DNA from: Leeuwenhoekiella parthenopeia
GTDB taxonomy: Bacteria; Bacteroidota; Bacteroidia; Flavobacteriales; Flavobacteriaceae
DNA: 64,000 bases
Direction: 5' to 3'
NCBI RefSeq assembly: GCF_020782115.1
Contig: NZ_JAJGMW010000009.1
Span: 93,085 to 157,084, forward strand
Below the pieces are notes generated by a model that was not told the DNA's origin, made no database searches, and was given only the letters and a program-made list of their open reading frames with translations. This document shows positions 1 through 64,000 of the stretch, piece after piece. A program made the position numbers and the translations under genes. The first letter of the stretch is position 1, and each line of letters opens with the position of its first letter.

Positions 1-141
1 GCGATCGTACATAGTATAGGTAAGGTTGATTTCATCTTTTACAAAAATGGAAGGGATTAAGAAATGCTCCCGAAGCTCCTGAGTGGTATAGCGTTTTACA
101 TCTTCCGGATGGTGGGCGTATCTAAATTCTGATTTTGTCAT
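1..141 (-). CDS. kduI: 5-keto-4-deoxyuronate isomerase, N-terminal part
   Basis: The first 47 residues of a protein that runs off the left edge. The start codon is at 139-141. The N-terminus carries RYAHHPEDVKRY and, later, EINLTYTMYDR, both typical of the start of KduI, the cupin-fold isomerase that interconverts 5-keto-4-deoxyuronate and 3-deoxy-D-glycero-2,5-hexodiulosonate during breakdown of pectin, ulvan and other uronate glycans. The enzyme is cytosolic. Its position next to a DUF4861 gene and a SusCD locus with sulfatase and rhamnose mutarotase fits a uronate/rhamnose polysaccharide pathway. The identity is firm for such a short fragment because the motif is distinctive; the rest of the gene is not visible. 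Confidence 0.85.
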   Translation of the reverse strand, partial: MTKSEFRYAHHPEDVKRYTTQELREHFLIPSIFVKDEINLTYTMYDR

Positions 142-294
142 GGTGTGTTTTTTAAAAGATTTGATTCTTATCAAATTTACAAATCTCAATTTTAAATGTA
201 AAATTTACATTTTAAAAGTCTTTATGTTTAGCGTTTTGATATCCAAATATAACCAGGGCTTTACCGAAGCTTATCCTGCACTGTAGGGTATACC

Positions 295-1299
295 TTATTC
301 CAGGGTTCCTTCAGAATCCAGTGTGGCCAGCTTAGCTGTAAGATCTGCCTTGAAGGCTTCTTTAGATTTGATTCCTTCCTTTTCCTGCTCCCAGGCACTT
401 AGAATGTAGTACGTCTGTGTTTCCGTAGAAGGATTAAAAACCACCAAATGATCGTGTGGCCCTTGGGTAGTAGCAGCCTGTGCGGTTTTGTAAAAAATCG
501 CCATCCCGAGCTGGTCGTTTTCACCGGCAAGGCTTTGCTTGCCGTAGGTGGCGATATAGGCCCAGTCTCCACTTTCGCTGGTAGCCTGCATTAATGGAAT
601 ATCTTCAAACTTAACGATGCCGGTGGCAAGACCCTCAAATTCAACACCGGGAGTAAGCTCTGCCTTTAAGAAACGGTCTTCCGGAAAAATACTGATGGTT
701 GATTTTAGATCGGTAATCACATCTCCGGTCTTCCATCCTTTATAATCTATCGTAACACTTGATTTTGAATCTGAATTATCCACTTTTACCAGCGTTTTTT
801 CGACCTCATCAAAATGCGCGATGGTATCTGCCGTAAACCTGCCGTAGCCACCAATGCCCATTGATTTTCCGGCTTTTAAAATATCCTGCCCCCAGGGTGC
901 ATTGTTGTGGTAGGAGTCAAAACCATCCTGCCCCACGTAAGGTAAAACCAGCGTATCTACTTTTTTTCCGAAAATATCAATCGCGTTTCTCCAGTCTAAA
1001 TACAAGCGATAAGCGATTTGCTTGTTTTCCCATCCCGGACCTTCGTAGCGAATAAACCAGGAATGATCTGTGTGCTCTTCAGGAAGGTCTAGTTCATCAA
1101 CATTTACAAATTTACCGCCCTGATATTCGCGGGATTCAGAACTCCAGTTCCCACCTTCTTTAATTGAAATTTCGGCGTAGGTGGCAGGAATCTCTTTAAC
1201 CTCTTGCGCCGGTTCGTCCTGAGTAGTTTTGTTCTCCTGATTTTTACACATCGTAAACGTGGTAAGGATGCAGGCTAAAAGAAAAAGCTTTGATTTCAT
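295..1299 (-). CDS. DUF4861 family lipoprotein, carbohydrate-degradation associated
   Basis: 334 residues beginning with a short signal peptide and a lipobox-like Cys (LTTFTMCKN), so probably an exported lipoprotein. The middle contains WFIRYEGPGWENKQIAYRLY and GQDGFDSYHN..WGQDIL, which I recognise as the DUF4861 pattern. Members are usually found in Bacteroidota beside KduI, KduD and polysaccharide lyases; the catalytic role is not something the sequence reveals. It lies downstream of kduI in the same orientation with a 150-base gap, so it could be co-transcribed with it or have its own promoter, and it diverges from the FAS1/SusC/SusD run. Family assignment is fairly sure; function is unknown. 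Confidence 0.7.
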   Translation of the reverse strand: MKSKLFLLACILTTFTMCKNQENKTTQDEPAQEVKEIPATYAEISIKEGGNWSSESREYQGGKFVNVDELDLPEEHTDHSWFIRYEGPGWENKQIAYRLYLDWRNAIDIFGKKVDTLVLPYVGQDGFDSYHNNAPWGQDILKAGKSMGIGGYGRFTADTIAHFDEVEKTLVKVDNSDSKSSVTIDYKGWKTGDVITDLKSTISIFPEDRFLKAELTPGVEFEGLATGIVKFEDIPLMQATSESGDWAYIATYGKQSLAGENDQLGMAIFYKTAQAATTQGPHDHLVVFNPSTETQTYYILSAWEQEKEGIKSKEAFKADLTAKLATLDSEGTLE

Positions 1300-1675
1300 A
1301 GATCTGTATTGATAGGTTTACTAAAATCGATAAGGTTTATAGATTTTGGGAACTCAAGTCCCTTTTTTAACATTCTGTAAAGTAACAAAAATGTAATCGA
1401 TTGCAAAAATTTGTTGTGAGATTACCTCATCTATTGCCAGAATATGTGCAATTCGACAGTATTTTTAGTTGTAGACATCTCAATCAAATCAGTAACTGAT
1501 TGACTCTTAGCACAAAAAATATTTTGATAGAAATTTGAAAAATACTTGAGTAAAGCAGGTCAGAGCAGGACACTTAACTTTCATTTAACATATAAATTTG
1601 ATTTCGAATATGCTTCTAGGACGGTTTTACTACATCGAAATAGTAGGCACTAACTAAATTTTTAAGTAAAAACTC
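1300..1675. other. Intergenic control region between divergent PUL arms
   Basis: 376 bases without a gene separating the minus-strand DUF4861 gene from the plus-strand FAS1/SusC/SusD run. A TAAATTTG element at 1593-1600 resembles a Bacteroidota -7 box, but no TTG sits at the expected distance upstream, so an activator or an alternative sigma factor may be needed. I see no clear terminator or long inverted repeat. Confidence 0.3.
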
Positions 1676-3913
1676 ATGAACCGAACTTTACTCAAAAAAA
1701 CCATTCTTTTAATTTTTTGTGCAATCGTTTTCGCAGCGTGCAGCAGAAGTGAAGTTGATGAATACTACGAGCGGCCGTCTGATCTGGAACCCCCAATTTA
1801 CCAAACTTTGGAAGCTCAGGGAAATTTCACCAACCTAACCACCTTAATTGAAAAAGCAGGTTATAAAGACATTCTCAGTAAAGCCGGTTACTGGACGATG
1901 CTTGCTCCTAACGATGCTGCTTTTACCACTTTTTTTCAGGAGCAGGGTATTGCCAATGTAAATATGGTAGATTCAGTAATGGCTGCAAAAATTGTTAGAT
2001 ATGCTCTGATTTACAACGCATTTCGCACCGACCGCCTATCAGACTACCAATCGCGTTTAGGCTGGGAAGAAGATAATGCCTTTAGACGCCGTACTGCTTA
2101 TTACGATGGATTTGTAAAGAAAATGGTTAATGGCAGCGAAATCGTTATCGCCGGCTCTAACAGAAACACAAATTTAAGCGGAGAATCCTACATTCCCGGT
2201 GATAATAACAATAAATACATCACCTACTTTCTGGAAGACTTTATGAGCGCTGCAGGCCTTAGCGCTTCAGACTACAATTACTTCTTTCCTTCAGAAAATT
2301 ATACCGGTTTTAATGTATTAAGCGCTGAAGCCCAGGAAACCAATATAATTGCTGAAAACGGAGTCATTCATGAGGTTGACCGGGTATCCCTTCCCCTATT
2401 GAATCTGGATCAAAAGCTGGAGGAAAGCTCCAATTACTCACTCTTTAGAAGTTTTCTGGAAAACAATCTTGTGCAATATATATTTGACCAGGACGCCACT
2501 ACAACTTACCAAAACTTTACCCGAAATAGTGATCCTGTTTATGTAAAAGTTTATGATGCAGCACTCTCCTTTTCTCCGAATAATGAAAATTACTTAAAGG
2601 AAGAAGACAATGATGGCCAGGCTGAAGCCTATACCCTTTTTGTACCTGAAAATGCAGCCTTACAACAATTTGTAGATAACATTTTACTTAAAAACTACGC
2701 TTCACTACAACAGCTTCCTAAATACGTTTATGAAGATTTTATAAATGCACATATGGTGCAAAGCGCGGTATGGCCATCGCTGCTGGCTAGCTATAATAAT
2801 GAGCTGGGCGAAGAAATACGTATAGATCTTAACAGTGAAGTGCGCGAAGCAGAGGTATTGAGCAACGGCTTCTTTTACGGCACGACGGTAGTACAGGAAT
2901 CTAACCTGTTCTTTAGTGTGTACACTTCTGCTTATCTGGATCCTGAATTTACACTGGCGACCCGTTTATTTAATGACGGTTCAGGTTTTCGTGAAATCAT
3001 CAGTAATCTTTCGAGTCAATACACCTTGTTTTTGCCCTCTGATGAAGTGCTGGCCGATTTAGGTTTTGGTTACGATATACCTACTTCTTCCTATACCTAT
3101 ACCGATCCCGCCACAGGAAATGTGCTGCCTGCAAATATCGCCCGATCCAGACTTTTACGAGTGCTTTACAATGGTATTGTGCCAACCCCCAATGGCGAAT
3201 TGGATGACCTTTCCGGTTCCGGAATCATACGCTCAGGAGATTTTGACCTTCCCGGAGAATACATTAAATGGGAAAACGGCCAGGTGTTTGCCGCCGGTAA
3301 TGAAGTCTCTGGTCAACGGGTCACTATTTTAGGAAGCGAAGACCAGCGTAATGGCCGCACCTATTATATAGATCACATTCTAGAATTTAGTGAAGAAAAT
3401 CAGGGACGCGATTTACAACTTCTGGCTCAGGAGCCCGGCTCAGAATTTGCAAACTTTTACAATTACCTCAATAACTCGATAATTTACGATCGAAATTCTG
3501 GAGCAATAGATGGTATTGAACTGGGAACCTCTTACACGTTTGTGATCCCTAATAATGCGGCTATCGTGCAGGCTGTACGAGATGGCAGACTACCCGGAGA
3601 TCCTAACACCGGCGTACCCAACTTTAACCCTGGTCCACAGGGTCAAAAAGATATTGTGGCAGATTTTATACGCTATCACATTCTTGCCACACGCACCGCC
3701 TCAGATGATGGTTTGATTAATGGTCTTACCGAAACCTTACTGCGTGATGGTCTGGGCGAAAAAACCTATGTAGATGTGAGCAGCGCTCCAGAGGATCTTT
3801 TCTTTACCGATTCTGCAGACCGAATCGCCAATTACATTCCGGCTTTTAGCAACAACCTTGCTGACCGAAGCTTAATTCACCTTGTTGACAACTATCTTTT
3901 ATATACAGAATAA
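1676..3913 (+). CDS. Multi-domain fasciclin (FAS1) lipoprotein
   Basis: 745 residues. A type II signal peptide ends in FAACSR, so Cys22 is the predicted lipidation site. The rest consists of several FAS1 domains: motifs such as YWTMLAPNDAAFTTFF (about residues 73-90), YTLFVPENAALQQF, YTLFLPSDEVLADLGF and YTFVIPNNAAIVQ mark four repeats, each followed by the usual second FAS1 motif with a conserved His (for example VIHEVDRV). FAS1 domains mediate adhesion or binding. In PULs such lipoproteins probably sit on the cell surface and may stand in for SusE/F-type glycan-binding proteins (inference). It is the first gene of the plus-strand run; its stop lies one base before the start of the SusC-like gene, so the two are almost certainly co-transcribed. 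Substrate is unknown. Confidence 0.85.
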   Translation: MNRTLLKKTILLIFCAIVFAACSRSEVDEYYERPSDLEPPIYQTLEAQGNFTNLTTLIEKAGYKDILSKAGYWTMLAPNDAAFTTFFQEQGIANVNMVDSVMAAKIVRYALIYNAFRTDRLSDYQSRLGWEEDNAFRRRTAYYDGFVKKMVNGSEIVIAGSNRNTNLSGESYIPGDNNNKYITYFLEDFMSAAGLSASDYNYFFPSENYTGFNVLSAEAQETNIIAENGVIHEVDRVSLPLLNLDQKLEESSNYSLFRSFLENNLVQYIFDQDATTTYQNFTRNSDPVYVKVYDAALSFSPNNENYLKEEDNDGQAEAYTLFVPENAALQQFVDNILLKNYASLQQLPKYVYEDFINAHMVQSAVWPSLLASYNNELGEEIRIDLNSEVREAEVLSNGFFYGTTVVQESNLFFSVYTSAYLDPEFTLATRLFNDGSGFREIISNLSSQYTLFLPSDEVLADLGFGYDIPTSSYTYTDPATGNVLPANIARSRLLRVLYNGIVPTPNGELDDLSGSGIIRSGDFDLPGEYIKWENGQVFAAGNEVSGQRVTILGSEDQRNGRTYYIDHILEFSEENQGRDLQLLAQEPGSEFANFYNYLNNSIIYDRNSGAIDGIELGTSYTFVIPNNAAIVQAVRDGRLPGDPNTGVPNFNPGPQGQKDIVADFIRYHILATRTASDDGLINGLTETLLRDGLGEKTYVDVSSAPEDLFFTDSADRIANYIPAFSNNLADRSLIHLVDNYLLYTE

Positions 3914-3914
3914 G

Positions 3915-6900
3915 ATGAAGCAAAAAACTACCCATATTCTTTATTGTTTCTTATTGACCGTATTACTCGTCGGTAACTTTTCGCTTCAGGCTCAGGGATC
4001 TGACCTGGTAGTGCGGGGAACCATTACAGACTCCAGTAATGGTCAACCCATTCCCGGAGCTACCATTGCCGAGCAGGACGCCGAAAACCGAACCGTAAAC
4101 GGAGCTATTTCAGACTTTGACGGAAACTTTGCGATGCGCATCAAGAATCCTAATAACAAACTGGTATTTTCAACCCTGGGTTATACTTCGCAAACCATTC
4201 CCTTAACCGGAAAGGCTTCTTACAATGTGAGTCTAACTCCTTCTGTTGATGAACTTGACGCCGTAATGATTTCCGTAGAAAAACAGGTAGAAAGCGGTTT
4301 GCTTAACATTGCCGAACGCAACCAGACAACCAGTAATGTGACCGTAAAAGCCAGTGAGGTTGAAAACACCCAGGCTGCTTCTATAGACGAGGCGCTTCAG
4401 GGTAGGGTTCCCGGGGTTGATATCGTTGCAAACTCAGGTGATCCCGGTGCCGGAATGCAGATTCGTATACGAGGTACCTCATCAATTTCCGGCTCTTCAG
4501 ACCCGCTTATCGTCGTTGATGGTATGCCCTATGAAACTTCAATCCCTCAGGATTTCAATTTTGGTACTGCAGATCAGCAGGGCTATGCCGCTTTACTGAA
4601 CATTGCACCTTCAGATATTGAAAGCATTACCATTTTAAAAGATGCCGCAGCGACAGCCATGTGGGGATCACGGGCTGCAGGTGGTGTTTTGGTAATCAAT
4701 ACCAAGCGCGGTGCAGTAGGTAAACCTAAAATTGGATACAATTTTACCGGTACGTACATGCAGCTTCCCAATACCATCCCCATGCTTAGTGGTGATCAAT
4801 ATTCTCAATTGATACCTGAAGCGGTGATGAACCGGGATGGGGTACCTCTAAATACCCTTACCGTAAAGGAGTTTCAGTACGATCCGCAGGAAGTGTACTG
4901 GTTTAAAAATTACGGAAATAACACAGACTGGGTTGAGGCCATTTCACAAACCGGCCTTACGGGGGAGCATGTGCTTTCACTACAGGGAGGTGGCGAAAAA
5001 GCCCGCTATTTTACTTCTGTAGGCTACTACGATTCTAAAGGGGTTACAAAAGGAACCGGTTTTGAACGTATTAATGGAAGATTAAACCTAGACTATATCG
5101 TATCAGACCGTATTCGGTTTAGAACAGATATTGCCTACACGCACACCAATACCGAACGTAATTATGTAAATACCTTTGGCACTTCAGATCGCGACAGACT
5201 TAGAAGTGTTGCCTATACCAAGATGCCAAACATGAGTATTTATGAATACGACGATGTGGGCGACCTTACTCCTAATTATTTTTCACCAGCTATAAATATT
5301 CAAGGTGCCTATCCCGGCACCTATAACCCGGTAGCTCTTGCAGAATATGCAAGTAATACTCAGGTAGGTGATCGCATTGTACCTCACTTTAATCTTCAGG
5401 TAGACCTCATACCTAAACGATTAATTTCCACATTTGACATTCAGTTCGACTTCAACAGTACCAAGGCAAAAGCTTTCTTACCACAAAACGCCACCGGCCG
5501 CCCCTTTACCGAAACAGTGGTCAATCAGGCTTCAGACGCCGATGTTGACATTGCCAGCATCACCTCAAAAACTAACATTATATACACCCCCGATTTAGGC
5601 AAAGACCAAAGTCTGCAGGCTCTGATGAGTTTACAAACCAATGATTTCAGGTATGAGTCACACCAGGCTTTAACTGCGAATACTGCGTCCTCTTTACTTA
5701 CAGACCCATCGGTTCCGTCAAGAACTCAAAATTCTGACCTGAGATTGTACACCAATAACAGCCAGGCCAGAAGTGTCGCCGGGTTGGTTAGTGCCCAATA
5801 CAGCCTGCTCGACCGTTATATTGTCAACGTAGGTCTTCGGGCAGATGGTAATTCTAAATTCAGCGCAGACAACCGCTATTCACTTTTCCCTTCTGTATCA
5901 ACGCGATGGAGGGTTTCCGGAGAATCCTTTATGGATGGTTTAGATTTTATTGATGACCTGAGTCTTAGAGCAAGCTACGGTCAATCTGGAGGAACGCCCA
6001 GATACGATTACCGTTTTTTCAACATCTACGGAAACTTTGATGCTGAGTATCTGGGTCAAAATGGTGTATATCCACAAAATATACAGCTTGATAATTTACG
6101 TTCTGAAACCCTTACCGGTAAAAACCTGGGCTTAAACCTTCAGCTTTTTGACAAAAAAATTCAGCTTGATGTAGATATTTATCAAAACCGTACCACCAAT
6201 CTGCTCTTCGAAAATCTGGCTATCTCTTCAGTTTCAGGTTATGGCAGCGTATCAGATCAAAACGTGGGTACCATTGACAATCAGGGTTGGTAAATTGGCC
6301 TTTACACAACGCCATATAAGTCTGATAAGTGGAAAGTTGAATTCAATTTCAATATTTCACGCAATCAGAACGTCATTCGTGAGATCTCAGAGTTTTTCCC
6401 AAGTGAGCAGGGTTTTGTTGACCGTAATGGCGAGTATAAAAGATTTCTGCAAATTGACAATCCGTTTGGTTCCTTTTACGGCTATCGTTTCAAAGGAGTT
6501 TATGCAGACCTGGATGCGACACGAGCCCGGGATGCAGATGGTAATGTGATCACAGGACCTAACGGACAAGAAGTTTTTATGCGCTTTAACTACCCGGCTA
6601 TCGATTATACCTTTCAACCCGGTGATGCTATTTATGAAGACATCAATAAAGACGGAAATATTGACAGCCGTGATGTTGTGTATTTAGGAAACAGTAACCC
6701 AAAATTTATAGGCGGTTTTGGACCTACAGTAACCCTAAACAACCAATTTAAATTTATACTCTTCTTTACCTACCGCCTCAATTACGACATCATTAACGGT
6801 ACAGACATGCTAACCACAAACCTATACAGCTATGACAATCAAAGTACTGCTGTGTTATCAAGATGGCGCAATCCGGGTGATGTAACAAATATCCCACGTG

Positions 6901-7199
6901 CAATTTTTAGAGGTGGATATAACTGGCTGGGGTCTGACCGTTATGTAGAAGACGCATCTTTTCTAAGATTGCGATCTGCAACCTTCAGTTACAGTTTTGA
7001 CAAAGGCTTCCTCAAGAAATTTAAAATGGATGACCTGCGTGTGTTTTTTACTGCAGACAACCTTTTCACCTTTACCAATTACCGTGGCCAGGATCCTGAA
7101 GTGAGTATGCGCGGTGGTGATCCTTTTGGTATTGCAATAGATTACTCACGTACTCCGCCTACACGCAGATTTACATTAGGTATTCAAACCCGATTTTAA
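3915..7199 (+). pseudogene. SusC-like TonB-dependent receptor interrupted by an in-frame TAA
   Basis: Starting at ATG 3915 (MKQKTTHILYC..), the reading frame gives a signal peptide, a carboxypeptidase-D-like regulatory domain (VVRGTITDSSNGQPIPGATI), a plug domain (ALQGRVPGVDI, DPLIVVDGMPYE, ILKDAAATAMWGSRAAGGV) and an outer-membrane beta barrel. It meets TAA at 6291-6293, after 792 codons. The same frame then continues without another stop to 7199 and encodes the rest of the barrel and a C-terminus ending in Phe (LGIQTRF). No frameshift is needed: one codon, probably GAA by comparison with the SusC pattern NQGWE, reads TAA. Read through, the product would be 1094 residues, normal for SusC. 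Truncated at 792, the barrel cannot close, so the allele is probably inactive unless the stop is read through or is a sequencing error. An internal GTG restart near 6546 would give only the last part of the barrel. Confidence 0.85.
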
Positions 7200-7210
7200 T
7201 ACAGCTTGAT

Positions 7211-8704
7211 ATGAACAAAAGAATTTTATATCCATTAGTATTCGTCCTGACCATTATTGCGCAGTCATGCGACAATTATCTGGACCTCAAACCTGAAGAC
7301 GGTACCGTACGGGAAGAATTTTGGCAAACTAAAGAAGATGTACAGGCTGCAGTAATTGGCGTGTATTCTTCCTTACTGAATAACCCACCATCAGAACGCG
7401 GCCTAACCCTTTCTGAACATCTCTTTATGTACGGGGAACTACGCGGTGGCATGGTAAGCCCCGGACCCTTTGCTCTAGATGATCAGCGCGACGTGCTTAC
7501 TACAAACATTCTACCTTCAAACTCTGTTGCAGACTGGTCTGTTTTTTACCGAATCATCAACTATTGTAACACGGTCATCGATCTGGCGCCAGATGTTTTA
7601 GAACTAGACCCTACCTTTACCGAGGTTCAATTAAACAATAACCTGTCTGAAGTACTTGCGATTAGGGCCTATCTCTACTTCACCCTGGCACGTACCTTTA
7701 AGGATGTGCCTTTAAAATTAAATGCCACACTTTCAGATAAGGAGAATTTTCAGATTCCCGCATCCTCGCAGGATGAAGTATTTGCTCAGGTGATCGAAGA
7801 TCTTCAGAGAGCAGAACGTCTGGGTGTTGAAGAATATTCCACTACTCCTGAAAACAAGGGGCGCATTACAAAAGCAGCTATAAATGCGATGCAGGCAGAC
7901 GTGTACCTTTGGACCGAAAATTATAACGAAGCTCTCAATGCAGCCAACAAGGTTATCAACACCGGTAAATTTTCACTGGTAAGCAGCAGAACACAGTGGT
8001 TTAATACCGTGTTTGCTGAGGGGAATTCTTCAGAAAGTATCTTTGAGTTTCAGTATACCACACAAAATCTAAACCCCTATTACGGCATCTTTTTACAAAG
8101 ACCCCAGTACCTGGCAGCGCCTACGGTTTTAGAACAGGTTTTTGGGGTAGATTTTGACGATCCTGAAAACAAGGACATTCGTGGTGAGCGCGCATCTCTG
8201 GTTCCGGGAACTAACGAAATCTATAAATTCACCGGTTTAAGTACCAACATTCGTAAAAATCTACAGGAATCAGACACCCATTGGTTTGTGTATAGATATG
8301 CTGATGTTTTGCTAATGAAGGCAGAAGCTCTTAACGAATTGAACAGGGGTGCAGAAGCTTTAGATATTGTAAGTGAGATACGCGAAGAGCGGGAAGCTAT
8401 TCAGCAAACGGCCCAGCAACTTGGGGCAGATAATAAAAGTGGCATACGACTTTACATACTTGCTGAACGCGCCCGTGAACTGGCATTTGAAGGCAAACAC
8501 TGGTTTGATGTATTGCGCAATGCCCGCAAAGAAAACTACGCGAACATTGATATTCTTATCGGTATCGCGTTGAGAAGTGCACCGGCAAATCAACAACAAA
8601 TTATTACTGCAAAACTGCAGGACCCCAACAGCCATTACCTTCCTATCAGCGAAAACGAACTTATAACCAATAAAGCATTGGTACAGAACCCATTTTACAA
8701 ATAG
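7211..8704 (+). CDS. SusD/RagB-family glycan-binding lipoprotein
   Basis: 497 residues. The signal peptide ends in IAQSCDNYLDLKPED; the Cys followed by the YLDxxP motif is the hallmark of SusD N-termini. The alpha-helical TPR-like scaffold (EVLAIRAYLYFTLARTF, INAMQADVYLWTENYNEAL) and the C-terminal ERARELAFEGKHWFDVLR segment are also typical. SusD proteins form the lid of the SusC barrel and deliver oligosaccharides to it. This one lies 11 bases after the disrupted SusC gene, so it may be an orphan lid at present. Length is normal for the family. The glycan is not predictable from sequence. Confidence 0.9.
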   Translation: MNKRILYPLVFVLTIIAQSCDNYLDLKPEDGTVREEFWQTKEDVQAAVIGVYSSLLNNPPSERGLTLSEHLFMYGELRGGMVSPGPFALDDQRDVLTTNILPSNSVADWSVFYRIINYCNTVIDLAPDVLELDPTFTEVQLNNNLSEVLAIRAYLYFTLARTFKDVPLKLNATLSDKENFQIPASSQDEVFAQVIEDLQRAERLGVEEYSTTPENKGRITKAAINAMQADVYLWTENYNEALNAANKVINTGKFSLVSSRTQWFNTVFAEGNSSESIFEFQYTTQNLNPYYGIFLQRPQYLAAPTVLEQVFGVDFDDPENKDIRGERASLVPGTNEIYKFTGLSTNIRKNLQESDTHWFVYRYADVLLMKAEALNELNRGAEALDIVSEIREEREAIQQTAQQLGADNKSGIRLYILAERARELAFEGKHWFDVLRNARKENYANIDILIGIALRSAPANQQQIITAKLQDPNSHYLPISENELITNKALVQNPFYK

Positions 8705-8713
8705 ACTTTAGCT

Positions 8714-10399
8714 ATGAAAAAAACACAATCATTTCCGTATTTATTGAGGCTTATCTTAATTGTTGCGATAGCCGGTCTGGTCTATAACTGTACAGATGAA
8801 AAATACAAGGAGTCTACAGACGAAACGTTGAACATTACTGAATTTTTAAGGGCTAATGATGAATATTCTGATTTTCTGGAGATTCTAAAAATTACAGGTT
8901 ACGATTCATTTATGAATACGTATGGTACCTATACCCTGTTTCTACCCAATAACGAAGCTGTAGCAGCTTACATGGCAGATCTGGGAGTTAGCAGCCTCTC
9001 CGAAATACCCTTAGAAGATTTACAGGAACTGGCGAAACTGCACATTTTAGATCAGGTAATCAATACCACAACCTTTACCGATGGTAAAATTGCTACTCCA
9101 AGTTTACAGGGACAATTTTTGATTACCGGCGCCAGAAATGCTAATGGTACCTCTAATATTACCGTAAACAAAGATGCCCGAATAATAGCTTCTAATATTG
9201 AGGTTGGTAATGGTTTAATTCACGTTTTGGATAAAGTATTACGGGTAGCAGACCAAACCCTAGCCGAAACCCTCGAAGCAGACCCGTCACTTTCGTTATT
9301 TACAGAAGCTGCAAAAGCTACCGGATGGTTTGAAAAACTTGATCAACCGGTAACTTATAACTCAGACAGCATCCCAAGCTATCTTACGGTTTTGGCTCAA
9401 AAAAATGAAGTATTTGCAGAAGCAGGTCTGGATAATTTAGAAGATCTGAAAGCACGCTACAGTCATCTAAACGATCCTACTAATCCTGCAGACAGTCTTA
9501 ACCTGTTTGTGGCCTATCGCATCTTACCCGGACTTAATTACATGGCTGATCTGGCGGTAACACCTGCTGTAACAACAAAAGCTCCTCTTGAAGTAATAAC
9601 CGTGAAATTAGCTGTTGACACGCTTTTATTAAACGAAGAAACCTTTAATGGCGTTTTAGAAAAAGGGGTGGTTGTCAATAGACCACAAAGCGACATAACA
9701 GCTTCTAATGGTGTAGTACATTTGGTAAATGAAAACTTTTTCATCAAAAAGAGATTGCCGGCACCTGTTTATTTTGATGTGGCAGACCAGCCTGAATTCA
9801 GACAGCTAAGTTCAGTATTTAGAGTACCTGGAAACAGTGTCTACCTTAAGAAAGAAGAACTCAGCCTGGTTGACTGGCCGGACAGTCAATCTCTTGGCTA
9901 TGTAGCTGCCGCCATAGGTGATGGTGCCTTTTTAAGTCAGGCCTGGCACGGGGATGTTATAGATATGGTTCGGTTTAGAAACGGGTTTCTTGATCCTATT
10001 ACCTTTGATACTCCCGTAATAATAAAAGGGCAGTACAAGGTATGGGTATCTTATCGCTCTAATGGACGATCATCTGCTGCTACCGAAGTGCGCTTTGATG
10101 GTGTGGCCCTACCCAGACTCATAAACTTTAGAGAAGGTGGTAATACCGATCTACCGGAGCGTGTACTCGAGTCCCAGGGTTACAAACGCCATATCGAGCC
10201 TTATACAAACCGTTTTAACTGCCGTCTGGTAGGTATTATCAATGTAGAAACCACAGGCAGACATAAAATTACTCTTGAAGCAATTCAGGATAGTAGCAAC
10301 GGTAACACCTGGATTGACGTAATTGAATTCAGACCTATAGACATGGATCAACTCTATCCCAAATTTGAAGCCGGAGGTGATGGCCTTATCTACCAATAA
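8714..10399 (+). CDS. FAS1-domain lipoprotein with C-terminal beta domain
   Basis: 561 residues with a lipoprotein signal peptide (GLVYNCTDEK). Two FAS1 domains occupy roughly residues 40-340: FMNTYGTYTLFLPNNEAVAAYM and GLIHVLDKVLRV mark the first; a second, more divergent one ends in NGVVHLVNENFFI. The last ~200 residues form a separate beta-rich module (YKVWVSYRSNGRSSA, KITLEAIQDSSNGNTWIDVI) that looks like a carbohydrate-binding-type sandwich, though I cannot name it. It starts 10 bases after the SusD gene and is clearly part of the same operon. Probably surface exposed; a role in substrate capture is inferred from context. Confidence 0.8.
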   Translation: MKKTQSFPYLLRLILIVAIAGLVYNCTDEKYKESTDETLNITEFLRANDEYSDFLEILKITGYDSFMNTYGTYTLFLPNNEAVAAYMADLGVSSLSEIPLEDLQELAKLHILDQVINTTTFTDGKIATPSLQGQFLITGARNANGTSNITVNKDARIIASNIEVGNGLIHVLDKVLRVADQTLAETLEADPSLSLFTEAAKATGWFEKLDQPVTYNSDSIPSYLTVLAQKNEVFAEAGLDNLEDLKARYSHLNDPTNPADSLNLFVAYRILPGLNYMADLAVTPAVTTKAPLEVITVKLAVDTLLLNEETFNGVLEKGVVVNRPQSDITASNGVVHLVNENFFIKKRLPAPVYFDVADQPEFRQLSSVFRVPGNSVYLKKEELSLVDWPDSQSLGYVAAAIGDGAFLSQAWHGDVIDMVRFRNGFLDPITFDTPVIIKGQYKVWVSYRSNGRSSAATEVRFDGVALPRLINFREGGNTDLPERVLESQGYKRHIEPYTNRFNCRLVGIINVETTGRHKITLEAIQDSSNGNTWIDVIEFRPIDMDQLYPKFEAGGDGLIYQ

Positions 10400-10430
10400 T
10401 TTAATCTGTTAAACATTTAATCCCTTAAGG

Positions 10431-11888
10431 ATGATATCTATAAAATTGAATAAAAACTATCTCGGTCTTGGTTTGCTGCTATTGGGCCTGGTTTCGTGCT
10501 CAGAACCCTGGGAAGACCACGCGGGAGTGAATGATCCTAATCTCACGCTCAATTTGAGTGAGGCTATTTCTCAAAACGCGCAAACTTCAGAATTTGGAAA
10601 ATTGCTTGCAGAAACAGGTTACGATCGGGTTTTAGCGGGGTCTAAAACCTATACTGTGTTTGCCCCTTCCAATGAAGCTGTTGCCGCTGTTAGCGCCGAT
10701 GCACTAAGTACAGCTCAGGCCAGGAAGCAATTTGTGGCCAATCATATTGCGCTGACTGCATTCTCTTCAGTAACGCAACAAGACACGGTAGTTATTCAAA
10801 TGCTTTCAGACAAGTACCTGGACTTTATAGATGGCTCACGAGTTGCAGATGCCCGGATTACAGATGCAGATAATTATACATCTAATGGTTTATTCCACAT
10901 TATAGATAAAGATCTTGCTCCCCGAAAAAATATCTGGGAATTTATTAAAGAACGTGCTGCTACCAGTGATATGAGTGCTTATTTACTGGAGCTTAATGAA
11001 TTTAACCTCTACACCAGAGACTCGGTAGCAAAAGCTAATGCTATACCCGGTATGCAGGCAGATTCGCTTAGCAATTCCTATTTCACCAATGTCTATAACC
11101 TCAACAACGAAAAAAACAAATACACCTTTTTTCTGTTAGATAATGAAAGTTTCAGTGAGGAGACCGATAGACTAAGACCCTATATGAATTGGCCGAGTGA
11201 AGATACTACTACAGTATACACTAATTACTTCACCACAAGGGATTTAGCATTCCATAAAGCCATCGCGCGTGAAAACCTCCCGGATACCCTGGTTTCTAGG
11301 TTCGGAGTCAAAGTCCCGCTTACCGAAGCTACCATTGCCGAAGAAATTCAACTGAGTAACGGAGTGGTTTACGTGATGAGTAAACTTGAGGTTCCTTTAG
11401 AAACAAGGTTGCTTACCACCACTATTCAGGGCGAAAATCCATTTGGCTTTAGCCAGTCTGACAAGCGCGCCAATACGTTTTACCGGGAAAAAGCAGATCC
11501 TCAGGGAAATGTATTCTTTGATATTATGGTTCAAAATCATCGGGTTCCGCGGTTTACAATCTACTATACCGCTAGCAACCTGTATACTACTACCTATAAA
11601 GTTTACTGGAGGGCGATTAATGACATTCAGACAAACACCTTTCAGCAACGGGTGAGTTTTGGAGGATTTATTTCACCAACAGACGGCTCTTTACAACAGC
11701 CTTTTGCGGAGTTGCCGTATACCAATGTAGAGCCTAACACCTATGAAGAAGTTTATATCGGTGAGTTTTTCATTGATCGGCAGGGAAGATCGGCGCTGCT
11801 TGTGGCGCTACAGGCCGCCAATTCTGCTGCAGATGGAGTTAATACCCTTACTCTTGATTATTTAAAACTAGTTCCTGTAATTAAATAA
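10431..11888 (+). CDS. FAS1-domain lipoprotein with C-terminal beta domain
   Basis: 485 residues. Signal peptide with lipobox LVSCSEPWEDH. A first FAS1 domain (KTYTVFAPSNEAVAAV, GLFHIIDKDLAP) covers about residues 35-165 and a second, divergent one follows (YTFFLLDNESFSEE, NGVVYVMSKLEVP). The C-terminal ~150 residues are a beta domain (YKVYWRAINDIQ, EEVYIGEFFIDRQGRSALLVAL) arranged like that of the preceding gene, so the two appear to be diverged paralogs. It lies between the first SusCD set and the second SusC gene, all in one direction with short gaps. Likely another surface accessory of the transport complex; the function itself is inferred. Confidence 0.8.
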   Translation: MISIKLNKNYLGLGLLLLGLVSCSEPWEDHAGVNDPNLTLNLSEAISQNAQTSEFGKLLAETGYDRVLAGSKTYTVFAPSNEAVAAVSADALSTAQARKQFVANHIALTAFSSVTQQDTVVIQMLSDKYLDFIDGSRVADARITDADNYTSNGLFHIIDKDLAPRKNIWEFIKERAATSDMSAYLLELNEFNLYTRDSVAKANAIPGMQADSLSNSYFTNVYNLNNEKNKYTFFLLDNESFSEETDRLRPYMNWPSEDTTTVYTNYFTTRDLAFHKAIARENLPDTLVSRFGVKVPLTEATIAEEIQLSNGVVYVMSKLEVPLETRLLTTTIQGENPFGFSQSDKRANTFYREKADPQGNVFFDIMVQNHRVPRFTIYYTASNLYTTTYKVYWRAINDIQTNTFQQRVSFGGFISPTDGSLQQPFAELPYTNVEPNTYEEVYIGEFFIDRQGRSALLVALQAANSAADGVNTLTLDYLKLVPVIK

Positions 11889-11908
11889 AGTCTTTTAAAC
11901 CAATAGTT

Positions 11909-14900
11909 ATGCTCAAAAAATTACAACTAACCTGTTTTCTTAGCCTGCTTTTTTGCGTTGCATTGCATGCGGGGCTTTATGCTCAGGATTCTGCTGATTC
12001 TACCGCTGTGCAGAATAAAGAAAGTATGGAGGTAAAAGGCTTCGTGAAAGATGCAAAAACCGGTAAAGGTATAAGTGGAATCAACATTGCAGTTGAAAAT
12101 TTTTCTGCCGCTATTACCAATGAAGACGGAAGCTTCACCATAAAAACTCCGGACCTCAACGCATTGCTTACAGTAAGTGGTCAGGATTATCAGACCAAAG
12201 TGTTTCCGGTAAATAATCGGGAAACTAACCTGGAGATTATGCTCTTTGAAGCGCATTACTCGCAGTTTTATGAACTTGCTCAGCTTCCATCCGGTGAAAA
12301 ATTGCAATACTCAAATACACAAGCTGCCGGTGTGGTAGACTTTGAGGCCCTACAGTGGGGCAACCCTGTAAACGAGTCTGTTGGAGACTTTCTGCAAGGT
12401 CGCGTGGCCGGTCTTAACAGCGTAAGAAAATCTGGTGTCCCCGGTTCTGGATCCTATTTAAACCTAAGAGGTTTCAATTCACTATATGCGACAAACAAGC
12501 CACTTATTGTTGTAGACGGGATGATTTATGACGATGAAGACTATGGCTCCGGTATTATACAGTACAATTCCTCTTCACCGCTATCTATGCTAGAAGTTAA
12601 AGACATTGAAGATGTAACGGTCCTTAAAGATGGCTCATCGCTTTACGGAACAAAAGGAGCTAATGGAGTTATAATCATCACCACTACCCGACCCAACGAG
12701 CTAACTACTAAGATTGATTTTACGATGTATGGCGGAATGAATCAGCAACCCGATGCATTACCGGTTATGAGAGCGGGCCAATACCGTACCTATTTGACTC
12801 AGCTAGTCGCCTCAAGGGGCGATAGTCAAGCGCAAATCGCAAACCAGCCCTGGTTGAGTGACAATCGTGCAAATGGGGATTTCTTTGTGTATAACAACAA
12901 TACCAAATGGCAGGACCAGGTTTTTAGAACTACTTCCAATCAAAACTACTTTCTAAGAATTAAGGGAGGTGATGATATAGCAAAATACGGTCTTTCTGTA
13001 GGTTACCTTAATAATGAAGGCATTACCTCTTACTCGAGTATGGAACGTTACAGCACACGACTTAATGCCTCTCTCAGATTGACTGAAAAACTTACTGTAG
13101 ATGCCAATCTATCTTTTATACACAATACCGAAAACTTGAGAGATCAGGGCCTGGCCTATAAAACAAGTCCTTTATATCTGGCTCTTACAAAATCGCCATT
13201 TGTTGCAGTTAATGCTATAGACGCAAATGGCCAATTCTCACCTAATCTGGCAGATGTAGATATTTTTGGGGTTAGTAACCCGGTAGCTATACTGGAGAAC
13301 GGCCTGGGAGTAAATAAAAATTACCGGTTCTTCGGTGATCTGCATTTCAATTATGTATTCAATCCTAATTTTAGTCTGAATAGTATTTTAGGAATCACAT
13401 TAAATAAAGAGCGTGAAACATTTTTCATTCCTGATTTTGGAGTAGCAGATATAACATTACCCACCGCAATAGCAAACAACCGAAGTGGTAGCGAGGTTCA
13501 AAGACTCTATTCCATTTATACCGATACATATCTTAAATACAGTAAGCAACTGGGACAGAAAAACTTTTTTGACTTCCGCCTGGGCTTTCGCAGTCAGAGC
13601 AATAATTCAGAAAGCGACCTGGGACTGGGATATAACTCTGCGACAGATGATTTTACCAGTGTAGGTTCAGGCAGTAATTTACTGCGCTTTGTAGGGGGCT
13701 CTCTGGGAGAGTGGAACTGGATTAACGGTTATTTTAATGTAGATTACAACTACCTCAACAAGTACTATTTAACGCTGAATGCTGCGGTTGATGGTTCGAG
13801 TCGTTTTGGAGATGAGATTCAACAGGGTGGTTTTGCTTTAGGTGACTCTTATTACTCGGCACTAGGCTCTGTGTCAGGAGCGTGGTTGCTTTCTTCAGAA
13901 AGCTTTATGAGAAATGCCGAAGCCATTAATTTACTTAAACTGCGTGCCAGCTATGGGGTAAGCGGTAATGATGACATCGGCAATTTTACGGCTCAACAAC
14001 TCTATATATCTCAAAATCTTTTAGGAGTACAGGGTTTGGTACGTGGAAATATTGGTAATCCTGAGTTGAAATGGGAAACGGTTTCAAAACTCAACCTGGG
14101 ACTCGACCTTTCGATGTTTAAAGACCGCTTCAATGCCTCTTTAGATGTCTATCAAAATAAAACTTCAGATATGATAACCTATGAGTCAACCACCACCACT
14201 ACCGGTTTTGATTACATCGTCACCAATAGCGGAACGATGAAAACACAAGGTTACGACCTAAGTTTAAATGGCAGGTTGATTCAAACCTCTGATTTTGGTT
14301 TTGATTTTGGACTTAATCTTTCCCGTTATGTTAACGAAGTAACCAGCCTACCGGGCGATCCAATAATTACAACCTTTGGAGGTGCTACTTACATCACACA
14401 TGAAGGGCAGGATGCTAATCTGTTTTACGGTTATAAAACAAAGGGCGTTTACTCGACTACTGCCGAAGCCAATGCTGATGGTCTTAGCAGACCTTTGGGC
14501 AATGGGAACCTACTGGCATTTGAGGGTGGAGATATACGTTTTGAAGACCTTAATGGAGACAAGATTATAGACGATCGCGACCGTACCGTAATAGGCAATC
14601 CCAACCCCGATTTGACCGGAAGTCTTAATACCCGATTCAAATACAAAAGACTCAGCCTTTCTGCCCTGTTCTATTTTTCGGTAGGCAATGACCTTTATAA
14701 CGGAGTTAGATACAATCTGGAAAAAATGAGCGGATATGAAAATCAAAGCATAGCTGTGCTTAACAGATGGGTTGCCGAGGGACAACAAACCGATATACCA
14801 AGAGCAGCCTGGGGTGACCCGCTGGGCAATGCATCGTTTTCAGACCGTTGGATTGAAGACGGTTCGTATCTAAGACTTAAAACACTAATGCTATCTTATG

Positions 14901-15094
14901 ACATTCCTACTCAGCTTCAGTACATAAAAGCAGTTCAGGTTTATGCCACTGCAAACAACCTGTTGACCTTTACTAACTATCTGGGATACGATCCCGAATT
15001 TAGTGCGACCAGCTCTATTTTTGGCCAGGGTGCTGATCTTGGTTTAATGCCGCAATTTACCACGATGCAGTTGGGCTTACGTCTGGGACTGTAA
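11909..15094 (+). CDS. SusC-like TonB-dependent outer-membrane receptor
   Basis: 1061 residues and intact, unlike the first SusC gene. Signal peptide (LLFCVALHAGLYAQ), then a carboxypeptidase-D-like regulatory domain (VKGFVKDAKTGKGISGINI, about residues 42-115), a plug domain (FLQGRVAGLNSVRKSG, KPLIVVDGMIYD, VTVLKDGSSLYGTKGANGVI) and a 22-strand-type barrel ending in LGLRLGL. SusC proteins import oligosaccharides using energy from TonB-ExbBD. The N-terminal extension is somewhat divergent. A SusD gene follows after 29 bases. This pair is probably the working importer of the locus now that the first SusC is broken (inference). Confidence 0.92.
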   Translation: MLKKLQLTCFLSLLFCVALHAGLYAQDSADSTAVQNKESMEVKGFVKDAKTGKGISGINIAVENFSAAITNEDGSFTIKTPDLNALLTVSGQDYQTKVFPVNNRETNLEIMLFEAHYSQFYELAQLPSGEKLQYSNTQAAGVVDFEALQWGNPVNESVGDFLQGRVAGLNSVRKSGVPGSGSYLNLRGFNSLYATNKPLIVVDGMIYDDEDYGSGIIQYNSSSPLSMLEVKDIEDVTVLKDGSSLYGTKGANGVIIITTTRPNELTTKIDFTMYGGMNQQPDALPVMRAGQYRTYLTQLVASRGDSQAQIANQPWLSDNRANGDFFVYNNNTKWQDQVFRTTSNQNYFLRIKGGDDIAKYGLSVGYLNNEGITSYSSMERYSTRLNASLRLTEKLTVDANLSFIHNTENLRDQGLAYKTSPLYLALTKSPFVAVNAIDANGQFSPNLADVDIFGVSNPVAILENGLGVNKNYRFFGDLHFNYVFNPNFSLNSILGITLNKERETFFIPDFGVADITLPTAIANNRSGSEVQRLYSIYTDTYLKYSKQLGQKNFFDFRLGFRSQSNNSESDLGLGYNSATDDFTSVGSGSNLLRFVGGSLGEWNWINGYFNVDYNYLNKYYLTLNAAVDGSSRFGDEIQQGGFALGDSYYSALGSVSGAWLLSSESFMRNAEAINLLKLRASYGVSGNDDIGNFTAQQLYISQNLLGVQGLVRGNIGNPELKWETVSKLNLGLDLSMFKDRFNASLDVYQNKTSDMITYESTTTTTGFDYIVTNSGTMKTQGYDLSLNGRLIQTSDFGFDFGLNLSRYVNEVTSLPGDPIITTFGGATYITHEGQDANLFYGYKTKGVYSTTAEANADGLSRPLGNGNLLAFEGGDIRFEDLNGDKIIDDRDRTVIGNPNPDLTGSLNTRFKYKRLSLSALFYFSVGNDLYNGVRYNLEKMSGYENQSIAVLNRWVAEGQQTDIPRAAWGDPLGNASFSDRWIEDGSYLRLKTLMLSYDIPTQLQYIKAVQVYATANNLLTFTNYLGYDPEFSATSSIFGQGADLGLMPQFTTMQLGLRLGL

Positions 15095-15123
15095 TTCAAT
15101 TAAAATCATTAAGCGCTACACCT

Positions 15124-16884
15124 ATGAAAACCTTCATAATTACGAACAGAAATACACTTTTACTCGCAGTACTCGCCATACTCCTGAGCTTTACCTCCTG
15201 TCAGGAATATTTAGATGTAGAACCACAGGATCAATTAAATTCAGACCAGGTTTACAGGGATGTATTTGATGCCGATGCGGCAATAATAGGAACTTATGGC
15301 AAGTTTATGCAACTGGCCGAAAAATATGTTTTGCTTAATGAATTACGGGCAGATTTAATGGCTACGACACGTAATTCTGACCCTGAAATGATCGCCCTTT
15401 CTGAACATTCGGTCACTACAGATAACCGGTTTGCTAACCCCAAGGATTTTTATGAGGTCATCCAGAATTGCAATGACAACCTTAAAAACTTTGACATTAT
15501 GCTGGCTGAGAAAAAGTTTACCCAAACGGAATACAATCAGCGTTACGCAGACATAGGTACCCTGCGATCATGGATTTATCTTCAACTGGGAATTCACTAT
15601 GGTTCTGTTCCCTATATTACAGAACCCATAGAAAACCTTGATGACGTTAGAGATGCATCGAAGTATGAACGAATTCCATTTGAAGAATTGATCGACGAAC
15701 TGGTAGCCTTTACTGAAGGTTTGGCTTATACCAGTCCCTACTCTTCAGACAGTTCGCTTGTTATAAGTGTAGATGGATATGACACTGCAAAATTCTTTAT
15801 CAACAAAGAGTGTCTTCTGGGAGATTTACACCTTTGGGACAATAACTATACGCAAGCCGCCATACACTATAAGAATGTAATGGAAACCGGAACGATGAGT
15901 GGCAATGACTCTGATCGTTTTGATACGTACCGGATAAAATTTGCGGAGGTTGCTACAAATAACGATTTGGCAGTAGGTTACCTGCGTTTTAGAGAACAGG
16001 ATCGGCTGGCTCTAATCGATAATAATGTGCAGGGCTGGAGGTCTATATTTGCCAGAGACCGCGACGTTTTGTGGAACACTGAATGGATCTGGTCTTTACC
16101 CTTTGACAGCAACTTCGCTCCTAAAAATCCATTTATTGATCTTTTTTCAAACCGTGGCGGTGAGTATTTGGTTAAACCTTCTCAACGTGCTATTGATCTT
16201 TGGGAAGATCAAAATCAACGTAATGGTTTTCCTTATGATGCCCGAGGAAAGCGGTTTACCTATAACATCATTGACGGCGATGAAGTGATCATGAAATATA
16301 TTTATAAATTTTTAGATCCTGTTTCTCAGTCGCCTATAGACCTGTTTCAAACCGACGGAGACTGGTTTTTATACAGAGCCGCAAAATTACATTTACGCTA
16401 TGCTGAAGCAGCAAACCGCGATAACCAAAGCCGTATAGCAGATGCTCTTTTAAACTTTGGTATACAAAGTGAATATACTGTGCCCGGGGTAACAGACAAA
16501 ACCGATATTGAACAGACCTTTCAACCTTTTCCTTATAATTTTGACGCACGTAATGGTGACTTCCCAAGGTTTCGAGCAGACTGGCACAGAAACGGAGGGA
16601 TACGCGGCCGGGCTTATGTAGAGCGCGCCGAAGTTTTAGGAGACAGTGTCATCTCTATTGAGAACAACCTGATTGAGGAAGCAGCATTAGAGCTCGCCTA
16701 CGAAGGTAACCGCTGGGGAGATTTGGTTCGTATTGCTTTACGCAGAAATGACCCTTCATTTCTGGCTGATCGCATCTACGAGAAATTAAATGCCGAAGGC
16801 AGCTCCCAGGCAGGTGCCGTTAGAACTAAACTGATGGTTCGCGAAAACTGGTATCTGCCATTTGTATGGAATGAAGAGGAATAA
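15124..16884 (+). CDS. SusD/RagB-family glycan-binding lipoprotein
   Basis: 586 residues, on the long side for SusD. Lipobox and signature FTSCQEYLDVEPQDQL near the N-terminus; helical scaffold including LRSWIYLQLGIHYGSVPYI and KLHLRYAEAANRDN; C-terminal ALELAYEGNRWGDLVRIALRR. Pairs with the SusC gene 29 bases upstream to form the outer-membrane binding/import complex. The extra length relative to the first SusD lies mainly in the middle and probably alters the binding face. The sulfatase gene follows directly. Confidence 0.9.
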   Translation: MKTFIITNRNTLLLAVLAILLSFTSCQEYLDVEPQDQLNSDQVYRDVFDADAAIIGTYGKFMQLAEKYVLLNELRADLMATTRNSDPEMIALSEHSVTTDNRFANPKDFYEVIQNCNDNLKNFDIMLAEKKFTQTEYNQRYADIGTLRSWIYLQLGIHYGSVPYITEPIENLDDVRDASKYERIPFEELIDELVAFTEGLAYTSPYSSDSSLVISVDGYDTAKFFINKECLLGDLHLWDNNYTQAAIHYKNVMETGTMSGNDSDRFDTYRIKFAEVATNNDLAVGYLRFREQDRLALIDNNVQGWRSIFARDRDVLWNTEWIWSLPFDSNFAPKNPFIDLFSNRGGEYLVKPSQRAIDLWEDQNQRNGFPYDARGKRFTYNIIDGDEVIMKYIYKFLDPVSQSPIDLFQTDGDWFLYRAAKLHLRYAEAANRDNQSRIADALLNFGIQSEYTVPGVTDKTDIEQTFQPFPYNFDARNGDFPRFRADWHRNGGIRGRAYVERAEVLGDSVISIENNLIEEAALELAYEGNRWGDLVRIALRRNDPSFLADRIYEKLNAEGSSQAGAVRTKLMVRENWYLPFVWNEEE

Positions 16885-16925
16885 ATAAATTTTAAGTGTT
16901 TATATTCAGGTCAAATTTTAGAATA

Positions 16926-18290
16926 ATGCTAAGGTTAACAGCCTTGGCATTATTTTTTGCAACTGCATCGGGATGTGAAGATGTCAAAAATCAAGTAGAA
17001 AAAAAGGCAACAAAACAGGAAGTTCCAAATTTTCTGGTCATCATTGCAGACGACGCAGGATGGGATGATTTCGGTTTTCATGGTTCAGAAATACAAACAC
17101 CTACCTTAGATAGCCTGGCTAAAGAAGGCCTCATTCTCAACCGGTTTTATACCTACCCAACCTGCTCCCCTGCTCGTGCGGCATTTCTCACCGGAAGACC
17201 CGCCAGCAGAATGGGTATTGTCGCACCTATAAGTGATAAAAGTGAGCTTAAATTACCCGACAGCATTTTAACACTTCCGCAGGCATTAAAAAAACTCAAT
17301 TACAATACCGTTTTATTGGGAAAATGGCATTTAGGTCTACAACCGGAAAATGGACCTAAAGCTTACGGCTTTGATTATTCCTACGGGTTTTTACACGGTC
17401 AATTAGATCAATACGAACACACCTACAAGAACGGAGACAGCACTTGGCACAGGAACGGAACGTTCCTAAAGGAAAAAGGCCACGTTACCGATTTAATTAC
17501 CCGGGCAGCTGTAAACTATATAAATCAGCACAAAGCATCCACACCCTTTTATATGCAAGTAGCCTACAGCGCTCCGCACATTCCGTTACAGGAGACCGAA
17601 TTCTGGTTGCAAAACTATAAAAGTATTGAAGACCCTTCGAGGCGTGCCTATGCAGCAGCTATGTCGCATATGGATGCCGGCATAGGCCGTATTCTTAAAA
17701 CATTGGGGGACAATGAGCTTAATAAAAACACGGTCATTCTGTTTTTTAGTGATAACGGCGCTCAGGAACAATGGATACCTACTACTCAATATTCAGGTAA
17801 ATTTGAACCCAATCTTAGATTAGGTAGTAATGAACCCCTGCGCGATTTTAAAACAACTAATTATGAAGGCGCCACAAGAGTACCGGCATTACTTGTTTGG
17901 CCCCAAAATATACCCGGTGGTACATCTGATAATTTTGTGGGTATTACAGACTGGATGCCCACATTTTTGAATTGGGCTAAAGCCGAAAATATTCCGGCTT
18001 CAGTAGAGGGAGAGCTTATAGATTACTTACTTAAACCAAAGAAAGTAGAACGGCTCACTCCTATCTACACACGTGGTCATTTACAGGAGTCTGTTATTGT
18101 TCCTCCTTTTAAATTAATACGTACCCGGCATTTAAAATCCGGCCCCGATTACGAGTTATTCAATATAGAAAATGATCCTGCCGAAACGAATGACCTTTCG
18201 CAGAGCGATAAACACAGGTTCGATCAACTCCTGTCACTACTTAAAAAGGAATTTAGCAGGGATTACTTACGAGTTAATAAAGAACATTAG
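16926..18290 (+). CDS. Family S1 sulfatase, formylglycine-dependent, lipoprotein
   Basis: 454 residues from ATG 16926; a GTG at 16896 would add ten residues before the signal peptide, so the ATG is preferred. The N-terminus ends in ATASGCED, a lipobox. Motifs of the alkaline-phosphatase-like sulfatase fold are clear: FLVIIADDAGWDDFG with metal-binding Asp42-Asp43, the CSPAR maturation motif (Cys80, to become formylglycine) followed by FLTGRPASRMG, LLGKWHLG, and FFSDNGA with the second metal Asp-Asn pair. It hydrolyses sulfate esters from saccharides; exact regiospecificity is not readable. Being in the PUL with rhaM and kduI suggests action on a sulfated rhamnose- or uronate-containing glycan. 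Requires an anaerobic or aerobic formylglycine maturase encoded elsewhere. Confidence 0.92.
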   Translation: MLRLTALALFFATASGCEDVKNQVEKKATKQEVPNFLVIIADDAGWDDFGFHGSEIQTPTLDSLAKEGLILNRFYTYPTCSPARAAFLTGRPASRMGIVAPISDKSELKLPDSILTLPQALKKLNYNTVLLGKWHLGLQPENGPKAYGFDYSYGFLHGQLDQYEHTYKNGDSTWHRNGTFLKEKGHVTDLITRAAVNYINQHKASTPFYMQVAYSAPHIPLQETEFWLQNYKSIEDPSRRAYAAAMSHMDAGIGRILKTLGDNELNKNTVILFFSDNGAQEQWIPTTQYSGKFEPNLRLGSNEPLRDFKTTNYEGATRVPALLVWPQNIPGGTSDNFVGITDWMPTFLNWAKAENIPASVEGELIDYLLKPKKVERLTPIYTRGHLQESVIVPPFKLIRTRHLKSGPDYELFNIENDPAETNDLSQSDKHRFDQLLSLLKKEFSRDYLRVNKEH

Positions 18291-18301
18291 AATAGTAAAT
18301 T

Positions 18302-18622
18302 ATGATCACACACGCCTTTACCATGCAACTTAAACCGGGTTTTGAGGAAGAATACAAGCGCAGACACGATGCAATCTGGCCCGAATTACAGGAGCTGCTT
18401 GCAGAATCAGGTATCGAAGAGTATTACATCTACCTTCATGAGCAAACGGGTACTTTATTTGCATTTCAGAAATTGATGGCCGGTCACACCACAGCATCCT
18501 TACCCGAACATCCTGTGGTTAAGAAATGGTGGAATTATATGGCTGACATCATGAATACCCACCCGGATCATTCTCCGGTTGAGAACAGGCTGAAGGAAGT
18601 TTTCAGGCTTGATACGAAATGA
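18302..18622 (+). CDS. rhaM: L-rhamnose mutarotase
   Basis: 106 residues, close to the ~104 of characterised RhaM/RhaU. It shows FTMQLKPGFEEEYKRRHDAIWPEL, AFQKLMAGHTTASLPEHPVVKKWW and a C-terminus rich in EVFRLD, all family features; the His in RRHDAIWPEL is the conserved catalytic-region His. The enzyme interconverts alpha and beta anomers of L-rhamnose in the cytoplasm. It is the last gene of the plus-strand PUL run, 11 bases after the sulfatase, which is the best sequence evidence that the target glycan contains rhamnose. Confidence 0.93.
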   Translation: MITHAFTMQLKPGFEEEYKRRHDAIWPELQELLAESGIEEYYIYLHEQTGTLFAFQKLMAGHTTASLPEHPVVKKWWNYMADIMNTHPDHSPVENRLKEVFRLDTK

Positions 18623-18641
18623 TTTAAGTAAAAAGGGCTAT

Positions 18642-19175
18642 TTACTTGCTTTTACCCTCCCCTTTAAAGTTTTGCGAACTGTTTTTAAACAGCACATTAA
18701 AGGTGGTCAAACTCCCGTAAATACGGGTTATGTATTGCTGAAGGTCTATTTTCTCCTGGTCGTCAAGATTGGCGCTGGAATTGATTTTCTGCTCCATTAC
18801 CCGAATGCGATCCCGTACCATAACTATTTTATGGAAAAACGTATCAATAGGTATTTCTTTTTGGGAAAGACTAGAATCTGCCGGACTCAGAATAAGTGTG
18901 CCGCCTTTATATTTGTCGGCAATAGGAACAATCTCTGAAATATCTGAATATTGCTTGAGCATCTCTCTCAGGGTGCGTTCTACTTCATAAAAACTAATCG
19001 TGTCTACCTCATCCTCAACGGCTTCAATCACCTCAAAATCTGCATCTAAATCTAGTGTTTCAAGACCATTCTCTATAAAGGTGACCCAGTAATGCTTTGA
19101 AGTAACATTGGTGACTACTCCGTCACCATAATCAGCGTGCTTAATGCGCGAACCAATGCCTAATAAATTTTTCAT
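18642..19175 (-). CDS. Conserved hypothetical protein with N-terminal Tudor/SH3-like fold
   Basis: 177 residues, soluble. The N-terminal ~60 residues (GSRIKHADYGDGVVTNV, YWVTFIENGLETLDLD) resemble the small beta-barrel found at the C-terminus of UvrD/PcrA helicases, which binds RNA polymerase or nucleic acid; the rest is helical (YEVERTLREMLKQYSDI, FFHKIVMVRDRIRVMEQKI) and probably dimerises. I know similar unnamed proteins from Flavobacteriia but no function. It is convergent with rhaM (20-base gap) and heads a separate minus-strand unit. Confidence 0.55.
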   Translation of the reverse strand: MKNLLGIGSRIKHADYGDGVVTNVTSKHYWVTFIENGLETLDLDADFEVIEAVEDEVDTISFYEVERTLREMLKQYSDISEIVPIADKYKGGTLILSPADSSLSQKEIPIDTFFHKIVMVRDRIRVMEQKINSSANLDDQEKIDLQQYITRIYGSLTTFNVLFKNSSQNFKGEGKSK

Positions 19176-19218
19176 TCTAATTTCTAAAAGGTATTTAACG
19201 TGGGTTTAGATAAACGGC

Positions 19219-19956
19219 TCAAAGCTTTTTATCAATCATTTCATATTGATAATATTCCTCTTTTACACTTTCGTAATTAAGGCCATATTTTACAATTAGT
19301 GCTGTAGCACTTATAAAGAAAAATCTGTCAAAGAAATAAAAAACATCAAATTCAAAATAATATGCAAACAAGGCCGCAATATCTGAGAAGATAAAGCCAA
19401 AGGCGAAAAAAATATACATTAGCGACCTGTTGCTGTTGTATTTATTGTTGTAAGATATAGCCTGAACGCCTAGTACCATCATAGCAGCACCGTAAATATA
19501 GAAGAGTATGGGCTCGAGACTATCGTGAAAGGTGTAGGTAACCATTTGCATATTCATGATTATATACAACACATAAGTATTTGCCGCTACCAGAAGACCG
19601 GTTACCAAAACAACCCCGGGATTAAATTTTATCTGAGAAACCTTTGGAAGCCTTTCCAGAACTATCGTTAAATAAAACAATGTTCCAAAAATGAGATAAA
19701 ACTTGTAACCCCATCCTTGTTCGTAGAATTGAAAGAAAATATCCCGAATAAGTAATACCAGTAATGCTGTAATTGTCCAGATATTAAGAATTTTTTTCGC
19801 TACAACATAATACAGCAAAAACGAAAAAATACTAACAAGTCGAATTAACCTACTCGTTTCCAGATCATAAAAAGCAATAACTCCAAGATTTAAGAGTAAA
19901 ACAACGGCAAGAAATGCCGGAAAAAATAACTCAACTTTAGATTTGTTAGCCTGCAT
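19219..19956 (-). CDS. Polytopic inner-membrane protein, unknown
   Basis: 245 residues with about seven or eight hydrophobic segments (for example FFPAFLAVVLLLNLGVIAFY, LIRLVSIFSFLLYYVV, YLIFGTLFYLTIVL, GVVLVTGLLVAANTYVLYII, LMYIFFAFGFIFSDIAALFAYYF). The layout recalls YhhN/lysoplasmalogenase-like proteins, including a charged residue within the late FIFSDIAALF helix, but I cannot confirm membership. Flanked by an unknown gene and a DUF3078 gene, both on the minus strand; no operon partner gives a hint. Confidence 0.55.
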   Translation of the reverse strand: MQANKSKVELFFPAFLAVVLLLNLGVIAFYDLETSRLIRLVSIFSFLLYYVVAKKILNIWTITALLVLLIRDIFFQFYEQGWGYKFYLIFGTLFYLTIVLERLPKVSQIKFNPGVVLVTGLLVAANTYVLYIIMNMQMVTYTFHDSLEPILFYIYGAAMMVLGVQAISYNNKYNSNRSLMYIFFAFGFIFSDIAALFAYYFEFDVFYFFDRFFFISATALIVKYGLNYESVKEEYYQYEMIDKKL

Positions 19957-20044
19957 TAAAGTGTTTAATTAATTATGATGGGGGTACATTCATTAAATAC
20001 TTACGCAAAAAGTACAAAAAGAGTTTTAAAATTCAATCACTTTT

Positions 20045-21040
20045 TTAAAAATCAACAATAACACCTATTCCTAGTTGCTGTTTCCACTGTACACGCGCAC
20101 CCATGACCATTTCGTCACCATCAACATTAGTCTCGGTAATTTTAATGTCATTGTCATAGCGTAAGTGTGAACCCAATTTGGCGAGAACAAAACTGTTTAC
20201 CTTGAAGTTTAAATTAAGTTCCCAATCTACATCAATGTTTCCAAAGCTATTGAGATAATCTGTATAAAGATTTATTGAGTTTGTGAAGTTAATATTTTCC
20301 ATCAGCCGTGCTTTCCAGATGCTTTGCAGTAAAATACCCAGTTCACTATTAAAATTTTCTCCTTCCTTGATGATATTACCGTCGGCATCACGCACAGCAG
20401 GTTCAACACCAAACGAACCGGTATTGGCCAATACCTGGTCTAAGACGATGGTAGACTTATACGTAAGAGGGGAAGCATAAACCGAAAGATTGTCTATACG
20501 CTTACCATATTCACTCCCTATCCCCAAAAATACATAGCCCGGAGCCATGAACTGAGAGATGGGTGTCTTATTATCAGGATATTTATACCCGTTAGTAAAT
20601 TGAGAAGCAAATCTAAATTTTGCCGAGTAATACCAGTTGGAAATCGTATCGCGGCGGTATCCAAAGTCTGAAGTTACCTCCAGCTGATCATCGGTTTTTC
20701 TGATTTCCCGCCCTTCCTGACTGTTAATACCGTAACGCCCTACAAATCTATTGCGCCACTTGGTTTGTACATCGGCGTAATTACGCTCGATCTTTACTTC
20801 TGCGAGACCGGAAAAAGAATTGGTACCACCGGAGTTCCAGTTCACAAAAGCAACCTCGCTAAGATCTACTCCTGCCTGATTTTTTTTGACCCAATTGGTC
20901 TCTTCTTTTTCAATAAAACGATCCTTCAACTGCTTAACCACACTTTTTTTTACGGGTAAGGGGAAGGTTATGTGCTGCGCATAATTTGCGCCGGAAAGAA
21001 CAAAAAAACAAAGAACTAAACAAAAAGATAACTGCTTCAA
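20045..21040 (-). CDS. DUF3078 outer-membrane beta-barrel protein
   Basis: 331 residues with a signal peptide (LCFFVLSGANYAQ). NQAGVDLSEVAFVNWNSGG followed by a region of alternating beta strands (WRNRFVGRYGINSQEGREIRKTDDQLEVTSDFGYR) is the DUF3078 pattern of Bacteroidota; the C-terminus ends in an aromatic residue (GVIVDF) as barrel proteins do. Function unknown, probably an outer-membrane protein. Located 20 bases after purM in the same direction and probably read from the same promoter. Confidence 0.75.
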   Translation of the reverse strand: MKQLSFCLVLCFFVLSGANYAQHITFPLPVKKSVVKQLKDRFIEKEETNWVKKNQAGVDLSEVAFVNWNSGGTNSFSGLAEVKIERNYADVQTKWRNRFVGRYGINSQEGREIRKTDDQLEVTSDFGYRRDTISNWYYSAKFRFASQFTNGYKYPDNKTPISQFMAPGYVFLGIGSEYGKRIDNLSVYASPLTYKSTIVLDQVLANTGSFGVEPAVRDADGNIIKEGENFNSELGILLQSIWKARLMENINFTNSINLYTDYLNSFGNIDVDWELNLNFKVNSFVLAKLGSHLRYDNDIKITETNVDGDEMVMGARVQWKQQLGIGVIVDF

Positions 21041-21060
21041 AATAGGCGTATTATAAGATT

Positions 21061-22239
21061 CTAATATGTAAACGTTCCAAAGGTACTTTTAATTGTTAAA
21101 CGCTTCTCTTCAGACGCCTCTACCCGGCCAATTATTTGTGCAGGTATGTTAAATGATTCTGAAATTCTAATTATTTGATCTGCAAGTTTGGGATCTACGT
21201 AGAGTTCCATACGATGCCCCATATTAAACACCTGATACATTTCGCGCCAATCTGTATTACTTTCTTCCTGAATAAGTTTGAAAAGGGGTGGCAACTCAAA
21301 CATATTATCTTTCACAATATGGAGATTATCAACAAAATGTAAAATTTTAGTTTGTGCTCCTCCGCTACAGTGAATCATTCCGTGCAGCATGCTTCGGTCA
21401 ACATCCTGAAGAATTTTTTTAATCACCGGCGCATAGGTGCGTGTAGGCGACAAAACCAACTTCCCGGCATCTAAAGGGCTATTCTCAACTGCATCGGTGA
21501 GCTTCTTCGAACCACTGTACACCAGATCATCAGGCACTGAAGCATCAAAACTTTCGGGGTAGTTTTTAGCCAGATATTTACTAAAAACATCGTGACGTGC
21601 AGAGGTAAGACCGTTGCTTCCCATACCTCCATTATATTGGGTCTCATAACTGGCCTGCCCGTAGCTTGCAAGGCCTACGATAAGGTCACCCAACTTTATT
21701 TTTGCATTGTCAATAACATCTGCCTTTTTCATTCGGGCTGTTACCGTAGAGTCTACGATTATAGTACGCACCAGATCTCCAACATCTGCGGTCTCACCTC
21801 CGGTACTTTTTATCGTAACTCCGTGTTTTGCGAGATCAGCTATGAGCTCTTCGGTACCATTAATTATCGCCGAAATGACGTCGCCGGTAATGAGGTTTTT
21901 ATTTCTTCCTATTGTAGATGAAAGCAGGATATTATCGGTAGCTCCCACGCATAGCAGGTCATCTACATTCATAATCAAAGCATCCTGAGCAATACCTTTC
22001 CAGACTGAAAGATCACCGGTTTCTTTCCAGTACATATAAGCAAGCGAAGATTTTGTACCGGCTCCGTCAGCGTGCATAACGAGACAATGCTCGTCACTGC
22101 CGGTTAAATAATCGGGTACTATTTTACAAAATGCCTTAGGGAATAAACCTTTATCAACGTTTTTTATGGCTTTATGAACTTCTTCTTTACCGGCAGATAC
22201 ACCCCTCTGGGCATAGCGTTTTGAAATCTCTTCACTCAT
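21061..22239 (-). CDS. purM: Phosphoribosylformylglycinamidine cyclo-ligase (AIR synthetase)
   Basis: 392 residues, the longer Bacteroidota form. Starts MSEEISKRYAQRGVSAGKEEVHKAI; contains HADGAGTKSSLAYMYW, IAQDALIMNVDDLLCVGA and the Gly-rich GMIHCSGGAQTK segment that in PurM closes the ATP site. Catalyses ATP-dependent cyclisation of FGAM to AIR in purine biosynthesis. A clear promoter lies just upstream (22257-22287). Single-copy housekeeping gene. Confidence 0.93.
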   Translation of the reverse strand: MSEEISKRYAQRGVSAGKEEVHKAIKNVDKGLFPKAFCKIVPDYLTGSDEHCLVMHADGAGTKSSLAYMYWKETGDLSVWKGIAQDALIMNVDDLLCVGATDNILLSSTIGRNKNLITGDVISAIINGTEELIADLAKHGVTIKSTGGETADVGDLVRTIIVDSTVTARMKKADVIDNAKIKLGDLIVGLASYGQASYETQYNGGMGSNGLTSARHDVFSKYLAKNYPESFDASVPDDLVYSGSKKLTDAVENSPLDAGKLVLSPTRTYAPVIKKILQDVDRSMLHGMIHCSGGAQTKILHFVDNLHIVKDNMFELPPLFKLIQEESNTDWREMYQVFNMGHRMELYVDPKLADQIIRISESFNIPAQIIGRVEASEEKRLTIKSTFGTFTY

Positions 22240-22256
22240 TTTTTGTGGCTATTCTG

Positions 22257-22287
22257 CAAAAGTAAGAAGTAAACTACCTCGGGGCAA
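22257..22287 (-). promoter_or_regulatory. Bacteroidota sigma70-type promoter of purM
   Basis: On the minus strand TTG (22285-22287), 20 bases, then TACTTTTG (22257-22264), matching TTG-N17..23-TAnnTTTG. It sits 18 bases before the purM start codon, leaving a very short leader. Confidence 0.7.
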
Positions 22288-22366
22288 GCCTTCAAGGAAA
22301 TGGTTAGAAACAAAATTTCAAATTCACAACAAGCCTCAGGACATTTCACCCTACGGCGGCGCCAAT

Positions 22367-22396
22367 AAAAACGTCCTGAAATTTCAGGACGTTTTT
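22367..22396. terminator. Perfect 15-bp palindromic terminator
   Basis: A perfect inverted repeat whose half is AAAAACGTCCTGAAA, flanked by A and T runs so it can act on either strand. It lies just past the end of the propeller lipoprotein gene and so ends the csg transcript on the minus strand. Confidence 0.85.
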
Positions 22397-22417
22397 AAAA
22401 TGTATTGCAAACGGTTA

Positions 22418-23920
22418 TTACTCCCAGTCTGGCATAGATGCGTTTGTGAATAATAATTGTACAGGGTTTGTACTTGAGGAGGCAAATTCCACCCTATGTA
22501 CTTCGGGAATAGCTGTTGTATTATTTGAAACTCTTGTAAAAATAACACTACCTTCAGAAGGCGAAAAACTAGGATCCAGGTCATTCTTACCGGCAGGCGT
22601 ATTAGTAACTACCTGAGTGGTGCCTTTGGTGTTTAAATCGTAAACATATATCCTGCTACTAAAAATCCTATAACTATCGTTTTCTGATCCTGATGTATCT
22701 CTGGTAAAAATCACCCTGCTCGCATTAGCATCAATATCAAGTCCTCCCGCAGCACCAGATTGATTTTGCAGGATAATATCTCCCACGGTTTGCGAACTAA
22801 GATTCACTGTAAATATTTTAGCATCATAACCCCGGTTATCATTTGTTTTCAAAACAATCAGGTTGTCATCGAAGTCTGTAGCCGCTACCTCACTAATAAA
22901 GGAACCATCTTCGGTTTTATATATCTGCGTTCTTCCGGAACCATCAAAATTGATACTGTACAATTTGTCAAAATGAGGATAATATAGTTTACTGCCGTTC
23001 TGGGCCCAGGTAAAATCAAGGTCACTTATTCTAAATCCATTTACAGGTACATCCTGAGTTAATTGCCGTTGGCCTGAACCATCTAGATTCATTGTAAAAA
23101 GATGCGTGTTCCCTCCTACTGTTCTTAGAAATGCAATTTTCCCAATTTCTGAATTCTTTCTGGGTCTAAAACTATTTTGACTGGATGCCGTAAGTGGTAT
23201 TTGCTCTGAACCATTTTCATTAGAAGAAATGATTTGTGCATTCGAATTAACAATACGCGTAAAATGAAAATCTTTTGAACTATACCCAAGAGTTGAAAAT
23301 TGAAAGTTCTCACTTCTCACCGGTTGGTTAATCGCATCAGAAACGGTGATCTGCCAAACATATGAGGTTCCTCTAGAAAGGTCTGAAATGGTAAAGGTTG
23401 TATCTGTTATATTCTCGTAGCGCTCCAGGGTATTCTCATTAACGTTACGCAATTCTAAAATGTAATTAAGATCATCGTCATCATTGGCCCCGGAGGTCCA
23501 CAGAAAAGTAACCTCAGTCGCCACGTCTTTACTAGTATCTGCCGGACTTATCAATTCTGGAGCCAGAGGGGATTGATTATTAACAGTACTTACTTCAAGC
23601 TCAAATACAATATTATTAACCCTGCCCTCTTCGACCTGAGATGCCTCAAATGCAGTTATATAACCGTCTAATTCTGCCTGAACTGAATATTGACCTTCTT
23701 CAACATCAGTAATAGTAAAATTACCATCGCTATCTGTAAAAACCGTATTGGAAACCGGGTTTGAACTAATCTTTACATTTTCAAGTGGCAGATTTTCTCC
23801 TTCAGTTACCACCTTACCCGTGATCGTACCCGTGCCAAACTCACTAATTGGATCTTCATTACAGGAGATAACCAAAAGCAACATACAATAAAAAACAGCG
23901 TATTTAATTTTCATCCCCAT
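22418..23920 (-). CDS. Lipoprotein with carboxypeptidase-like, FN3 and TolB-type propeller domains
   Basis: 500 residues (a second ATG two codons in is also possible). Lipobox LLLVISCNED. Domain order: a carboxypeptidase-regulatory-like beta sandwich (GTITGKVVTEGENLPLENV, about 27-105), a fibronectin type III-like domain (PLAPELISPADTSKDVATEV .. YVWQITVSD, about 115-205) and a C-terminal six-bladed-type propeller with WD40/TolB repeats (IAFLRTVGGNTHLFTMNLDG, KLYSINFDGSGRTQIY, DPSFSPSEGSVIFTR). It overlaps the end of csgG by about 17 bases and is the last gene before the terminator, so it is expressed with the curli secretion genes. A surface scaffold or anchoring role for the fibre is plausible but inferred. 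Confidence 0.75.
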   Translation of the reverse strand: MGMKIKYAVFYCMLLLVISCNEDPISEFGTGTITGKVVTEGENLPLENVKISSNPVSNTVFTDSDGNFTITDVEEGQYSVQAELDGYITAFEASQVEEGRVNNIVFELEVSTVNNQSPLAPELISPADTSKDVATEVTFLWTSGANDDDDLNYILELRNVNENTLERYENITDTTFTISDLSRGTSYVWQITVSDAINQPVRSENFQFSTLGYSSKDFHFTRIVNSNAQIISSNENGSEQIPLTASSQNSFRPRKNSEIGKIAFLRTVGGNTHLFTMNLDGSGQRQLTQDVPVNGFRISDLDFTWAQNGSKLYYPHFDKLYSINFDGSGRTQIYKTEDGSFISEVAATDFDDNLIVLKTNDNRGYDAKIFTVNLSSQTVGDIILQNQSGAAGGLDIDANASRVIFTRDTSGSENDSYRIFSSRIYVYDLNTKGTTQVVTNTPAGKNDLDPSFSPSEGSVIFTRVSNNTTAIPEVHRVEFASSSTNPVQLLFTNASMPDWE

Positions 23921-25340
23921 TATTTTCTAAAGGTTTATCTGTGGTTTTTGATTTCGAACTAAAATTGAAATGGTACTGCAAGCCCAGTCCAAAATTGTAA
24001 TAAAAATCGGTGTATTTACCGCTTTCCACACCATCTATCAGGTCTGTAAAAGGAATATTGTGCTCACCCCATAATCTTAAACTTATTTTTGGACTAACAT
24101 TATAATTTATCCCGAAACCGTATTGAAATTTTCCATCTGTTTGTTCTTCATCCAAACCTAAATTAGCGCCATCACCGAAGCCTATAATTATACCGCCTCC
24201 TGCATATACAAATGGTGCAAAACGGTCATTCTTCAGTAAGTTGAATTCCAGATTTAAATCCAAATGCCCAAAAGTATCTTCAAAAGAAGATTCACTTTCA
24301 AGTTTAAAGAGTCCGCCTTTTAAGCCTAAAGACATAAAATCAGTCAGTGAGGTATTATACCCTAAGCGTATGAGCGGGGCAAAATTTCCGGCACCATAGT
24401 CTCCCTTATAAAGAGCCCCTCCTAAATCAATACTCATTGCATTTTTAAAGGTTTGATCGAAAAATTCGCGCTCATAAAGACGGGTTGATTCTTCTTGTTT
24501 TTTTTCCTCTAAATACTCCTGTACCAATTTATCGTTAAGGTCGTTACCCGATTTTGTCGACCATAATCTATCTTTTATTCCTTCTATGATTAGGGCGTGT
24601 ACCGCCTTCTCAATTGCCTCTTTCATTGCCAGTTGAACCGGTTCATTTTTAGTGTACCCGGTTTCAACTTCCAGTAATCGCTGAAAGTTTACGTATCTAA
24701 ATAAACTGGCATCAATTGCCTGAGATAGTATGGTTTTAGAAATATATACGGTTTTAAGAATCTTCCCGCTTGAGGTAGATACTGCCCTTAAATAAACCGT
24801 GATCCTGTCTTGACGGTATTGCGTAGAACCACCAACTCCAAAATATCTGGCTCCCAAACCGCCTGTTATAATATTAGAATCATAACTTATGATACCCCCT
24901 TCCAGTAATACTCCGGCATACAATAAGGGTGGAAGGTTGGGTTGGTTAGGGTTACTGTTTTTTCTATACTCATCCCGGGTAGATCTAATGATATTTCGCT
25001 CGTTTAGAAGATTCCCAAGATTTTCGCGCTCAATAGGCGTAAACCATTTTGAATCTTCCAAAGCCTTGATAAGCATTGTAGTTGCACCCTGAGAAACTGC
25101 TGTGCTAAATGTGCTACCATTCTCTACATTTTTGTACTGCCCGGTCTGATCTTTAAAGTTGTAAACACCCGCAACTATAGGCTCTGCCGGCTCTGGAAAT
25201 TCAACAAGTTTTGTGCTAAAACCCGATGTTTCTCCTATGCGCGCTTGCTCATTTACTACCGGCTGGTTAAAGTAAGCTCCGCAGGAAGCAAACAAAAGCC
25301 CACATGCAATATGTGTAACGACTCTTTTTAAATTCATCAT
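23904..25340 (-). CDS. csgG: Curli secretion channel CsgG with extra C-terminal barrel-like domain
   Basis: About 478 residues from the ATG at 25340 (MMNLKRVV); an earlier ATG at 25358 would overlap csgF. Lipobox LLFASCGAYFNQP. The CsgG core (about residues 35-275) shows IVAGVYNFKDQTGQYK, TMLIKALEDSKWFTPIERENLGNLLNERNIIR and GGIISYDSNIITGGLGARYFG, followed by YLRAVSTSSGKIL. CsgG forms the nonameric outer-membrane pore for amyloid subunits. Residues ~300-470 add a second module of alternating strands (ALYKGDYGAGNFAPLIRLGYN, LNLEFNLLKNDRFAPFVYAGGG, GFGINYNVSPKISLRLWGEH), resembling a small OmpA-like outer-membrane barrel. E. coli CsgG (277 aa) lacks this. Lies between csgF and the propeller lipoprotein. 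Confidence 0.92.
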   Translation of the reverse strand: MMNLKRVVTHIACGLLFASCGAYFNQPVVNEQARIGETSGFSTKLVEFPEPAEPIVAGVYNFKDQTGQYKNVENGSTFSTAVSQGATTMLIKALEDSKWFTPIERENLGNLLNERNIIRSTRDEYRKNSNPNQPNLPPLLYAGVLLEGGIISYDSNIITGGLGARYFGVGGSTQYRQDRITVYLRAVSTSSGKILKTVYISKTILSQAIDASLFRYVNFQRLLEVETGYTKNEPVQLAMKEAIEKAVHALIIEGIKDRLWSTKSGNDLNDKLVQEYLEEKKQEESTRLYEREFFDQTFKNAMSIDLGGALYKGDYGAGNFAPLIRLGYNTSLTDFMSLGLKGGLFKLESESSFEDTFGHLDLNLEFNLLKNDRFAPFVYAGGGIIIGFGDGANLGLDEEQTDGKFQYGFGINYNVSPKISLRLWGEHNIPFTDLIDGVESGKYTDFYYNFGLGLQYHFNFSSKSKTTDKPLENNGDEN

Positions 25341-25341
25341 A

Positions 25342-25752
25342 TTATTGATTTGGTACAATGATTTGGGTTTGCTCCCCGGTATTGGTATCTAAAATATTAA
25401 TCACCAGTCCTTCCTGAGACTCATATACCTCAAGAGCAAGAGAACCAAAATTGTAGGTGCCCGCTTCGAGCCCTTCTCCTATTTGAGAGGCAAATAAACC
25501 GCGGGAAATTTGACTTAAAAGCTGTCTGTTGAGGTTGCTTGCAAATTGTTCAAGTTCTGATTGTCTGCCAAAGCGATCGCTATCGTCATTGGGATCGGTA
25601 AACGAATTTTGGGCATTAGCAGAGCTTAAAAGCCATTGGTAGTTGAAGGTTTCACCACCAAAATTAGGGTTCTTTGGTTGATAGGTAAGTTGCTGACTAT
25701 AACCCAAAGTACCGGCTAATAGAATAAAGGCTAAAAGTATTAGTTGTTTCAT
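25342..25752 (-). CDS. csgF: Curli assembly factor CsgF
   Basis: 136 residues with a cleavable signal peptide (LAGTLGYSQ). Immediately after comes QLTYQPKNPNFGG, the conserved CsgF N-terminus that inserts into the CsgG pore, then a helical segment (SELEQFASNLNRQLLSQISRG) and a beta region (YNFGSLALEVYES). CsgF caps the CsgG channel and couples secretion to nucleation of the fibre at the surface. Lies four bases after csgE and directly before csgG. Confidence 0.95.
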   Translation of the reverse strand: MKQLILLAFILLAGTLGYSQQLTYQPKNPNFGGETFNYQWLLSSANAQNSFTDPNDDSDRFGRQSELEQFASNLNRQLLSQISRGLFASQIGEGLEAGTYNFGSLALEVYESQEGLVINILDTNTGEQTQIIVPNQ

Positions 25753-25756
25753 AGGA

Positions 25757-26527
25757 TCAATAACGTTGTACTGTATTTTGGTTTTTGTTGTTAAACTCGA
25801 GTTGTCTCATAACCTGCAGGATTGAATACTGAGCCATTTGTTTCAGGTATTCTGCAGCAGGTCTTATAAAAAATTCGAAAACCTTTTTTTCTGCGACAAA
25901 TACTTCCATTTTTGTATTACGTCCTAAAGCAAGGACTTCTTTAATGGTAACTATTTCTTCTCCATTTATATTCTTGGAGAGGTAATTAGAATAAAACTCT
26001 TTATAAAAATCACTTCCGGGTTTTGTTTTGGTATCCTCAACAACAATACCCCGCAAAACAAGACCGTCTTCCTTTGATTTGGCAACATCTGCATTAGCAT
26101 TGGGCTGAATTACAGTAACAGTTGTATCATCTTCGGCAATCACCCCATTTTTAATAACCTTACGATCTTTCCCAACCAGATTACCGTCTGTATCATAAAT
26201 TAAAAAAAGTATGATTGTATTTAGGTCTTCCCCGCCCTGTATTGTTTCTGAAAGGACTTCTAATCGTTCGTTGGGGTCTAAAACCAGCCGACCTTCTGTT
26301 TCTTCTTTTTCCAATTCATCATTTCCGCTTTGCGGATAGATAATTGAAAATTTGTACTGTATGCTTGTATTGATTGGTGTTTTATTTGAAATTAAGCCCT
26401 TAAAAATAAACATTCCGTTTTCCTCAGTTATATCAATTTCAGCAGAAATCTCTTTATTATAAAACTGCCCGTTGACAACGGCTGTGGTAAAAAAAAGGAA
26501 AAGCAATATTAGCTGCCTGGGACTCAT
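25757..26527 (-). CDS. csgE: Curli assembly factor CsgE with N-terminal extension
   Basis: 256 residues, about twice the length of E. coli CsgE. After a signal peptide (LFLFFTTAVVNGQ) there is a ~110-residue beta-rich domain (FIFKGLISNKTPINTSIQYK) of the CsgH/curli-associated type, then the CsgE domain proper at about residues 155-250: LRGIVVEDTKTKPGSDFYKE, GEEIVTIKEV, KMEVFVAEKKVFEFFIRP. CsgE is the periplasmic adaptor that gates CsgG and delivers subunits. The extension may act like CsgC/CsgH, which keep subunits from aggregating early; this is inference from position and fold. Followed by csgF. Confidence 0.85.
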   Translation of the reverse strand: MSPRQLILLFLFFTTAVVNGQFYNKEISAEIDITEENGMFIFKGLISNKTPINTSIQYKFSIIYPQSGNDELEKEETEGRLVLDPNERLEVLSETIQGGEDLNTIILFLIYDTDGNLVGKDRKVIKNGVIAEDDTTVTVIQPNANADVAKSKEDGLVLRGIVVEDTKTKPGSDFYKEFYSNYLSKNINGEEIVTIKEVLALGRNTKMEVFVAEKKVFEFFIRPAAEYLKQMAQYSILQVMRQLEFNNKNQNTVQRY

Positions 26528-26541
26528 CTGGTCGAAAATAA

Positions 26542-27027
26542 TTAATTGAAATTTCGAACTATTATACTTTGCCCATCTCCGGTCATAGTGATTTTCATAG
26601 CTTCTGAAATGGAATTTCCTCCAAAAATATTGATGTCCTGATTATTACCATTTTGTATAAAAGTGCTGTTAACCACAGTATTATTGAAGAAGTTGTATTT
26701 GGCAAATGTATTTTGATTGCCGTTTTGAATAACGGAAATATTTATTTCGTTTGCCCTATCGATCATCGATATGGTATTGTTTAAACCATTCTGATTAAAT
26801 GCGAGATCAACATTAGAAGACTCTACAGATGTTTCTATAAGATTAGAAAGTCCCACCTGTACTATAAAAATGTTTGAATTTTCAGTTTGTTCAGCAGGCA
26901 GTGGAAGTTGTTTTGCTGAAGGAGTGTTGAGTTGGTAAATAACAGCCTGATCCAGTTCTTGTCCAAAACTAAAAAAGGATATTAAAAAAAGGGATAGTGC
27001 TACTATACTTTTAAAGGCTGTTTTCAT
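26542..27027 (-). CDS. CsgB-like minor curlin / nucleator
   Basis: 161 residues with a signal peptide (LFLISFFSFGQ). The mature part has a few imperfect curlin-type repeats (NQNGLNNTISMIDRANE, VIQNGNQNTFAKYN, FIQNGNNQDINIFGGN). Repeats are fewer and less regular than in the three CsgA-like proteins, and the gene is directly upstream of csgE in the same direction, which fits a nucleator or minor subunit. Not similar enough to E. coli CsgB for me to use the name. Confidence 0.7.
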   Translation of the reverse strand: MKTAFKSIVALSLFLISFFSFGQELDQAVIYQLNTPSAKQLPLPAEQTENSNIFIVQVGLSNLIETSVESSNVDLAFNQNGLNNTISMIDRANEINISVIQNGNQNTFAKYNFFNNTVVNSTFIQNGNNQDINIFGGNSISEAMKITMTGDGQSIIVRNFN

Positions 27028-27130
27028 AATTGCTAGTTTTTCGTTTCAATATAAAATCAACATTCACGGGAATATTGAAAAATGATTAGGGTGTCAAAGA
27101 TTTAATTCTACTCTAAATTTAAAGAATTAA

Positions 27131-27180
27131 AGCAGTACGAATTTCGATCTGATAATTAAGACGTCATTCGTACTGCCTTT
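27131..27180 (-). terminator. Probable terminator after the first csgA-like gene
   Basis: Inverted repeat GCAGTACGAAT / ATTCGTACTGC with a loop of about 24 bases, 20 bases past the stop of the 27200-28345 gene. The following T tract is weak, so termination may be partial and allow read-through into the csgB-like/csgEFG genes. Confidence 0.5.
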
Positions 27181-27199
27181 AAAAATTTATACTATAAAA

Positions 27200-28345
27200 T
27201 TAATTACTTTGTGTAACTGTTGCTGAATTCATATCACCTGCCTGAGTAATAGTGCTCATTTGCATATTTCCTGACTGAAATACATCTGTCATATTACCGT
27301 CACCTAATTGATTAATTGTGCTTAAGGAGCCGTAACTTCTAACATTCAACGGGCTTTGATTACCCTGAGCTACTGTATTTATATTACCGTCACCGGTGCT
27401 CACAATAGTTGACTCATTATCACTACCAAACTGATCTACACTTGAATTATTAGAATTTCCTGTTTGATCAACATCAGACGTATTTACGTTTCCTCCAAAT
27501 TGTCTTACGTCTGCACGGTTTAAATCTCCGATTTGAGTAATTAAACTTTCGTTAAGATCGCTTAGTTGTCTTGTTCTTGCTGAGTTGTTATCACCTTCTT
27601 GGTCTGTTTCAGCAAGGTTATCATCACCTCTTTGTATTAAAGTAGATGCGTTATCTGAACCCATTTGATATGCATCGGCTATATTGTTGTTGGCTCCACT
27701 AGCTAACGAACTGGTTTGATCAATAACTGAACCGTTACCATTACCATTTTGAGAGGTAATGGCAGTATTCTCATCACCTTCCTGATTTACATCAGAAGTA
27801 TTATAATCCCCAATTTGACTAACATTACTATTGTTGAGATCACCTACCTGCTCAACACTAGATTCATTATACTCACTAGGGTCTGAAGAAAAAGCTTGCT
27901 GAGCAACTATAGATCTATTTCTAAAACCATCCTGAGAAACCTCACTGCTATTGAAATTACCAACACGAGATACAGTACCTCCACTATTTACAAAACCCTG
28001 TAACACTCTGGAATTATTCTGAGATCCCATTTGAATAACTTCACTGTCATTGCCATCGTATACCTGCTGAACCTGAGAGGCGTTAAGTCTACCTGTAGAA
28101 CTTACGGCACTAGTATTACCATCTCCTAGCTGATTTACAGATGATCGGTTAATTGTACCATCTTGCATAACATCTGAGTCGTTCCCATCGCCAGTTTGGG
28201 TTACACCAGAAAGATTGTCTGCGCCCACCTGTGAGACCGCAGAAAGATTTGAATTTCCGGATTGAGATACATCACTTTCGTTTGATTGTGCGAATGCAAC
28301 TGCTCCTAACATTAGAGCACTAGCGCATAAAATAACTTTCTTCAT
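27200..28345 (-). CDS. CsgA-like curlin-repeat amyloid protein (paralog 1)
   Basis: 381 residues: signal peptide (MKKVILCASALMLGAVAFAQ) followed almost entirely by ~22-residue curlin repeats of the form N-x-S-x-V-x-Q-x-G-x-x-N, for example SAVSQVGADNLSGVTQTGDGN. About 15 repeats are visible, against five in E. coli CsgA. Secreted through CsgG and expected to polymerise into an extracellular beta-solenoid amyloid. The N-terminal ~180 residues are nearly identical to paralog 2 (28770-29981), while the following ~150 differ, showing duplication followed by divergence. Own leader and terminator. Confidence 0.92.
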   Translation of the reverse strand: MKKVILCASALMLGAVAFAQSNESDVSQSGNSNLSAVSQVGADNLSGVTQTGDGNDSDVMQDGTINRSSVNQLGDGNTSAVSSTGRLNASQVQQVYDGNDSEVIQMGSQNNSRVLQGFVNSGGTVSRVGNFNSSEVSQDGFRNRSIVAQQAFSSDPSEYNESSVEQVGDLNNSNVSQIGDYNTSDVNQEGDENTAITSQNGNGNGSVIDQTSSLASGANNNIADAYQMGSDNASTLIQRGDDNLAETDQEGDNNSARTRQLSDLNESLITQIGDLNRADVRQFGGNVNTSDVDQTGNSNNSSVDQFGSDNESTIVSTGDGNINTVAQGNQSPLNVRSYGSLSTINQLGDGNMTDVFQSGNMQMSTITQAGDMNSATVTQSN

Positions 28346-28390
28346 AGTTGAAAAGTTTAATTAATAATATATAGAATGGTTAATAAATTC
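28346..28390 (-). promoter_or_regulatory. Conserved leader of csgA-like paralog 1
   Basis: The ~45 bases before the start codon are nearly the same as those before the two other csgA-like genes. The shared core is at 28362-28387 and includes AACCATTCTATATATTATTA on the coding strand. Upstream of the core the three sequences differ, so it is a selected signal (promoter end, activator site or mRNA leader) or a recent duplication. Confidence 0.6.
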
Positions 28391-28716
28391 TTTTAGACAT
28401 ACCTCGAAATAGATTTTCGCAGGTATCAATTTAAGGGGAGAAAATGTCAGCATTTCCTATTTATAGGAGTGAAATAACCAACAGAATAAAAATAAGTAAA
28501 AACTTATAAGGCCAGGCCATTCAAAGGCTCTTATTCGTTTAAATACAAATATCTTCGAAGTAAGTTTAATTGATTTTAAAAAAATCTTTTTCATTTATTT
28601 GACTGCAAAATTTATTCAGTAGAAATCGCTTTCAAAATTGTTTTAAAGTCCTCAAAAAGGGACTATTGAGACTTATAGATTTTCCAAAATTTAAGATATT
28701 CTCAATCAAATCGAAA

Positions 28717-28750
28717 TAAAAAAGGCTTACGTTACCGCAAGCCTTTTTTA
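28717..28750 (-). terminator. Terminator after csgA-like paralog 2
   Basis: Minus-strand stem AAAAAAGGCTTGCG / CGTAAGCCTTTTTT with loop GTAA, 20 bases past the stop codon. Strong Rho-independent form. Confidence 0.85.
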
Positions 28751-28769
28751 CTCTTAGTTTAGAGAAAGC

Positions 28770-29981
28770 TTAATTAGTTTGTGTAACTGTTGCTGAATTC
28801 ATATTACCCATTTGAGTTACGGTACTCATTTGCATATTACCAGATTGCATAACCGAGCTGTCATTTGAATTACCACTTTGAATCACATAAGACTCAGAGG
28901 CACCACCAGTTTGATTAACAGTACTAAAGTTAGAAATACCGGTTTGTGTTACTTCTGAAATATGACCAAAACCGTTTTGTACTGTATAACTTTCGTTACT
29001 ATCACCTACCTGCATAACTGTTGAAGTCTGAGAAGCACCTTTTTGCAGATCATCAGCAATATTAGAATCACCTAGCTGTGTTTGTGTCGCGGTATGGTTG
29101 CTGTTTGCCTGCGTGATTGTTGCAGTGTTAAAGTCACCTTGCTGCATTTGTGTAGCAATAGAATTTAGCGTTCCTTGACCAGCTCCGTTAGCGAATGGTG
29201 AATCTTGTAATATGTCAGCAGTATTGTTATTCCCTATTTGCGTCTGATAAGCTTGATTAGTGGCAACTACATCACCGCTTCGGTTTTGCAAAATACTGGC
29301 AGTGTTAAGATTTCCGTTTTGGGTAATTTCAGCAATATTTGTCGCAGCAAATTGATCTACGTCTGCATCGTTATCGCTACCAGTTTGTGATACAATAGAA
29401 AGATGGTTAACACCTGCTTGATCAACATCAGAGACATTATAATCTCCAATTTGGTCAACAGTACTATTATTAAGGTCACCAATTTGATCCACGCTAGATA
29501 CATTGTATTCACCTGGATCTGATGATAACGCTTGTTGTCTAACTAAAGATGAGTTTCTAAAACCATCCTGAGATACAGTACTTGTATTAAAATTTCCTAC
29601 ACGCGATACAGTACCTCCACTGTTTACAAATCCCTGTAAAACTCTAGACCCGTTTTGAGATCCGTTTTGAGTTACCTCACTCTCGTTGCCGTTATACACT
29701 TGTTGAACTTGAGAAGAATTAAGTCTTCCTGTTGAACTTACAACACTTGTATTGGCATCTCCTAATTGATTGACCGAAGATCTGTTAATTGTACCGTCCT
29801 GCCTAACGTCAGAGTCGTTGTCGTCACCAGTTTGAGTTACACCGGAAAGGTTGTCTGCTCCAACCTGAGAGACAGCTGATAAGTTAGCATTACCAGTTTG
29901 CATCACATCACTTTCGTTTGACTGTGCGAATGCTATTGCTCCAAACATAAGAGCACCAGCACATAAAATAACTTTTTTCAT
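28770..29981 (-). CDS. CsgA-like curlin-repeat amyloid protein (paralog 2)
   Basis: 403 residues. Signal peptide then a chain of curlin repeats (VTQTGDDNDSDVRQDGTIN, IQSGNSNDSSVMQSGNMQ and others). First ~180 residues match paralog 1 closely, including the oddly non-repeat stretch FVNSGGTVSRVGNFN, and the last 30 residues match both other paralogs. The middle is unique and has shorter, Ala/Thr-rich units (TATITQANSNHTATQTQ). Predicted extracellular amyloid subunit exported by CsgG. Transcribed alone: leader on one side, strong terminator on the other. Confidence 0.92.
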   Translation of the reverse strand: MKKVILCAGALMFGAIAFAQSNESDVMQTGNANLSAVSQVGADNLSGVTQTGDDNDSDVRQDGTINRSSVNQLGDANTSVVSSTGRLNSSQVQQVYNGNESEVTQNGSQNGSRVLQGFVNSGGTVSRVGNFNTSTVSQDGFRNSSLVRQQALSSDPGEYNVSSVDQIGDLNNSTVDQIGDYNVSDVDQAGVNHLSIVSQTGSDNDADVDQFAATNIAEITQNGNLNTASILQNRSGDVVATNQAYQTQIGNNNTADILQDSPFANGAGQGTLNSIATQMQQGDFNTATITQANSNHTATQTQLGDSNIADDLQKGASQTSTVMQVGDSNESYTVQNGFGHISEVTQTGISNFSTVNQTGGASESYVIQSGNSNDSSVMQSGNMQMSTVTQMGNMNSATVTQTN

Positions 29982-30030
29982 AATAGAAAAGTTTTAGAAT
30001 TAATAATATATAGAATGGTTAATAAATACA
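29982..30030 (-). promoter_or_regulatory. Conserved leader of csgA-like paralog 2
   Basis: Second copy of the leader shared by the three csgA-like genes; its core at 30001-30026 is identical over the AACCATTCTATATATTATTA segment. Confidence 0.6.
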
Positions 30031-30390
30031 TAATGAGAAAGTTAAAATATAAAATACCTAAAGTTTATATCTCAGATCAGTTTGGCGAAGTTGGGATAAG
30101 CTCAATGTGATCTTAAAACTTACACTCGTTAAGAGGAGTCGCTAAATTAAAACAAAAGAAACCCTGCTGTTGTAGCATAATTGTATTATTCGACGAAATC
30201 GATTTTTAATTGGCTATGATAAACTCTTTCATTTACTACCATCATAGAACCGGTAAAGGCAGAGGCTTAAATACTTGTTTTAAAATCAAAATCAATAATG
30301 AAGCTTTTTTCCTACAAAATTATACTGAATATACTCATTATCAATAAATTCCATATACAAAAAACACCCATTTGGCGGTACTTTAAATAA

Positions 30391-30417
30391 AAAAACCATT
30401 CTATTTAGAATGGTTTT
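30391..30417 (-). terminator. Terminator after csgA-like paralog 3
   Basis: Inverted repeat AAAACCATTCTA / TAGAATGGTTTT with a short loop, just past the stop of the 30439-31212 gene. Half of this hairpin has the same ten bases (AACCATTCTA) as the leader core of the csgA-like genes. Confidence 0.75.
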
Positions 30418-30438
30418 CAGAATTAGTTTTGCTTACAT

Positions 30439-31212
30439 TTAGTTACTCTGGGTAACACTTGAAACATTCATACTGCCCATTTGCATTACAGTACTTGTAT
30501 GTGCATTTCCAGATTGCATTACAGTACTGGTATTGTTACTGCCTGATTGCATAACAGAGCTCCAATGATCCATTCCGTTTTGCATAACTGTTGAGGTATT
30601 AGCTGTTCCAGCTTGCGTTGACATAGACATATTCATACTTCCTATTTGATCAACATCTGCCACGTTGGCTGCGCCATCCTGAGAGATTTCTGAAGTATTA
30701 TTTGCTCCCCTCTGGTTGGTATCACCTACATTACCCGTTCCTATTTGCATTATTGTGGCATCATTTTCTGATCCCCACTGATAATTGAGAGCAAAATTAC
30801 CGTCACCATCCTGATCGATATCAGACATGTTGAAATTGCCCCCTCCCTGAGTCACTGTTGCTCTATTACCGTTACCTTCAGTGTCAATGTCGCTTTCGTT
30901 ATCACTACTTAATTGCGTAACAAAAGCACGGTTGTCATTACCTAATTGTGTGGTAGTGGCAAGGTTTCTGTTTCGTCTTTGTCGAATTGTGGAGTTGTTG
31001 TTAACTCCGGTTTGTTCTACAACTGCTTCATTATCTACAGCACCGGGAGAAACGCTACCGGACTGATCTACATCAGATTTGTTAATAGAACCCATTTGTG
31101 TCACCATCGCATCGTTACCGTTACCGGCTTGATTTACGATACTTTCGTTAGATTGAGCAAATGAAATTGCCCCAATGAATAACGCTGCTGCGCTTAAAAC
31201 AATTTTTTTCAT
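30439..31212 (-). CDS. CsgA-like curlin-repeat amyloid protein (paralog 3)
   Basis: 257 residues with the same signal-peptide style (MKKIVLSAAALFIGAISFAQ) and about ten curlin repeats (VTQMGSINKSDVDQSGS, IMQIGTGNVGDTNQRGANN, VMQSGSNNTSTVMQSG). It is the most compact of the three and the first in transcription order. The C-terminal repeats are rich in Met and very regular, as in the ends of the other two paralogs. Predicted fibre subunit; whether the three copolymerise or are used under different conditions cannot be told. Confidence 0.92.
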   Translation of the reverse strand: MKKIVLSAAALFIGAISFAQSNESIVNQAGNGNDAMVTQMGSINKSDVDQSGSVSPGAVDNEAVVEQTGVNNNSTIRQRRNRNLATTTQLGNDNRAFVTQLSSDNESDIDTEGNGNRATVTQGGGNFNMSDIDQDGDGNFALNYQWGSENDATIMQIGTGNVGDTNQRGANNTSEISQDGAANVADVDQIGSMNMSMSTQAGTANTSTVMQNGMDHWSSVMQSGSNNTSTVMQSGNAHTSTVMQMGSMNVSSVTQSN

Positions 31213-31262
31213 AATAGAAAAGTTTTAAATTAATAATATATAGAATGGTTAATAAATACATT
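31213..31262 (-). promoter_or_regulatory. Conserved leader of csgA-like paralog 3
   Basis: Third copy of the shared leader (core 31231-31256). Identity with the paralog 2 leader extends over roughly 45 bases and stops abruptly further upstream. Confidence 0.6.
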
Positions 31263-31623
31263 TTAACATATTTGCGTAGTAAACAATTTACTTTTTGGAA
31301 CCTCATACAATTCCAGCGCAAACATTTTCACCTAAGGGGTAAAACCGAAAGCATTTACAAGGGGAAGAATATATCTTTCGGTTAGCTAATGTAAGAAAAA
31401 CAATACTGCTCAAAACTGGAAAATAGAATTTTTCGACAAAAATCAACCTTACGAAATCCTTGTAGTTCTACAACATCGATCTTCATTGACCTTAGTGTAG
31501 ATAAGGGGAAAACACCCTTTTTAAGATCGACAGACCAATTGTAAGAATTAGACTACCCGCTTTGTAAGCATTAAAAACATCTCCATAATGTTTCAATAAC
31601 CTAAAGTTAACTTACGGCTCTTT
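31263..31623. other. Intergenic region between csgA-like paralog 3 and glnN
   Basis: About 360 bases with no gene. An imperfect inverted repeat (AACCGAAAG at 31342-31350 with CTTTCGGTT at 31374-31382) could be a binding site for a curli regulator upstream of the csgA-like genes; nothing else stands out. No CsgD-like regulator gene is in the window. Confidence 0.25.
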
Positions 31624-33807
31624 TTAATGGAGGTTTAAAAGCTCTCTGTTCTTGGTAAGCGGCCAGAGCTTATCTTCAACCAGTAATTCCAACTTATCAG
31701 AAGCGTAACGAATCTTATCAAAAAAGGGCAGCACGTTTTGGGTATAGGACACAGCGCGTTTGGCAACTTCTTCCTGATTGGCCACTTTACGAGCTTCTAT
31801 CATTTCAAAAGTTAAGGTATTAATGGTTTTAATATATTCTGAGATTTTCTCAATAAGTACCAGCTGCTCCTGACCCAGCTTTTTGTGATCTGCTCCAAAA
31901 ATCTCTTTGAGCCCTTTTACATTCTTGATGAGTAAATTTTGATAGCGTATGGCGGTTGGAATGATATGGTTTTGCGCAATATTGCCAAGCACTCTGCTCT
32001 CAATTTGAATGCGCTTTACATATTCTTCTAACTCAATTTCGTAGCGCGCTTTTAACTCGATCTCATTCATCACGCCGGTTTGTTCAAAAAGTTCAATAAC
32101 CGGCCTGGTGATTTGTATATTTAATGCTTCAGGGGTGGTCTTGTTGTTACTCAATTTTCGCTTTTTGGCTTCAGCCTCCCAACTCGCGCTGTAGCCATCT
32201 CCTTCAAAACGTATTTTTTTCGAAGCTTTTATGTATTCCCGCAACACATTGAAAATGGCATCATCCTTTTTCATGTTTTTGGAATCGATAAGCGCATCAA
32301 CCTCATTCTTGAAGTCTGAAAGCTGTCGTGCAACGATCGTGTTTAAAACTACCATAGGCCGCGAACAATTGGTCGTGGACCCCACAGCCCTGAACTCAAA
32401 TTTATTTCCTGTAAACGCAAAAGGAGAGGTACGGTTGCGGTCTGTATTATCCAATAAAATTTCCGGGATTTTACCTACTACATTGAGTTTAAGATCGGTT
32501 TTTTCCTGAGGTGAAAGCTTACCGTCTGTCACCTTTTCCAGTTCGTCTAATACTTTGGTCAGTTGTTTTCCTATAAAAACCGACATAATTGCCGGCGGGG
32601 CTTCACTCGAACCTAAACGATGATCATTAGCCGCTGAAGCTACTGATGCTCTTAGTAATTCTTCGTTATCCTGAACCGCCTTTATGGTATTGACAAAAAA
32701 GGTTAGAAACTGAAGGTTTTTTGTTGGCGTGGTTCCGGGACTTAACAAATTGATCCCGTTATCGGTCATCAACGACCAGTTGTTATGCTTTCCGCTTCCG
32801 TTTACTCCCGCAAATGGTTTCTCGTGAAAAAGTACTTTAAGATGATGCCGCTCTGCGATACGATCCATCAAATCCATGATTAAGGAGTTGTGATCTACCG
32901 CGAGATTGGCTTCCTCAAAAACCGGAGCCAACTCAAACTGATTTGGGGCCACCTCATTATGCCGGGTCTTAACCGGAATACCGAGTAACATACACTGCTG
33001 CTCCAGATCTTTCATAAAATTAAGCGCACGAGTGGGGATCGAACCAAAATAGTGGTCATCTAATTGCTGACCTTTTGCAGGAGCGTGACCCAGCATTGCG
33101 CGACCGGTTTGCATAATATCGGGTCTTGACGCCGCCAAAGCCGCATCAATTAAAAAATACTCCTGCTCCCAGCCCAAAGTGGCCGTTACTTTATTTACAC
33201 TTTTATTGAAATATTGTGCAACGGCAGTAGCCGAACTGTCAATTGCACCCAATGCACGCAATAGCGGAGTTTTATTGTCAAGGGCCTCTCCCGTGTAGGA
33301 AACAAAAACGGTTGGAATACACAGTGTAGTGTCTAATATGAAGGCCGGTGAAGAAGGATCCCAGGCCGTGTAACCCCGCGCCTCAAAGGTGTTTCGAATT
33401 CCCCCATGAGGAAATGATGAAGCATCTGGTTCCTGCTGAACGAGTTGGGCACCATCAAATTTCTCCATGGCGTTACCGTCCATATCGGTTTCAAAAAAGG
33501 CATCGTGCTTTTCAGCAGTTGCGCCTGTAAGCGGCTGAAACCAGTGCGTATAATGGGTTGCTCCAAGCTCTAATGCCCACTGTTTCATACCTGCCGCAAT
33601 GCTATCGGCCATAGCGCGCTCTATTTTTGAACCGGTGTTGATCGCATCTTCAACAGCTTTAAAAGCTTCGGCAGAAAGCACCTGTCGCATAGCCTTTTTG
33701 CCAAACACGTGATTCCCAAAAACAGCAGATCTACGCTGATTTTCAGTTATTTGCATGCTTTTACGATTGTAACTTTCCTTTAGAGCAAAAAAACGTAATG
33801 AGTTCAT
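31624..33807 (-). CDS. glnN: Glutamine synthetase type III
   Basis: 727 residues from ATG 33807 (MNSLRFFALKESYNRK), which matches the family's start better than the ATG 11 codons upstream. GSIII hallmarks: ~730-residue length, NHVFGKKAMRQVL near the N-terminus, GWEQEYFLID, KTRHNEVAPNQFELAPVFEEAN, LFHEKPFAGVNGSGKHNNWS and SSEAPPAIMSVFIG. Makes glutamine from glutamate, ammonia and ATP; dodecameric cytosolic enzyme. Divergent from a type II-like glutamine synthetase 200 bases away, so both main nitrogen-assimilation enzymes share one intergenic region. Confidence 0.95.
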   Translation of the reverse strand: MNSLRFFALKESYNRKSMQITENQRRSAVFGNHVFGKKAMRQVLSAEAFKAVEDAINTGSKIERAMADSIAAGMKQWALELGATHYTHWFQPLTGATAEKHDAFFETDMDGNAMEKFDGAQLVQQEPDASSFPHGGIRNTFEARGYTAWDPSSPAFILDTTLCIPTVFVSYTGEALDNKTPLLRALGAIDSSATAVAQYFNKSVNKVTATLGWEQEYFLIDAALAASRPDIMQTGRAMLGHAPAKGQQLDDHYFGSIPTRALNFMKDLEQQCMLLGIPVKTRHNEVAPNQFELAPVFEEANLAVDHNSLIMDLMDRIAERHHLKVLFHEKPFAGVNGSGKHNNWSLMTDNGINLLSPGTTPTKNLQFLTFFVNTIKAVQDNEELLRASVASAANDHRLGSSEAPPAIMSVFIGKQLTKVLDELEKVTDGKLSPQEKTDLKLNVVGKIPEILLDNTDRNRTSPFAFTGNKFEFRAVGSTTNCSRPMVVLNTIVARQLSDFKNEVDALIDSKNMKKDDAIFNVLREYIKASKKIRFEGDGYSASWEAEAKKRKLSNNKTTPEALNIQITRPVIELFEQTGVMNEIELKARYEIELEEYVKRIQIESRVLGNIAQNHIIPTAIRYQNLLIKNVKGLKEIFGADHKKLGQEQLVLIEKISEYIKTINTLTFEMIEARKVANQEEVAKRAVSYTQNVLPFFDKIRYASDKLELLVEDKLWPLTKNRELLNLH

Positions 33808-33845
33808 AACAGGCTTATTTTTATGAATTACTAAATTCAACCCTG

Positions 33846-33877
33846 CAAAAATATATGATTTCGCAATATACCCCCAA
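33846..33877 (-). promoter_or_regulatory. Promoter of glnN
   Basis: Minus-strand TTG (33875-33877), 21 bases, TATTTTTG (33846-33853): the Bacteroidota sigma70 consensus. About 40 bases before the chosen start codon. Confidence 0.65.
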
Positions 33878-33960
33878 ACTTAAGGGGGGTTATTAAATTT
33901 TTTCCGTTAATAAGACGACCCCACCCCCCTTTTGAAAAATACCAGGTATTAAAGAAATGT

Positions 33961-33968
33961 TATATTTG
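33961..33968 (+). promoter_or_regulatory. Candidate -7 element upstream of glnA
   Basis: TATATTTG matches TAnnTTTG 40 bases before the start codon. The nearest upstream TTG is 26 bases away, too far for the usual spacing, so an activator may be involved. A run of C and G tracts (33873-33928) lies just upstream, shared with the glnN promoter. Confidence 0.4.
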
Positions 33969-34007
33969 CATTCGTTTAATTCAAAAAATTTTAAAAACCA
34001 ATTTATT

Positions 34008-35024
34008 ATGGGCAAATCAAAATTAGAGTATATCTGGCTTGACGGCTATACGCCAACTGCCAACTTACGAAGTAAAACCAAGATGGAGGAAGACTTCAGC
34101 GGTAAGCTGGAAGACTGCTCTACCTGGTCTTTTGACGGTTCTTCTACCCAACAGGCTGAAGGTGGTTCTTCAGATTGCTTACTTAAGCCCGTTGCTATAT
34201 ATCCAGATCCTGCTCGTAGAGATGGGTATCTTGTAATGTGTGAAGTTCTTAATCCTGACGGAACTCCTCACCCGTCTAATGCTCGCGCACAGATTGATGA
34301 TGAAGATGATGATTTCTGGTTCGGTTTTGAGCAGGAATATTTCATTATGGACAAAGCTACCCAATTGCCTCTTGGTTTCCCTGTAGGCGGATATCCTGGT
34401 CCTCAAGGTATGTACTACTGCTCTGTAGGTGGAAAAAACACCCACGGGAGACAATTTGTTGAAGAACATGCAGATCTTTGTATCGATGCAGGTCTTAACT
34501 TCGAAGGTATTAACCAGGAAGTTGCAAGCGGCCAGTGGGAATTCCAACTTTTCGCGAAAGGAGCTAAAAAAGCAGGTGATGAAATCTGGATAGCTCGTTA
34601 TCTGTTACAACGTCTTACTGAAGATTATGGATGGTATATTGAGTATCACCCTAAACCAATCAAAGGAGACTGGAACGGTTCTGGTATGCACGCAAACTTC
34701 TCAAACACCACATTGAGAACTGCCGGTTCTAAAGATGTATACGACACGATTTGTGAGGCTTTCCGTCCTGTAACTGCAGAGCATATCGCAGTTTACGGTG
34801 AGTTTAACGATCAGCGTCTAACCGGTAAGCACGAGACAGCATCTATTCACGATTTCTCTTACGGAATTTCTGACCGTGGTGCTTCTATACGTATCCCAAT
34901 TATTACTGTAGAGCGCGGATGGAAAGGATGGTTAGAAGATCGTCGTCCTGCTTCAAACGCTGACCCATACAAAGTTGCAGGTCGTATCGTTAAGACCGTT
35001 AAAAATGCAGAGAAAAAAATCTAA
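34008..35024 (+). CDS. glnA: Glutamine synthetase, GSII (eukaryotic-like) type
   Basis: 338 residues from ATG 34008 (MGKSKLEYIWLDGY); the upstream in-frame ATG at 33957 would precede the promoter element. Shows TWSFDGSSTQQAEGGSSDC, FGFEQEYFIMD, YCSVGGKNTHGR, GINQEVASGQWEFQ, KGDWNGSGMHANFS and GISDRGASIRIP, the ordered active-site motifs of GSII. Short length fits the Bacteroidota GSII group. Followed by a strong terminator, so monocistronic. Role overlaps with glnN; the two are probably differently regulated by nitrogen supply. Confidence 0.93.
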   Translation: MGKSKLEYIWLDGYTPTANLRSKTKMEEDFSGKLEDCSTWSFDGSSTQQAEGGSSDCLLKPVAIYPDPARRDGYLVMCEVLNPDGTPHPSNARAQIDDEDDDFWFGFEQEYFIMDKATQLPLGFPVGGYPGPQGMYYCSVGGKNTHGRQFVEEHADLCIDAGLNFEGINQEVASGQWEFQLFAKGAKKAGDEIWIARYLLQRLTEDYGWYIEYHPKPIKGDWNGSGMHANFSNTTLRTAGSKDVYDTICEAFRPVTAEHIAVYGEFNDQRLTGKHETASIHDFSYGISDRGASIRIPIITVERGWKGWLEDRRPASNADPYKVAGRIVKTVKNAEKKI

Positions 35025-35047
35025 GGATTTTTAAGACTGATAAAATT

Positions 35048-35076
35048 AAAGCCCGCAACTTGCGGGCTTTTTTATT
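35048..35076 (+). terminator. Terminator of glnA
   Basis: AAAGCCCGCA / TGCGGGCTTT stem followed by TTTTATTTTT, 24 bases after the stop codon. Confidence 0.9.
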
Positions 35077-35154
35077 TTTGAGCTTCATCACTGTAGAAAA
35101 TGAAAATCAGCGCCAAAGCTTCAAGCCAACTCTTTCTATGCAAATGTGTTGATG

Positions 35155-36108
35155 TTAGCTGAACGCCAAACCTATAAAAACACAATACGCGGCAAAAAGA
35201 ATGAGCCCCTTCCAACGGTTGAGTTCCATTCTAAGCGGTAAAAAGCCTAATGGAAGCAATACAATAGCAAATCCTAAGAGCCAAAACATATTGGTATCCA
35301 GAATACGATCATCTACGACCTGAATAGGTGTAATAAGCGCTGTAAGTCCCAAAACTGAAGCAATATTAAAAATATTTGAACCTATAAGATTACCCAAGGA
35401 TATAGCTTTTTCCTTCTTAAGCGCAGCTATCAAGGAAGCTGCTAGTTCAGGAACACTGGTTCCTATGGCTATTACGGTTACTGAAATTGCATAATCACTT
35501 ACCCCAAGAGAAGTGGCCAGATCAGTTGCTCCCAGAACCAGCCATTCAGAACCAAAATAAAGAGCAGTCGCCCCTATTAGTAACCAAACAACGATTTTAA
35601 AATAGGAGGTTTTAGACAAGCCCGCATCAATCTCATCATTCTGCCCTTCTTCGGTAGGACGGGATTTCCTGGCGCGGCGAATTAATAGAATAAGATAAAC
35701 TACCAGCGAAAACAGCATTATAAAACCTTCGAGCTTTGATAGCACTCCGTCGTTGACCAAAGCTAAATACAATCCCAGCGAAAACAGCACCATCACCGGC
35801 CAGTTAAACCGGAAAAAGTCAGAATCGATACCCAGAGTTGAAATGATGGCTGTTAACCCGAGGACTAAAGCAATATTAGCAATATTGCTGCCTATTACAT
35901 TCCCCAGGGCAATGTCTGAAAAGCCATTAAGCGCAGCCTGCAAACTCACCAAAAGTTCAGGCGCCGAAGTCGCAAAAGACACCACGGTAAGACCTATTAC
36001 CATTTTGGAAAGATTCAGCTTAAACGATAATCCTACAGAAGATCGTACTAAAAACTCCCCTCCCACAACCAGCAAGGTCAAACCAATTAATATGTAAAAA
36101 ACACTCAT
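35155..36108 (-). CDS. Calcium/sodium antiporter, CaCA family (YrbG-like)
   Basis: 317 residues, about ten hydrophobic helices in two inverted halves. The two alpha-repeat motifs are clear: GLTVVSFATSAPELLVSLQAAL with LGNVIGSNIANIALVLGLT in the first half, and VIAIGTSVPELAASLIAAL with LGNLIGSNIFNIASVLGLT in the second. These contain the ion-binding Glu and Ser/Asn residues. Exchanges Ca2+ for Na+ or H+ across the inner membrane. Monocistronic between glnA and folP. Confidence 0.9.
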   Translation of the reverse strand: MSVFYILIGLTLLVVGGEFLVRSSVGLSFKLNLSKMVIGLTVVSFATSAPELLVSLQAALNGFSDIALGNVIGSNIANIALVLGLTAIISTLGIDSDFFRFNWPVMVLFSLGLYLALVNDGVLSKLEGFIMLFSLVVYLILLIRRARKSRPTEEGQNDEIDAGLSKTSYFKIVVWLLIGATALYFGSEWLVLGATDLATSLGVSDYAISVTVIAIGTSVPELAASLIAALKKEKAISLGNLIGSNIFNIASVLGLTALITPIQVVDDRILDTNMFWLLGFAIVLLPLGFLPLRMELNRWKGLILFAAYCVFIGLAFS

Positions 36109-36178
36109 TTAAAAAGTCAATTAGGGTGATTCGCCAAAACCTTTAATAATTTAGCTTGCGCGAAGATACTAACTGCGC

Positions 36179-37030
36179 TTAGATTGTAGCCGTTCCATTT
36201 TCGCTTTGCGAAAGCGCCTGCAGTAATCTTACCGCTTCAACAGCCGGCTTTACATCGTGCACCCGAAGAATAGAAGCGCCTTTTTGTAAAGCCACGACAT
36301 TCAAAACCGTAGTCCCATTTAAAGCTTCGGCAGCCGAAACATCGAGCGTTTTGTAAATCATGGATTTACGGGAAACTCCCATTAAGACCGGCACATCGAG
36401 CATCTGTAACTGTTCAGACTTATTTAAAAGTTCAAAATTATGAGCTATAGTTTTCGCGAAGCCAAAACCGGGATCAACAATAACGTCATTTATCCCCAGA
36501 GCACGGGCAGCAGCAATGCGTTCACTCAAATAATAAATCACTTCTTTAACAAGGTCATTATACTGCGCCAGATTATTCATCGTCTGCGGGTTGCCTTTCA
36601 TATGCATCATAATATAGGGAACCTGAAGCGCTGCAATGGTGGTAAGCATATTTTCGTCAAGATGTCCTGCTGAAATATCGTTGATCAGTGCCGCCCCTGC
36701 CTGCACGGCCTGTTTTGCCACTTTACTGCGAAAGGTATCTACAGAAATCAAAAGATTGGGGAAATTCTTTATTAAAACCTCAACCACCGGAAGCAACCGT
36801 GATAGTTCTTCATCTACCGAAATATCAGCTGCTCCGGGCCGCGAACTATAGGCTCCCACATCAATAAAATCGGCACCTTCAGTCAGCATTTTCTCCGTCT
36901 GAGCTAAAACCGCATCCGCATGTGTAAACCGACTGCCTTCATAAAAAGAGTCGGGCGTCAGGTTAAGAATTCCCATAACCCGGGGCGTAGATAAATCAAT
37001 TAAATTTCCTTTGCAGTTAATGCTTGCCAT
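36179..37030 (-). CDS. folP: Dihydropteroate synthase
   Basis: 283 residues. VMGILNLTPDSFYEGSRF is the DHPS signature 1; DFIDVGAYSSRPGA, LISVDTFRSKVA, INDISAGH, MHMKGNPQTMNN and VIVDPGFGFAKT follow in the expected order for the TIM barrel. Joins p-aminobenzoate to dihydropterin pyrophosphate in folate synthesis. Divergent from the DUF1599 gene, an arrangement often seen in Flavobacteriia. Confidence 0.95.
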   Translation of the reverse strand: MASINCKGNLIDLSTPRVMGILNLTPDSFYEGSRFTHADAVLAQTEKMLTEGADFIDVGAYSSRPGAADISVDEELSRLLPVVEVLIKNFPNLLISVDTFRSKVAKQAVQAGAALINDISAGHLDENMLTTIAALQVPYIMMHMKGNPQTMNNLAQYNDLVKEVIYYLSERIAAARALGINDVIVDPGFGFAKTIAHNFELLNKSEQLQMLDVPVLMGVSRKSMIYKTLDVSAAEALNGTTVLNVVALQKGASILRVHDVKPAVEAVRLLQALSQSENGTATI

Positions 37031-37145
37031 ATAATGCCTTTCGGTTTTTACAGATTGCGTATTTTTAGGCGAAATTTACAGAAATTCGCCCAGCCTGACT
37101 GTAAAATCAGTCTTTAAGAGCGAAAAGAGCAGCAACAACCCATTC

Positions 37146-37694
37146 ATGAAGCAGACTTCAGCACAATACGACGCAGTGATTACCACCTGCCGCGATTTGT
37201 TTTCCAAAAAAATGAGCGACTACGGCAGTGCCTGGCGTATATTGAGATTACCCTCATTAACCGATCAGATTTTTATTAAAGCACAGCGCATACGCGGGCT
37301 GCAGGAAAATGCGGTTCACAAGATTGATGAGGACGAAAGCTCAGAGTTTATAGGTATTATTAATTATTCGGTAATGGCGCTTATTCAACTGGAAAAAGGC
37401 GTGGCAGAACAACCCGACCTCAATCTGGACGAAGCCCTTGAAGCCTATGACAGGCACGTAAAGATCACCAAAGAACTCATGCTAAATAAAAATCATGACT
37501 ACGGTGAGGCCTGGCGTGATATGCGCATCAGCTCCCTAACCGACTTAATTCTGCAAAAACTGCTGCGCGTAAAACAGATTGAAAACAACAAAGGCAAAAC
37601 GCTGGTTTCTGAAGGTATCGACGCGAATTATCAGGATATGATTAATTATGCGGTGTTTGCCTTAATTCATATTGAAGAATCTAAAACGGAATAA
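37146..37694 (+). CDS. DUF1599 family protein
   Basis: 182 residues made of two similar halves, each with LFSKKMSDYGSAWRILRLPSLTDQ- or MLNKNHDYGEAWRDMRISSLTDL-type motif and IINYSVMALIQLE / MINYAVFALIHIE. This is the DUF1599 (nucleotide-modification-associated) pattern. Function unknown; the DYGxAW motif with its Asp could be catalytic. First gene of a plus-strand cluster with a DoxX-like gene (3-base gap), ABC permease, tpiA, prmA and clpS. Confidence 0.85.
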   Translation: MKQTSAQYDAVITTCRDLFSKKMSDYGSAWRILRLPSLTDQIFIKAQRIRGLQENAVHKIDEDESSEFIGIINYSVMALIQLEKGVAEQPDLNLDEALEAYDRHVKITKELMLNKNHDYGEAWRDMRISSLTDLILQKLLRVKQIENNKGKTLVSEGIDANYQDMINYAVFALIHIEESKTE

Positions 37695-37696
37695 AT

Positions 37697-39409
37697 TTGA
37701 AAGCATTAATAGGTTTTATTCGTGTATTTGTAGGTATCCTGTTTATCATTTCGGGTTTTATAAAGCTCAACGATCCCGTTGGTTTTTCATTTAAACTGCA
37801 GGAATATTTTGGGCCCGATGTACTCAATCTTGAATTTTTGAGTCCGTTTGCCCTGGGTCTCGCGATCATTTCGGTGATTGTAGAACTGGTGCTTGGGGTT
37901 GCACTCATCATTGGGTATTACAAAAGACTCACCTTATGGCTGCTGTTGCTGATGATTCTCTTTTTCACCTTCCTTACCTTCTACTCGGCCTATTTCAATA
38001 AAGTGACCGATTGTGGTTGCTTTGGAGATGCCCTGCCACTTACGCCCTGGCAATCCTTTACCAAAGATGTGATCCTGCTTATTTTGATTGTCTTTCTATT
38101 CATCAATATCAAATACATTCAGCCGTTTTTCACCAATTTCGGCCGGTCTATCATCATCTTCGCGACCTTTATTGCGTGCCTGAGCTTTGGATATTACGTC
38201 TTAATGCATCTTCCGCTTATTGATTTCAGAGCTTATAAAGTGGGCTCCAACATCGCCGAGGGAATGGAAATCCCGGAAGGCGCTCCCGTTGATATTTTTG
38301 ACTACAACTGGAAATTTAAGGTAAATGGTGAAGAAAAAGTGTTCACCACCCAGGGTGAATATCCCACTGTTGAAGGTGAATTCATCGGCGTTGATACCGA
38401 ACTGGTAACCAAAGGCTACGTTCCGCCTGTACACGATTTTACCATTGAAAAAGACGGCGAGGATTATGCGGAAGAGTTTTTAAATACACCCAACCTCATC
38501 GTCATCGTTGCTTATGACCTGAGCAAAACCGAATGGAACGGCTGGCCCGCCATTAAATCCCTTACCAATGATGCGATACGAAGAGGTTATCAGGTAATAG
38601 GTCTTACGGCTTCAGGCGTTGATGAAGTCAATTCGTTAAAGCTAAAACAGGAAATCAATTTTGACTTCTATTTTACCGATGCCACAACCTTAAAAACCAT
38701 TGTACGCAGCAATCCGGGGATTTTGAAGCTGAATAATGGAACCATCATTCAGAAAAAACACTGGAATGATGCAGAAGAAATCGAACTCGAAAAATTGCCT
38801 ACTGCAAATCTCGACCTGGATTTCAACCTTAAATTTCAGCTGGATAGTATCACCAGGCTCGATAAGCTCTACAGACCCCTTATTCAGGAAAGTGATCCCG
38901 CAAAGCGGAAAGCCCTCGCCGAAGAATTAGGCATCCCTGAAGAAGACTATACCGGTGACCTGTGGAAAAAGCAGCGCCTGATAGACACGACAAATCTTAA
39001 ACGTATAAAGAGACTCATAGAGCGCTATGGTTACCCCGGTAAATCACTGGTGGGAGAACCCACCAATCTGGTAGCTTTAGAAGTCATTGCCCATAATCCC
39101 GGTGAGATTGAAGCATATCTGGATATTCTCAAAAAAGCTGCTGAAAAGGGTGAAATCCCAATGACTCAGGTAGCCACTCTTGAAGATAAGCATCTGATGA
39201 TGCAGGATAAGGAACAGATTTATGGCACCCAGGCGCAGATTACTGCCGAAAATGGCTTTTTTATATGGCCGGTTACAGAACCTGAAACCCTAAACGAGCG
39301 CCGTAAAGCCGCCGGTTTTAAACGCACCATCGAAGAATATGTAGCCGATTTAATGGGTAAAGATGTTCAATTTAAAGCCCTTAAACTTTCTGAAATCAAA
39401 CGACTCTGA
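37697..39409 (+). CDS. BT_3928-type protein: DoxX/MauE-like membrane domain plus soluble domain
   Basis: 570 residues starting at TTG 37697, two bases after the DUF1599 stop. The first ~170 residues contain four membrane helices with the DoxX/MauE pattern (FIRVFVGILFIISGFIKLND, ALGLAIISVIVELVLGVALI, and a Cys pair in VTDCGCFGD). The remainder is a large region outside the membrane with a thioredoxin-like part (NLIVIVAYDLSKTEWNGWPAI). The pattern suggests a thiol/quinone redox role, which is inferred; the domain order is what is usually named BT_3928 family in Bacteroidota. Confidence 0.8.
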   Translation: MKALIGFIRVFVGILFIISGFIKLNDPVGFSFKLQEYFGPDVLNLEFLSPFALGLAIISVIVELVLGVALIIGYYKRLTLWLLLLMILFFTFLTFYSAYFNKVTDCGCFGDALPLTPWQSFTKDVILLILIVFLFINIKYIQPFFTNFGRSIIIFATFIACLSFGYYVLMHLPLIDFRAYKVGSNIAEGMEIPEGAPVDIFDYNWKFKVNGEEKVFTTQGEYPTVEGEFIGVDTELVTKGYVPPVHDFTIEKDGEDYAEEFLNTPNLIVIVAYDLSKTEWNGWPAIKSLTNDAIRRGYQVIGLTASGVDEVNSLKLKQEINFDFYFTDATTLKTIVRSNPGILKLNNGTIIQKKHWNDAEEIELEKLPTANLDLDFNLKFQLDSITRLDKLYRPLIQESDPAKRKALAEELGIPEEDYTGDLWKKQRLIDTTNLKRIKRLIERYGYPGKSLVGEPTNLVALEVIAHNPGEIEAYLDILKKAAEKGEIPMTQVATLEDKHLMMQDKEQIYGTQAQITAENGFFIWPVTEPETLNERRKAAGFKRTIEEYVADLMGKDVQFKALKLSEIKRL

Positions 39410-40482
39410 TCTATTACATCTTAAATAAACTTTTTTATGCCCTGCTCACCCTTTTTGGGGTCGTGACAGTGGTATTCCTGCTATTTACTGTTTTACCGGG
39501 AGACCCGGCGCGTATGATGCTTGATCAAAATGAAGATCCCGAGCAGTTGGCGATAATCAAACACAAATACGGATTTGACAAGCCTGTTTTCACACAATAC
39601 GCCTATTACCTGAATGACCTTTCGCCCTTATCCCTACACAAAAGCGAAGGTGAAAATTATACCAGTTTATCATCAGGAAAATACCGGTATACGCGACTTT
39701 TTGATATGGGCAGCTATAGCCTGGTTTTGAAAAAACCGTATCTCCGAGAATCTTTTCAAAAAACAGGAAAAACCGTTGCTGAAGTCATTGGCGAAACGCT
39801 TCCCAACACTATTGTGCTCGCAGTAAGCGCCATTAGCCTGGCGATGCTTTTAGGAATTTTTCTCGGGGTCGTTTCTGCAAATGCCCGGGATACCTGGGTT
39901 GATAAAGCAATACAGGTTGTGAGTACTCTGGGTATGAGTGTGCCCAGCTTTTTTAGCGCCATTCTGTTTGCCTGGTTTTTTGGGTATGTATTGCACAACT
40001 ACACAAAGCTAAACATGACCGGCAGCCTGTATGCGATGGATGATTTTGGCGAAGCCATCACCATTCAATGGAAAAACATCATGTTGCCTGCAATTGTGCT
40101 CGGAATACGGCCGCTGGCTGTGGTGATTCAGCTGATGCGCAATTCCATTCTCGAAGTGTATAATCAGGAATACATTCGTACCGCTCAGGCAAAAGGCCTC
40201 AACAAAACACAAATAGTCTGGAGACACGCGCTTAAAAACGCGCTCAATCCGGTTATTACCGCAGTTTCAGGCTGGTTTGCCTCTATGCTTGCAGGAGCTG
40301 TTTTCGTAGAATATATTTTTGGCTGGAATGGCCTTGGAAAAGAAATCGTAGACGCCCTGAATACCCTCGATTTACCCATCATAATGGGTTCGGTTTTAAT
40401 CATAGCCACGATGTTTATTTTGATCAATATACTGGTGGACATTATTTATGGCTTTTTGGACCCCAAAGTGCGTATTAGATAA
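39406..40482 (+). CDS. ABC transporter permease, DppB/OppB type
   Basis: Binding-protein-dependent permease with VFLLFTVLPGDPARMMLDQNED near the N-terminus, periplasmic insertion, then helices and the EAA loop YIRTAQAKGLNKTQIVWRHALKNAL, ending GFLDPKVRIR. A GTG at 39463 would cut the first membrane helix in half: the open frame upstream encodes IYYILNKLFYALLTLFGVV, a proper helix start. That frame has no ATG, GTG or TTG before the stop at 39391-39393; the most likely start is CTG at 39406, which overlaps the TGA of the preceding gene (CTGA). That gives 358 residues. No partner permease, ATPase or binding protein lies next to it. Confidence 0.8.
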   Translation: MIYYILNKLFYALLTLFGVVTVVFLLFTVLPGDPARMMLDQNEDPEQLAIIKHKYGFDKPVFTQYAYYLNDLSPLSLHKSEGENYTSLSSGKYRYTRLFDMGSYSLVLKKPYLRESFQKTGKTVAEVIGETLPNTIVLAVSAISLAMLLGIFLGVVSANARDTWVDKAIQVVSTLGMSVPSFFSAILFAWFFGYVLHNYTKLNMTGSLYAMDDFGEAITIQWKNIMLPAIVLGIRPLAVVIQLMRNSILEVYNQEYIRTAQAKGLNKTQIVWRHALKNALNPVITAVSGWFASMLAGAVFVEYIFGWNGLGKEIVDALNTLDLPIIMGSVLIIATMFILINILVDIIYGFLDPKVRIR

Positions 40483-40765
40483 GCATATTGTTGTGTAATC
40501 AGTTTGATGTCGCTATTTTTAGAAATTATCATTTTTATGCAGAAAATATTCCTCCCATTTTGCTTAATTAGCAGTCCTGTACTTTTTTCGCCAGAGATAA
40601 ATTTTACAGCGGAAGCTCTTCAGAATAAATTTATAAGGAGATAAAAACTAAAATCAGTTTTACACAAGCTCTTGAAATCACTGATTTTCGAGAGCTAAAA
40701 TGAAAGCTCAGCATTCAAAAAAAAATCAACAACCACTACAGATAATCAACTAAAAAACAATAACA

Positions 40766-41515
40766 ATGAGAAAACATATTGTAGCCGGAAACTGGAAAAT
40801 GAATACCGATCTTGCCGAAACGCAGGAATTGATTGACGGCTTAAAAAAAATAAACAAGACATCTGACGCAGAGGTAATTATCGCCCCTCCTTTTACCAAC
40901 CTATATACTGCCTTTGAAAGTTTAAAAGGTTCTGATATAGAGGTTGCTGCCCAAAATATGCATCAATCAAGCTCAGGAGCATTTACCGGTGAGATCAGTG
41001 CAGCTATGCTTAAAGGAGTAGGTATTAAAACCGTGATTCTGGGACATAGTGAGCGTCGTGCTTATTTTGGCGAAAAGGAAGATCTTTTAGCTGAAAAAGT
41101 AAATACGGCACTTGAAAATTCCATGAAAGTAATTTATTGCTTTGGTGAAGAATTAAAAGACCGAAACTTTGGTGAGCATTTTGAAGTCGTAAACAAGCAA
41201 ATCAGTCAGGCTTTATTCCATCTGGATGCAGATGCCTGGAAACATATTGTACTGGCATACGAACCGGTTTGGGCCATTGGTACGGGCGAAACGGCAAGCC
41301 CCGATCAGGCTCAGGAAATGCATGCATTTATACGTAAGACCATCGCCGAAGAATATTCTAAAGAACTTGCAGACAGCATTACAATTCTTTATGGAGGAAG
41401 TGTAAAACCCAATAACGCCGAAGAAATATTTTCAAAACCCGATGTTGACGGTGGTCTTATTGGTGGCGCTTCACTTAAAGCCGAAGACTTTATGGCTATC
41501 GTAAACGCCTTTTAA
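40766..41515 (+). CDS. tpiA: Triosephosphate isomerase
   Basis: 249 residues, the normal length. Catalytic motifs in order: GNWKMN (Lys11), ILGHSERR (His), AYEPVWAIGTG (Glu) and LYGGSVKPNN with GGLIGGASL phosphate-binding loops. Interconverts dihydroxyacetone phosphate and glyceraldehyde 3-phosphate. Separated from the permease by 283 bases without a recognisable gene (an imperfect hairpin is at 40667-40696); followed by prmA after three bases. Confidence 0.97.
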   Translation: MRKHIVAGNWKMNTDLAETQELIDGLKKINKTSDAEVIIAPPFTNLYTAFESLKGSDIEVAAQNMHQSSSGAFTGEISAAMLKGVGIKTVILGHSERRAYFGEKEDLLAEKVNTALENSMKVIYCFGEELKDRNFGEHFEVVNKQISQALFHLDADAWKHIVLAYEPVWAIGTGETASPDQAQEMHAFIRKTIAEEYSKELADSITILYGGSVKPNNAEEIFSKPDVDGGLIGGASLKAEDFMAIVNAF

Positions 41516-41518
41516 AGA

Positions 41519-42355
41519 ATGGCTGAAGCATATACCGAATACCATTTTAAAATCGCGCCGGTAAACCCCGGCGCAGAAATTTTAATCGCGCAACTGGCGG
41601 AACTCGATTTTGAAAGTTTTGACGAGACTGAAGATGGCGTAAAAGCCTACATTCAGTCTGCATTAAATCACGATGAGATTCTTGAATCGGTTTCCATTCT
41701 CAACAATCCCGATTTTGAGACGTCCTATACGATTAGTCTCATAGAACCGGTAAACTGGAACGAAGAATGGGAAAAAAACTTTGAACCTATAGAGGTTGAT
41801 GGCTTGTGTACGGTACGCGCGCCCTTTCACCCAAAACCATATACTGCGTTTGATATTGTGATTGAACCCAAAATGTCATTTGGCACCGGGCATCACGAGA
41901 CCACGCATTTAATGATCAAGCATTTGCTAAAGCTGGATGTAAAGGGTCTAAAAACCCTTGATATGGGTTGCGGTACGGGAATACTGGCAATTCTTGCTGC
42001 CATGAAAGGTGCTGTTCCGGTTGATGCGATAGATATTGATCCCTGGTGTTATGAAAACACCGTAGAAAACGCAGAACGCAACGAGGTAAGCCACATAAAG
42101 ACTTATGAGGGCGATGTGGCGCTTTTAGAAGAAAAGCACTACGAACTCATCATCGCAAATATCAACAGAAACATCCTGATGGCAGATATACCGGCCTACG
42201 CCAAATGTTTGAATCACGAGGGTATTTTACTGTTGAGCGGCTTTTACACACAGGATATTCCGGCAATTACAGAGGTTTGTAATCAACACGGACTAAATTT
42301 TATCATGAATTTTGAAAAAAATAATTGGGTAGCTTGTAAATTTGTAAAAAACTGA
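41519..42355 (+). CDS. prmA: Ribosomal protein L11 methyltransferase
   Basis: 278 residues. N-terminal substrate-binding domain, then IEPKMSFGTGHHETTHLM and the SAM-binding motif LDMGCGTGILAILAAMKGA, VDAIDIDPWCYENTVENAERN and LIIANINRNIL (the NxN-type motif of PrmA). Trimethylates residues of ribosomal protein L11 using SAM. Co-transcribed with tpiA and clpS. Confidence 0.93.
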   Translation: MAEAYTEYHFKIAPVNPGAEILIAQLAELDFESFDETEDGVKAYIQSALNHDEILESVSILNNPDFETSYTISLIEPVNWNEEWEKNFEPIEVDGLCTVRAPFHPKPYTAFDIVIEPKMSFGTGHHETTHLMIKHLLKLDVKGLKTLDMGCGTGILAILAAMKGAVPVDAIDIDPWCYENTVENAERNEVSHIKTYEGDVALLEEKHYELIIANINRNILMADIPAYAKCLNHEGILLLSGFYTQDIPAITEVCNQHGLNFIMNFEKNNWVACKFVKN

Positions 42356-42381
42356 TACTGATGCATCCACGATTTTTCAAT

Positions 42382-42657
42382 ATGAGCACCAAGGAGAAAA
42401 TTCAGGAAGAATTAGATGTCCTGGTTGCAGAAGACCGCAACAATGAAATTGTAGTTTACAATGACGATGTAAACACTTTTGATCACGTTATCGAAACCCT
42501 GATTCAGGTTTGCGATCATACCCCCATTCAGGCAGAGCAATGTTCCTTGATTGTTCACTACAAAGGAAAGTGCACTGTTAAAACGGGAAGCTACGAAGAT
42601 TTATTGCCGCGTTGTTCAGCCCTGTTAGATGCAGGTTTAAGTGCTGAAATCATTTAA
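42382..42657 (+). CDS. clpS: ATP-dependent Clp protease adaptor ClpS
   Basis: 91 residues from ATG 42382 (MSTKEKIQEEL); an ATG at 42361 adds seven atypical residues. YNDDVNTFDHVIETLIQVC and QAEQCSLIVHYKGKCTVKTG are the ClpS motifs that bind the N-end-rule residue and ClpA/ClpC. Delivers substrates to ClpAP/ClpCP. Last gene of the cluster, followed by a terminator. Confidence 0.95.
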   Translation: MSTKEKIQEELDVLVAEDRNNEIVVYNDDVNTFDHVIETLIQVCDHTPIQAEQCSLIVHYKGKCTVKTGSYEDLLPRCSALLDAGLSAEII

Positions 42658-42688
42658 ATAATACTTTTTCGACATACCATAAACTAAG

Positions 42689-42713
42689 AGCCCTTGTTAT
42701 AAGGGCTTTTTTT
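42689..42713 (+). terminator. Terminator of the tpiA-prmA-clpS unit
   Basis: AGCCCTT / AAGGGCT stem, five-base loop, then a T run, 30 bases after clpS. Confidence 0.85.
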
Positions 42714-42912
42714 TGCTCTCAACTTTTAAAGTGTACTCATCCTCAGAAATCGATATGAAAACACACTATAATTTTCTGAAATCTCATTTTGTAAGTAAAA
42801 TCCTTTATTTGCTGTAAATATTAGATTAAATGCAAACATTTAACGTTTAAACTATTTGGTAATTAAAATATTTCAATAAATTGCTTTATCACTAATCATT
42901 AATTATTATTTT

Positions 42913-43782
42913 ATGATATCAAATTCAGTTAAACGATTTTCGTTTTTAGCTCTTACCTGCTCATTAGTACTGGCGTCCTGTTCTAATGACGAAGAAGAAG
43001 TAATGAGTTCAGAAACTTTAGAAGAGACCGCTAATCTCGAAGTTTCACAAGAAATCTTAGATCAGGTAGAAGCCCTGGGCATGAATACCGGCTATGTAAA
43101 ATGGGATACCTTCCATTTTCCTGACGGAACTTCAGAACCCCGACTCTATTTAGAAGAAGATGTTGTGATAACACCAGATCAGTTAAATGCGCTTACTGCT
43201 TTAAATGCTCAGGAAAAAGGAGACAAAACCAGTAAGCAGTATCGCACTTCTGCTTTGGTAAGTCAGGGTCGCGTTATTTCTATTATAGGATTTACCGGAG
43301 GCAATCAGGCGCTTACTTCAAAGGAACGCACTGCATTACAGTGGGCAGTTGATAATTACAATCGCCTAAGCGGGGTTTCCATAAGCTTTAACCTCACTTT
43401 TGGTACCGATTATCAAAACAAGGATATGGTTGTTTACAACAACACCGTAAACAATCCTTCAGGTGCAGGTGGTAGTGCAGGTTTCCCCAGTAATGGATTT
43501 CCCTACAAATTTGTTCAGATTTATGGCTTATCAAATTATGACACCAATGTTATTGAACACGTAATTACCCACGAGATTGGGCACTCGGTTGGTTTTAGAC
43601 ATACAGACTGGTTCAGCAGACAGAGCTGTGGTCAAAACGTAAATGAAGGTGGTGATGTAAACTACATCCCGGGTACACCAAGTGGTTTTGATCCTACTTC
43701 GGTTATGCTTGCCTGCTTCAGCTCAAGTGAAGACGGAGAGTTTAACACAAATGATATCACAGCATTACGCAATATGTACTAA
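42913..43782 (+). CDS. M57-family zinc metalloprotease, lipoprotein
   Basis: 289 residues with a lipoprotein signal peptide (LTCSLVLASCSND). The zinc motif HEIGHSVGFRH gives His220, Glu221, His224 and His230, the extended HExxHxxGxxH form; SVMLACFSSSEDGEFNTND downstream supplies the Met-turn region. The N-terminal third (LDQVEALGMNTGYVKWDTF) is the pro-domain-like part typical of Bacteroidota dual-action HEIGH peptidases. Probably periplasmic or surface-bound, peptide substrate unknown. Single gene with its own terminator. Confidence 0.85.
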   Translation: MISNSVKRFSFLALTCSLVLASCSNDEEEVMSSETLEETANLEVSQEILDQVEALGMNTGYVKWDTFHFPDGTSEPRLYLEEDVVITPDQLNALTALNAQEKGDKTSKQYRTSALVSQGRVISIIGFTGGNQALTSKERTALQWAVDNYNRLSGVSISFNLTFGTDYQNKDMVVYNNTVNNPSGAGGSAGFPSNGFPYKFVQIYGLSNYDTNVIEHVITHEIGHSVGFRHTDWFSRQSCGQNVNEGGDVNYIPGTPSGFDPTSVMLACFSSSEDGEFNTNDITALRNMY

Positions 43783-43800
43783 ACGATTAACCTATTCAGG

Positions 43801-43834
43801 AAAAAGGTCATTTAACACTAAATGACCTTTTTTT
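43801..43834 (+). terminator. Terminator of the metalloprotease gene
   Basis: AAAAAGGTCATTT / AAATGACCTTTTT with a six-base loop and a long T run. Confidence 0.9.
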
Positions 43835-43844
43835 ATTTTAAAGC

Positions 43845-43874
43845 TTGTACTTTTTAAAAAAAGACCTATATTTG
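43845..43874 (+). promoter_or_regulatory. Promoter of tRNA-Arg
   Basis: TTG (43845-43847), 19 bases, TATATTTG (43867-43874): an exact match to the Bacteroidota consensus and the clearest promoter in the window. About 48 bases before the mature tRNA. Confidence 0.8.
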
Positions 43875-43921
43875 CACCCGCAAAAACAGATAAGTTCTAG
43901 TTCTGTTCAAGCAAGAATAAA

Positions 43922-43995
43922 GGCCTCGTGGCGCAACTGAATAGCGCATCTGATTACGGCTCAGAAGGTTCCAGGTTTGAATCCTGGCGAGGTCA
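43922..43995 (+). tRNA. tRNA-Arg (anticodon ACG)
   Basis: Acceptor arm GGCCTCG pairs with CGAGGTC (one G-U), discriminator A. Anticodon stem TCTGA / TCAGA encloses the loop TTACGGC, anticodon ACG. T-arm CCAGG / CCTGG with loop TTTGAAT. 74 bases, CCA not encoded. The integrase gene of the accessory island lies just downstream, so the tRNA 3' end is the probable attachment site; I do not see a second copy of that end inside the window. Confidence 0.95.
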
Positions 43996-44020
43996 CAGCT
44001 AGTCTTAATAAAGACACACA

Positions 44021-44053
44021 AAAACCACGTATTTTTATTAAATACGTGGTTTT
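44021..44053 (+). terminator. Hairpin terminator after tRNA-Arg
   Basis: 14-bp stem AAAACCACGTATTT / AAATACGTGGTTTT with a five-base loop, 25 bases after the tRNA. A-rich on one side and T-rich on the other, so possibly bidirectional. Confidence 0.8.
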
Positions 44054-44099
44054 CAAGTTTTTAGGGCATCATTAAATTTGAAGTGATTTCAGCTTAAAT

Positions 44100-44145
44100 G
44101 GTAGCTATTTGGTAGCTCAAAACGAAAATGGTAGCGATTGCTACC
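44100..44145. repeat. GGTAGC repeats, possible integrase arm or att sites
   Basis: GGTAGC occurs at 44100-44105, 44111-44116 and 44130-44135, and its inverse GCTACC at 44140-44145, all within 46 bases between the tRNA and the integrase gene. Short clustered direct and inverted repeats of this kind are typical of arm-type binding sites of tyrosine integrases; the role here is inferred. Confidence 0.45.
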
Positions 44146-44229
44146 ACGCATAGAACCGGTACTCTACCCCGTTTTGATAAAATTGGATTTGACTTTCGTA
44201 ACAATCAAGTTTAATTTAAATCAAATGTT

Positions 44230-45498
44230 ATGCGAACCACAAAAACATTCTCTATTCAGTTTTGGGCTGATACCCGAAAGGCTTCACAAGGTGAGGCACT
44301 CGTGTATGCCCGAATCACCATGGATCAAAAGAGACTCAGTGTTAGTCTGAAACGAAAAGTGCCCATTGAACTCTGGGATAGCCAAAATAAACGGGTCTTG
44401 GGGAACTCACTTATGGCTAAACAACTGAATCAATACCTCGATCTGGCCAAATCTCAATTGTACCAAAGTTATCTGGAGTTGAAAGCAGCAGATAAGATGC
44501 TTACCACTCAAATGATCAAGGATTATTTTATGGGAGAAGACACCAGCAGTAAAACACTTATTTACCTGCTGGATTATCACAACCAAAAAATCAACGGTAC
44601 ACTTGCCCGGGGAACGATCAAAAATTTCAAAATCACTGAGGGCTATGTTCGAAAATTCTTAAAAGCGAACAAGCATAAGGATATTTACCTTTCCCGATTG
44701 AATTACAAATTTATTTGTGATTTTGAGAGCTTCCTATTCCAGTACTATCCAGAAGGTCATCCCAGAGCGATGAGCCATAATACGGTGATGAAACACATTC
44801 AACGCCTGCGAAAAATAATACGCCTGGCGTATCAGTTAGAGTGGCTTGATAAAGATCCCTTTAGACGCTGGAAGACTACTTTTGAAAAAACCGAGCGCGA
44901 ATTTCTTTCTGAAAATGAATTAGCCAATGTAGCCAGTTATGAGTTTACCAATGAGCGCCTGGAACGCGTGCGCGATCTGTTCCTGTTTAGTTGCTATACC
45001 GGAATCAGTTATGCTGATCTGGTCAATTTAACGCCCAAAAACATTTGGTTGGGTGACGACTCCAAAAAGTGGATTGTAACCAACAGACAAAAAACAAACA
45101 CCCGCGTAAAGGTTCCCTTAATGCCTGCTGCATCAGATCTTCTTGAAAAGTATGAAGATCATCCCATGTCTCAGGTTTCAGGAACCTTGTTTCCTCCTAT
45201 TACCAATGAGCGGGCTAACCTATATCTAAAGGATATTGCAGAGGCCTGTGGGCTAACCAAAAACCTGACCTTTCATATGGCCCGGCATACCTTTGCCACT
45301 ACAGTGACACTAAGTAATGGGATGCCCATAGAGACCGTATCTAAACTACTGGGTCATACCAAAATTGCAACGACACAGATTTACGCACGGATTTTAGACA
45401 AAAAAGTAGAAGAAGATATGTACAAACTTCAGGAAGTTTTGCAATCTAAAAATACAGTACCAAAACGACCTAGCCCTAATTTGAAAATCATAAGATAA
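44230..45498 (+). CDS. Tyrosine recombinase / integrase of the CTnDOT-type
   Basis: 422 residues. N-terminal arm-binding domain (RITMDQKRLSVSLKRKVPIELWDSQNKRV), SAM-like core-binding domain (SHNTVMKHIQRLRKIIRLAYQLEWL), then the catalytic domain with HMARHTFAT (His-x-x-Arg), LLGHTKIATTQIYARI (His and the Tyr nucleophile). The place where the first catalytic Arg is normal reads CYTGISYADL, with Ser instead of Arg, as I recall for the CTnDOT integrase. Located 235 bases after tRNA-Arg with its C-terminus away from it; defines the left edge of a mobile or once-mobile island. Conjugation genes are not in the window. Confidence 0.9.
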   Translation: MRTTKTFSIQFWADTRKASQGEALVYARITMDQKRLSVSLKRKVPIELWDSQNKRVLGNSLMAKQLNQYLDLAKSQLYQSYLELKAADKMLTTQMIKDYFMGEDTSSKTLIYLLDYHNQKINGTLARGTIKNFKITEGYVRKFLKANKHKDIYLSRLNYKFICDFESFLFQYYPEGHPRAMSHNTVMKHIQRLRKIIRLAYQLEWLDKDPFRRWKTTFEKTEREFLSENELANVASYEFTNERLERVRDLFLFSCYTGISYADLVNLTPKNIWLGDDSKKWIVTNRQKTNTRVKVPLMPAASDLLEKYEDHPMSQVSGTLFPPITNERANLYLKDIAEACGLTKNLTFHMARHTFATTVTLSNGMPIETVSKLLGHTKIATTQIYARILDKKVEEDMYKLQEVLQSKNTVPKRPSPNLKIIR

Positions 45499-45577
45499 TT
45501 AGCGGTGCAATCGTATCACTCCAAAAGAAGACAGATACTTTTTTAGATATTTATCCCATATATGAATTGTAAAACTT

Positions 45578-45616
45578 AAAAGAGGCCGCCTGATTACTCA
45601 GGACAGCCTCTTTATT
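45578..45616. terminator. Terminator of the integrase gene
   Basis: AGAGGC / GCCTCT outer stem and CCTGA / TCAGG inner stem followed by TTTATTTTT. The A-rich left side means it may also stop transcripts coming from the right. Confidence 0.75.
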
Positions 45617-45837
45617 TTTCAGGATACTTATCCAGGCGCTGTCCGAGGCAGCCGTTACAGCCACTTCCTAAAGAATGGCTCTTCCTTACCGTCTGGAGAA
45701 GCATTGATCGCAGGCTAATATCAAATAGCGCCGTCCTTATCAGCCGAAAGCCAACCCCATCACCTGCCAGGGTTGGCTGCTCCTTAACCGCTATCTTCAA
45801 CTTATTGCAAATTTAATGAAGGTTGACTATCTAAACG

Positions 45838-47799
45838 TGGATTATTTTACTTTGTAATCTTAATTTTAGGGATGATTCGCAGGGTTGTCATACTGCATCC
45901 GATGTAGCCTGAGGTTGTGAATTGCTTTAGCTGCGCTGAACCTCAGAGTTTGGCCGCAGTATATTTTTGGGGTAGATTGCGAGCAATGTGTTTTTTAAAA
46001 CTGAAGGCTGTTATTTAAGGTTGCAGAATCCTATTTTAGAGGATGATTTACAGGGTTGTGACAACAAAAAAACCACGCTTCCGGTTTGTGAATTGCTTTC
46101 AGAATCCTATTTTAGAGGATGATTCACAGGTCAATCTCATTAAAACCTTACTCTAATGGCGTTGTGAATTGCTTTCAGAATACTAATTTTAGTGAGGATT
46201 CACAGGATGCATTATGTGTTGTGGAAGGTCTCCCGGGTTGTGAATTGCTTTCAGAATCCTAATTTTAGGGATGATTCACAGGGGTAGTTTTTTAAAGGCC
46301 CGGACCAGTTTAGTTGTGAATTGCTTTCAGAATCCTAATTTTAGGGATGATTCACAGGATCTTTAGTTGAAGGGGATTTGGTCACTTTGTTGTGAATTGC
46401 TTTCAGAATCCTAATTTTAGGGATGATTCACAGGTTGTCCTGATCTTTTTTAATCTCAATATGCGTTGTGAATTGCTTTCAGAATCCTAATTTTAGGGAT
46501 GATTCACAGGCAGAAATGCTCTACCCCTTTTTGCTCATCAGTTGTGAATTGCTTTCAGAATCCTAATTTTAGGGATGATTCACAGGGAGTGACACAGATG
46601 GATGAAGAGGAGTATGGTTGTGAATTGCTTTCAGAATCCTAATTTTAGGGATGATTCACAGGACTTAGACAGTCGGTCATATAGGGTACAAAGTTGTGAA
46701 TTGCTTTCAGAATCCTAATTTTAGGGATGATTCACAGGGCGATGATCGTGCAAAAGCCATCATCAAAGGTTGTGAATTGCTTTCAGAATCCTAATTTTAG
46801 GGATGATTCACAGGATTGCATTGTCAATATGGTAGCTATAATCAGTTGTGAATTGCTTTCAGAATCCTAATTTTAGGGATGATTCACAGGAAGAAAACGC
46901 CGCCGGTCTTAAGGCTGCCGGTTGTGAATTGCTTTCAGAATCCTAATTTTAGGGATGATTCACAGGAAAGCTGCGCGGTAGATGACTACAACGCGGTTGT
47001 GAATTGCTTTCAGAATCCTAATTTTAGGGATGATTCACAGGATTCGGTTATATCGCCGCCGTGACGGTCTGTTGTGAATTGCTTTCAGAATCCTAATTTT
47101 AGGGATGATTCACAGGAAACGATTGTATGCAATGTGTGGCAGTGATGTTGTGAATTGCTTTCAGAATCCTAATTTTAGGGATGATTCACAGGAAATAGCT
47201 ATTACAGGGCGTATTGATTATAGTTGTGAATTGCTTTCAGAATCCTAATTTTAGGGATGATTCACAGGACAAAGTTCAATCACTACTATAAACGTAGGGT
47301 TGTGAATTGCTTTCAGAATCCTAATTTTAGGGATGATTCACAGGGGCAATCAGTTTATTTACAAATTGCTTTCTGTTGTGAATTGCTTTCAGAATCCTAA
47401 TTTTAGGGATGATTCACAGGCTGTGTGCTGCACGTATGCCGTAAACTATAGTTGTGAATTGCTTTCAGAATCCTAATTTTAGGGATGATTCACAGGCTAT
47501 TTAAAAATGTGGGCCTTTTGCCCTAAGTTGTGAATTGCTTTCAGAATCCTAATTTTAGGGATGATTCAAAGGGTATGTATCTTTTTTCTACCGGAACCTG
47601 CTGTTGTGAATTGCTTTCAGAATCCTAATTTTAGGGATGATTCACAGGGTACCAGTAACAGTTACCTGTTAGTTTAAAGTTGTGAATTGCTTTCAGAATC
47701 CTAATTTTAGGGATGATTCACAGGGCTGTACTCATTTTTAATAGTTTTGGTTAGTTGTGAATTGCTTTCAGAATCCTAATTTTAGGGATGATTCACAGG
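45838..47799 (+). CRISPR. Type II-C CRISPR array, 46-nt repeats, ~30-nt spacers
   Basis: The repeat is 46 nt, starts GTTGTGAATTGCTTTCAGAA and ends GATGATTCACAGG, with the two ends complementary (TGTGAAT / ATTCACA). Repeats start every 76 nt (sometimes 75): 46085, 46161, 46237 and so on to 47754, i.e. 23 regular repeats. The 46085 and 46161 copies carry substitutions, and 47527 has one base changed near its 3' end (TTCAAAGG). Two more degraded repeats lie to the left: one at 45838-45883 whose 5' half is lost, and one split between 45914-45928 and 46024-46054. Decay on the left marks the old end, so new spacers enter on the right beside cas2. The plus-strand orientation is the one whose repeat 5' half pairs with the tracrRNA found at 53578-53597. 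Confidence 0.98.
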
Positions 47800-47907
47800 A
47801 TACCCGGCGTAAAAACCTGGTATCCTGTTTTTTATGGTATTTTTTAGAAATAAAAAAATAGTCTTTATCAAAAGGTCTCGACTGCGCTCGACCTGACATT
47901 TTCATTT
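47800..47907. promoter_or_regulatory. Putative leader between array and cas2
   Basis: AT-rich 60 bases next to the youngest repeat (47830-47875, with runs of T and A), followed by an inverted element GGTCTCGACTGCGCTCGACC at 47872-47891, a kind of sequence often scattered in flavobacterial intergenic DNA. As the array grows at this end, this should contain the adaptation leader. Confidence 0.5.
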
Positions 47908-48279
<372 letters not shown>

Positions 48280-48310
48280 TTATCGACCACCTGATTATAT
48301 GCTACAGCCA

Positions 48311-49210
48311 TCAGCTAAAATCAGGATATAAAATCTTTCGGCTATTGCCAAGAAAACAGTCATATAAGCTGCTGGTGGTACGGCTCATCGCCACCATTAG
48401 CGGACTTTGCTTACCATCAATAACAACATCCATGGCCGGTATGGTGAGCAATACGGCTTTTAAATCCATCGTCAATTCTTCCAGGTCTTCACCGGCTCGA
48501 ACCATTTCATAAACCAGGCTATCTACATAAGGCCTGTAGGGTTCCATCACATCATCGGCCAGGCAAAAGGCATTGTATTTGTTTTTATGAAAAATACCTA
48601 CCGAAGGAAGCATCCCGCTACTCACCAAAGCCCGGGCGGTTACAGCCCGTAAAATGGCATACCCGTAATTCAACAGATTATTTGGAGGGACCCCTTTTTG
48701 ATTCCGGCTAAAACCGGGGACTTCTTCAAACAGGTTTTGGAAATAATAAGCAGCAGCTATAGCCTCATGATTTATTGTATCCCCACTTTTGACCTCCGTG
48801 GCCCATCGCTCCAGTTTTAGGCTATTTTTGCGGTGCAAACGCAAATGAGCGGCCTGGTTGCCGATTTTGGTCTGTACCGTCTGTTGCCATAGGTTTTTCT
48901 TAAGCGGTACACTGGCATTGAGCTGATGCTTGATACGTTCGGTCTGTTCGCTATGGCCCACCAGCGGTTGTAAAAAAGAGCAGGGTAGGTGCTGTTTGTC
49001 GCAGGTAATTACGGCAGTTTTATTTTGAACCAGCTTCATCAAGAGTCCGTTTGTGATGGTGATCTGGGAATCCTCAAGCACGATATAGCCTAAATCTTCG
49101 ATGGGGATGGTCGCCTCCTTCTTGTCTTCCTGCGGAAAGTTTACCACCAATTGTTCATTGCGGGTACTTAAATAGGCCGGGTTGCCGAAAAAGAGGGTGC
49201 GTTTAATCAT
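48311..49210 (-). CDS. cas1: CRISPR-associated integrase Cas1 (type II)
   Basis: 299 residues. N-terminal beta domain (RTLFFGNPAYLSTRNEQLVV, TIPIEDLGYIVLEDSQITI), then the helical catalytic domain with LNYGYAILRAVTARALVSSG (Glu-region), GIFHKNKYNAFCLADDVMEPYRPYVD (His and Asp). Type II-sized and with the type II motif order. Overlaps the end of cas9 by eight bases, so translationally coupled. Confidence 0.95.
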   Translation of the reverse strand: MIKRTLFFGNPAYLSTRNEQLVVNFPQEDKKEATIPIEDLGYIVLEDSQITITNGLLMKLVQNKTAVITCDKQHLPCSFLQPLVGHSEQTERIKHQLNASVPLKKNLWQQTVQTKIGNQAAHLRLHRKNSLKLERWATEVKSGDTINHEAIAAAYYFQNLFEEVPGFSRNQKGVPPNNLLNYGYAILRAVTARALVSSGMLPSVGIFHKNKYNAFCLADDVMEPYRPYVDSLVYEMVRAGEDLEELTMDLKAVLLTIPAMDVVIDGKQSPLMVAMSRTTSSLYDCFLGNSRKILYPDFS

Positions 49211-52200
49211 TCTTTAAATTTATTTTGCCTAAAATAGAAACCTCAAAGTCTATCCCTTCATAAAGAAAATTCCAGCTTTCTGAGGTATTCAATTTGAGTA
49301 AAGGGGTTTCGCCTTCTACTTCTATAGTTGATGCGACTTTTTTGAATTTGTCCATTTCAGTTTTTATTTCTACAGCTTTTTCTTTACCTACAGTTCTGAC
49401 AAGTCTTTCCATTCTGAAATCATCCCAGCTATTCATTTTGAATTTCCGTCTTTGAAAATCTTCATTTCGACTTTTGATATCATCGATAGACAAATCCTCA
49501 ACGACTTTAGGTAAACCTAAATCCTTTTCATAGCTCCAAAGTAATTCGTCCTTTTTCTCCTTAACCAAATCATCTAAATCGTTGTCAGCAGTAGCTGTCA
49601 AATGATATTTGAGCCAAAGGCTCCCATTATCAATTTTAGAGATTTTATATAGTCTGTTTTTTTGAAATTTTAAGTCGTGTCGTTTTTCGTATTCTGAATC
49701 ATTATTTAGCACGATAAGATTTTGTCCTACTTTCAATAAGAGTTTTTTGTATTCCGATTTTTCAGGATAATATTTAGAAACAAAGAAATCGATATCAAAC
49801 TTCCTTTTTTCCCTAAAAACTTCCGCAATTTGGTAGGCGTGAACTTGAAGTAATTGTCTTTGATTACTATTTGGTTCAAACAGCATTATACCATAAGGAA
49901 TAGAGCCACTTTCTGCATAATAAAAGTTCTTGTAGTCTTTATCGCTTCGAAAGTCTATTCTTTCTTTTACCTGCTTGCCTGCTTTTTTCTTTATACGAAC
50001 GTGCCTTATGGCATTTCCCTGCCAATCCTTGATAGTTTTGCTGCCAAGTTGCTTTTCAATTAGTTTAGCCAGTGCAGGATCGACGATATCGTTTAGATTG
50101 GATTTATTGATCTTTTCGATGGGCTCGCGCTTTACATAAATAAATTCTTCATCTCCCTCTTTGTAAAGCCAGTCGGAATTATCCTCGTTTCGCTTTGGCC
50201 CGCCATCTTCATAACGCTCTACATCCCTGATTTTCCCCAAGAAAGAATCTTTAAATAGGGTAGCCCGGATGGTATCGCCTTGTGCTATTTTGGCATCATA
50301 CACAATATTTTGACCATTACGCTTCAAAATCTTCTTATTGCCATCTTCATCGACCTTAGGTTGAATCTTACCTGCCTTCCGCACTTTTTTAAATGTCTGT
50401 GTGGTCACATTATCTTTTGTGTAGTTATACACCAATGTCTCATTTTCAACCGCCCTTTTTACTTTTTGGACATCGAAATCTGAATGGGGTGTATAGCTCA
50501 ATTGTTTTCCTGATTCATCCTTGAATTTGTACATTTTCTTGACCAGCTTGTCCCTTCTTGACGCATTGGATGGGATATATGTGAGTACTGCGGCGTCAAT
50601 GGTGTGATGTGTATGCTTTGCTCTATCCTTTGGGTTGTCTTTATCTTCAAGACCGAGCATTTTTCGGAATTCTGCGGTCACGCGACCTTTTTGGACGCTT
50701 ACTCTATTAAAATAGGTTTTGAGGAACTCTCTTGCATATTTGCTGATGTTTTGCGTATCGGTTAGCTGGCGTTTTGCTCTTTTATCACTTACATCTTCCC
50801 AAGTGAACCTCTCTGCCTTTTCTTTCCAATAGTCAAAGTGCATTTTAAAGAAATGTTTATCCTGTATTCGTGTATTTTTTGTTTTTTCATCTTCTACACC
50901 TTTTGGCTTTTGTCTTGATTCAAATGCAATTTTAAACCCGTCCCTTATATTTTCCCATTGTTTCAATCTAGGCGCAATGGCGGTTCCTATTCCCTCAACA
51001 TCCTTTTCAAAATTGGGCAGGTGCAACGGAAATTCAGTTTTCTTGATATTAGTGTTGTAATGCTGAAAAGCAACGGTTTGGTTTGCCAATGTGTTATCGG
51101 GTAGGATTTTTCTAGGTATGGTATGCTCAATATTGATTGCGGTTGAAAAAAGCTGACTTATGGCGATCATCTTACCAGTGTACATACATTGCCCCTTTTG
51201 CTCCATCCAGAGTTCATAGCGTTTGATCGCATTGTTTTCTTTCAGTATGTCCTTTCGGTCGAGATTTTTTTGGGAATTGCCTTTTTCGTCTTTGGTTTCT
51301 TGAAAAACCTGCTCGTCCCATAATTCAAACTGATGGATGCTTTCTTCCACATTTAATGTTGGCTTTTCCTTGGTTTTATAATCCTGTAGAAACTCACGGA
51401 TTTTATTTCGCTTTGACTCCCGCTGTTTTTGAAATTTCTCAATGGCAATGCGTTTATTGTTATCGTTCAAATCACGGGCGATTTCAACCACGACTTCCGT
51501 ATCCTTATCAATTTTTCCTTCGATGATGAGCTGGTTCACTAATTTTCGAAGCACACTCATTGCCTTATTGAACATTGGGTTTTTGATGGAATTGGTTTGC
51601 GACAACGGCAATATCTCCATATCGGTATCTCTATACTTTATCGGTGAACCATAAATATTCTCTCGGTTGGAATGATGGTATAGGGGCTTATTGAGGTGTA
51701 TCTCATTTTCAACAAGTTTGTTTTCAAAAATATCCTGAAGGTTTTCCAATTTTCTAAAGGCTCTATGGGAATCATAGAAGAATTCTTGGTACTCAAGGCC
51801 CACTTGATTGATTAATTCTTCTTTATTCTCAAATCTCTTCCATTTCTGCTCACCAAAATGATTGCTGCAAGCCTGTTCAACAGCATTTTTATCGGAATCC
51901 TTAAGTGTGTAGCTGAAATCTTTATGAGCAAAAAGATGATTTTCTTCACCATTGTTAAAAGCCTCTACTTCGCCTTTGTATTTTTCTATGAGACTGTTTA
52001 CAATGGTAATAATCCTCTTTCTTTCTCTGTAAACTTTATTGGCCTCATCTAAAAAGGAAACTATCTTATCCTTGTTTTTTTCAAATTCATCACCTAGAGC
52101 TTCAGGAATATTTGCTAAAAGAACCGCATCATTGTATAAATAGCCATCCTTTAAAAGCGGAATGATTTTCCTTAATACGTACTGACTCAGATTACCGTAA

Positions 52201-53552
52201 CCTTGGGGTAAGTTATTCTTTATGATAACCAATGGCGAAACTTCGGAGGATTCACCTTTACTTTTTTTGATGATGGGCTGTAGTTGAAGCTTTTCACTTC
52301 CAAATTTCGCAAGAGCGTCCTCATCAAACTCAGTTGTATTATGCCAAATATCCAACACGGAGTATCCAAAATAATTTTTTGGCATTGTACTGATGGTGTA
52401 TTGCTCGATCTGGGTCAAATCTTGTTTTGCCGTGTCACCAAAAAGTTTTATAATGCTTTTGCAAAAAGGCATACCGGCAATAGTGGTTTCATACGTTTGC
52501 TTCTTGCTGTCTAAAGGATAGTTGTAAATTTTCTTTTTTCCATAAAAGCGGTCTACCGTTTTTCTTACGTCTTCAAATTTGAAATTTTTGTCTTTTTTAA
52601 GGAATACAGTCTCATATAATTTATTCCGATAAGTTTGTGGCAAAAATTCAAATTCATCATCCTCGCCTTTCTTTACTTTAATAGTATTGATGAATTGCCA
52701 TGCGCGTGATATTTCGAATAAGGGATGGGATATTGCACAACGTCTCTTTTTTGGCTCCAGAGTACATTTTCCAATTGTTCCTTTTTGCGTTTTCAAAGGT
52801 TGCTGCCAGATGATAGCTTTGTGTAAACCCCTTACAAATTCGTCTTCAAATTCTTTTTTTGTATTTTGCTTTAAAGAAAATCCCTGCTTCCTCAGAATAT
52901 TTAGCAGCTCTTCTTCATATTCATCCCTGTATGGATAATTGTCTCTGGCCCTAATGTTTTTTTCTAGATATTCTTTTTGAAGTGCTTCTGCAATTGTTCT
53001 ATGACTGGCAAGTGCCTCTTGAAAACCACTTTCCTTTCTCCTTTCAATCTGTTTTTTGGTCTCTTTATTGGTTTCGCCAATATCCTTAAAACCTCGTCGT
53101 TGGACAAGGTGATATAATGCCCTGCCCAATTCCATTGGTGTCAACTTCTCATCCAAAGCTTTTACTCGTAATTCGTATGGATTTTTATAATTACTTCCAT
53201 TGTTAAAACTAAAATTACAAGCGAGCCACTTTTTAAAATCTAGATTATCAGGAAAATTCTTTGACTTACCTTTTTTGTATTCTGACCAATTTTTGATTTC
53301 CTTTTCATCTAATGGAACCATTGAATGCCTTTTTAATTCATTAAGCAACAAAGTTTTACGATATTTTCTAGCTTTGATAGGATTTCTTTTTAATCTTGCT
53401 TCACGCCTATCTTTAGTTGGAGAAGAATAGCCAGATGTTCCTTTAACCATCCCTGAATTAAAAATTATGGAACCAAAATCTATAATTTCTTCTTGTTCTC
53501 GTAAGAACCACCCCAAAGAGGAAGAGCCTAAATCCAACCCTAGTTTTTTCAT
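49203..53552 (-). CDS. cas9: CRISPR effector nuclease Cas9 (type II-C)
   Basis: 1449 residues, in the size class of Bacteroidota II-C Cas9. RuvC-I at the start: LGLDLGSSSLGW with Asp7. An arginine-rich bridge region follows (KDRREARLKRNPIKARKYRK). RuvC-II VVVEIARDLND at about residue 687, HNH INIEHTIPRKILPDNTLANQ around residue 808 with the catalytic His, and RuvC-III HHTIDAAVLTYI around residue 985. All catalytic residues I can check are present, so it should be an active nuclease guided by crRNA:tracrRNA. The ~460-residue C-terminal part would contain the PAM-interacting domain. No csn2 or cas4, as expected for II-C. Confidence 0.98.
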   Translation of the reverse strand: MKKLGLDLGSSSLGWFLREQEEIIDFGSIIFNSGMVKGTSGYSSPTKDRREARLKRNPIKARKYRKTLLLNELKRHSMVPLDEKEIKNWSEYKKGKSKNFPDNLDFKKWLACNFSFNNGSNYKNPYELRVKALDEKLTPMELGRALYHLVQRRGFKDIGETNKETKKQIERRKESGFQEALASHRTIAEALQKEYLEKNIRARDNYPYRDEYEEELLNILRKQGFSLKQNTKKEFEDEFVRGLHKAIIWQQPLKTQKGTIGKCTLEPKKRRCAISHPLFEISRAWQFINTIKVKKGEDDEFEFLPQTYRNKLYETVFLKKDKNFKFEDVRKTVDRFYGKKKIYNYPLDSKKQTYETTIAGMPFCKSIIKLFGDTAKQDLTQIEQYTISTMPKNYFGYSVLDIWHNTTEFDEDALAKFGSEKLQLQPIIKKSKGESSEVSPLVIIKNNLPQGYGNLSQYVLRKIIPLLKDGYLYNDAVLLANIPEALGDEFEKNKDKIVSFLDEANKVYRERKRIITIVNSLIEKYKGEVEAFNNGEENHLFAHKDFSYTLKDSDKNAVEQACSNHFGEQKWKRFENKEELINQVGLEYQEFFYDSHRAFRKLENLQDIFENKLVENEIHLNKPLYHHSNRENIYGSPIKYRDTDMEILPLSQTNSIKNPMFNKAMSVLRKLVNQLIIEGKIDKDTEVVVEIARDLNDNNKRIAIEKFQKQRESKRNKIREFLQDYKTKEKPTLNVEESIHQFELWDEQVFQETKDEKGNSQKNLDRKDILKENNAIKRYELWMEQKGQCMYTGKMIAISQLFSTAINIEHTIPRKILPDNTLANQTVAFQHYNTNIKKTEFPLHLPNFEKDVEGIGTAIAPRLKQWENIRDGFKIAFESRQKPKGVEDEKTKNTRIQDKHFFKMHFDYWKEKAERFTWEDVSDKRAKRQLTDTQNISKYAREFLKTYFNRVSVQKGRVTAEFRKMLGLEDKDNPKDRAKHTHHTIDAAVLTYIPSNASRRDKLVKKMYKFKDESGKQLSYTPHSDFDVQKVKRAVENETLVYNYTKDNVTTQTFKKVRKAGKIQPKVDEDGNKKILKRNGQNIVYDAKIAQGDTIRATLFKDSFLGKIRDVERYEDGGPKRNEDNSDWLYKEGDEEFIYVKREPIEKINKSNLNDIVDPALAKLIEKQLGSKTIKDWQGNAIRHVRIKKKAGKQVKERIDFRSDKDYKNFYYAESGSIPYGIMLFEPNSNQRQLLQVHAYQIAEVFREKRKFDIDFFVSKYYPEKSEYKKLLLKVGQNLIVLNNDSEYEKRHDLKFQKNRLYKISKIDNGSLWLKYHLTATADNDLDDLVKEKKDELLWSYEKDLGLPKVVEDLSIDDIKSRNEDFQRRKFKMNSWDDFRMERLVRTVGKEKAVEIKTEMDKFKKVASTIEVEGETPLLKLNTSESWNFLYEGIDFEVSILGKINLKND

Positions 53553-53566
53553 ATCATATTATTTTT

Positions 53567-53596
53567 TATATTTACAATCTGAAAGACAATTCACAA
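53567..53596 (-). promoter_or_regulatory. Promoter of cas9, overlapping the tracrRNA anti-repeat
   Basis: On the minus strand TTG (53594-53596), 19 bases, TAAATATA (53567-53574), a partial match to TTG-N19-TAnnTTTG placed just before cas9. The same eight bases read TATATTTA on the plus strand, close to a -7 box for the tracrRNA. The two promoters therefore share bases, and the cas9 -33 element lies within the anti-repeat. Confidence 0.5.
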
Positions 53597-53657
53597 TAAG
53601 GCCATAGAGCCACAGAGAAAATCTTAACCACTGCTTCGGTAGTGGTTTCTTTTTTTT
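53578..53657 (+). ncRNA. tracrRNA of the Cas9 system
   Basis: Divergent from cas9. The anti-repeat TCTGAAAGACAATTCACAAT (53578-53597) is complementary to the first ~19 bases of the CRISPR repeat with a one-base bulge. After a linker (53598-53625) comes AACCACTGC-TTCG-GTAGTGGTT (53626-53647), a 9-bp stem with a UUCG tetraloop, and a T-rich tract (53645-53657) that acts as terminator. The plus-strand box TATATTTA at 53567-53574 would place the start at about the first base of the anti-repeat. Start position is inferred; identity as tracrRNA is very likely. Confidence 0.9.
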
Positions 53658-53664
53658 AAATATA

Positions 53665-53703
53665 AATGATAAACGCTATATCATTTTACAGAATCCCGTA
53701 AAA
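53665..53703. repeat. Two palindromes after the tracrRNA
   Basis: TGATAAACGCTATATCA (53667-53683) is an imperfect palindrome, directly followed by TTTTACAGAATCCCGTAAAA (53684-53703), with TTTTAC / GTAAAA ends. A near copy of the second, in the opposite orientation, begins the repeated block at 59032 and related ones occur at 61248 and 62331. Could be a regulator site (an XRE protein is encoded at 58484) or a recombination remnant. Confidence 0.4.
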
Positions 53704-54746
53704 AACAGTTATTTAGGAGGATTTGTTTTTGAAAATGATTCTCTTTTCCATATTTAAACACTAAAAATCCCTAAAACAAATGATTTAGGTAAGGGGAATA
53801 AACCCCATTTCCCTCCATTCCGCCAAAAGCTTCATTTCAGGAAAAGAGGTTTATCCCAAAATCTTGAACCCAATCCTGAAAAAGGATTGCGTTCGCCTGA
53901 TCCTGCTGACTTCAAGTTTGCGTTTTTCCTTGAAACCTTTTTACCAACTTCAAACCGGTAGTTCAACATCCTGCACAGCACCCGTTTCCTTTTCGTTTAA
54001 GAACTAAAATTTAGCCGGAGCCGCTTTGCATAATCAGGCTCACTTCGGCCCTGCTCCCTGCAGGCCCTTGTCGCACTTTTTATAAAAGCTCTTTCTTGCT
54101 AAATTTTAAAAAGTGGTAGGGTCGAAAAGGAAACGCGATGGCGCTATGGGAAGTAAATGGAATTGCATTTGGGATTGTATTTTTCGTTGGCCTGATACTA
54201 AAATACCCGGTAGTTGATGCGTTCTGCGCTGATATGTACAGTAAGAAAAACGCTCCGGATATAATAAGTAAATGGGTTTGCTTCTCATTTAATTTGCAGG
54301 CATTTGCAATCAAAATTAATGGGAATTTTTTATCTAAATTGGAGTGGAAAAAGTAGCATTTTGGGGAGCGAAGCGAAGGAAAATGTATAGCAAGAGGGTA
54401 ACACGCTGCGCGATGTTATGGGATACATTTTCTGGGTCAAGTTGCTGATAATCATATTATTACGATTTATCGTAGTTGATTGATCTTCAGAGTTTTGCGA
54501 CAAAAGCGATGCGAGCCCTTAGTTTTAGTGAAGATTTTGCGACAAATCGATCTAATCTGCTAGCGTTGCAAGGCTGAAGACTTGTTTTAAAAACCAAAGT
54601 ATTCTCAAATTTTGATGATTAATTTCAAACGATACCTAGGGTTATAATGAACTGGATAAAAGCAGACTTGAAAACCGGGATGGAAGGGATTTCTAAGTAT
54701 TTGCGTTTACCATTCACTCGTGTACGTTTTACAAGCTTTTGCATGT
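53704..54746. other. Non-coding stretch between tracrRNA and dCas12f guide region
   Basis: About 1 kb with no convincing gene. Two overlapping open frames at 54080-54356 are antisense to each other and neither resembles a known protein. Small features: AATCCTGAAAAAGGATT hairpin at 53872-53888 and a 12-base direct repeat TTTTGCGACAAA at 54493-54504 and 54535-54546. The region looks like degraded mobile DNA. Confidence 0.4.
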
Positions 54747-54890
54747 TTATGTCGTTTATCTGTTCCTAACAATTCCTTTTTACTTAATCTTTAAGGGAAG
54801 GGTTGTATATGCTGCGTGCATTTAGTGAGTGCAATTAAGATACCTCACCTTACGGGTGTACAAGCACCCTCTATTTACGTTTAAAATTCA
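54747..54890 (-). ncRNA. Candidate guide RNA of the dCas12f-sigma system
   Basis: Minus-strand sequence starting ~45 bases after the dCas12f-like stop codon. It contains GGGTG-CTTGTA-CACCC (54854-54869), then GTAAGGTGAGGTATC, and CTCAC (54825-54829) able to pair with the GTGAG in that segment (54844-54848). This order (GGGnTGCTTG hairpin, UAAG, then a GAG-type helix closed by CUC) is the core of Cas12f tracrRNA scaffolds as I remember them. Downstream CTTAA-AGA-TTAAG hairpin and AAAAGGAATTGTTAG mimic the repeat:anti-repeat fold ending in GGAAUGCAAC before the guide of Cas12f. The guide would then be about 20 nt at 54747-54766. Ends are inferred. Confidence 0.6.
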
Positions 54891-54934
54891 AAAGTTTTCA
54901 GTTCAACGTTATCTTCCAGATTATGTACAAAAAC

Positions 54935-56035
54935 CTAACCTATCACTAGCTCAATTCCTGCTTTTTTGGCTTTGTATTCTATTTTCTTAGTTAATTCATA
55001 ATAATTCCAGTTTCTAAGCACAAAACCTTCTTGCTGAGCAGCCTCGATCCAGGCTTCCTGATTGAGCAGAATCAAGGTACCGGCCTGTTGTTTAATACAA
55101 AAATCAATAAGCTTTCGGCTGTATACATGCAAGCGGTTACTTACATAGTTTTTTTCCAGTTCGTAAAATGTTTTGACTGCTTTTGTTTTGCGTTTAAAGC
55201 CTTTTCCGGGTCTGCAGTAGGTTGCCCCGCTTTGAGCCCTTTTCTGGGAGGCCTGCAGCGCCAGCCTTCTATATAGAAATTCTTCCCTGTTGCCAATAGA
55301 AAGTGTAGCTTTCCCTGATTTCACAGTAATTGGGTATTCCAGAGATAAAGAAGCTTCCGCAATTACTTCCGGTTTTAGACAATGCTTTTCTTTTTGAAAT
55401 TCAAAGGTGGCTAACCAATAAATTTTTTGTTTCTTCAATTGGATTCTGGAAGTACATAGTTTGATTTTTCCTGCGACTAACTGTTCCAGCAATTTTCGTT
55501 TATCGGTATAATCTTTCCCTAGATAGGTTTTTAAAGGAATGGAAAACAAACGAAAACAAAATGCTTTTTGCTCTTCATTATAGGACAAGCCATGAATGGC
55601 TACCGGACCAAAAGGGAAGGCAATATTCTTCTTGAAATTGGCAAGGGAGCGTTCTCCCTTAGTATATTCAGGCAGGTTGTTTCGAAAGTTATTGATAATG
55701 GTATTGTTCAGGTTGGCTAAAATATTAGTAGGGATTTCCCCTTTAAAACGATCAGATACCACCCGGTACGTGCAGTTTGTCCTAGACCGATTGAGGATGC
55801 CCTCTTCTGTTTTTTTTTCATCCGCTAACGTATAGCGTATTCCATCAGATAAATACAAGAATTCTTTGATTCGTTCCTGAATGTACAGATGTGAAATAAT
55901 GAGATTGGCCGCTCTAAAGCTTCGGTTCTGCCAGCGGTAGAGCGTGTCGTAGACCGCTGTTTTTTCTGCTTTGGTAGGGGCATCTACCTTGAGCTGGATC
56001 TTTCGGGTGAGTTTTATGGTTTCTTTTCCCATCAC
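54935..56035 (-). CDS. Nuclease-dead, C-terminally short Cas12f/TnpB-like RNA-guided protein
   Basis: 366 residues. The N-terminal half (LTRKIQLKVDAPTKAEKTAVYDTLYRW..) is the REC/WED type of small Cas12f/TnpB. The C-terminal half keeps the RuvC scaffold: EEFLYRRLALQASQKRAQ (251-268), YVSNRLHVYSRKLIDFCIKQQ (297-317), RNWNYYELTKKIEYKAKKAGIELV (341-364). Catalytic sites are lost: where GxDLG is expected there is IAEASLSL (225-232), no Asp; where the RuvC-II Glu is expected there is LILLNQE with Asn325; the protein stops at Gly366, before RuvC-III and the zinc finger. No frameshifted remainder follows. The start codon overlaps the stop of the sigma factor by one base. Expected role: guide-RNA-directed DNA binding without cleavage, recruiting the sigma factor. 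Confidence 0.85.
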   Translation of the reverse strand: MMGKETIKLTRKIQLKVDAPTKAEKTAVYDTLYRWQNRSFRAANLIISHLYIQERIKEFLYLSDGIRYTLADEKKTEEGILNRSRTNCTYRVVSDRFKGEIPTNILANLNNTIINNFRNNLPEYTKGERSLANFKKNIAFPFGPVAIHGLSYNEEQKAFCFRLFSIPLKTYLGKDYTDKRKLLEQLVAGKIKLCTSRIQLKKQKIYWLATFEFQKEKHCLKPEVIAEASLSLEYPITVKSGKATLSIGNREEFLYRRLALQASQKRAQSGATYCRPGKGFKRKTKAVKTFYELEKNYVSNRLHVYSRKLIDFCIKQQAGTLILLNQEAWIEAAQQEGFVLRNWNYYELTKKIEYKAKKAGIELVIG

Positions 56036-56829
56036 TAAGCTGATTGTTGCTCACCGTTTTTAAGCTGTACCCATTTATAGGCAGTCATAAATTCCTGATG
56101 CACTTCCTTTAGTGAACGGTTCAGTTCTGTAGCGATGGCATCAAAAGAATAGTGCTTTTCCATACGCAGTTGTAAGACTTTTTCCTGTTCCGGGGTCATA
56201 ATACCCTGAGTCTTTAGTGCCCGGATCGGTTTGGCCTTAGTATCGGACGTACATCCAGTACCAAGAATATTTTTAATATCTTCAATAGCCCCTTTTACTT
56301 CGATACTGGTTTTGGCGGTGCTGGTTCCCATTGCCTGAGCAATTTCTTTATACTGAAAGCCGTATTTTAAGCAGAGTTCTACCAGAAGCTTTCTTTTACT
56401 TTCCAGTAGAGGAAGTACCTTTTGAATCTGGTCTAAAGCCTTCTGATCTGCTTCCTGCTTTTGTAGGTGAGCATCTTCTACATCACTTTCATAGCCGCGT
56501 AAATAATCCTGATAATTCTCGAAATAATCCAGTCTGCTTAGGTTTCGCTGAAACGCATTCCGGGGCTTGCTATACTGGTAAATACACTCGCTTTTCATTA
56601 CAAAGTGAACGAACGCATGGAGATGTTCCGGGGATTGGATCCGCTCTCTTTTTTGCCATAAAATGAGAAAGGTATCCTGCAGGATATTTTCAACTGTATA
56701 GACATCCTTAAGTATGCTCCTGCCCATCCAGTAAACACTACGATGATACTTCCTGTAAATCGCTTCAAACGCGAGCGGACAGCCTTGTTTGAAGGCATCA
56801 TAGTTGGTATTAGGTTGAAATCGTTTCAT
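56035..56829 (-). CDS. ECF-type sigma factor with extra C-terminal helix-turn-helix, partner of dCas12f
   Basis: 264 residues, longer than the usual ~180-200. Sigma region 2 at about 15-85: LAFEAIYRKYHRSVYWMGRSI, VENILQDTFLILWQKRERI (the DAEDLVQEVF-type helix) and HAFVHFVMKSECI. Region 4 at about 130-190: VLPLLESKRKLLVELCLKYGFQYKEIAQAMGTST, with its HTH. A further segment at 210-255, MTPEQEKVLQLRMEKHYSFDAIATELNRSLKEVHQEF, looks like a second region-4-type HTH. No anti-sigma or FecR gene is adjacent, unlike typical PUL ECF sigmas; the neighbour is the dCas12f gene, sharing one base. Hence a sigma factor probably recruited by an RNA-guided protein rather than by its own promoter recognition. 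Confidence 0.85.
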   Translation of the reverse strand: MKRFQPNTNYDAFKQGCPLAFEAIYRKYHRSVYWMGRSILKDVYTVENILQDTFLILWQKRERIQSPEHLHAFVHFVMKSECIYQYSKPRNAFQRNLSRLDYFENYQDYLRGYESDVEDAHLQKQEADQKALDQIQKVLPLLESKRKLLVELCLKYGFQYKEIAQAMGTSTAKTSIEVKGAIEDIKNILGTGCTSDTKAKPIRALKTQGIMTPEQEKVLQLRMEKHYSFDAIATELNRSLKEVHQEFMTAYKWVQLKNGEQQSA

Positions 56830-56967
56830 AGACCAAGTCTTTTCTATTTCGTTTACATTCTATTCTTTTAAAGGTGTTTCGGTTTAGGCCGTTATTCTAG
56901 ACTCTATACCGGGCGAGGTATCGTTTTTTTAATACTTGACAGCTGTATTAAGTAACCAATCGTTTTA

Positions 56968-57072
56968 GTTAAGCTCATCCCTTCCCGCCGGATTCCAATC
57001 ACAACCGGGAAGGTTTATGAACTTAACAGCTTCTCTTTTTCGCAGACCCTAAGGTCTACAGCTCTTTTTTTA
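56968..57072 (+). ncRNA. Candidate structured RNA divergent from the sigma factor gene
   Basis: A long hairpin: GTTAAG-TCAT-CCTTCCCG on the left (56968-56987) pairs with CGGGAAGG-ATGA-CTTAAC on the right (57006-57027), 18 bp with small bulges. It is followed by a T tract, then by GCAGACC-CTAA-GGTCTAC and TTTTTTT (57041-57068), a good plus-strand terminator. No ORF. No clear promoter, although TTGAC occurs at 56936-56940. May be a small RNA or part of the sigma/dCas12f control region. Confidence 0.45.
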
Positions 57073-57083
57073 TGGCTAATTCA

Positions 57084-57230
57084 CCGGTGTGCTTAAACCT
57101 ACCCGGTATAAGCCCAGGCCGCTGTTAAAGCGGCGTTTCCCACCCAACTACAGGCTACCTTGTAGAGAGATACCCCATAACCCACGGGTGACTTAGCGGA
57201 TTATGACGTGTACCCGTAAACACGTGCTTT
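57084..57230 (+). other. Series of hairpins ending in a T tract
   Basis: GCCGCT / AGCGGC (57118-57134), CTACA / TGTAG (57148-57164) and ACGTGT / ACACGT (57206-57225) followed by GCTTTTTAT. The loop of the last hairpin contains ACCCGT (57212-57217), complementary to ACGGGT at 57184-57189, so a loop-to-upstream contact is possible. Looks like an RNA gene tail; class unknown. Confidence 0.3.
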
Positions 57231-57311
57231 TTATCCTCATCCCCCCGCCCTTCTCCCTAGGAGAAGGGAGCCTATCCCTAACTGGGAAGTTGCTTTTAGA
57301 TTAAGGATATG

Positions 57312-57356
57312 ATTCTTTAGCTTTCTTTTTCTTCAGTATAGCAAGAAGTTCCCGTT
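57312..57356 (+). repeat. 45-base direct repeat, copy 1
   Basis: ATTCTTTAGCTTTC..GAAGTTCCCGTT; the second copy at 57780-57824 differs by one base. Copies are 468 bases apart in the same orientation with unrelated flanks. Confidence 0.8.
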
Positions 57357-57779
57357 GTCCTCATCCCCAACCCTTCTCCCAAGGAAGGGTAAGCTTGTTC
57401 CTAACTCAACTTGAAACTTAACTACCGTCTATCCAACCCGAAGGGTTAAACGAATGCTCTCCCTCGGTTCAGAATAGTCCCGGAGCTCTACAAATCCCTT
57501 AATGAGATTTGCGGGTTCCGAACTTTAGAAGCAAGGTTCTTACCTTCTATGCTTGTATCTGTTCTTTTGTCTTGATACAAAAAGAACCAACCCGTCTAGT
57601 CAGCCGGGCAAGAAGATCAAGGCTGATTTTTACATCCTTGAAAACTACGCAAGCGCCTTATCGTGCGGATGGCAAACCGCTGCGCTAAGCCATCCTCCAC
57701 TGCCCATCGCTTCGGCGTTTGCTTGTTTTACTACAGATGTAAAAAATAGGCCGTTTCCAGAATTGGAACAAAGAATATC

Positions 57780-57824
57780 ATTCTTTAGCTTTCTTTTTCT
57801 TCAGTATAGCGAGAAGTTCCCGTT
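57780..57824 (+). repeat. 45-base direct repeat, copy 2
   Basis: One-mismatch copy of 57312-57356. Might come from a duplication of a gene end or mark the ends of an inserted segment. Confidence 0.8.
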
Positions 57825-58483
57825 AAAAATTTTCGAAGCCTTGGAGAAAATTTAGGGGACTTATTGCGGTTTTGCCCCTTAGGGCAAAAATACCTAAGAA
57901 AAAGGCTCCTTTCTTTTGGTTCGTTTTCTTTGGAGAAGCAAAGAAAATGAACAGAAAGCCCTTTAGAACCTAAAGTCATCATTAGACCAAACCAATTCTT
58001 TCGTTAGCTCAAGAAATTAAGAATATCACCTCGTGTAACTCATAGGCAAAATCACTTTAAAAAATTAAACTTTTCACCCCGTGTGGGATGACGGCCATTA
58101 TTGCCTTAATGATTGTGTAGGGGATTAAAAGGGGTGCGAAGCTTTATTAAGAAGAATACAAAGGCTTTGAAAGCTGAAGTAAAGGCCAAATACAAAAAGG
58201 CGCAGGTCTCAACTTATTGAACAGAGGTACTGGTATACCGTACAGCAATAAGCGAGAGCCCACGCCCGGGTCGTGAGCATCCCTGCTTATCCTCTCGCTG
58301 TTCAAAAATTACCAGTTTTCTGTTCGAGATTCAAAGCGAATGCTTCTAATATGTTATGCTAAGAAGTTTCGCAAATATATAATTATGAGGTAAATATAAT
58401 AATAAAAACCAAATGGTATGATATATCATGCCATTTTTATTTAAATTATATGTCAACTTAGTCAAATACTGTTAGATTAAGCA

Positions 58484-58762
58484 TTGACTGAGAAAGAGAA
58501 AATAGGGAAACGAGTTGTGGAGCTAAGAAATAAAGTTCCAAGTGAGGAATACAGCAAAAAACAGGTCTCACAACAGGAGTTGGCAGATAACAATATTGGG
58601 TTAACAAAGCAATTAATTGGCTCAATAGAAAGAGGAGATGCAAACCCTACTTTAGAAAAGCTTGTTTTACTTGCCAAAGCATTAAATCAAAAAAAGATAG
58701 ATGTGTTAGGAATAGAAATCGATATTGACAAGTTTATCAAAGAAATGAATTCTATTTCCTAA
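58484..58762 (+). CDS. Small XRE-family transcriptional regulator
   Basis: 92 residues from TTG 58484, the only start in this frame because TAA lies two codons upstream. A Cro/CI-type HTH: IGKRVVELRNK, VSQQELADNNIGLTKQLIGSIERGDANPTLEKLVLLAKALN. Stand-alone repressor-like protein of the kind found in mobile DNA. Palindromes at 53667-53703 could be operator candidates but there is no evidence linking them. AT-rich surroundings. Confidence 0.75.
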   Translation: MTEKEKIGKRVVELRNKVPSEEYSKKQVSQQELADNNIGLTKQLIGSIERGDANPTLEKLVLLAKALNQKKIDVLGIEIDIDKFIKEMNSIS

Positions 58763-58963
58763 AATTACCCTCTTAACTGATTACTCTACATCAGTACTTT
58801 TTTTAGAGCAAATAGTTAAACGTTAAGGAAATCTTAATTTTCTACTTTTCCAAAGGCGTTTTCATACACTCTTCATACTCTATCCTAGGCTTTGAGTAGG
58901 CTTTGCCTGGGGGATGCCCTGCTTAAGGCTTGATTTTCGGATCTTTTTGCTCTAAAACTAAGG

Positions 58964-59018
58964 TCTTAATCCGGCTAGGGCTATACGTTAGGGGTTCTTA
59001 ATCCTGAAAGGGCTATAC
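58964..59018 (+). repeat. Short tandem-like repeat before the first cargo module
   Basis: TCTTAATCC, five variable bases, GGGCTATAC occurs at 58964-58986 and again at 58996-59018. Meaning unknown. Confidence 0.5.
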
Positions 59019-59031
59019 CCATTTAAAGGGA

Positions 59032-59153
59032 TACGGGATTCTGTAAAGTACTTTTAAAACGATTAGCTATTTTTATAAACATAACTGTATAGTGTTGATA
59101 TCCCGTAAATTTTAAGGGGGTATGTGTATATTTAGTTTTGATATAACAAGTTA
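59032..59153 (+). repeat. Upstream block U, copy 1 (122 bases)
   Basis: Gap-free match of about 80 percent by eye with 61248-61369. Begins TACGGGATTCTGTAAA and ends AGTTTTGATATAACAAGTTA. Lies 46 bases before the 59200 gene, as copy 2 lies 15 bases before the 61385 gene. Contains TATATTTAG, close to a -7 box, so it may supply the promoter for whatever gene follows. Confidence 0.75.
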
Positions 59154-59199
59154 GCGGCAAGCTTGAAAAGTAGAACAGCAAAATAAACTAATCGGAAAA

Positions 59200-59898
59200 A
59201 TGAAAAAACTATCTCTTTTAATCACGTTCACAATCGCATTCACTTTAAGTTCTTGTGGCCAAACCATAGAATGGGAAAATCAAGAACTTGAAATATCAAA
59301 CGTAAGAGCTTCAATCACAAAATTGGACGGTGAAGAAGTCCTACGAATTGAACGGGATTTGGAAGCTCTACCTTTTGACAAGGACAATTTATTTGCGACC
59401 GTAGATGAACCAACATTTGTCAAAGTCAAGGATTTAAACCTTAAAAATGGAATTGTAGAAGTAAAAGTATTGGGCCGACTTTTGGACAATGCACCGCCAT
59501 TTGCAAGGGGATTCATTGGAATTGCATTTCGGATTAATGAAAATAATTCCTCTTATGAATCGATATATTTAAGGCCAACAAATGGTCGGGCGGATAACCA
59601 GTTAAGAAGAAATCACACTGTACAATATTACGCCTATCCTGATTATAAATTTAATGTGCTCAGAGAAAACTCAAATGGAGAATTTGAAACCTATGCGGAC
59701 ATCGGATTAGATGAATGGATAACGATGCGAATTGAAATAAAGGATAAAAAAGCCACCTTGTTTTTAAATGACAAAGAATATCCATCATTCATAGTAAACG
59801 AAATGAAAGGGAGTTCTGAAACGGGTAGCATAGGACTTTGGGTAGAAATAGGAACGGAAGGTTACTTCAAAGACTTGAAAATCATTAAGAACAACTGA
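59200..59898 (+). CDS. Lipoprotein with concanavalin-like / DUF1080-like fold
   Basis: 232 residues. Lipobox FTLSSCGQT. A beta sandwich with LKNGIVEVKVLGRLLDNAPP, GFIGIAFRINENNSSYESIYLRP, NHTVQYYAYPDY, EWITMRIEIKDKKATLFLND and GSIGLWVEIGTEGYFKDLKI, the order seen in 3-keto-disaccharide hydrolase-like/LamG-type jelly rolls. Enzymatic activity is not evident. First gene of cargo module A, between block U and an attC-like site, so it looks like a captured cassette. Function unknown. Confidence 0.7.
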   Translation: MKKLSLLITFTIAFTLSSCGQTIEWENQELEISNVRASITKLDGEEVLRIERDLEALPFDKDNLFATVDEPTFVKVKDLNLKNGIVEVKVLGRLLDNAPPFARGFIGIAFRINENNSSYESIYLRPTNGRADNQLRRNHTVQYYAYPDYKFNVLRENSNGEFETYADIGLDEWITMRIEIKDKKATLFLNDKEYPSFIVNEMKGSSETGSIGLWVEIGTEGYFKDLKIIKNN

Positions 59899-59914
59899 AA
59901 ATATAGCCAGCCGC

Positions 59915-60038
59915 TAACATTGGCTAAAAGCAAGCGGGCGGATTGTGCTAATTTGAAAGTGATTACTGTTGAAAAACTTTAGTCTTGACGGAATGTGAAT
60001 TGAGTTATACTGCCCGCCAGCTTTTAGCCTAAGCGTTA
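59915..60038 (+). repeat. Integron attC-like recombination site
   Basis: 124 bases beginning TAACATTGGC and ending GCGTTA. The ends form an imperfect inverted repeat: GGCTAAAAGCAAGCGGGCGG near the left pairs with CTGCCCGCCAGCTTTTAGCC near the right, with a few mismatches and bulges, around a ~60-base central loop. Length, the TAAC..GCGTTA ends and the position between two ORFs, just before the next gene, match an attC site of VCR type. No integron integrase is in the window. Confidence 0.6.
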
Positions 60039-60075
60039 TATAGCATTATAAAAAACCAATCTAACCAGATAAAAG

Positions 60076-60930
60076 ATGAAAAAATGCCCATACTGTGCGG
60101 AATTGATACAGGAAGATGCATTAAAGTGCAAACATTGTGGAGAGTGGATTAAAAAGGAAAAAACAAACTTTTTAAATAAAGCAAAAGGTGTATTAGAAGA
60201 AAGAAAGCAACGAAAGCAGGAGAAAAAAACCGCGCATTTGTTCATCCCTACGGAAGAAAAACCTCTAGTTATTGAATCGTTAACTTTCTATCCCAACAGA
60301 TTTACAACAGCCGACAAAGAAATATTTTATAAAAACATTACCACAGTGGAATTTTATGCCTCAAGTACCACAATCAATTTTGCCACTACAATCACAATGA
60401 ATTTTGCCGTATTTACCAAAAACTCTGAAAACGGAGAAGAACGAACTCTAATTATAGGAGAAATCGAGAACGGTATTATAAAATCTGATTGTTCGACAAA
60501 AATCAAAGAACAATTAAACCTCATGCATAATTTTATTTCAAAACTTACATTTGAAAGACGGACTTTAAGCTATGCTCTGAGTTTGGCGGAGAATGGATAT
60601 TTTTGGTATAAACATAAGTTTTTTAAGAAAAACACATATAAGTTTCACGACAATGGAGATTTAGAGTATAAAGATGTAATTATAGCAAACATCAAAGAAG
60701 AACAAGAAAAAGACGAACTAGTTTGGATGCCATCACATTCCGGTTACCGTTCATCATCATTTAAGCCATATGAGTTTTCCATTAAAAATAATAAAGCGAA
60801 ATGGTATCAATTATTGAGCAAAACTGAAAATATTAATACAATTTTCGACAAGGACGTTTTCGACGCAATGATGATGACATTTTTAAAAACAGGGTCGTAT
60901 CTTCCTGCCCCGAAAAATAACGCTATATAA
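60076..60930 (+). CDS. Zinc-ribbon protein of unknown function
   Basis: 284 residues. N-terminal CPYCAELIQEDALKCKHCGEW (residues 4-24, four Cys) is a zinc ribbon of the DUF/zf type found at the start of many uncharacterised proteins. A charged helix follows (VLEERKQRKQEKK), then a ~200-residue domain with FYPNRFTTADKEIFYKNITTVEFY and many Asn/Lys/Thr, perhaps a PH-like fold. Not recognised. Preceded by the attC-like site and followed within five bases by block D; base composition is AT-rich compared with the core genes. Probably cassette cargo. Confidence 0.65.
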   Translation: MKKCPYCAELIQEDALKCKHCGEWIKKEKTNFLNKAKGVLEERKQRKQEKKTAHLFIPTEEKPLVIESLTFYPNRFTTADKEIFYKNITTVEFYASSTTINFATTITMNFAVFTKNSENGEERTLIIGEIENGIIKSDCSTKIKEQLNLMHNFISKLTFERRTLSYALSLAENGYFWYKHKFFKKNTYKFHDNGDLEYKDVIIANIKEEQEKDELVWMPSHSGYRSSSFKPYEFSIKNNKAKWYQLLSKTENINTIFDKDVFDAMMMTFLKTGSYLPAPKNNAI

Positions 60931-60934
60931 CACC

Positions 60935-61010
60935 GGTAACCGTTGCACAAGCTTCTAATTCTTATAAATCTTACTTATTTAAACCGCTTTAAAGCGGTTT
61001 TCTAGTTTTA
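60935..61010 (+). repeat. Downstream block D, copy 1 (76 bases)
   Basis: Matches 62219-62294 without gaps. Starts GGTAACCGTTGCACAA and contains AAACCGCTTTAAAGCGGTTTT, a hairpin with a T tract, so it serves as a terminator for the cargo gene. Confidence 0.75.
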
Positions 61011-61084
61011 TATAATCTATAAGTTAGCTAGATAATATCCCTTTAAAATGAACTTATACTGCTGATTTAACCTCTTTTTGGTCT

Positions 61085-61208
61085 TTAAATACAAGCCGAG
61101 TATTCCTGCTCCGCTTTTAGTACGTTTTTCATAAACTTCAGGTATTTTTTAACGTTGTAGGCAATAGCGGAGAGCTGCATACACTTGTTGGCCTGCTTTA
61201 GGATTCTA
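61085..61208 (-). pseudogene. C-terminal remnant of an IS transposase
   Basis: Minus strand from 61208 reads RILKQANKCMQLSAIAYN followed by VKKYLKFMKN and ends at a stop at 61085. I recognise this as the C-terminus of IS1182/IS5-group transposases of Flavobacteriia. No start and no upstream catalytic part remain, so it is a fossil lying between the two cargo modules. Confidence 0.65.
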
Positions 61209-61247
61209 GTAATTGGACTCTGAATTCACTATACATTTTATTAGTGT

Positions 61248-61369
61248 ATGGAATTCTGTAAAATAGTTCTAAGACAAATGTCTATTTTTATAAACCTCAC
61301 TCTAAAGTGTTGATATCTGGTATATTTTAGAGGGATATTGGTGTATTTAGTTTTGATATAACGAGTTAC
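61248..61369 (+). repeat. Upstream block U, copy 2 (122 bases)
   Basis: Second copy of the block at 59032-59153, same length, ending GATATAACGAGTTA 15 bases before the next gene. Confidence 0.75.
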
Positions 61370-61384
61370 CACTAACTAGAGAAT

Positions 61385-62206
61385 ATGTACGAAAACCGAA
61401 TAACATTTTTTATTGACATTTTAGGATTTAGGAATATAATCTCTCAAACTGAAAACGATAATAAATTAGCCCAAGGAATATTCTCTGTTTTAGATTCTAT
61501 GAAAGGAGAAAATATTACGAATGAGGTGTTTTTAGAAATTAATGAAACTGAAGACGCAAAAAAAGAGATTGAAGAAATTAAAAAAGTACAAGCATTATTC
61601 TCTAAAGCTTTAATTGGAGAATCATCTATTCAAATAACTCATTTTTCGGACAGTATAGTTCTATCGATTGGACTTGAGAATGATATGAATGCTATGTCAC
61701 TTATTGAATATGTTGGTAGATTAATATATCGTTTGTGGAAAGATTTTAAAATATTAATTAGAGGTGGTGTTTCAGTTGACAAATTGGTACATATAGAAAA
61801 TGGACCTCTTTTCGGACCAGCTATGGTTAATGCTTATGATTTTGAAACGCATCTATCAGTTTATCCGCGTATTGTTTTAGATGATACTGTTTTCAATATA
61901 GTTCATAATAGTCCATCTTTTAAATCAGTGAAAGATTTATTTATTGCCTTTTCAGGCACTAAAGAAGTAAACGGAAAAGAAATATCAATTAAAAGAGGAC
62001 TCGAAATAAATCTAGCAACTTCCTTTAAGCACTATATGAATAGTCATTTCACTTTCCATCCTGAAAAACAAAAAGAAGTTCAAGAAGTTATAAATAGTTC
62101 TGTAGAACATTTGGAAGAGAAAAAGTCGGAAATTTCAAGCGAGCGAATAAAAGAAAAATATCAATACCTAATTGACCAAATTAGAGGTCAAAAATTAGAA
62201 AAATAA
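61385..62206 (+). CDS. Uncharacterised protein with nucleotidyl-cyclase-like motifs
   Basis: 273 residues, soluble. ITFFIDILGFRNII (about 6-19) recalls the metal-binding FxDixGF motif of class III nucleotide cyclases; THFSDSIVLSIG (about 86-97) would supply the second metal Asp; ILIRGGVSVDKLVHIENGPLFGPAMVNAYDFE (about 129-160) resembles the RxGxxxG..G..GdxVNxAxRLE region. A helical tail follows (KEVQEVINSSVEHLEEKKSEI). If the reading is right it could make a nucleotide signal. This is pattern comparison by eye, not proof. Sole gene of cargo module B, between blocks U and D; very AT-rich. Confidence 0.6.
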   Translation: MYENRITFFIDILGFRNIISQTENDNKLAQGIFSVLDSMKGENITNEVFLEINETEDAKKEIEEIKKVQALFSKALIGESSIQITHFSDSIVLSIGLENDMNAMSLIEYVGRLIYRLWKDFKILIRGGVSVDKLVHIENGPLFGPAMVNAYDFETHLSVYPRIVLDDTVFNIVHNSPSFKSVKDLFIAFSGTKEVNGKEISIKRGLEINLATSFKHYMNSHFTFHPEKQKEVQEVINSSVEHLEEKKSEISSERIKEKYQYLIDQIRGQKLEK

Positions 62207-62218
62207 CTGGTAGTCTAT

Positions 62219-62294
62219 GGTAACCGCTGCACAACCCAATAATTCTAATGAAATGCATTCATTTAAACTGCTTTAGAGCGGTTTTCTAGTTTTA
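62219..62294 (+). repeat. Downstream block D, copy 2 (76 bases)
   Basis: Second copy of block D with the same hairpin (CTGCTTTAGAGCGG followed by TTTTCTAGTTTT), 13 bases after the cyclase-like gene. Confidence 0.75.
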
Positions 62295-62404
62295 AGGCAT
62301 TAGTAAACGATCTTCGTAAGTCAATTAAATTGAATCCTGTAGAATGATAGAATGGTAAACATTTCTGTTTACTATATTTAGTATCTTTACAAAAACAATT
62401 TGCC

Positions 62405-62917
62405 ATGTTACCCGATCTGGAGAAAATAAAAGGTGTTCATCCCGGAGCAGTTTTAAAACGAGCTCTTAAAAAAAAGGACCTAAACGCAAGTGATCTGGCT
62501 CGGGCTATTGATGAGCACAAGCAAACACTGAGTGCGATTTTGAACGGACGACGAGCGGTAAATCCTAAGCTTTCTATTAAGCTGGCTCAACTATTCGACA
62601 TACCTGCAGATTACTTTTCATTACTACAAGCCAGTTATGATGTACAACAGGCACTAGAATTAAAGACGAAGCACACGCCGGATTTAAAACGTTTCAGAAA
62701 AGCTCTTTTTTGGGATACCCAATTGGATAAAATTGATTGGAATAAAAATAAACGCGCTGTTATTAAGCGGGTTTTGGAACGTGGTAATCACCAGGAAATC
62801 GAGGAGCTGATCAAATACTATGGGAAACAGACTATTTCAAAGGTTGTTCAATCTATCAAAACCAGTTATCTGCCTTCTTTTGAAGAAAATGTAAAGCACT
62901 ATAGCCTGGCTGAATAG
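62405..62917 (+). CDS. XRE antitoxin with DUF6922-like C-terminal domain
   Basis: 170 residues. The N-terminal HigA-type HTH spans about residues 10-75: VHPGAVLKRALKKKDLNAS, LARAIDEHKQTLSAILNGRRAV, LSIKLAQLFDIPADYF. The C-terminal region (FWDTQLDKIDWNKNKRAVI, RVLERGNHQEIEELIKYYG) is the pattern I associate with DUF6922, common in antitoxins next to AbiEii toxins. Two bases before the AbiEii-like gene, so co-expressed. Likely neutralises and autoregulates. Confidence 0.85.
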   Translation: MLPDLEKIKGVHPGAVLKRALKKKDLNASDLARAIDEHKQTLSAILNGRRAVNPKLSIKLAQLFDIPADYFSLLQASYDVQQALELKTKHTPDLKRFRKALFWDTQLDKIDWNKNKRAVIKRVLERGNHQEIEELIKYYGKQTISKVVQSIKTSYLPSFEENVKHYSLAE

Positions 62918-62919
62918 CA

Positions 62920-63456
62920 ATGAAATTATACTTAAATACCGTTTCTCCGTTGCTTTGGAGTTCGCTTAAAGCCTTGATGGAGATCCCGGAACTGGAAGCG
63001 TTTAGACTCGTAGGAGGAACTTCACTAAGCCTTCAATTGGGGCATCGGGAATCTGTAGATATCGATCTATTTACAGATGCTGCATATGGCAGCATAGATT
63101 TTGCAAAAATTGAATCTATTTTAAAAAGTGTTTTTCCTTATATGAGCAGCTCTTCTGAACTCATAGGAATGGGGAAGTCTTATTTTATGGGAACTAATGA
63201 AGGTGAATTAGTAAAACTCGATTTATTCTATACAGATGCTTTCGCGTTTCCGCTAATCACCGAACAACATATTCGATTTGCCAGTATTCCCGAAATAGCA
63301 GCTATGAAGTTTGAAGTCCTGGCTCAGGGAGGTAGAAAGAAGGATTTTTGGGATATTCATGAACTTCTTGAACATTACACGTTAAACGATCTAATCGATT
63401 TCTACCTGAAGCGAAATCCTTATGGTTTTTCTAAGGAAGAATTGATGGAAATGTAA
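62920..63456 (+). CDS. AbiEii-type nucleotidyltransferase toxin, probably 3'-truncated
   Basis: 178 residues. FRLVGGTSLSLQLGHRESVDIDLFTD has the GG/TS and DxDLF metal-binding motifs of the AbiEii/MNT-like nucleotidyltransferases; ASIPEIAAMKFEVLAQGGRKKDFWDIHELLEHY is the second family block. Such toxins modify tRNA with nucleotides. The family usually continues for 30-40 residues more; here the frame ends in FSKEELMEM and TAA, exactly where an IS3-family element begins. The truncation is inferred from family length. Whether the shortened toxin is active is unknown. Confidence 0.82.
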   Translation: MKLYLNTVSPLLWSSLKALMEIPELEAFRLVGGTSLSLQLGHRESVDIDLFTDAAYGSIDFAKIESILKSVFPYMSSSSELIGMGKSYFMGTNEGELVKLDLFYTDAFAFPLITEQHIRFASIPEIAAMKFEVLAQGGRKKDFWDIHELLEHYTLNDLIDFYLKRNPYGFSKEELMEM

Positions 63457-63511
63457 GCTTCCCCTAAAACCGAACTGTTTAGAAGTATAATAATTCTTAA
63501 TTTTAAACAGT

Positions 63512-63778
63512 ATGAGACGCAGTAAATTCACACCTACACAGATTGCAAAAATTTTAAAGGAGTTCGACAACGGTAAGAGTGTTGAAGAAATAAGCCGGGA
63601 ATACGGTGTCAGCACCTCTGCCTTTTACAAATGGCGTACTAAATATGCTGGCATGAGCAGTAAAGAGCTCAAGCGTATCAAGGAGCTTGAGGCTGAAAAT
63701 GCCCGCCTCAAGCAGATGTATGCTTCTTTGGCATTAGACCATCAAATGGCTAAAGAGGTCATTGAAAAAAAGCTTTAA
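63512..63778 (+). CDS. IS3-family transposase OrfA
   Basis: 88 residues: HTH KFTPTQIAKILKEFDNGKSVEEISREYGVSTSAFYKW and a leucine-zipper coil (LKRIKELEAENARLKQMYAS). Binds the IS ends and multimerises. The end holds the heptamer A-AAA-AAG in frame (63766-63772), a classic -1 slippery site just before the TAA; orfB is in the -1 frame and open across it, so an OrfAB fusion transposase is expected. Confidence 0.93.
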   Translation: MRRSKFTPTQIAKILKEFDNGKSVEEISREYGVSTSAFYKWRTKYAGMSSKELKRIKELEAENARLKQMYASLALDHQMAKEVIEKKL

Positions 63779-63795
63779 AGCCCTGTCAAAAACGT

Positions 63796-64000
63796 ATGAT
63801 CGCCAAGGATCTCATTCACTATGGCATTAGCAGGGCGTGCCGTGTGCTTGATATGAGCAAGAGCGTTTACTATTATAAACCCTTACCTAAGGATGATACC
63901 CCTATAGAGAAAGCTCTCAGGAAAAAGGCGCAACAGCATTCAGAGGAAGGGTTTTGGAAAGCCTATTGGCGAATCCGTAATGAGGGAAAGCCTTGGAACC
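63796..64000 (+). CDS. IS3-family transposase OrfB, 5' part
   Basis: From ATG 63796 the frame reads MIAKDLIHYGISRACRVLDM..SKSVYYYKPLPKDDTP and continues to the window edge (68 codons visible). This is the N-terminal HTH_21 region of IS3 OrfB, before the DDE integrase core. The frame is also open upstream to the slippery site, so the true product is probably the OrfAB fusion. Confidence 0.88.
   Translation, partial: MIAKDLIHYGISRACRVLDMSKSVYYYKPLPKDDTPIEKALRKKAQQHSEEGFWKAYWRIRNEGKPWN

Follow-up and report, generated by a model that had tools for sequence, protein, structure and literature searches.

The window (the whole stretch of 64,000 nucleotides of Leeuwenhoekiella parthenopeia DNA analysed here) carries on its minus strand genes for an ECF sigma factor and a nuclease-dead Cas12f (dCas12f), together with a guide-RNA scaffold and its guide, preceded by two leader elements that we call R2 and R1 (Table 1). 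The two reading frames, including the 366-residue Cas12f-like one, are present as a preliminary description of this DNA had given them.

Table 1 Features of the sigma-dCas12f locus (positions in the window).
Feature	Position	Strand	Remarks
ECF sigma factor gene, 264 aa	56035..56829	(-)	region 2, region 4, second C-terminal region-4-like match
Nuclease-dead Cas12f (dCas12f) gene, 366 aa from GTG or 365 aa from conserved ATG	54935..56035	(-)	
Guide-RNA scaffold, three stems	54802..54871	(-)	covariation in 29 sequences
Guide CCTTCCCTTAAAGATTAA	54784..54801	(-)	only the first 7-11 bases resemble candidate targets
Probable remnant of a second guide RNA (scaffold 3' end and guide-like bases)	54710..54743	(-)	by eye
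Inverted repeat R2 in the sigma leader	56968..57027	(-)	inner arms CCTTCCC..GGGAAGG at 56980-57013; candidate self-regulation site
Leader element R1 (nested hairpin, alternative terminator-like stem, T tract)	58192..58334	(-)	
Promoter-like start of R1, TTATATTTA..TATATATTTG	58366..58399	(-)	

In a PDB sequence search, residues 2-366 of the Cas12f-like protein matched 9n9c_A, 'Nuclease-deactivated Cas12f' (E = 2.5e-163), and the entries of that name matched by the protein were 9n9c, 9n9m, 9n9o and 9n9q; the best match of the sigma factor, over residues 9-257 of 264, was 9n9q_C, 'RpoE' (E = 3.3e-68). Entry 9n9q is common to both, its dCas12f chain and its RpoE chain matching the two proteins of the window. 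The ATG at 56030-56032, which is the codon after the GTG, lines up with the first residue of the solved homologue, and because the homologue begins there, the true dCas12f start is likely this ATG, 2 bases past the sigma stop (TAGTGATG at 56030-56037: sigma stop TAG, 2-base gap, ATG). The one-base overlap of stop and start codons in the preliminary description holds from the GTG, and becomes a two-base gap from the likely ATG.

The protein had also been said to lack both catalytic residues and the C-terminal end of the nuclease. The Asp column of RuvC-I is occupied by Ser229 in the window protein, and Asp is found there in none of 121 aligned proteins (the window protein and 120 homologues, chosen by their similarity to it), which confirms this part of the claim. 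The RuvC-II Glu is likely lost: in an alignment with the Cas12f 9nzr (129 bits in the PDB sequence search) 'LLNQE' of the window protein lies opposite the 'MERL' register, and since this gapped alignment fixes no exact RuvC-II register, the loss is likely rather than certain. The 508-residue 9nzr is aligned to position 416 and runs 92 residues beyond the end of the window protein, which is therefore missing RuvC-III and the zinc finger, as had been described. An AlphaFold2 prediction of dCas12f (mean pLDDT 59.7) was left out of the argument.

A scaffold resembling that of Cas12f had been noticed downstream on the same strand, and comparison upholds it: RNAalifold on 29 chosen scaffolds revealed three stems with 17 pairs, 8 of which show compensatory changes. 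Scaffolds were present in all 17 loci L002-L018 (the second system of the own genome, G000, together with loci named Leeuwenhoekiella, Salegentibacter, Zunongwangia, Chryseobacterium and kin), at one to six per locus, with a degenerate copy in L009. The first 18 bases of the window guide are kept in four orthologous loci except at one position. An Rfam search of the whole window at gathering level returned tRNA only. A sigma gene adjoins dCas12f in 21 of 22 dCas12f loci, the exception being L018, where the match spans only 74 residues. Together with the paired matches to 9n9q and the scaffold covariation, this adjacency bears out the assignment to a sigma, dead-Cas12f and guide kind of system; judged by its sequence, the system in the window truly belongs to the dCas12f-sigmaE RNA-guided transcription systems.

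Beside the sigma-dCas12f genes lies a type II CRISPR locus (46021-53552), comprising at least 24 repeats spaced 75-76 bases apart (46021-47802), Cas2-like (47908-48255) and Cas1-like (48311-49210) genes named by eye, and a Cas9 gene (49203-53552) with HNH and RuvC-III matches. We considered this array as that of dCas12f and rejected it, as the direct-repeat search places it with Cas9 and the Cas1/Cas2-like genes. A tRNA gene followed by a tyrosine-recombinase-like reading frame (44230-45498, by eye) occupies 43922-45498, and the CRISPR and dCas12f genes may both belong to an integrated island.

The genome of the window encodes a second dCas12f of 61% identity with its own sigma factor and six guide units in tandem, each with a different guide (L002:2675-3513); the guide remnant in the window resembles, by eye, the sixth of these units. 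The protein was found at E <= 1e-60 in 12 of 299 sampled genomes of the family, a sample that includes G000, and its distribution is therefore patchy. Several loci look decayed or altered: the dCas12f of G277 (L186), which is among the 12, has two internal stops, L110 (G002 C5) has R1 and then a shortened sigma gene without dCas12f, L219 (G032) retains a 52-residue dCas12f fragment, and the dCas12f of L017 changes frame.

The preliminary description had proposed a search of the whole genome for a guide match of 18-20 bases upstream of a gene. G000 contains no full-length guide match besides the guide gene, the next best carrying 2 mismatches in 18. When long matches to the guides were sought in G000 and four relatives, only scattered sites came up apart from guide genes; among 17 guide-match places that were read, 5 were guide genes and 12 lay in or against coding frames, L045 excepted. 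A guide search inside the loci with a 10-base seed recovered, besides the guides, a few short stretches, part of them within dCas12f.

Guides of the window type (CCTTCCC...) resemble the 5' arm of R2. In the SusC leader on contig C1, CCTTCCC forms the 5' arm of R2, 77 bp before the start codon, and G000 has three R2 sites in all: before SusC on C1, before SusC on C19, and in the window's own sigma leader. Both SusC operons have R2 at 77 bp and encode, besides SusC and SusD, an M16 or S9 family peptidase, a content that suggests peptide uptake. The earlier expectation that the target is elsewhere, plausibly a transport operon, is thus matched by operons on other contigs that carry a guide-like site. 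Searching nine genomes for the pattern CCTTCCC, 12-32 bases, GGGAAGG yielded 16 sites in seven genomes, and none in the two Chryseobacterium genomes among the nine. Eleven sites precede SusC, 73-85 bp ahead of the start codon, and four precede a window-type sigma gene by 99-248 bp; the sixteenth (G011 C23) is without the conserved loop. The reversed pattern, used as a control, gave no site in eight of the nine genomes and one per strand in G004. The base preceding CCTTCCC is G at 9 and A at 2 of the 11 SusC sites, and A at all 4 sigma sites. R2 has no T tract.

The window guide shares 7 contiguous bases with its two SusC sites (9-10 of 11), scoring 10/13 at one (reached by 49 of 1000 shuffles) and 9/13 at the other (153 of 1000), and its own target match taken alone is not significant. 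In the own sigma leader just 7 bases of R2 match the guide, the orthologue L004 reading CCTTCAC, and the best 13-base match there falls outside R2. The case for targeting rests on the fixed position of R2 and on stronger matches in relatives. When type-B guides were compared with 12 SusC leaders of their own genomes, the summed best match was 126, against 100.1 for shuffled guides (sd 2.4, maximum 108), and the best match was the R2 sense arm in 11 of the 12 leaders; guide starts were set by hand, one guide each of L007 and L008, unlike CCTTCCC, was omitted, and the SusC leaders are homologous, so the sum is not equivalent to 12 independent tests. In the strongest single cases, the guide of G011 matches its leader at 13/13, and guide 3 of G111, a genome fetched after R2 had been defined, matches at 15/16 in its own genome, including the variable bases GCG.

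R1, an element of 141 positions, lies some 1.4 kb ahead of the sigma gene, and its promoter-like start resembles the Bacteroidota housekeeping promoter. Its nested hairpin has 32 pairs, 7 with compensatory changes among 13 sequences (z = -3.25 for the window copy). The 3' arm of this hairpin can alternatively pair with a CCACGCC-like tail, followed by the T tract, and of 33 distinct copies, 32 form this terminator-like stem with no fewer than 6 pairs. Pairings of each copy's own arm and tail exceeded all of 2000 swaps (19.68 vs 18.10, sd 0.29, maximum 19.36), and the predicted fold is attenuator-like. In a search of 56830-58480 against Rfam, even a threshold of E = 5 brought no convincing match to R1 or R2. 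Two copies of a short repeat like 'cctcatcccc..cccttctccc' lie at 57230-57400, in the interval that separates R1 from the sigma gene, and similar stretches occur in SusC leader L105.

R1 was found in 43 of the 49 loci given to its model. G000 has at least three copies, in both sigma leaders and in the C1 SusC leader (150 of 1630 candidates scored). Among the matches listed from a search for the R1 hallmark with 0-1 mismatch, 8 further loci were scored by the model and none was positive; L100 and L103, weak matches, were set aside. In protein-bearing genomes, R1 copies whose downstream genes were read precede sigma-dCas12f genes (without dCas12f in L110) or SusC operons, and copies L063, L190, L193 and L213 have no sigma-dCas12f or SusC gene within the stretch examined. 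R1 occurs in all 11 genomes with the protein and in 7 of 30 sampled without it, one of the 7 having a 52-residue fragment. In these protein-free genomes it precedes SusC in some and different genes in others; copies L191, L207, L217 (G030) and L205 (G033) stand before small reading frames or a response-regulator-like one (by eye), not SusC. R2-like dyads also occur in some R1-bearing genomes without the protein. Leaders of both types are therefore not made by dCas12f only, and guided initiation may be a layer added to them, or the protein may often have been lost.

Guides of the GCGTGGGCTCTCTTATT type match the terminator arm of R1, often at 13-15/16, in leaders of sigma-dCas12f and SusC operons. 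When at most one mismatch is allowed, the pattern GGCGTGGGYTYYTTT occurs at 26 places in five Chryseobacterium-group genomes. Nine are without mismatch, and all 8 readable ones are guide genes; the 17 that carry one mismatch divide into 5 R1 copies (L062, L063, L070, L071 and L074) and 12 places that are not R1. Two of these copies, L070 and L074, lie ahead of sigma genes, and two others, L062 and L071, ahead of SusC.

A later test comprised 15 guides from 10 of 13 loci, all 13 fetched after R1 had been defined and with a possible species overlap with earlier loci; L177, L183 and L186, which have no R1 in their stretch, and a second scaffold-like match in L188 were omitted. Seven of the 15 guides match the R1 arm of a sigma leader at 13-15/16, a score reached by 0-3 of 1000 shuffles, two of the seven (L179 and L187) being the same guide in one genome. 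Six of the other eight are unmatched, one is marginal (12/16, 34 of 1000 shuffles) and guide 3 of L185 matches outside R1 on the other strand. Seven SusC leaders in five later genomes are each matched at 13-15/16 by a guide of their own genome, six in R1 and one in R2; 10 guide-leader pairs were tried in total, of which 7 stood at 0-2 of 1000 shuffles and 3 failed. The guide of G277 matches well although its dCas12f has two internal stops. In G000, guides 1, 2, 3 and 5 of the second system have no good target among the three own R1 copies (by eye), and guide 6 has 11 bases in common with the SusC R1 of L142, in another genome, and fewer with its own. The second system of G000 is of the type whose relatives' guides match the distal leader R1 at the terminator-forming arm. 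The G before R1 sites is part of conserved R1 and therefore provides no independent evidence for a TAM.

The dCas12f-sigmaE systems are the subject of a 2025 preprint, in which they reportedly have SusC/D targets, G as the TAM and a start ~46 bp from it. A ternary complex is said to recruit RNA polymerase, with the start site set by distance. For the window, we put at roughly three in four the probability that the sigma factor, the RuvC-dead Cas12f and the guide form one complex. At sites similar to the first bases of the guide, this complex is predicted to initiate transcription of both SusC-SusD-peptidase operons, which lie on other contigs, and probably of the operon that encodes it. By homology, the guide would pair with the R2 DNA arm beside G or A, dCas12f would hold the R-loop, and the attached sigma factor would recruit RNA polymerase. 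A distance of ~46 bp from TAM to start would put the 5' end of the SusC mRNA ~30 bases ahead of the start codon, directly after the R2 hairpin. At R1, transcripts from guided initiation would begin past the first arm of the terminator, so that initiation would be blind to attenuation.

A wider proposal, which we advance tentatively and at somewhat worse than even odds, is that guides of this branch target the 5' arms of leader hairpins, the R1 attenuator terminator included, and that guided initiation just past the hairpin bypasses attenuation; the system would then act as a switch over an older SusC leader, and tandem guide units would add operons one at a time.

The same hairpins could be read at the level of RNA. 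As the guide sequence equals the 5' arm, guides are complementary to the 3' arm, and they might pair with that arm of the R1 terminator (or the R2 hairpin) in nascent RNA and prevent termination, with dCas12f serving as an RNA chaperone. The retention of the terminator-like stem in nearly every R1 copy, and the advantage of own arm/tail pairs over swaps, are in keeping with such a role, which nevertheless leaves unexplained the linked sigma factor, the fixed distance from R2 to the ATG and the protein's kinship with DNA-targeting proteins; R2, moreover, is without a T tract, and we regard this explanation as improbable. We hold it to be just as improbable that dead Cas12f is a road-block repressor like TldR, the sigma factor working at its own promoters. 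R1 has its own promoter-like start, so that a downstream block could repress, and nuclease-dead TnpB relatives act as repressors elsewhere, according to PMC13418256. Set against this are the position of R2 near the start codon, which fits initiation, the nearly constant adjacency of the sigma gene, and the closest solved relative, which shares its entry with RpoE.

Somewhat less improbable, but still unlikely, is that R1 and R2 serve a function of their own as leader elements, and that the guides resemble them through descent from leaders rather than through present targeting. R1 in protein-free genomes, the several unmatched guides and the guide remnant in the window would all fit such a history. 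Descent accounts poorly for G111 guide 3, which follows the variable bases of its own genome, and for guide 1 of G010, which has 12 bases in common with its SusC leader.

For a form of gene control that is itself very recent, these results supply a worked-out candidate regulon, in which a guide RNA appears to choose which SusC/SusD-peptidase uptake operons are turned on. The sites are named, and the short predicted pairing is open to base-by-base testing. If R1 is truly an attenuator skipped by guided initiation, one leader would combine two layers of control. The kind of system is itself known; the leaders R1 and R2 and the guide arrays may be new. Both leaders, the six-unit array of the paralogue and the candidate SusC-SusD-peptidase targets come from the present analysis. 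The matches listed from the open-licence literature included no paper on this system, which weighs little.

TldR proteins bring about repression, not activation, and are not known to have a partner sigma factor. The window system differs from them in its linked sigma gene, and no TnpB chain in the PDB is as near to its protein as the dCas12f chain; PMC13418256 describes TldRs as nuclease-dead TnpB-like repressors, and the likeness there lies in a dead RuvC protein used with a guide RNA for gene regulation. With type V-F CRISPR-Cas12f nucleases the window protein shares sequence kinship and a Cas12f-like guide, but it is without the catalytic Asp, RuvC-III and the zinc finger, i.e. without an intact RuvC nuclease. 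The closest likeness is to the dCas12f-sigmaE systems of 9n9c, 9n9m, 9n9o and 9n9q: the match spans all of dCas12f and nearly all of the sigma factor, at similar sizes; the catalytic Asp and the C-terminal end are missing in both; the sigma gene of the window, related to the solved RpoE partner, lies directly upstream; and a guide gene with a conserved scaffold, a predicted RNA, lies downstream.
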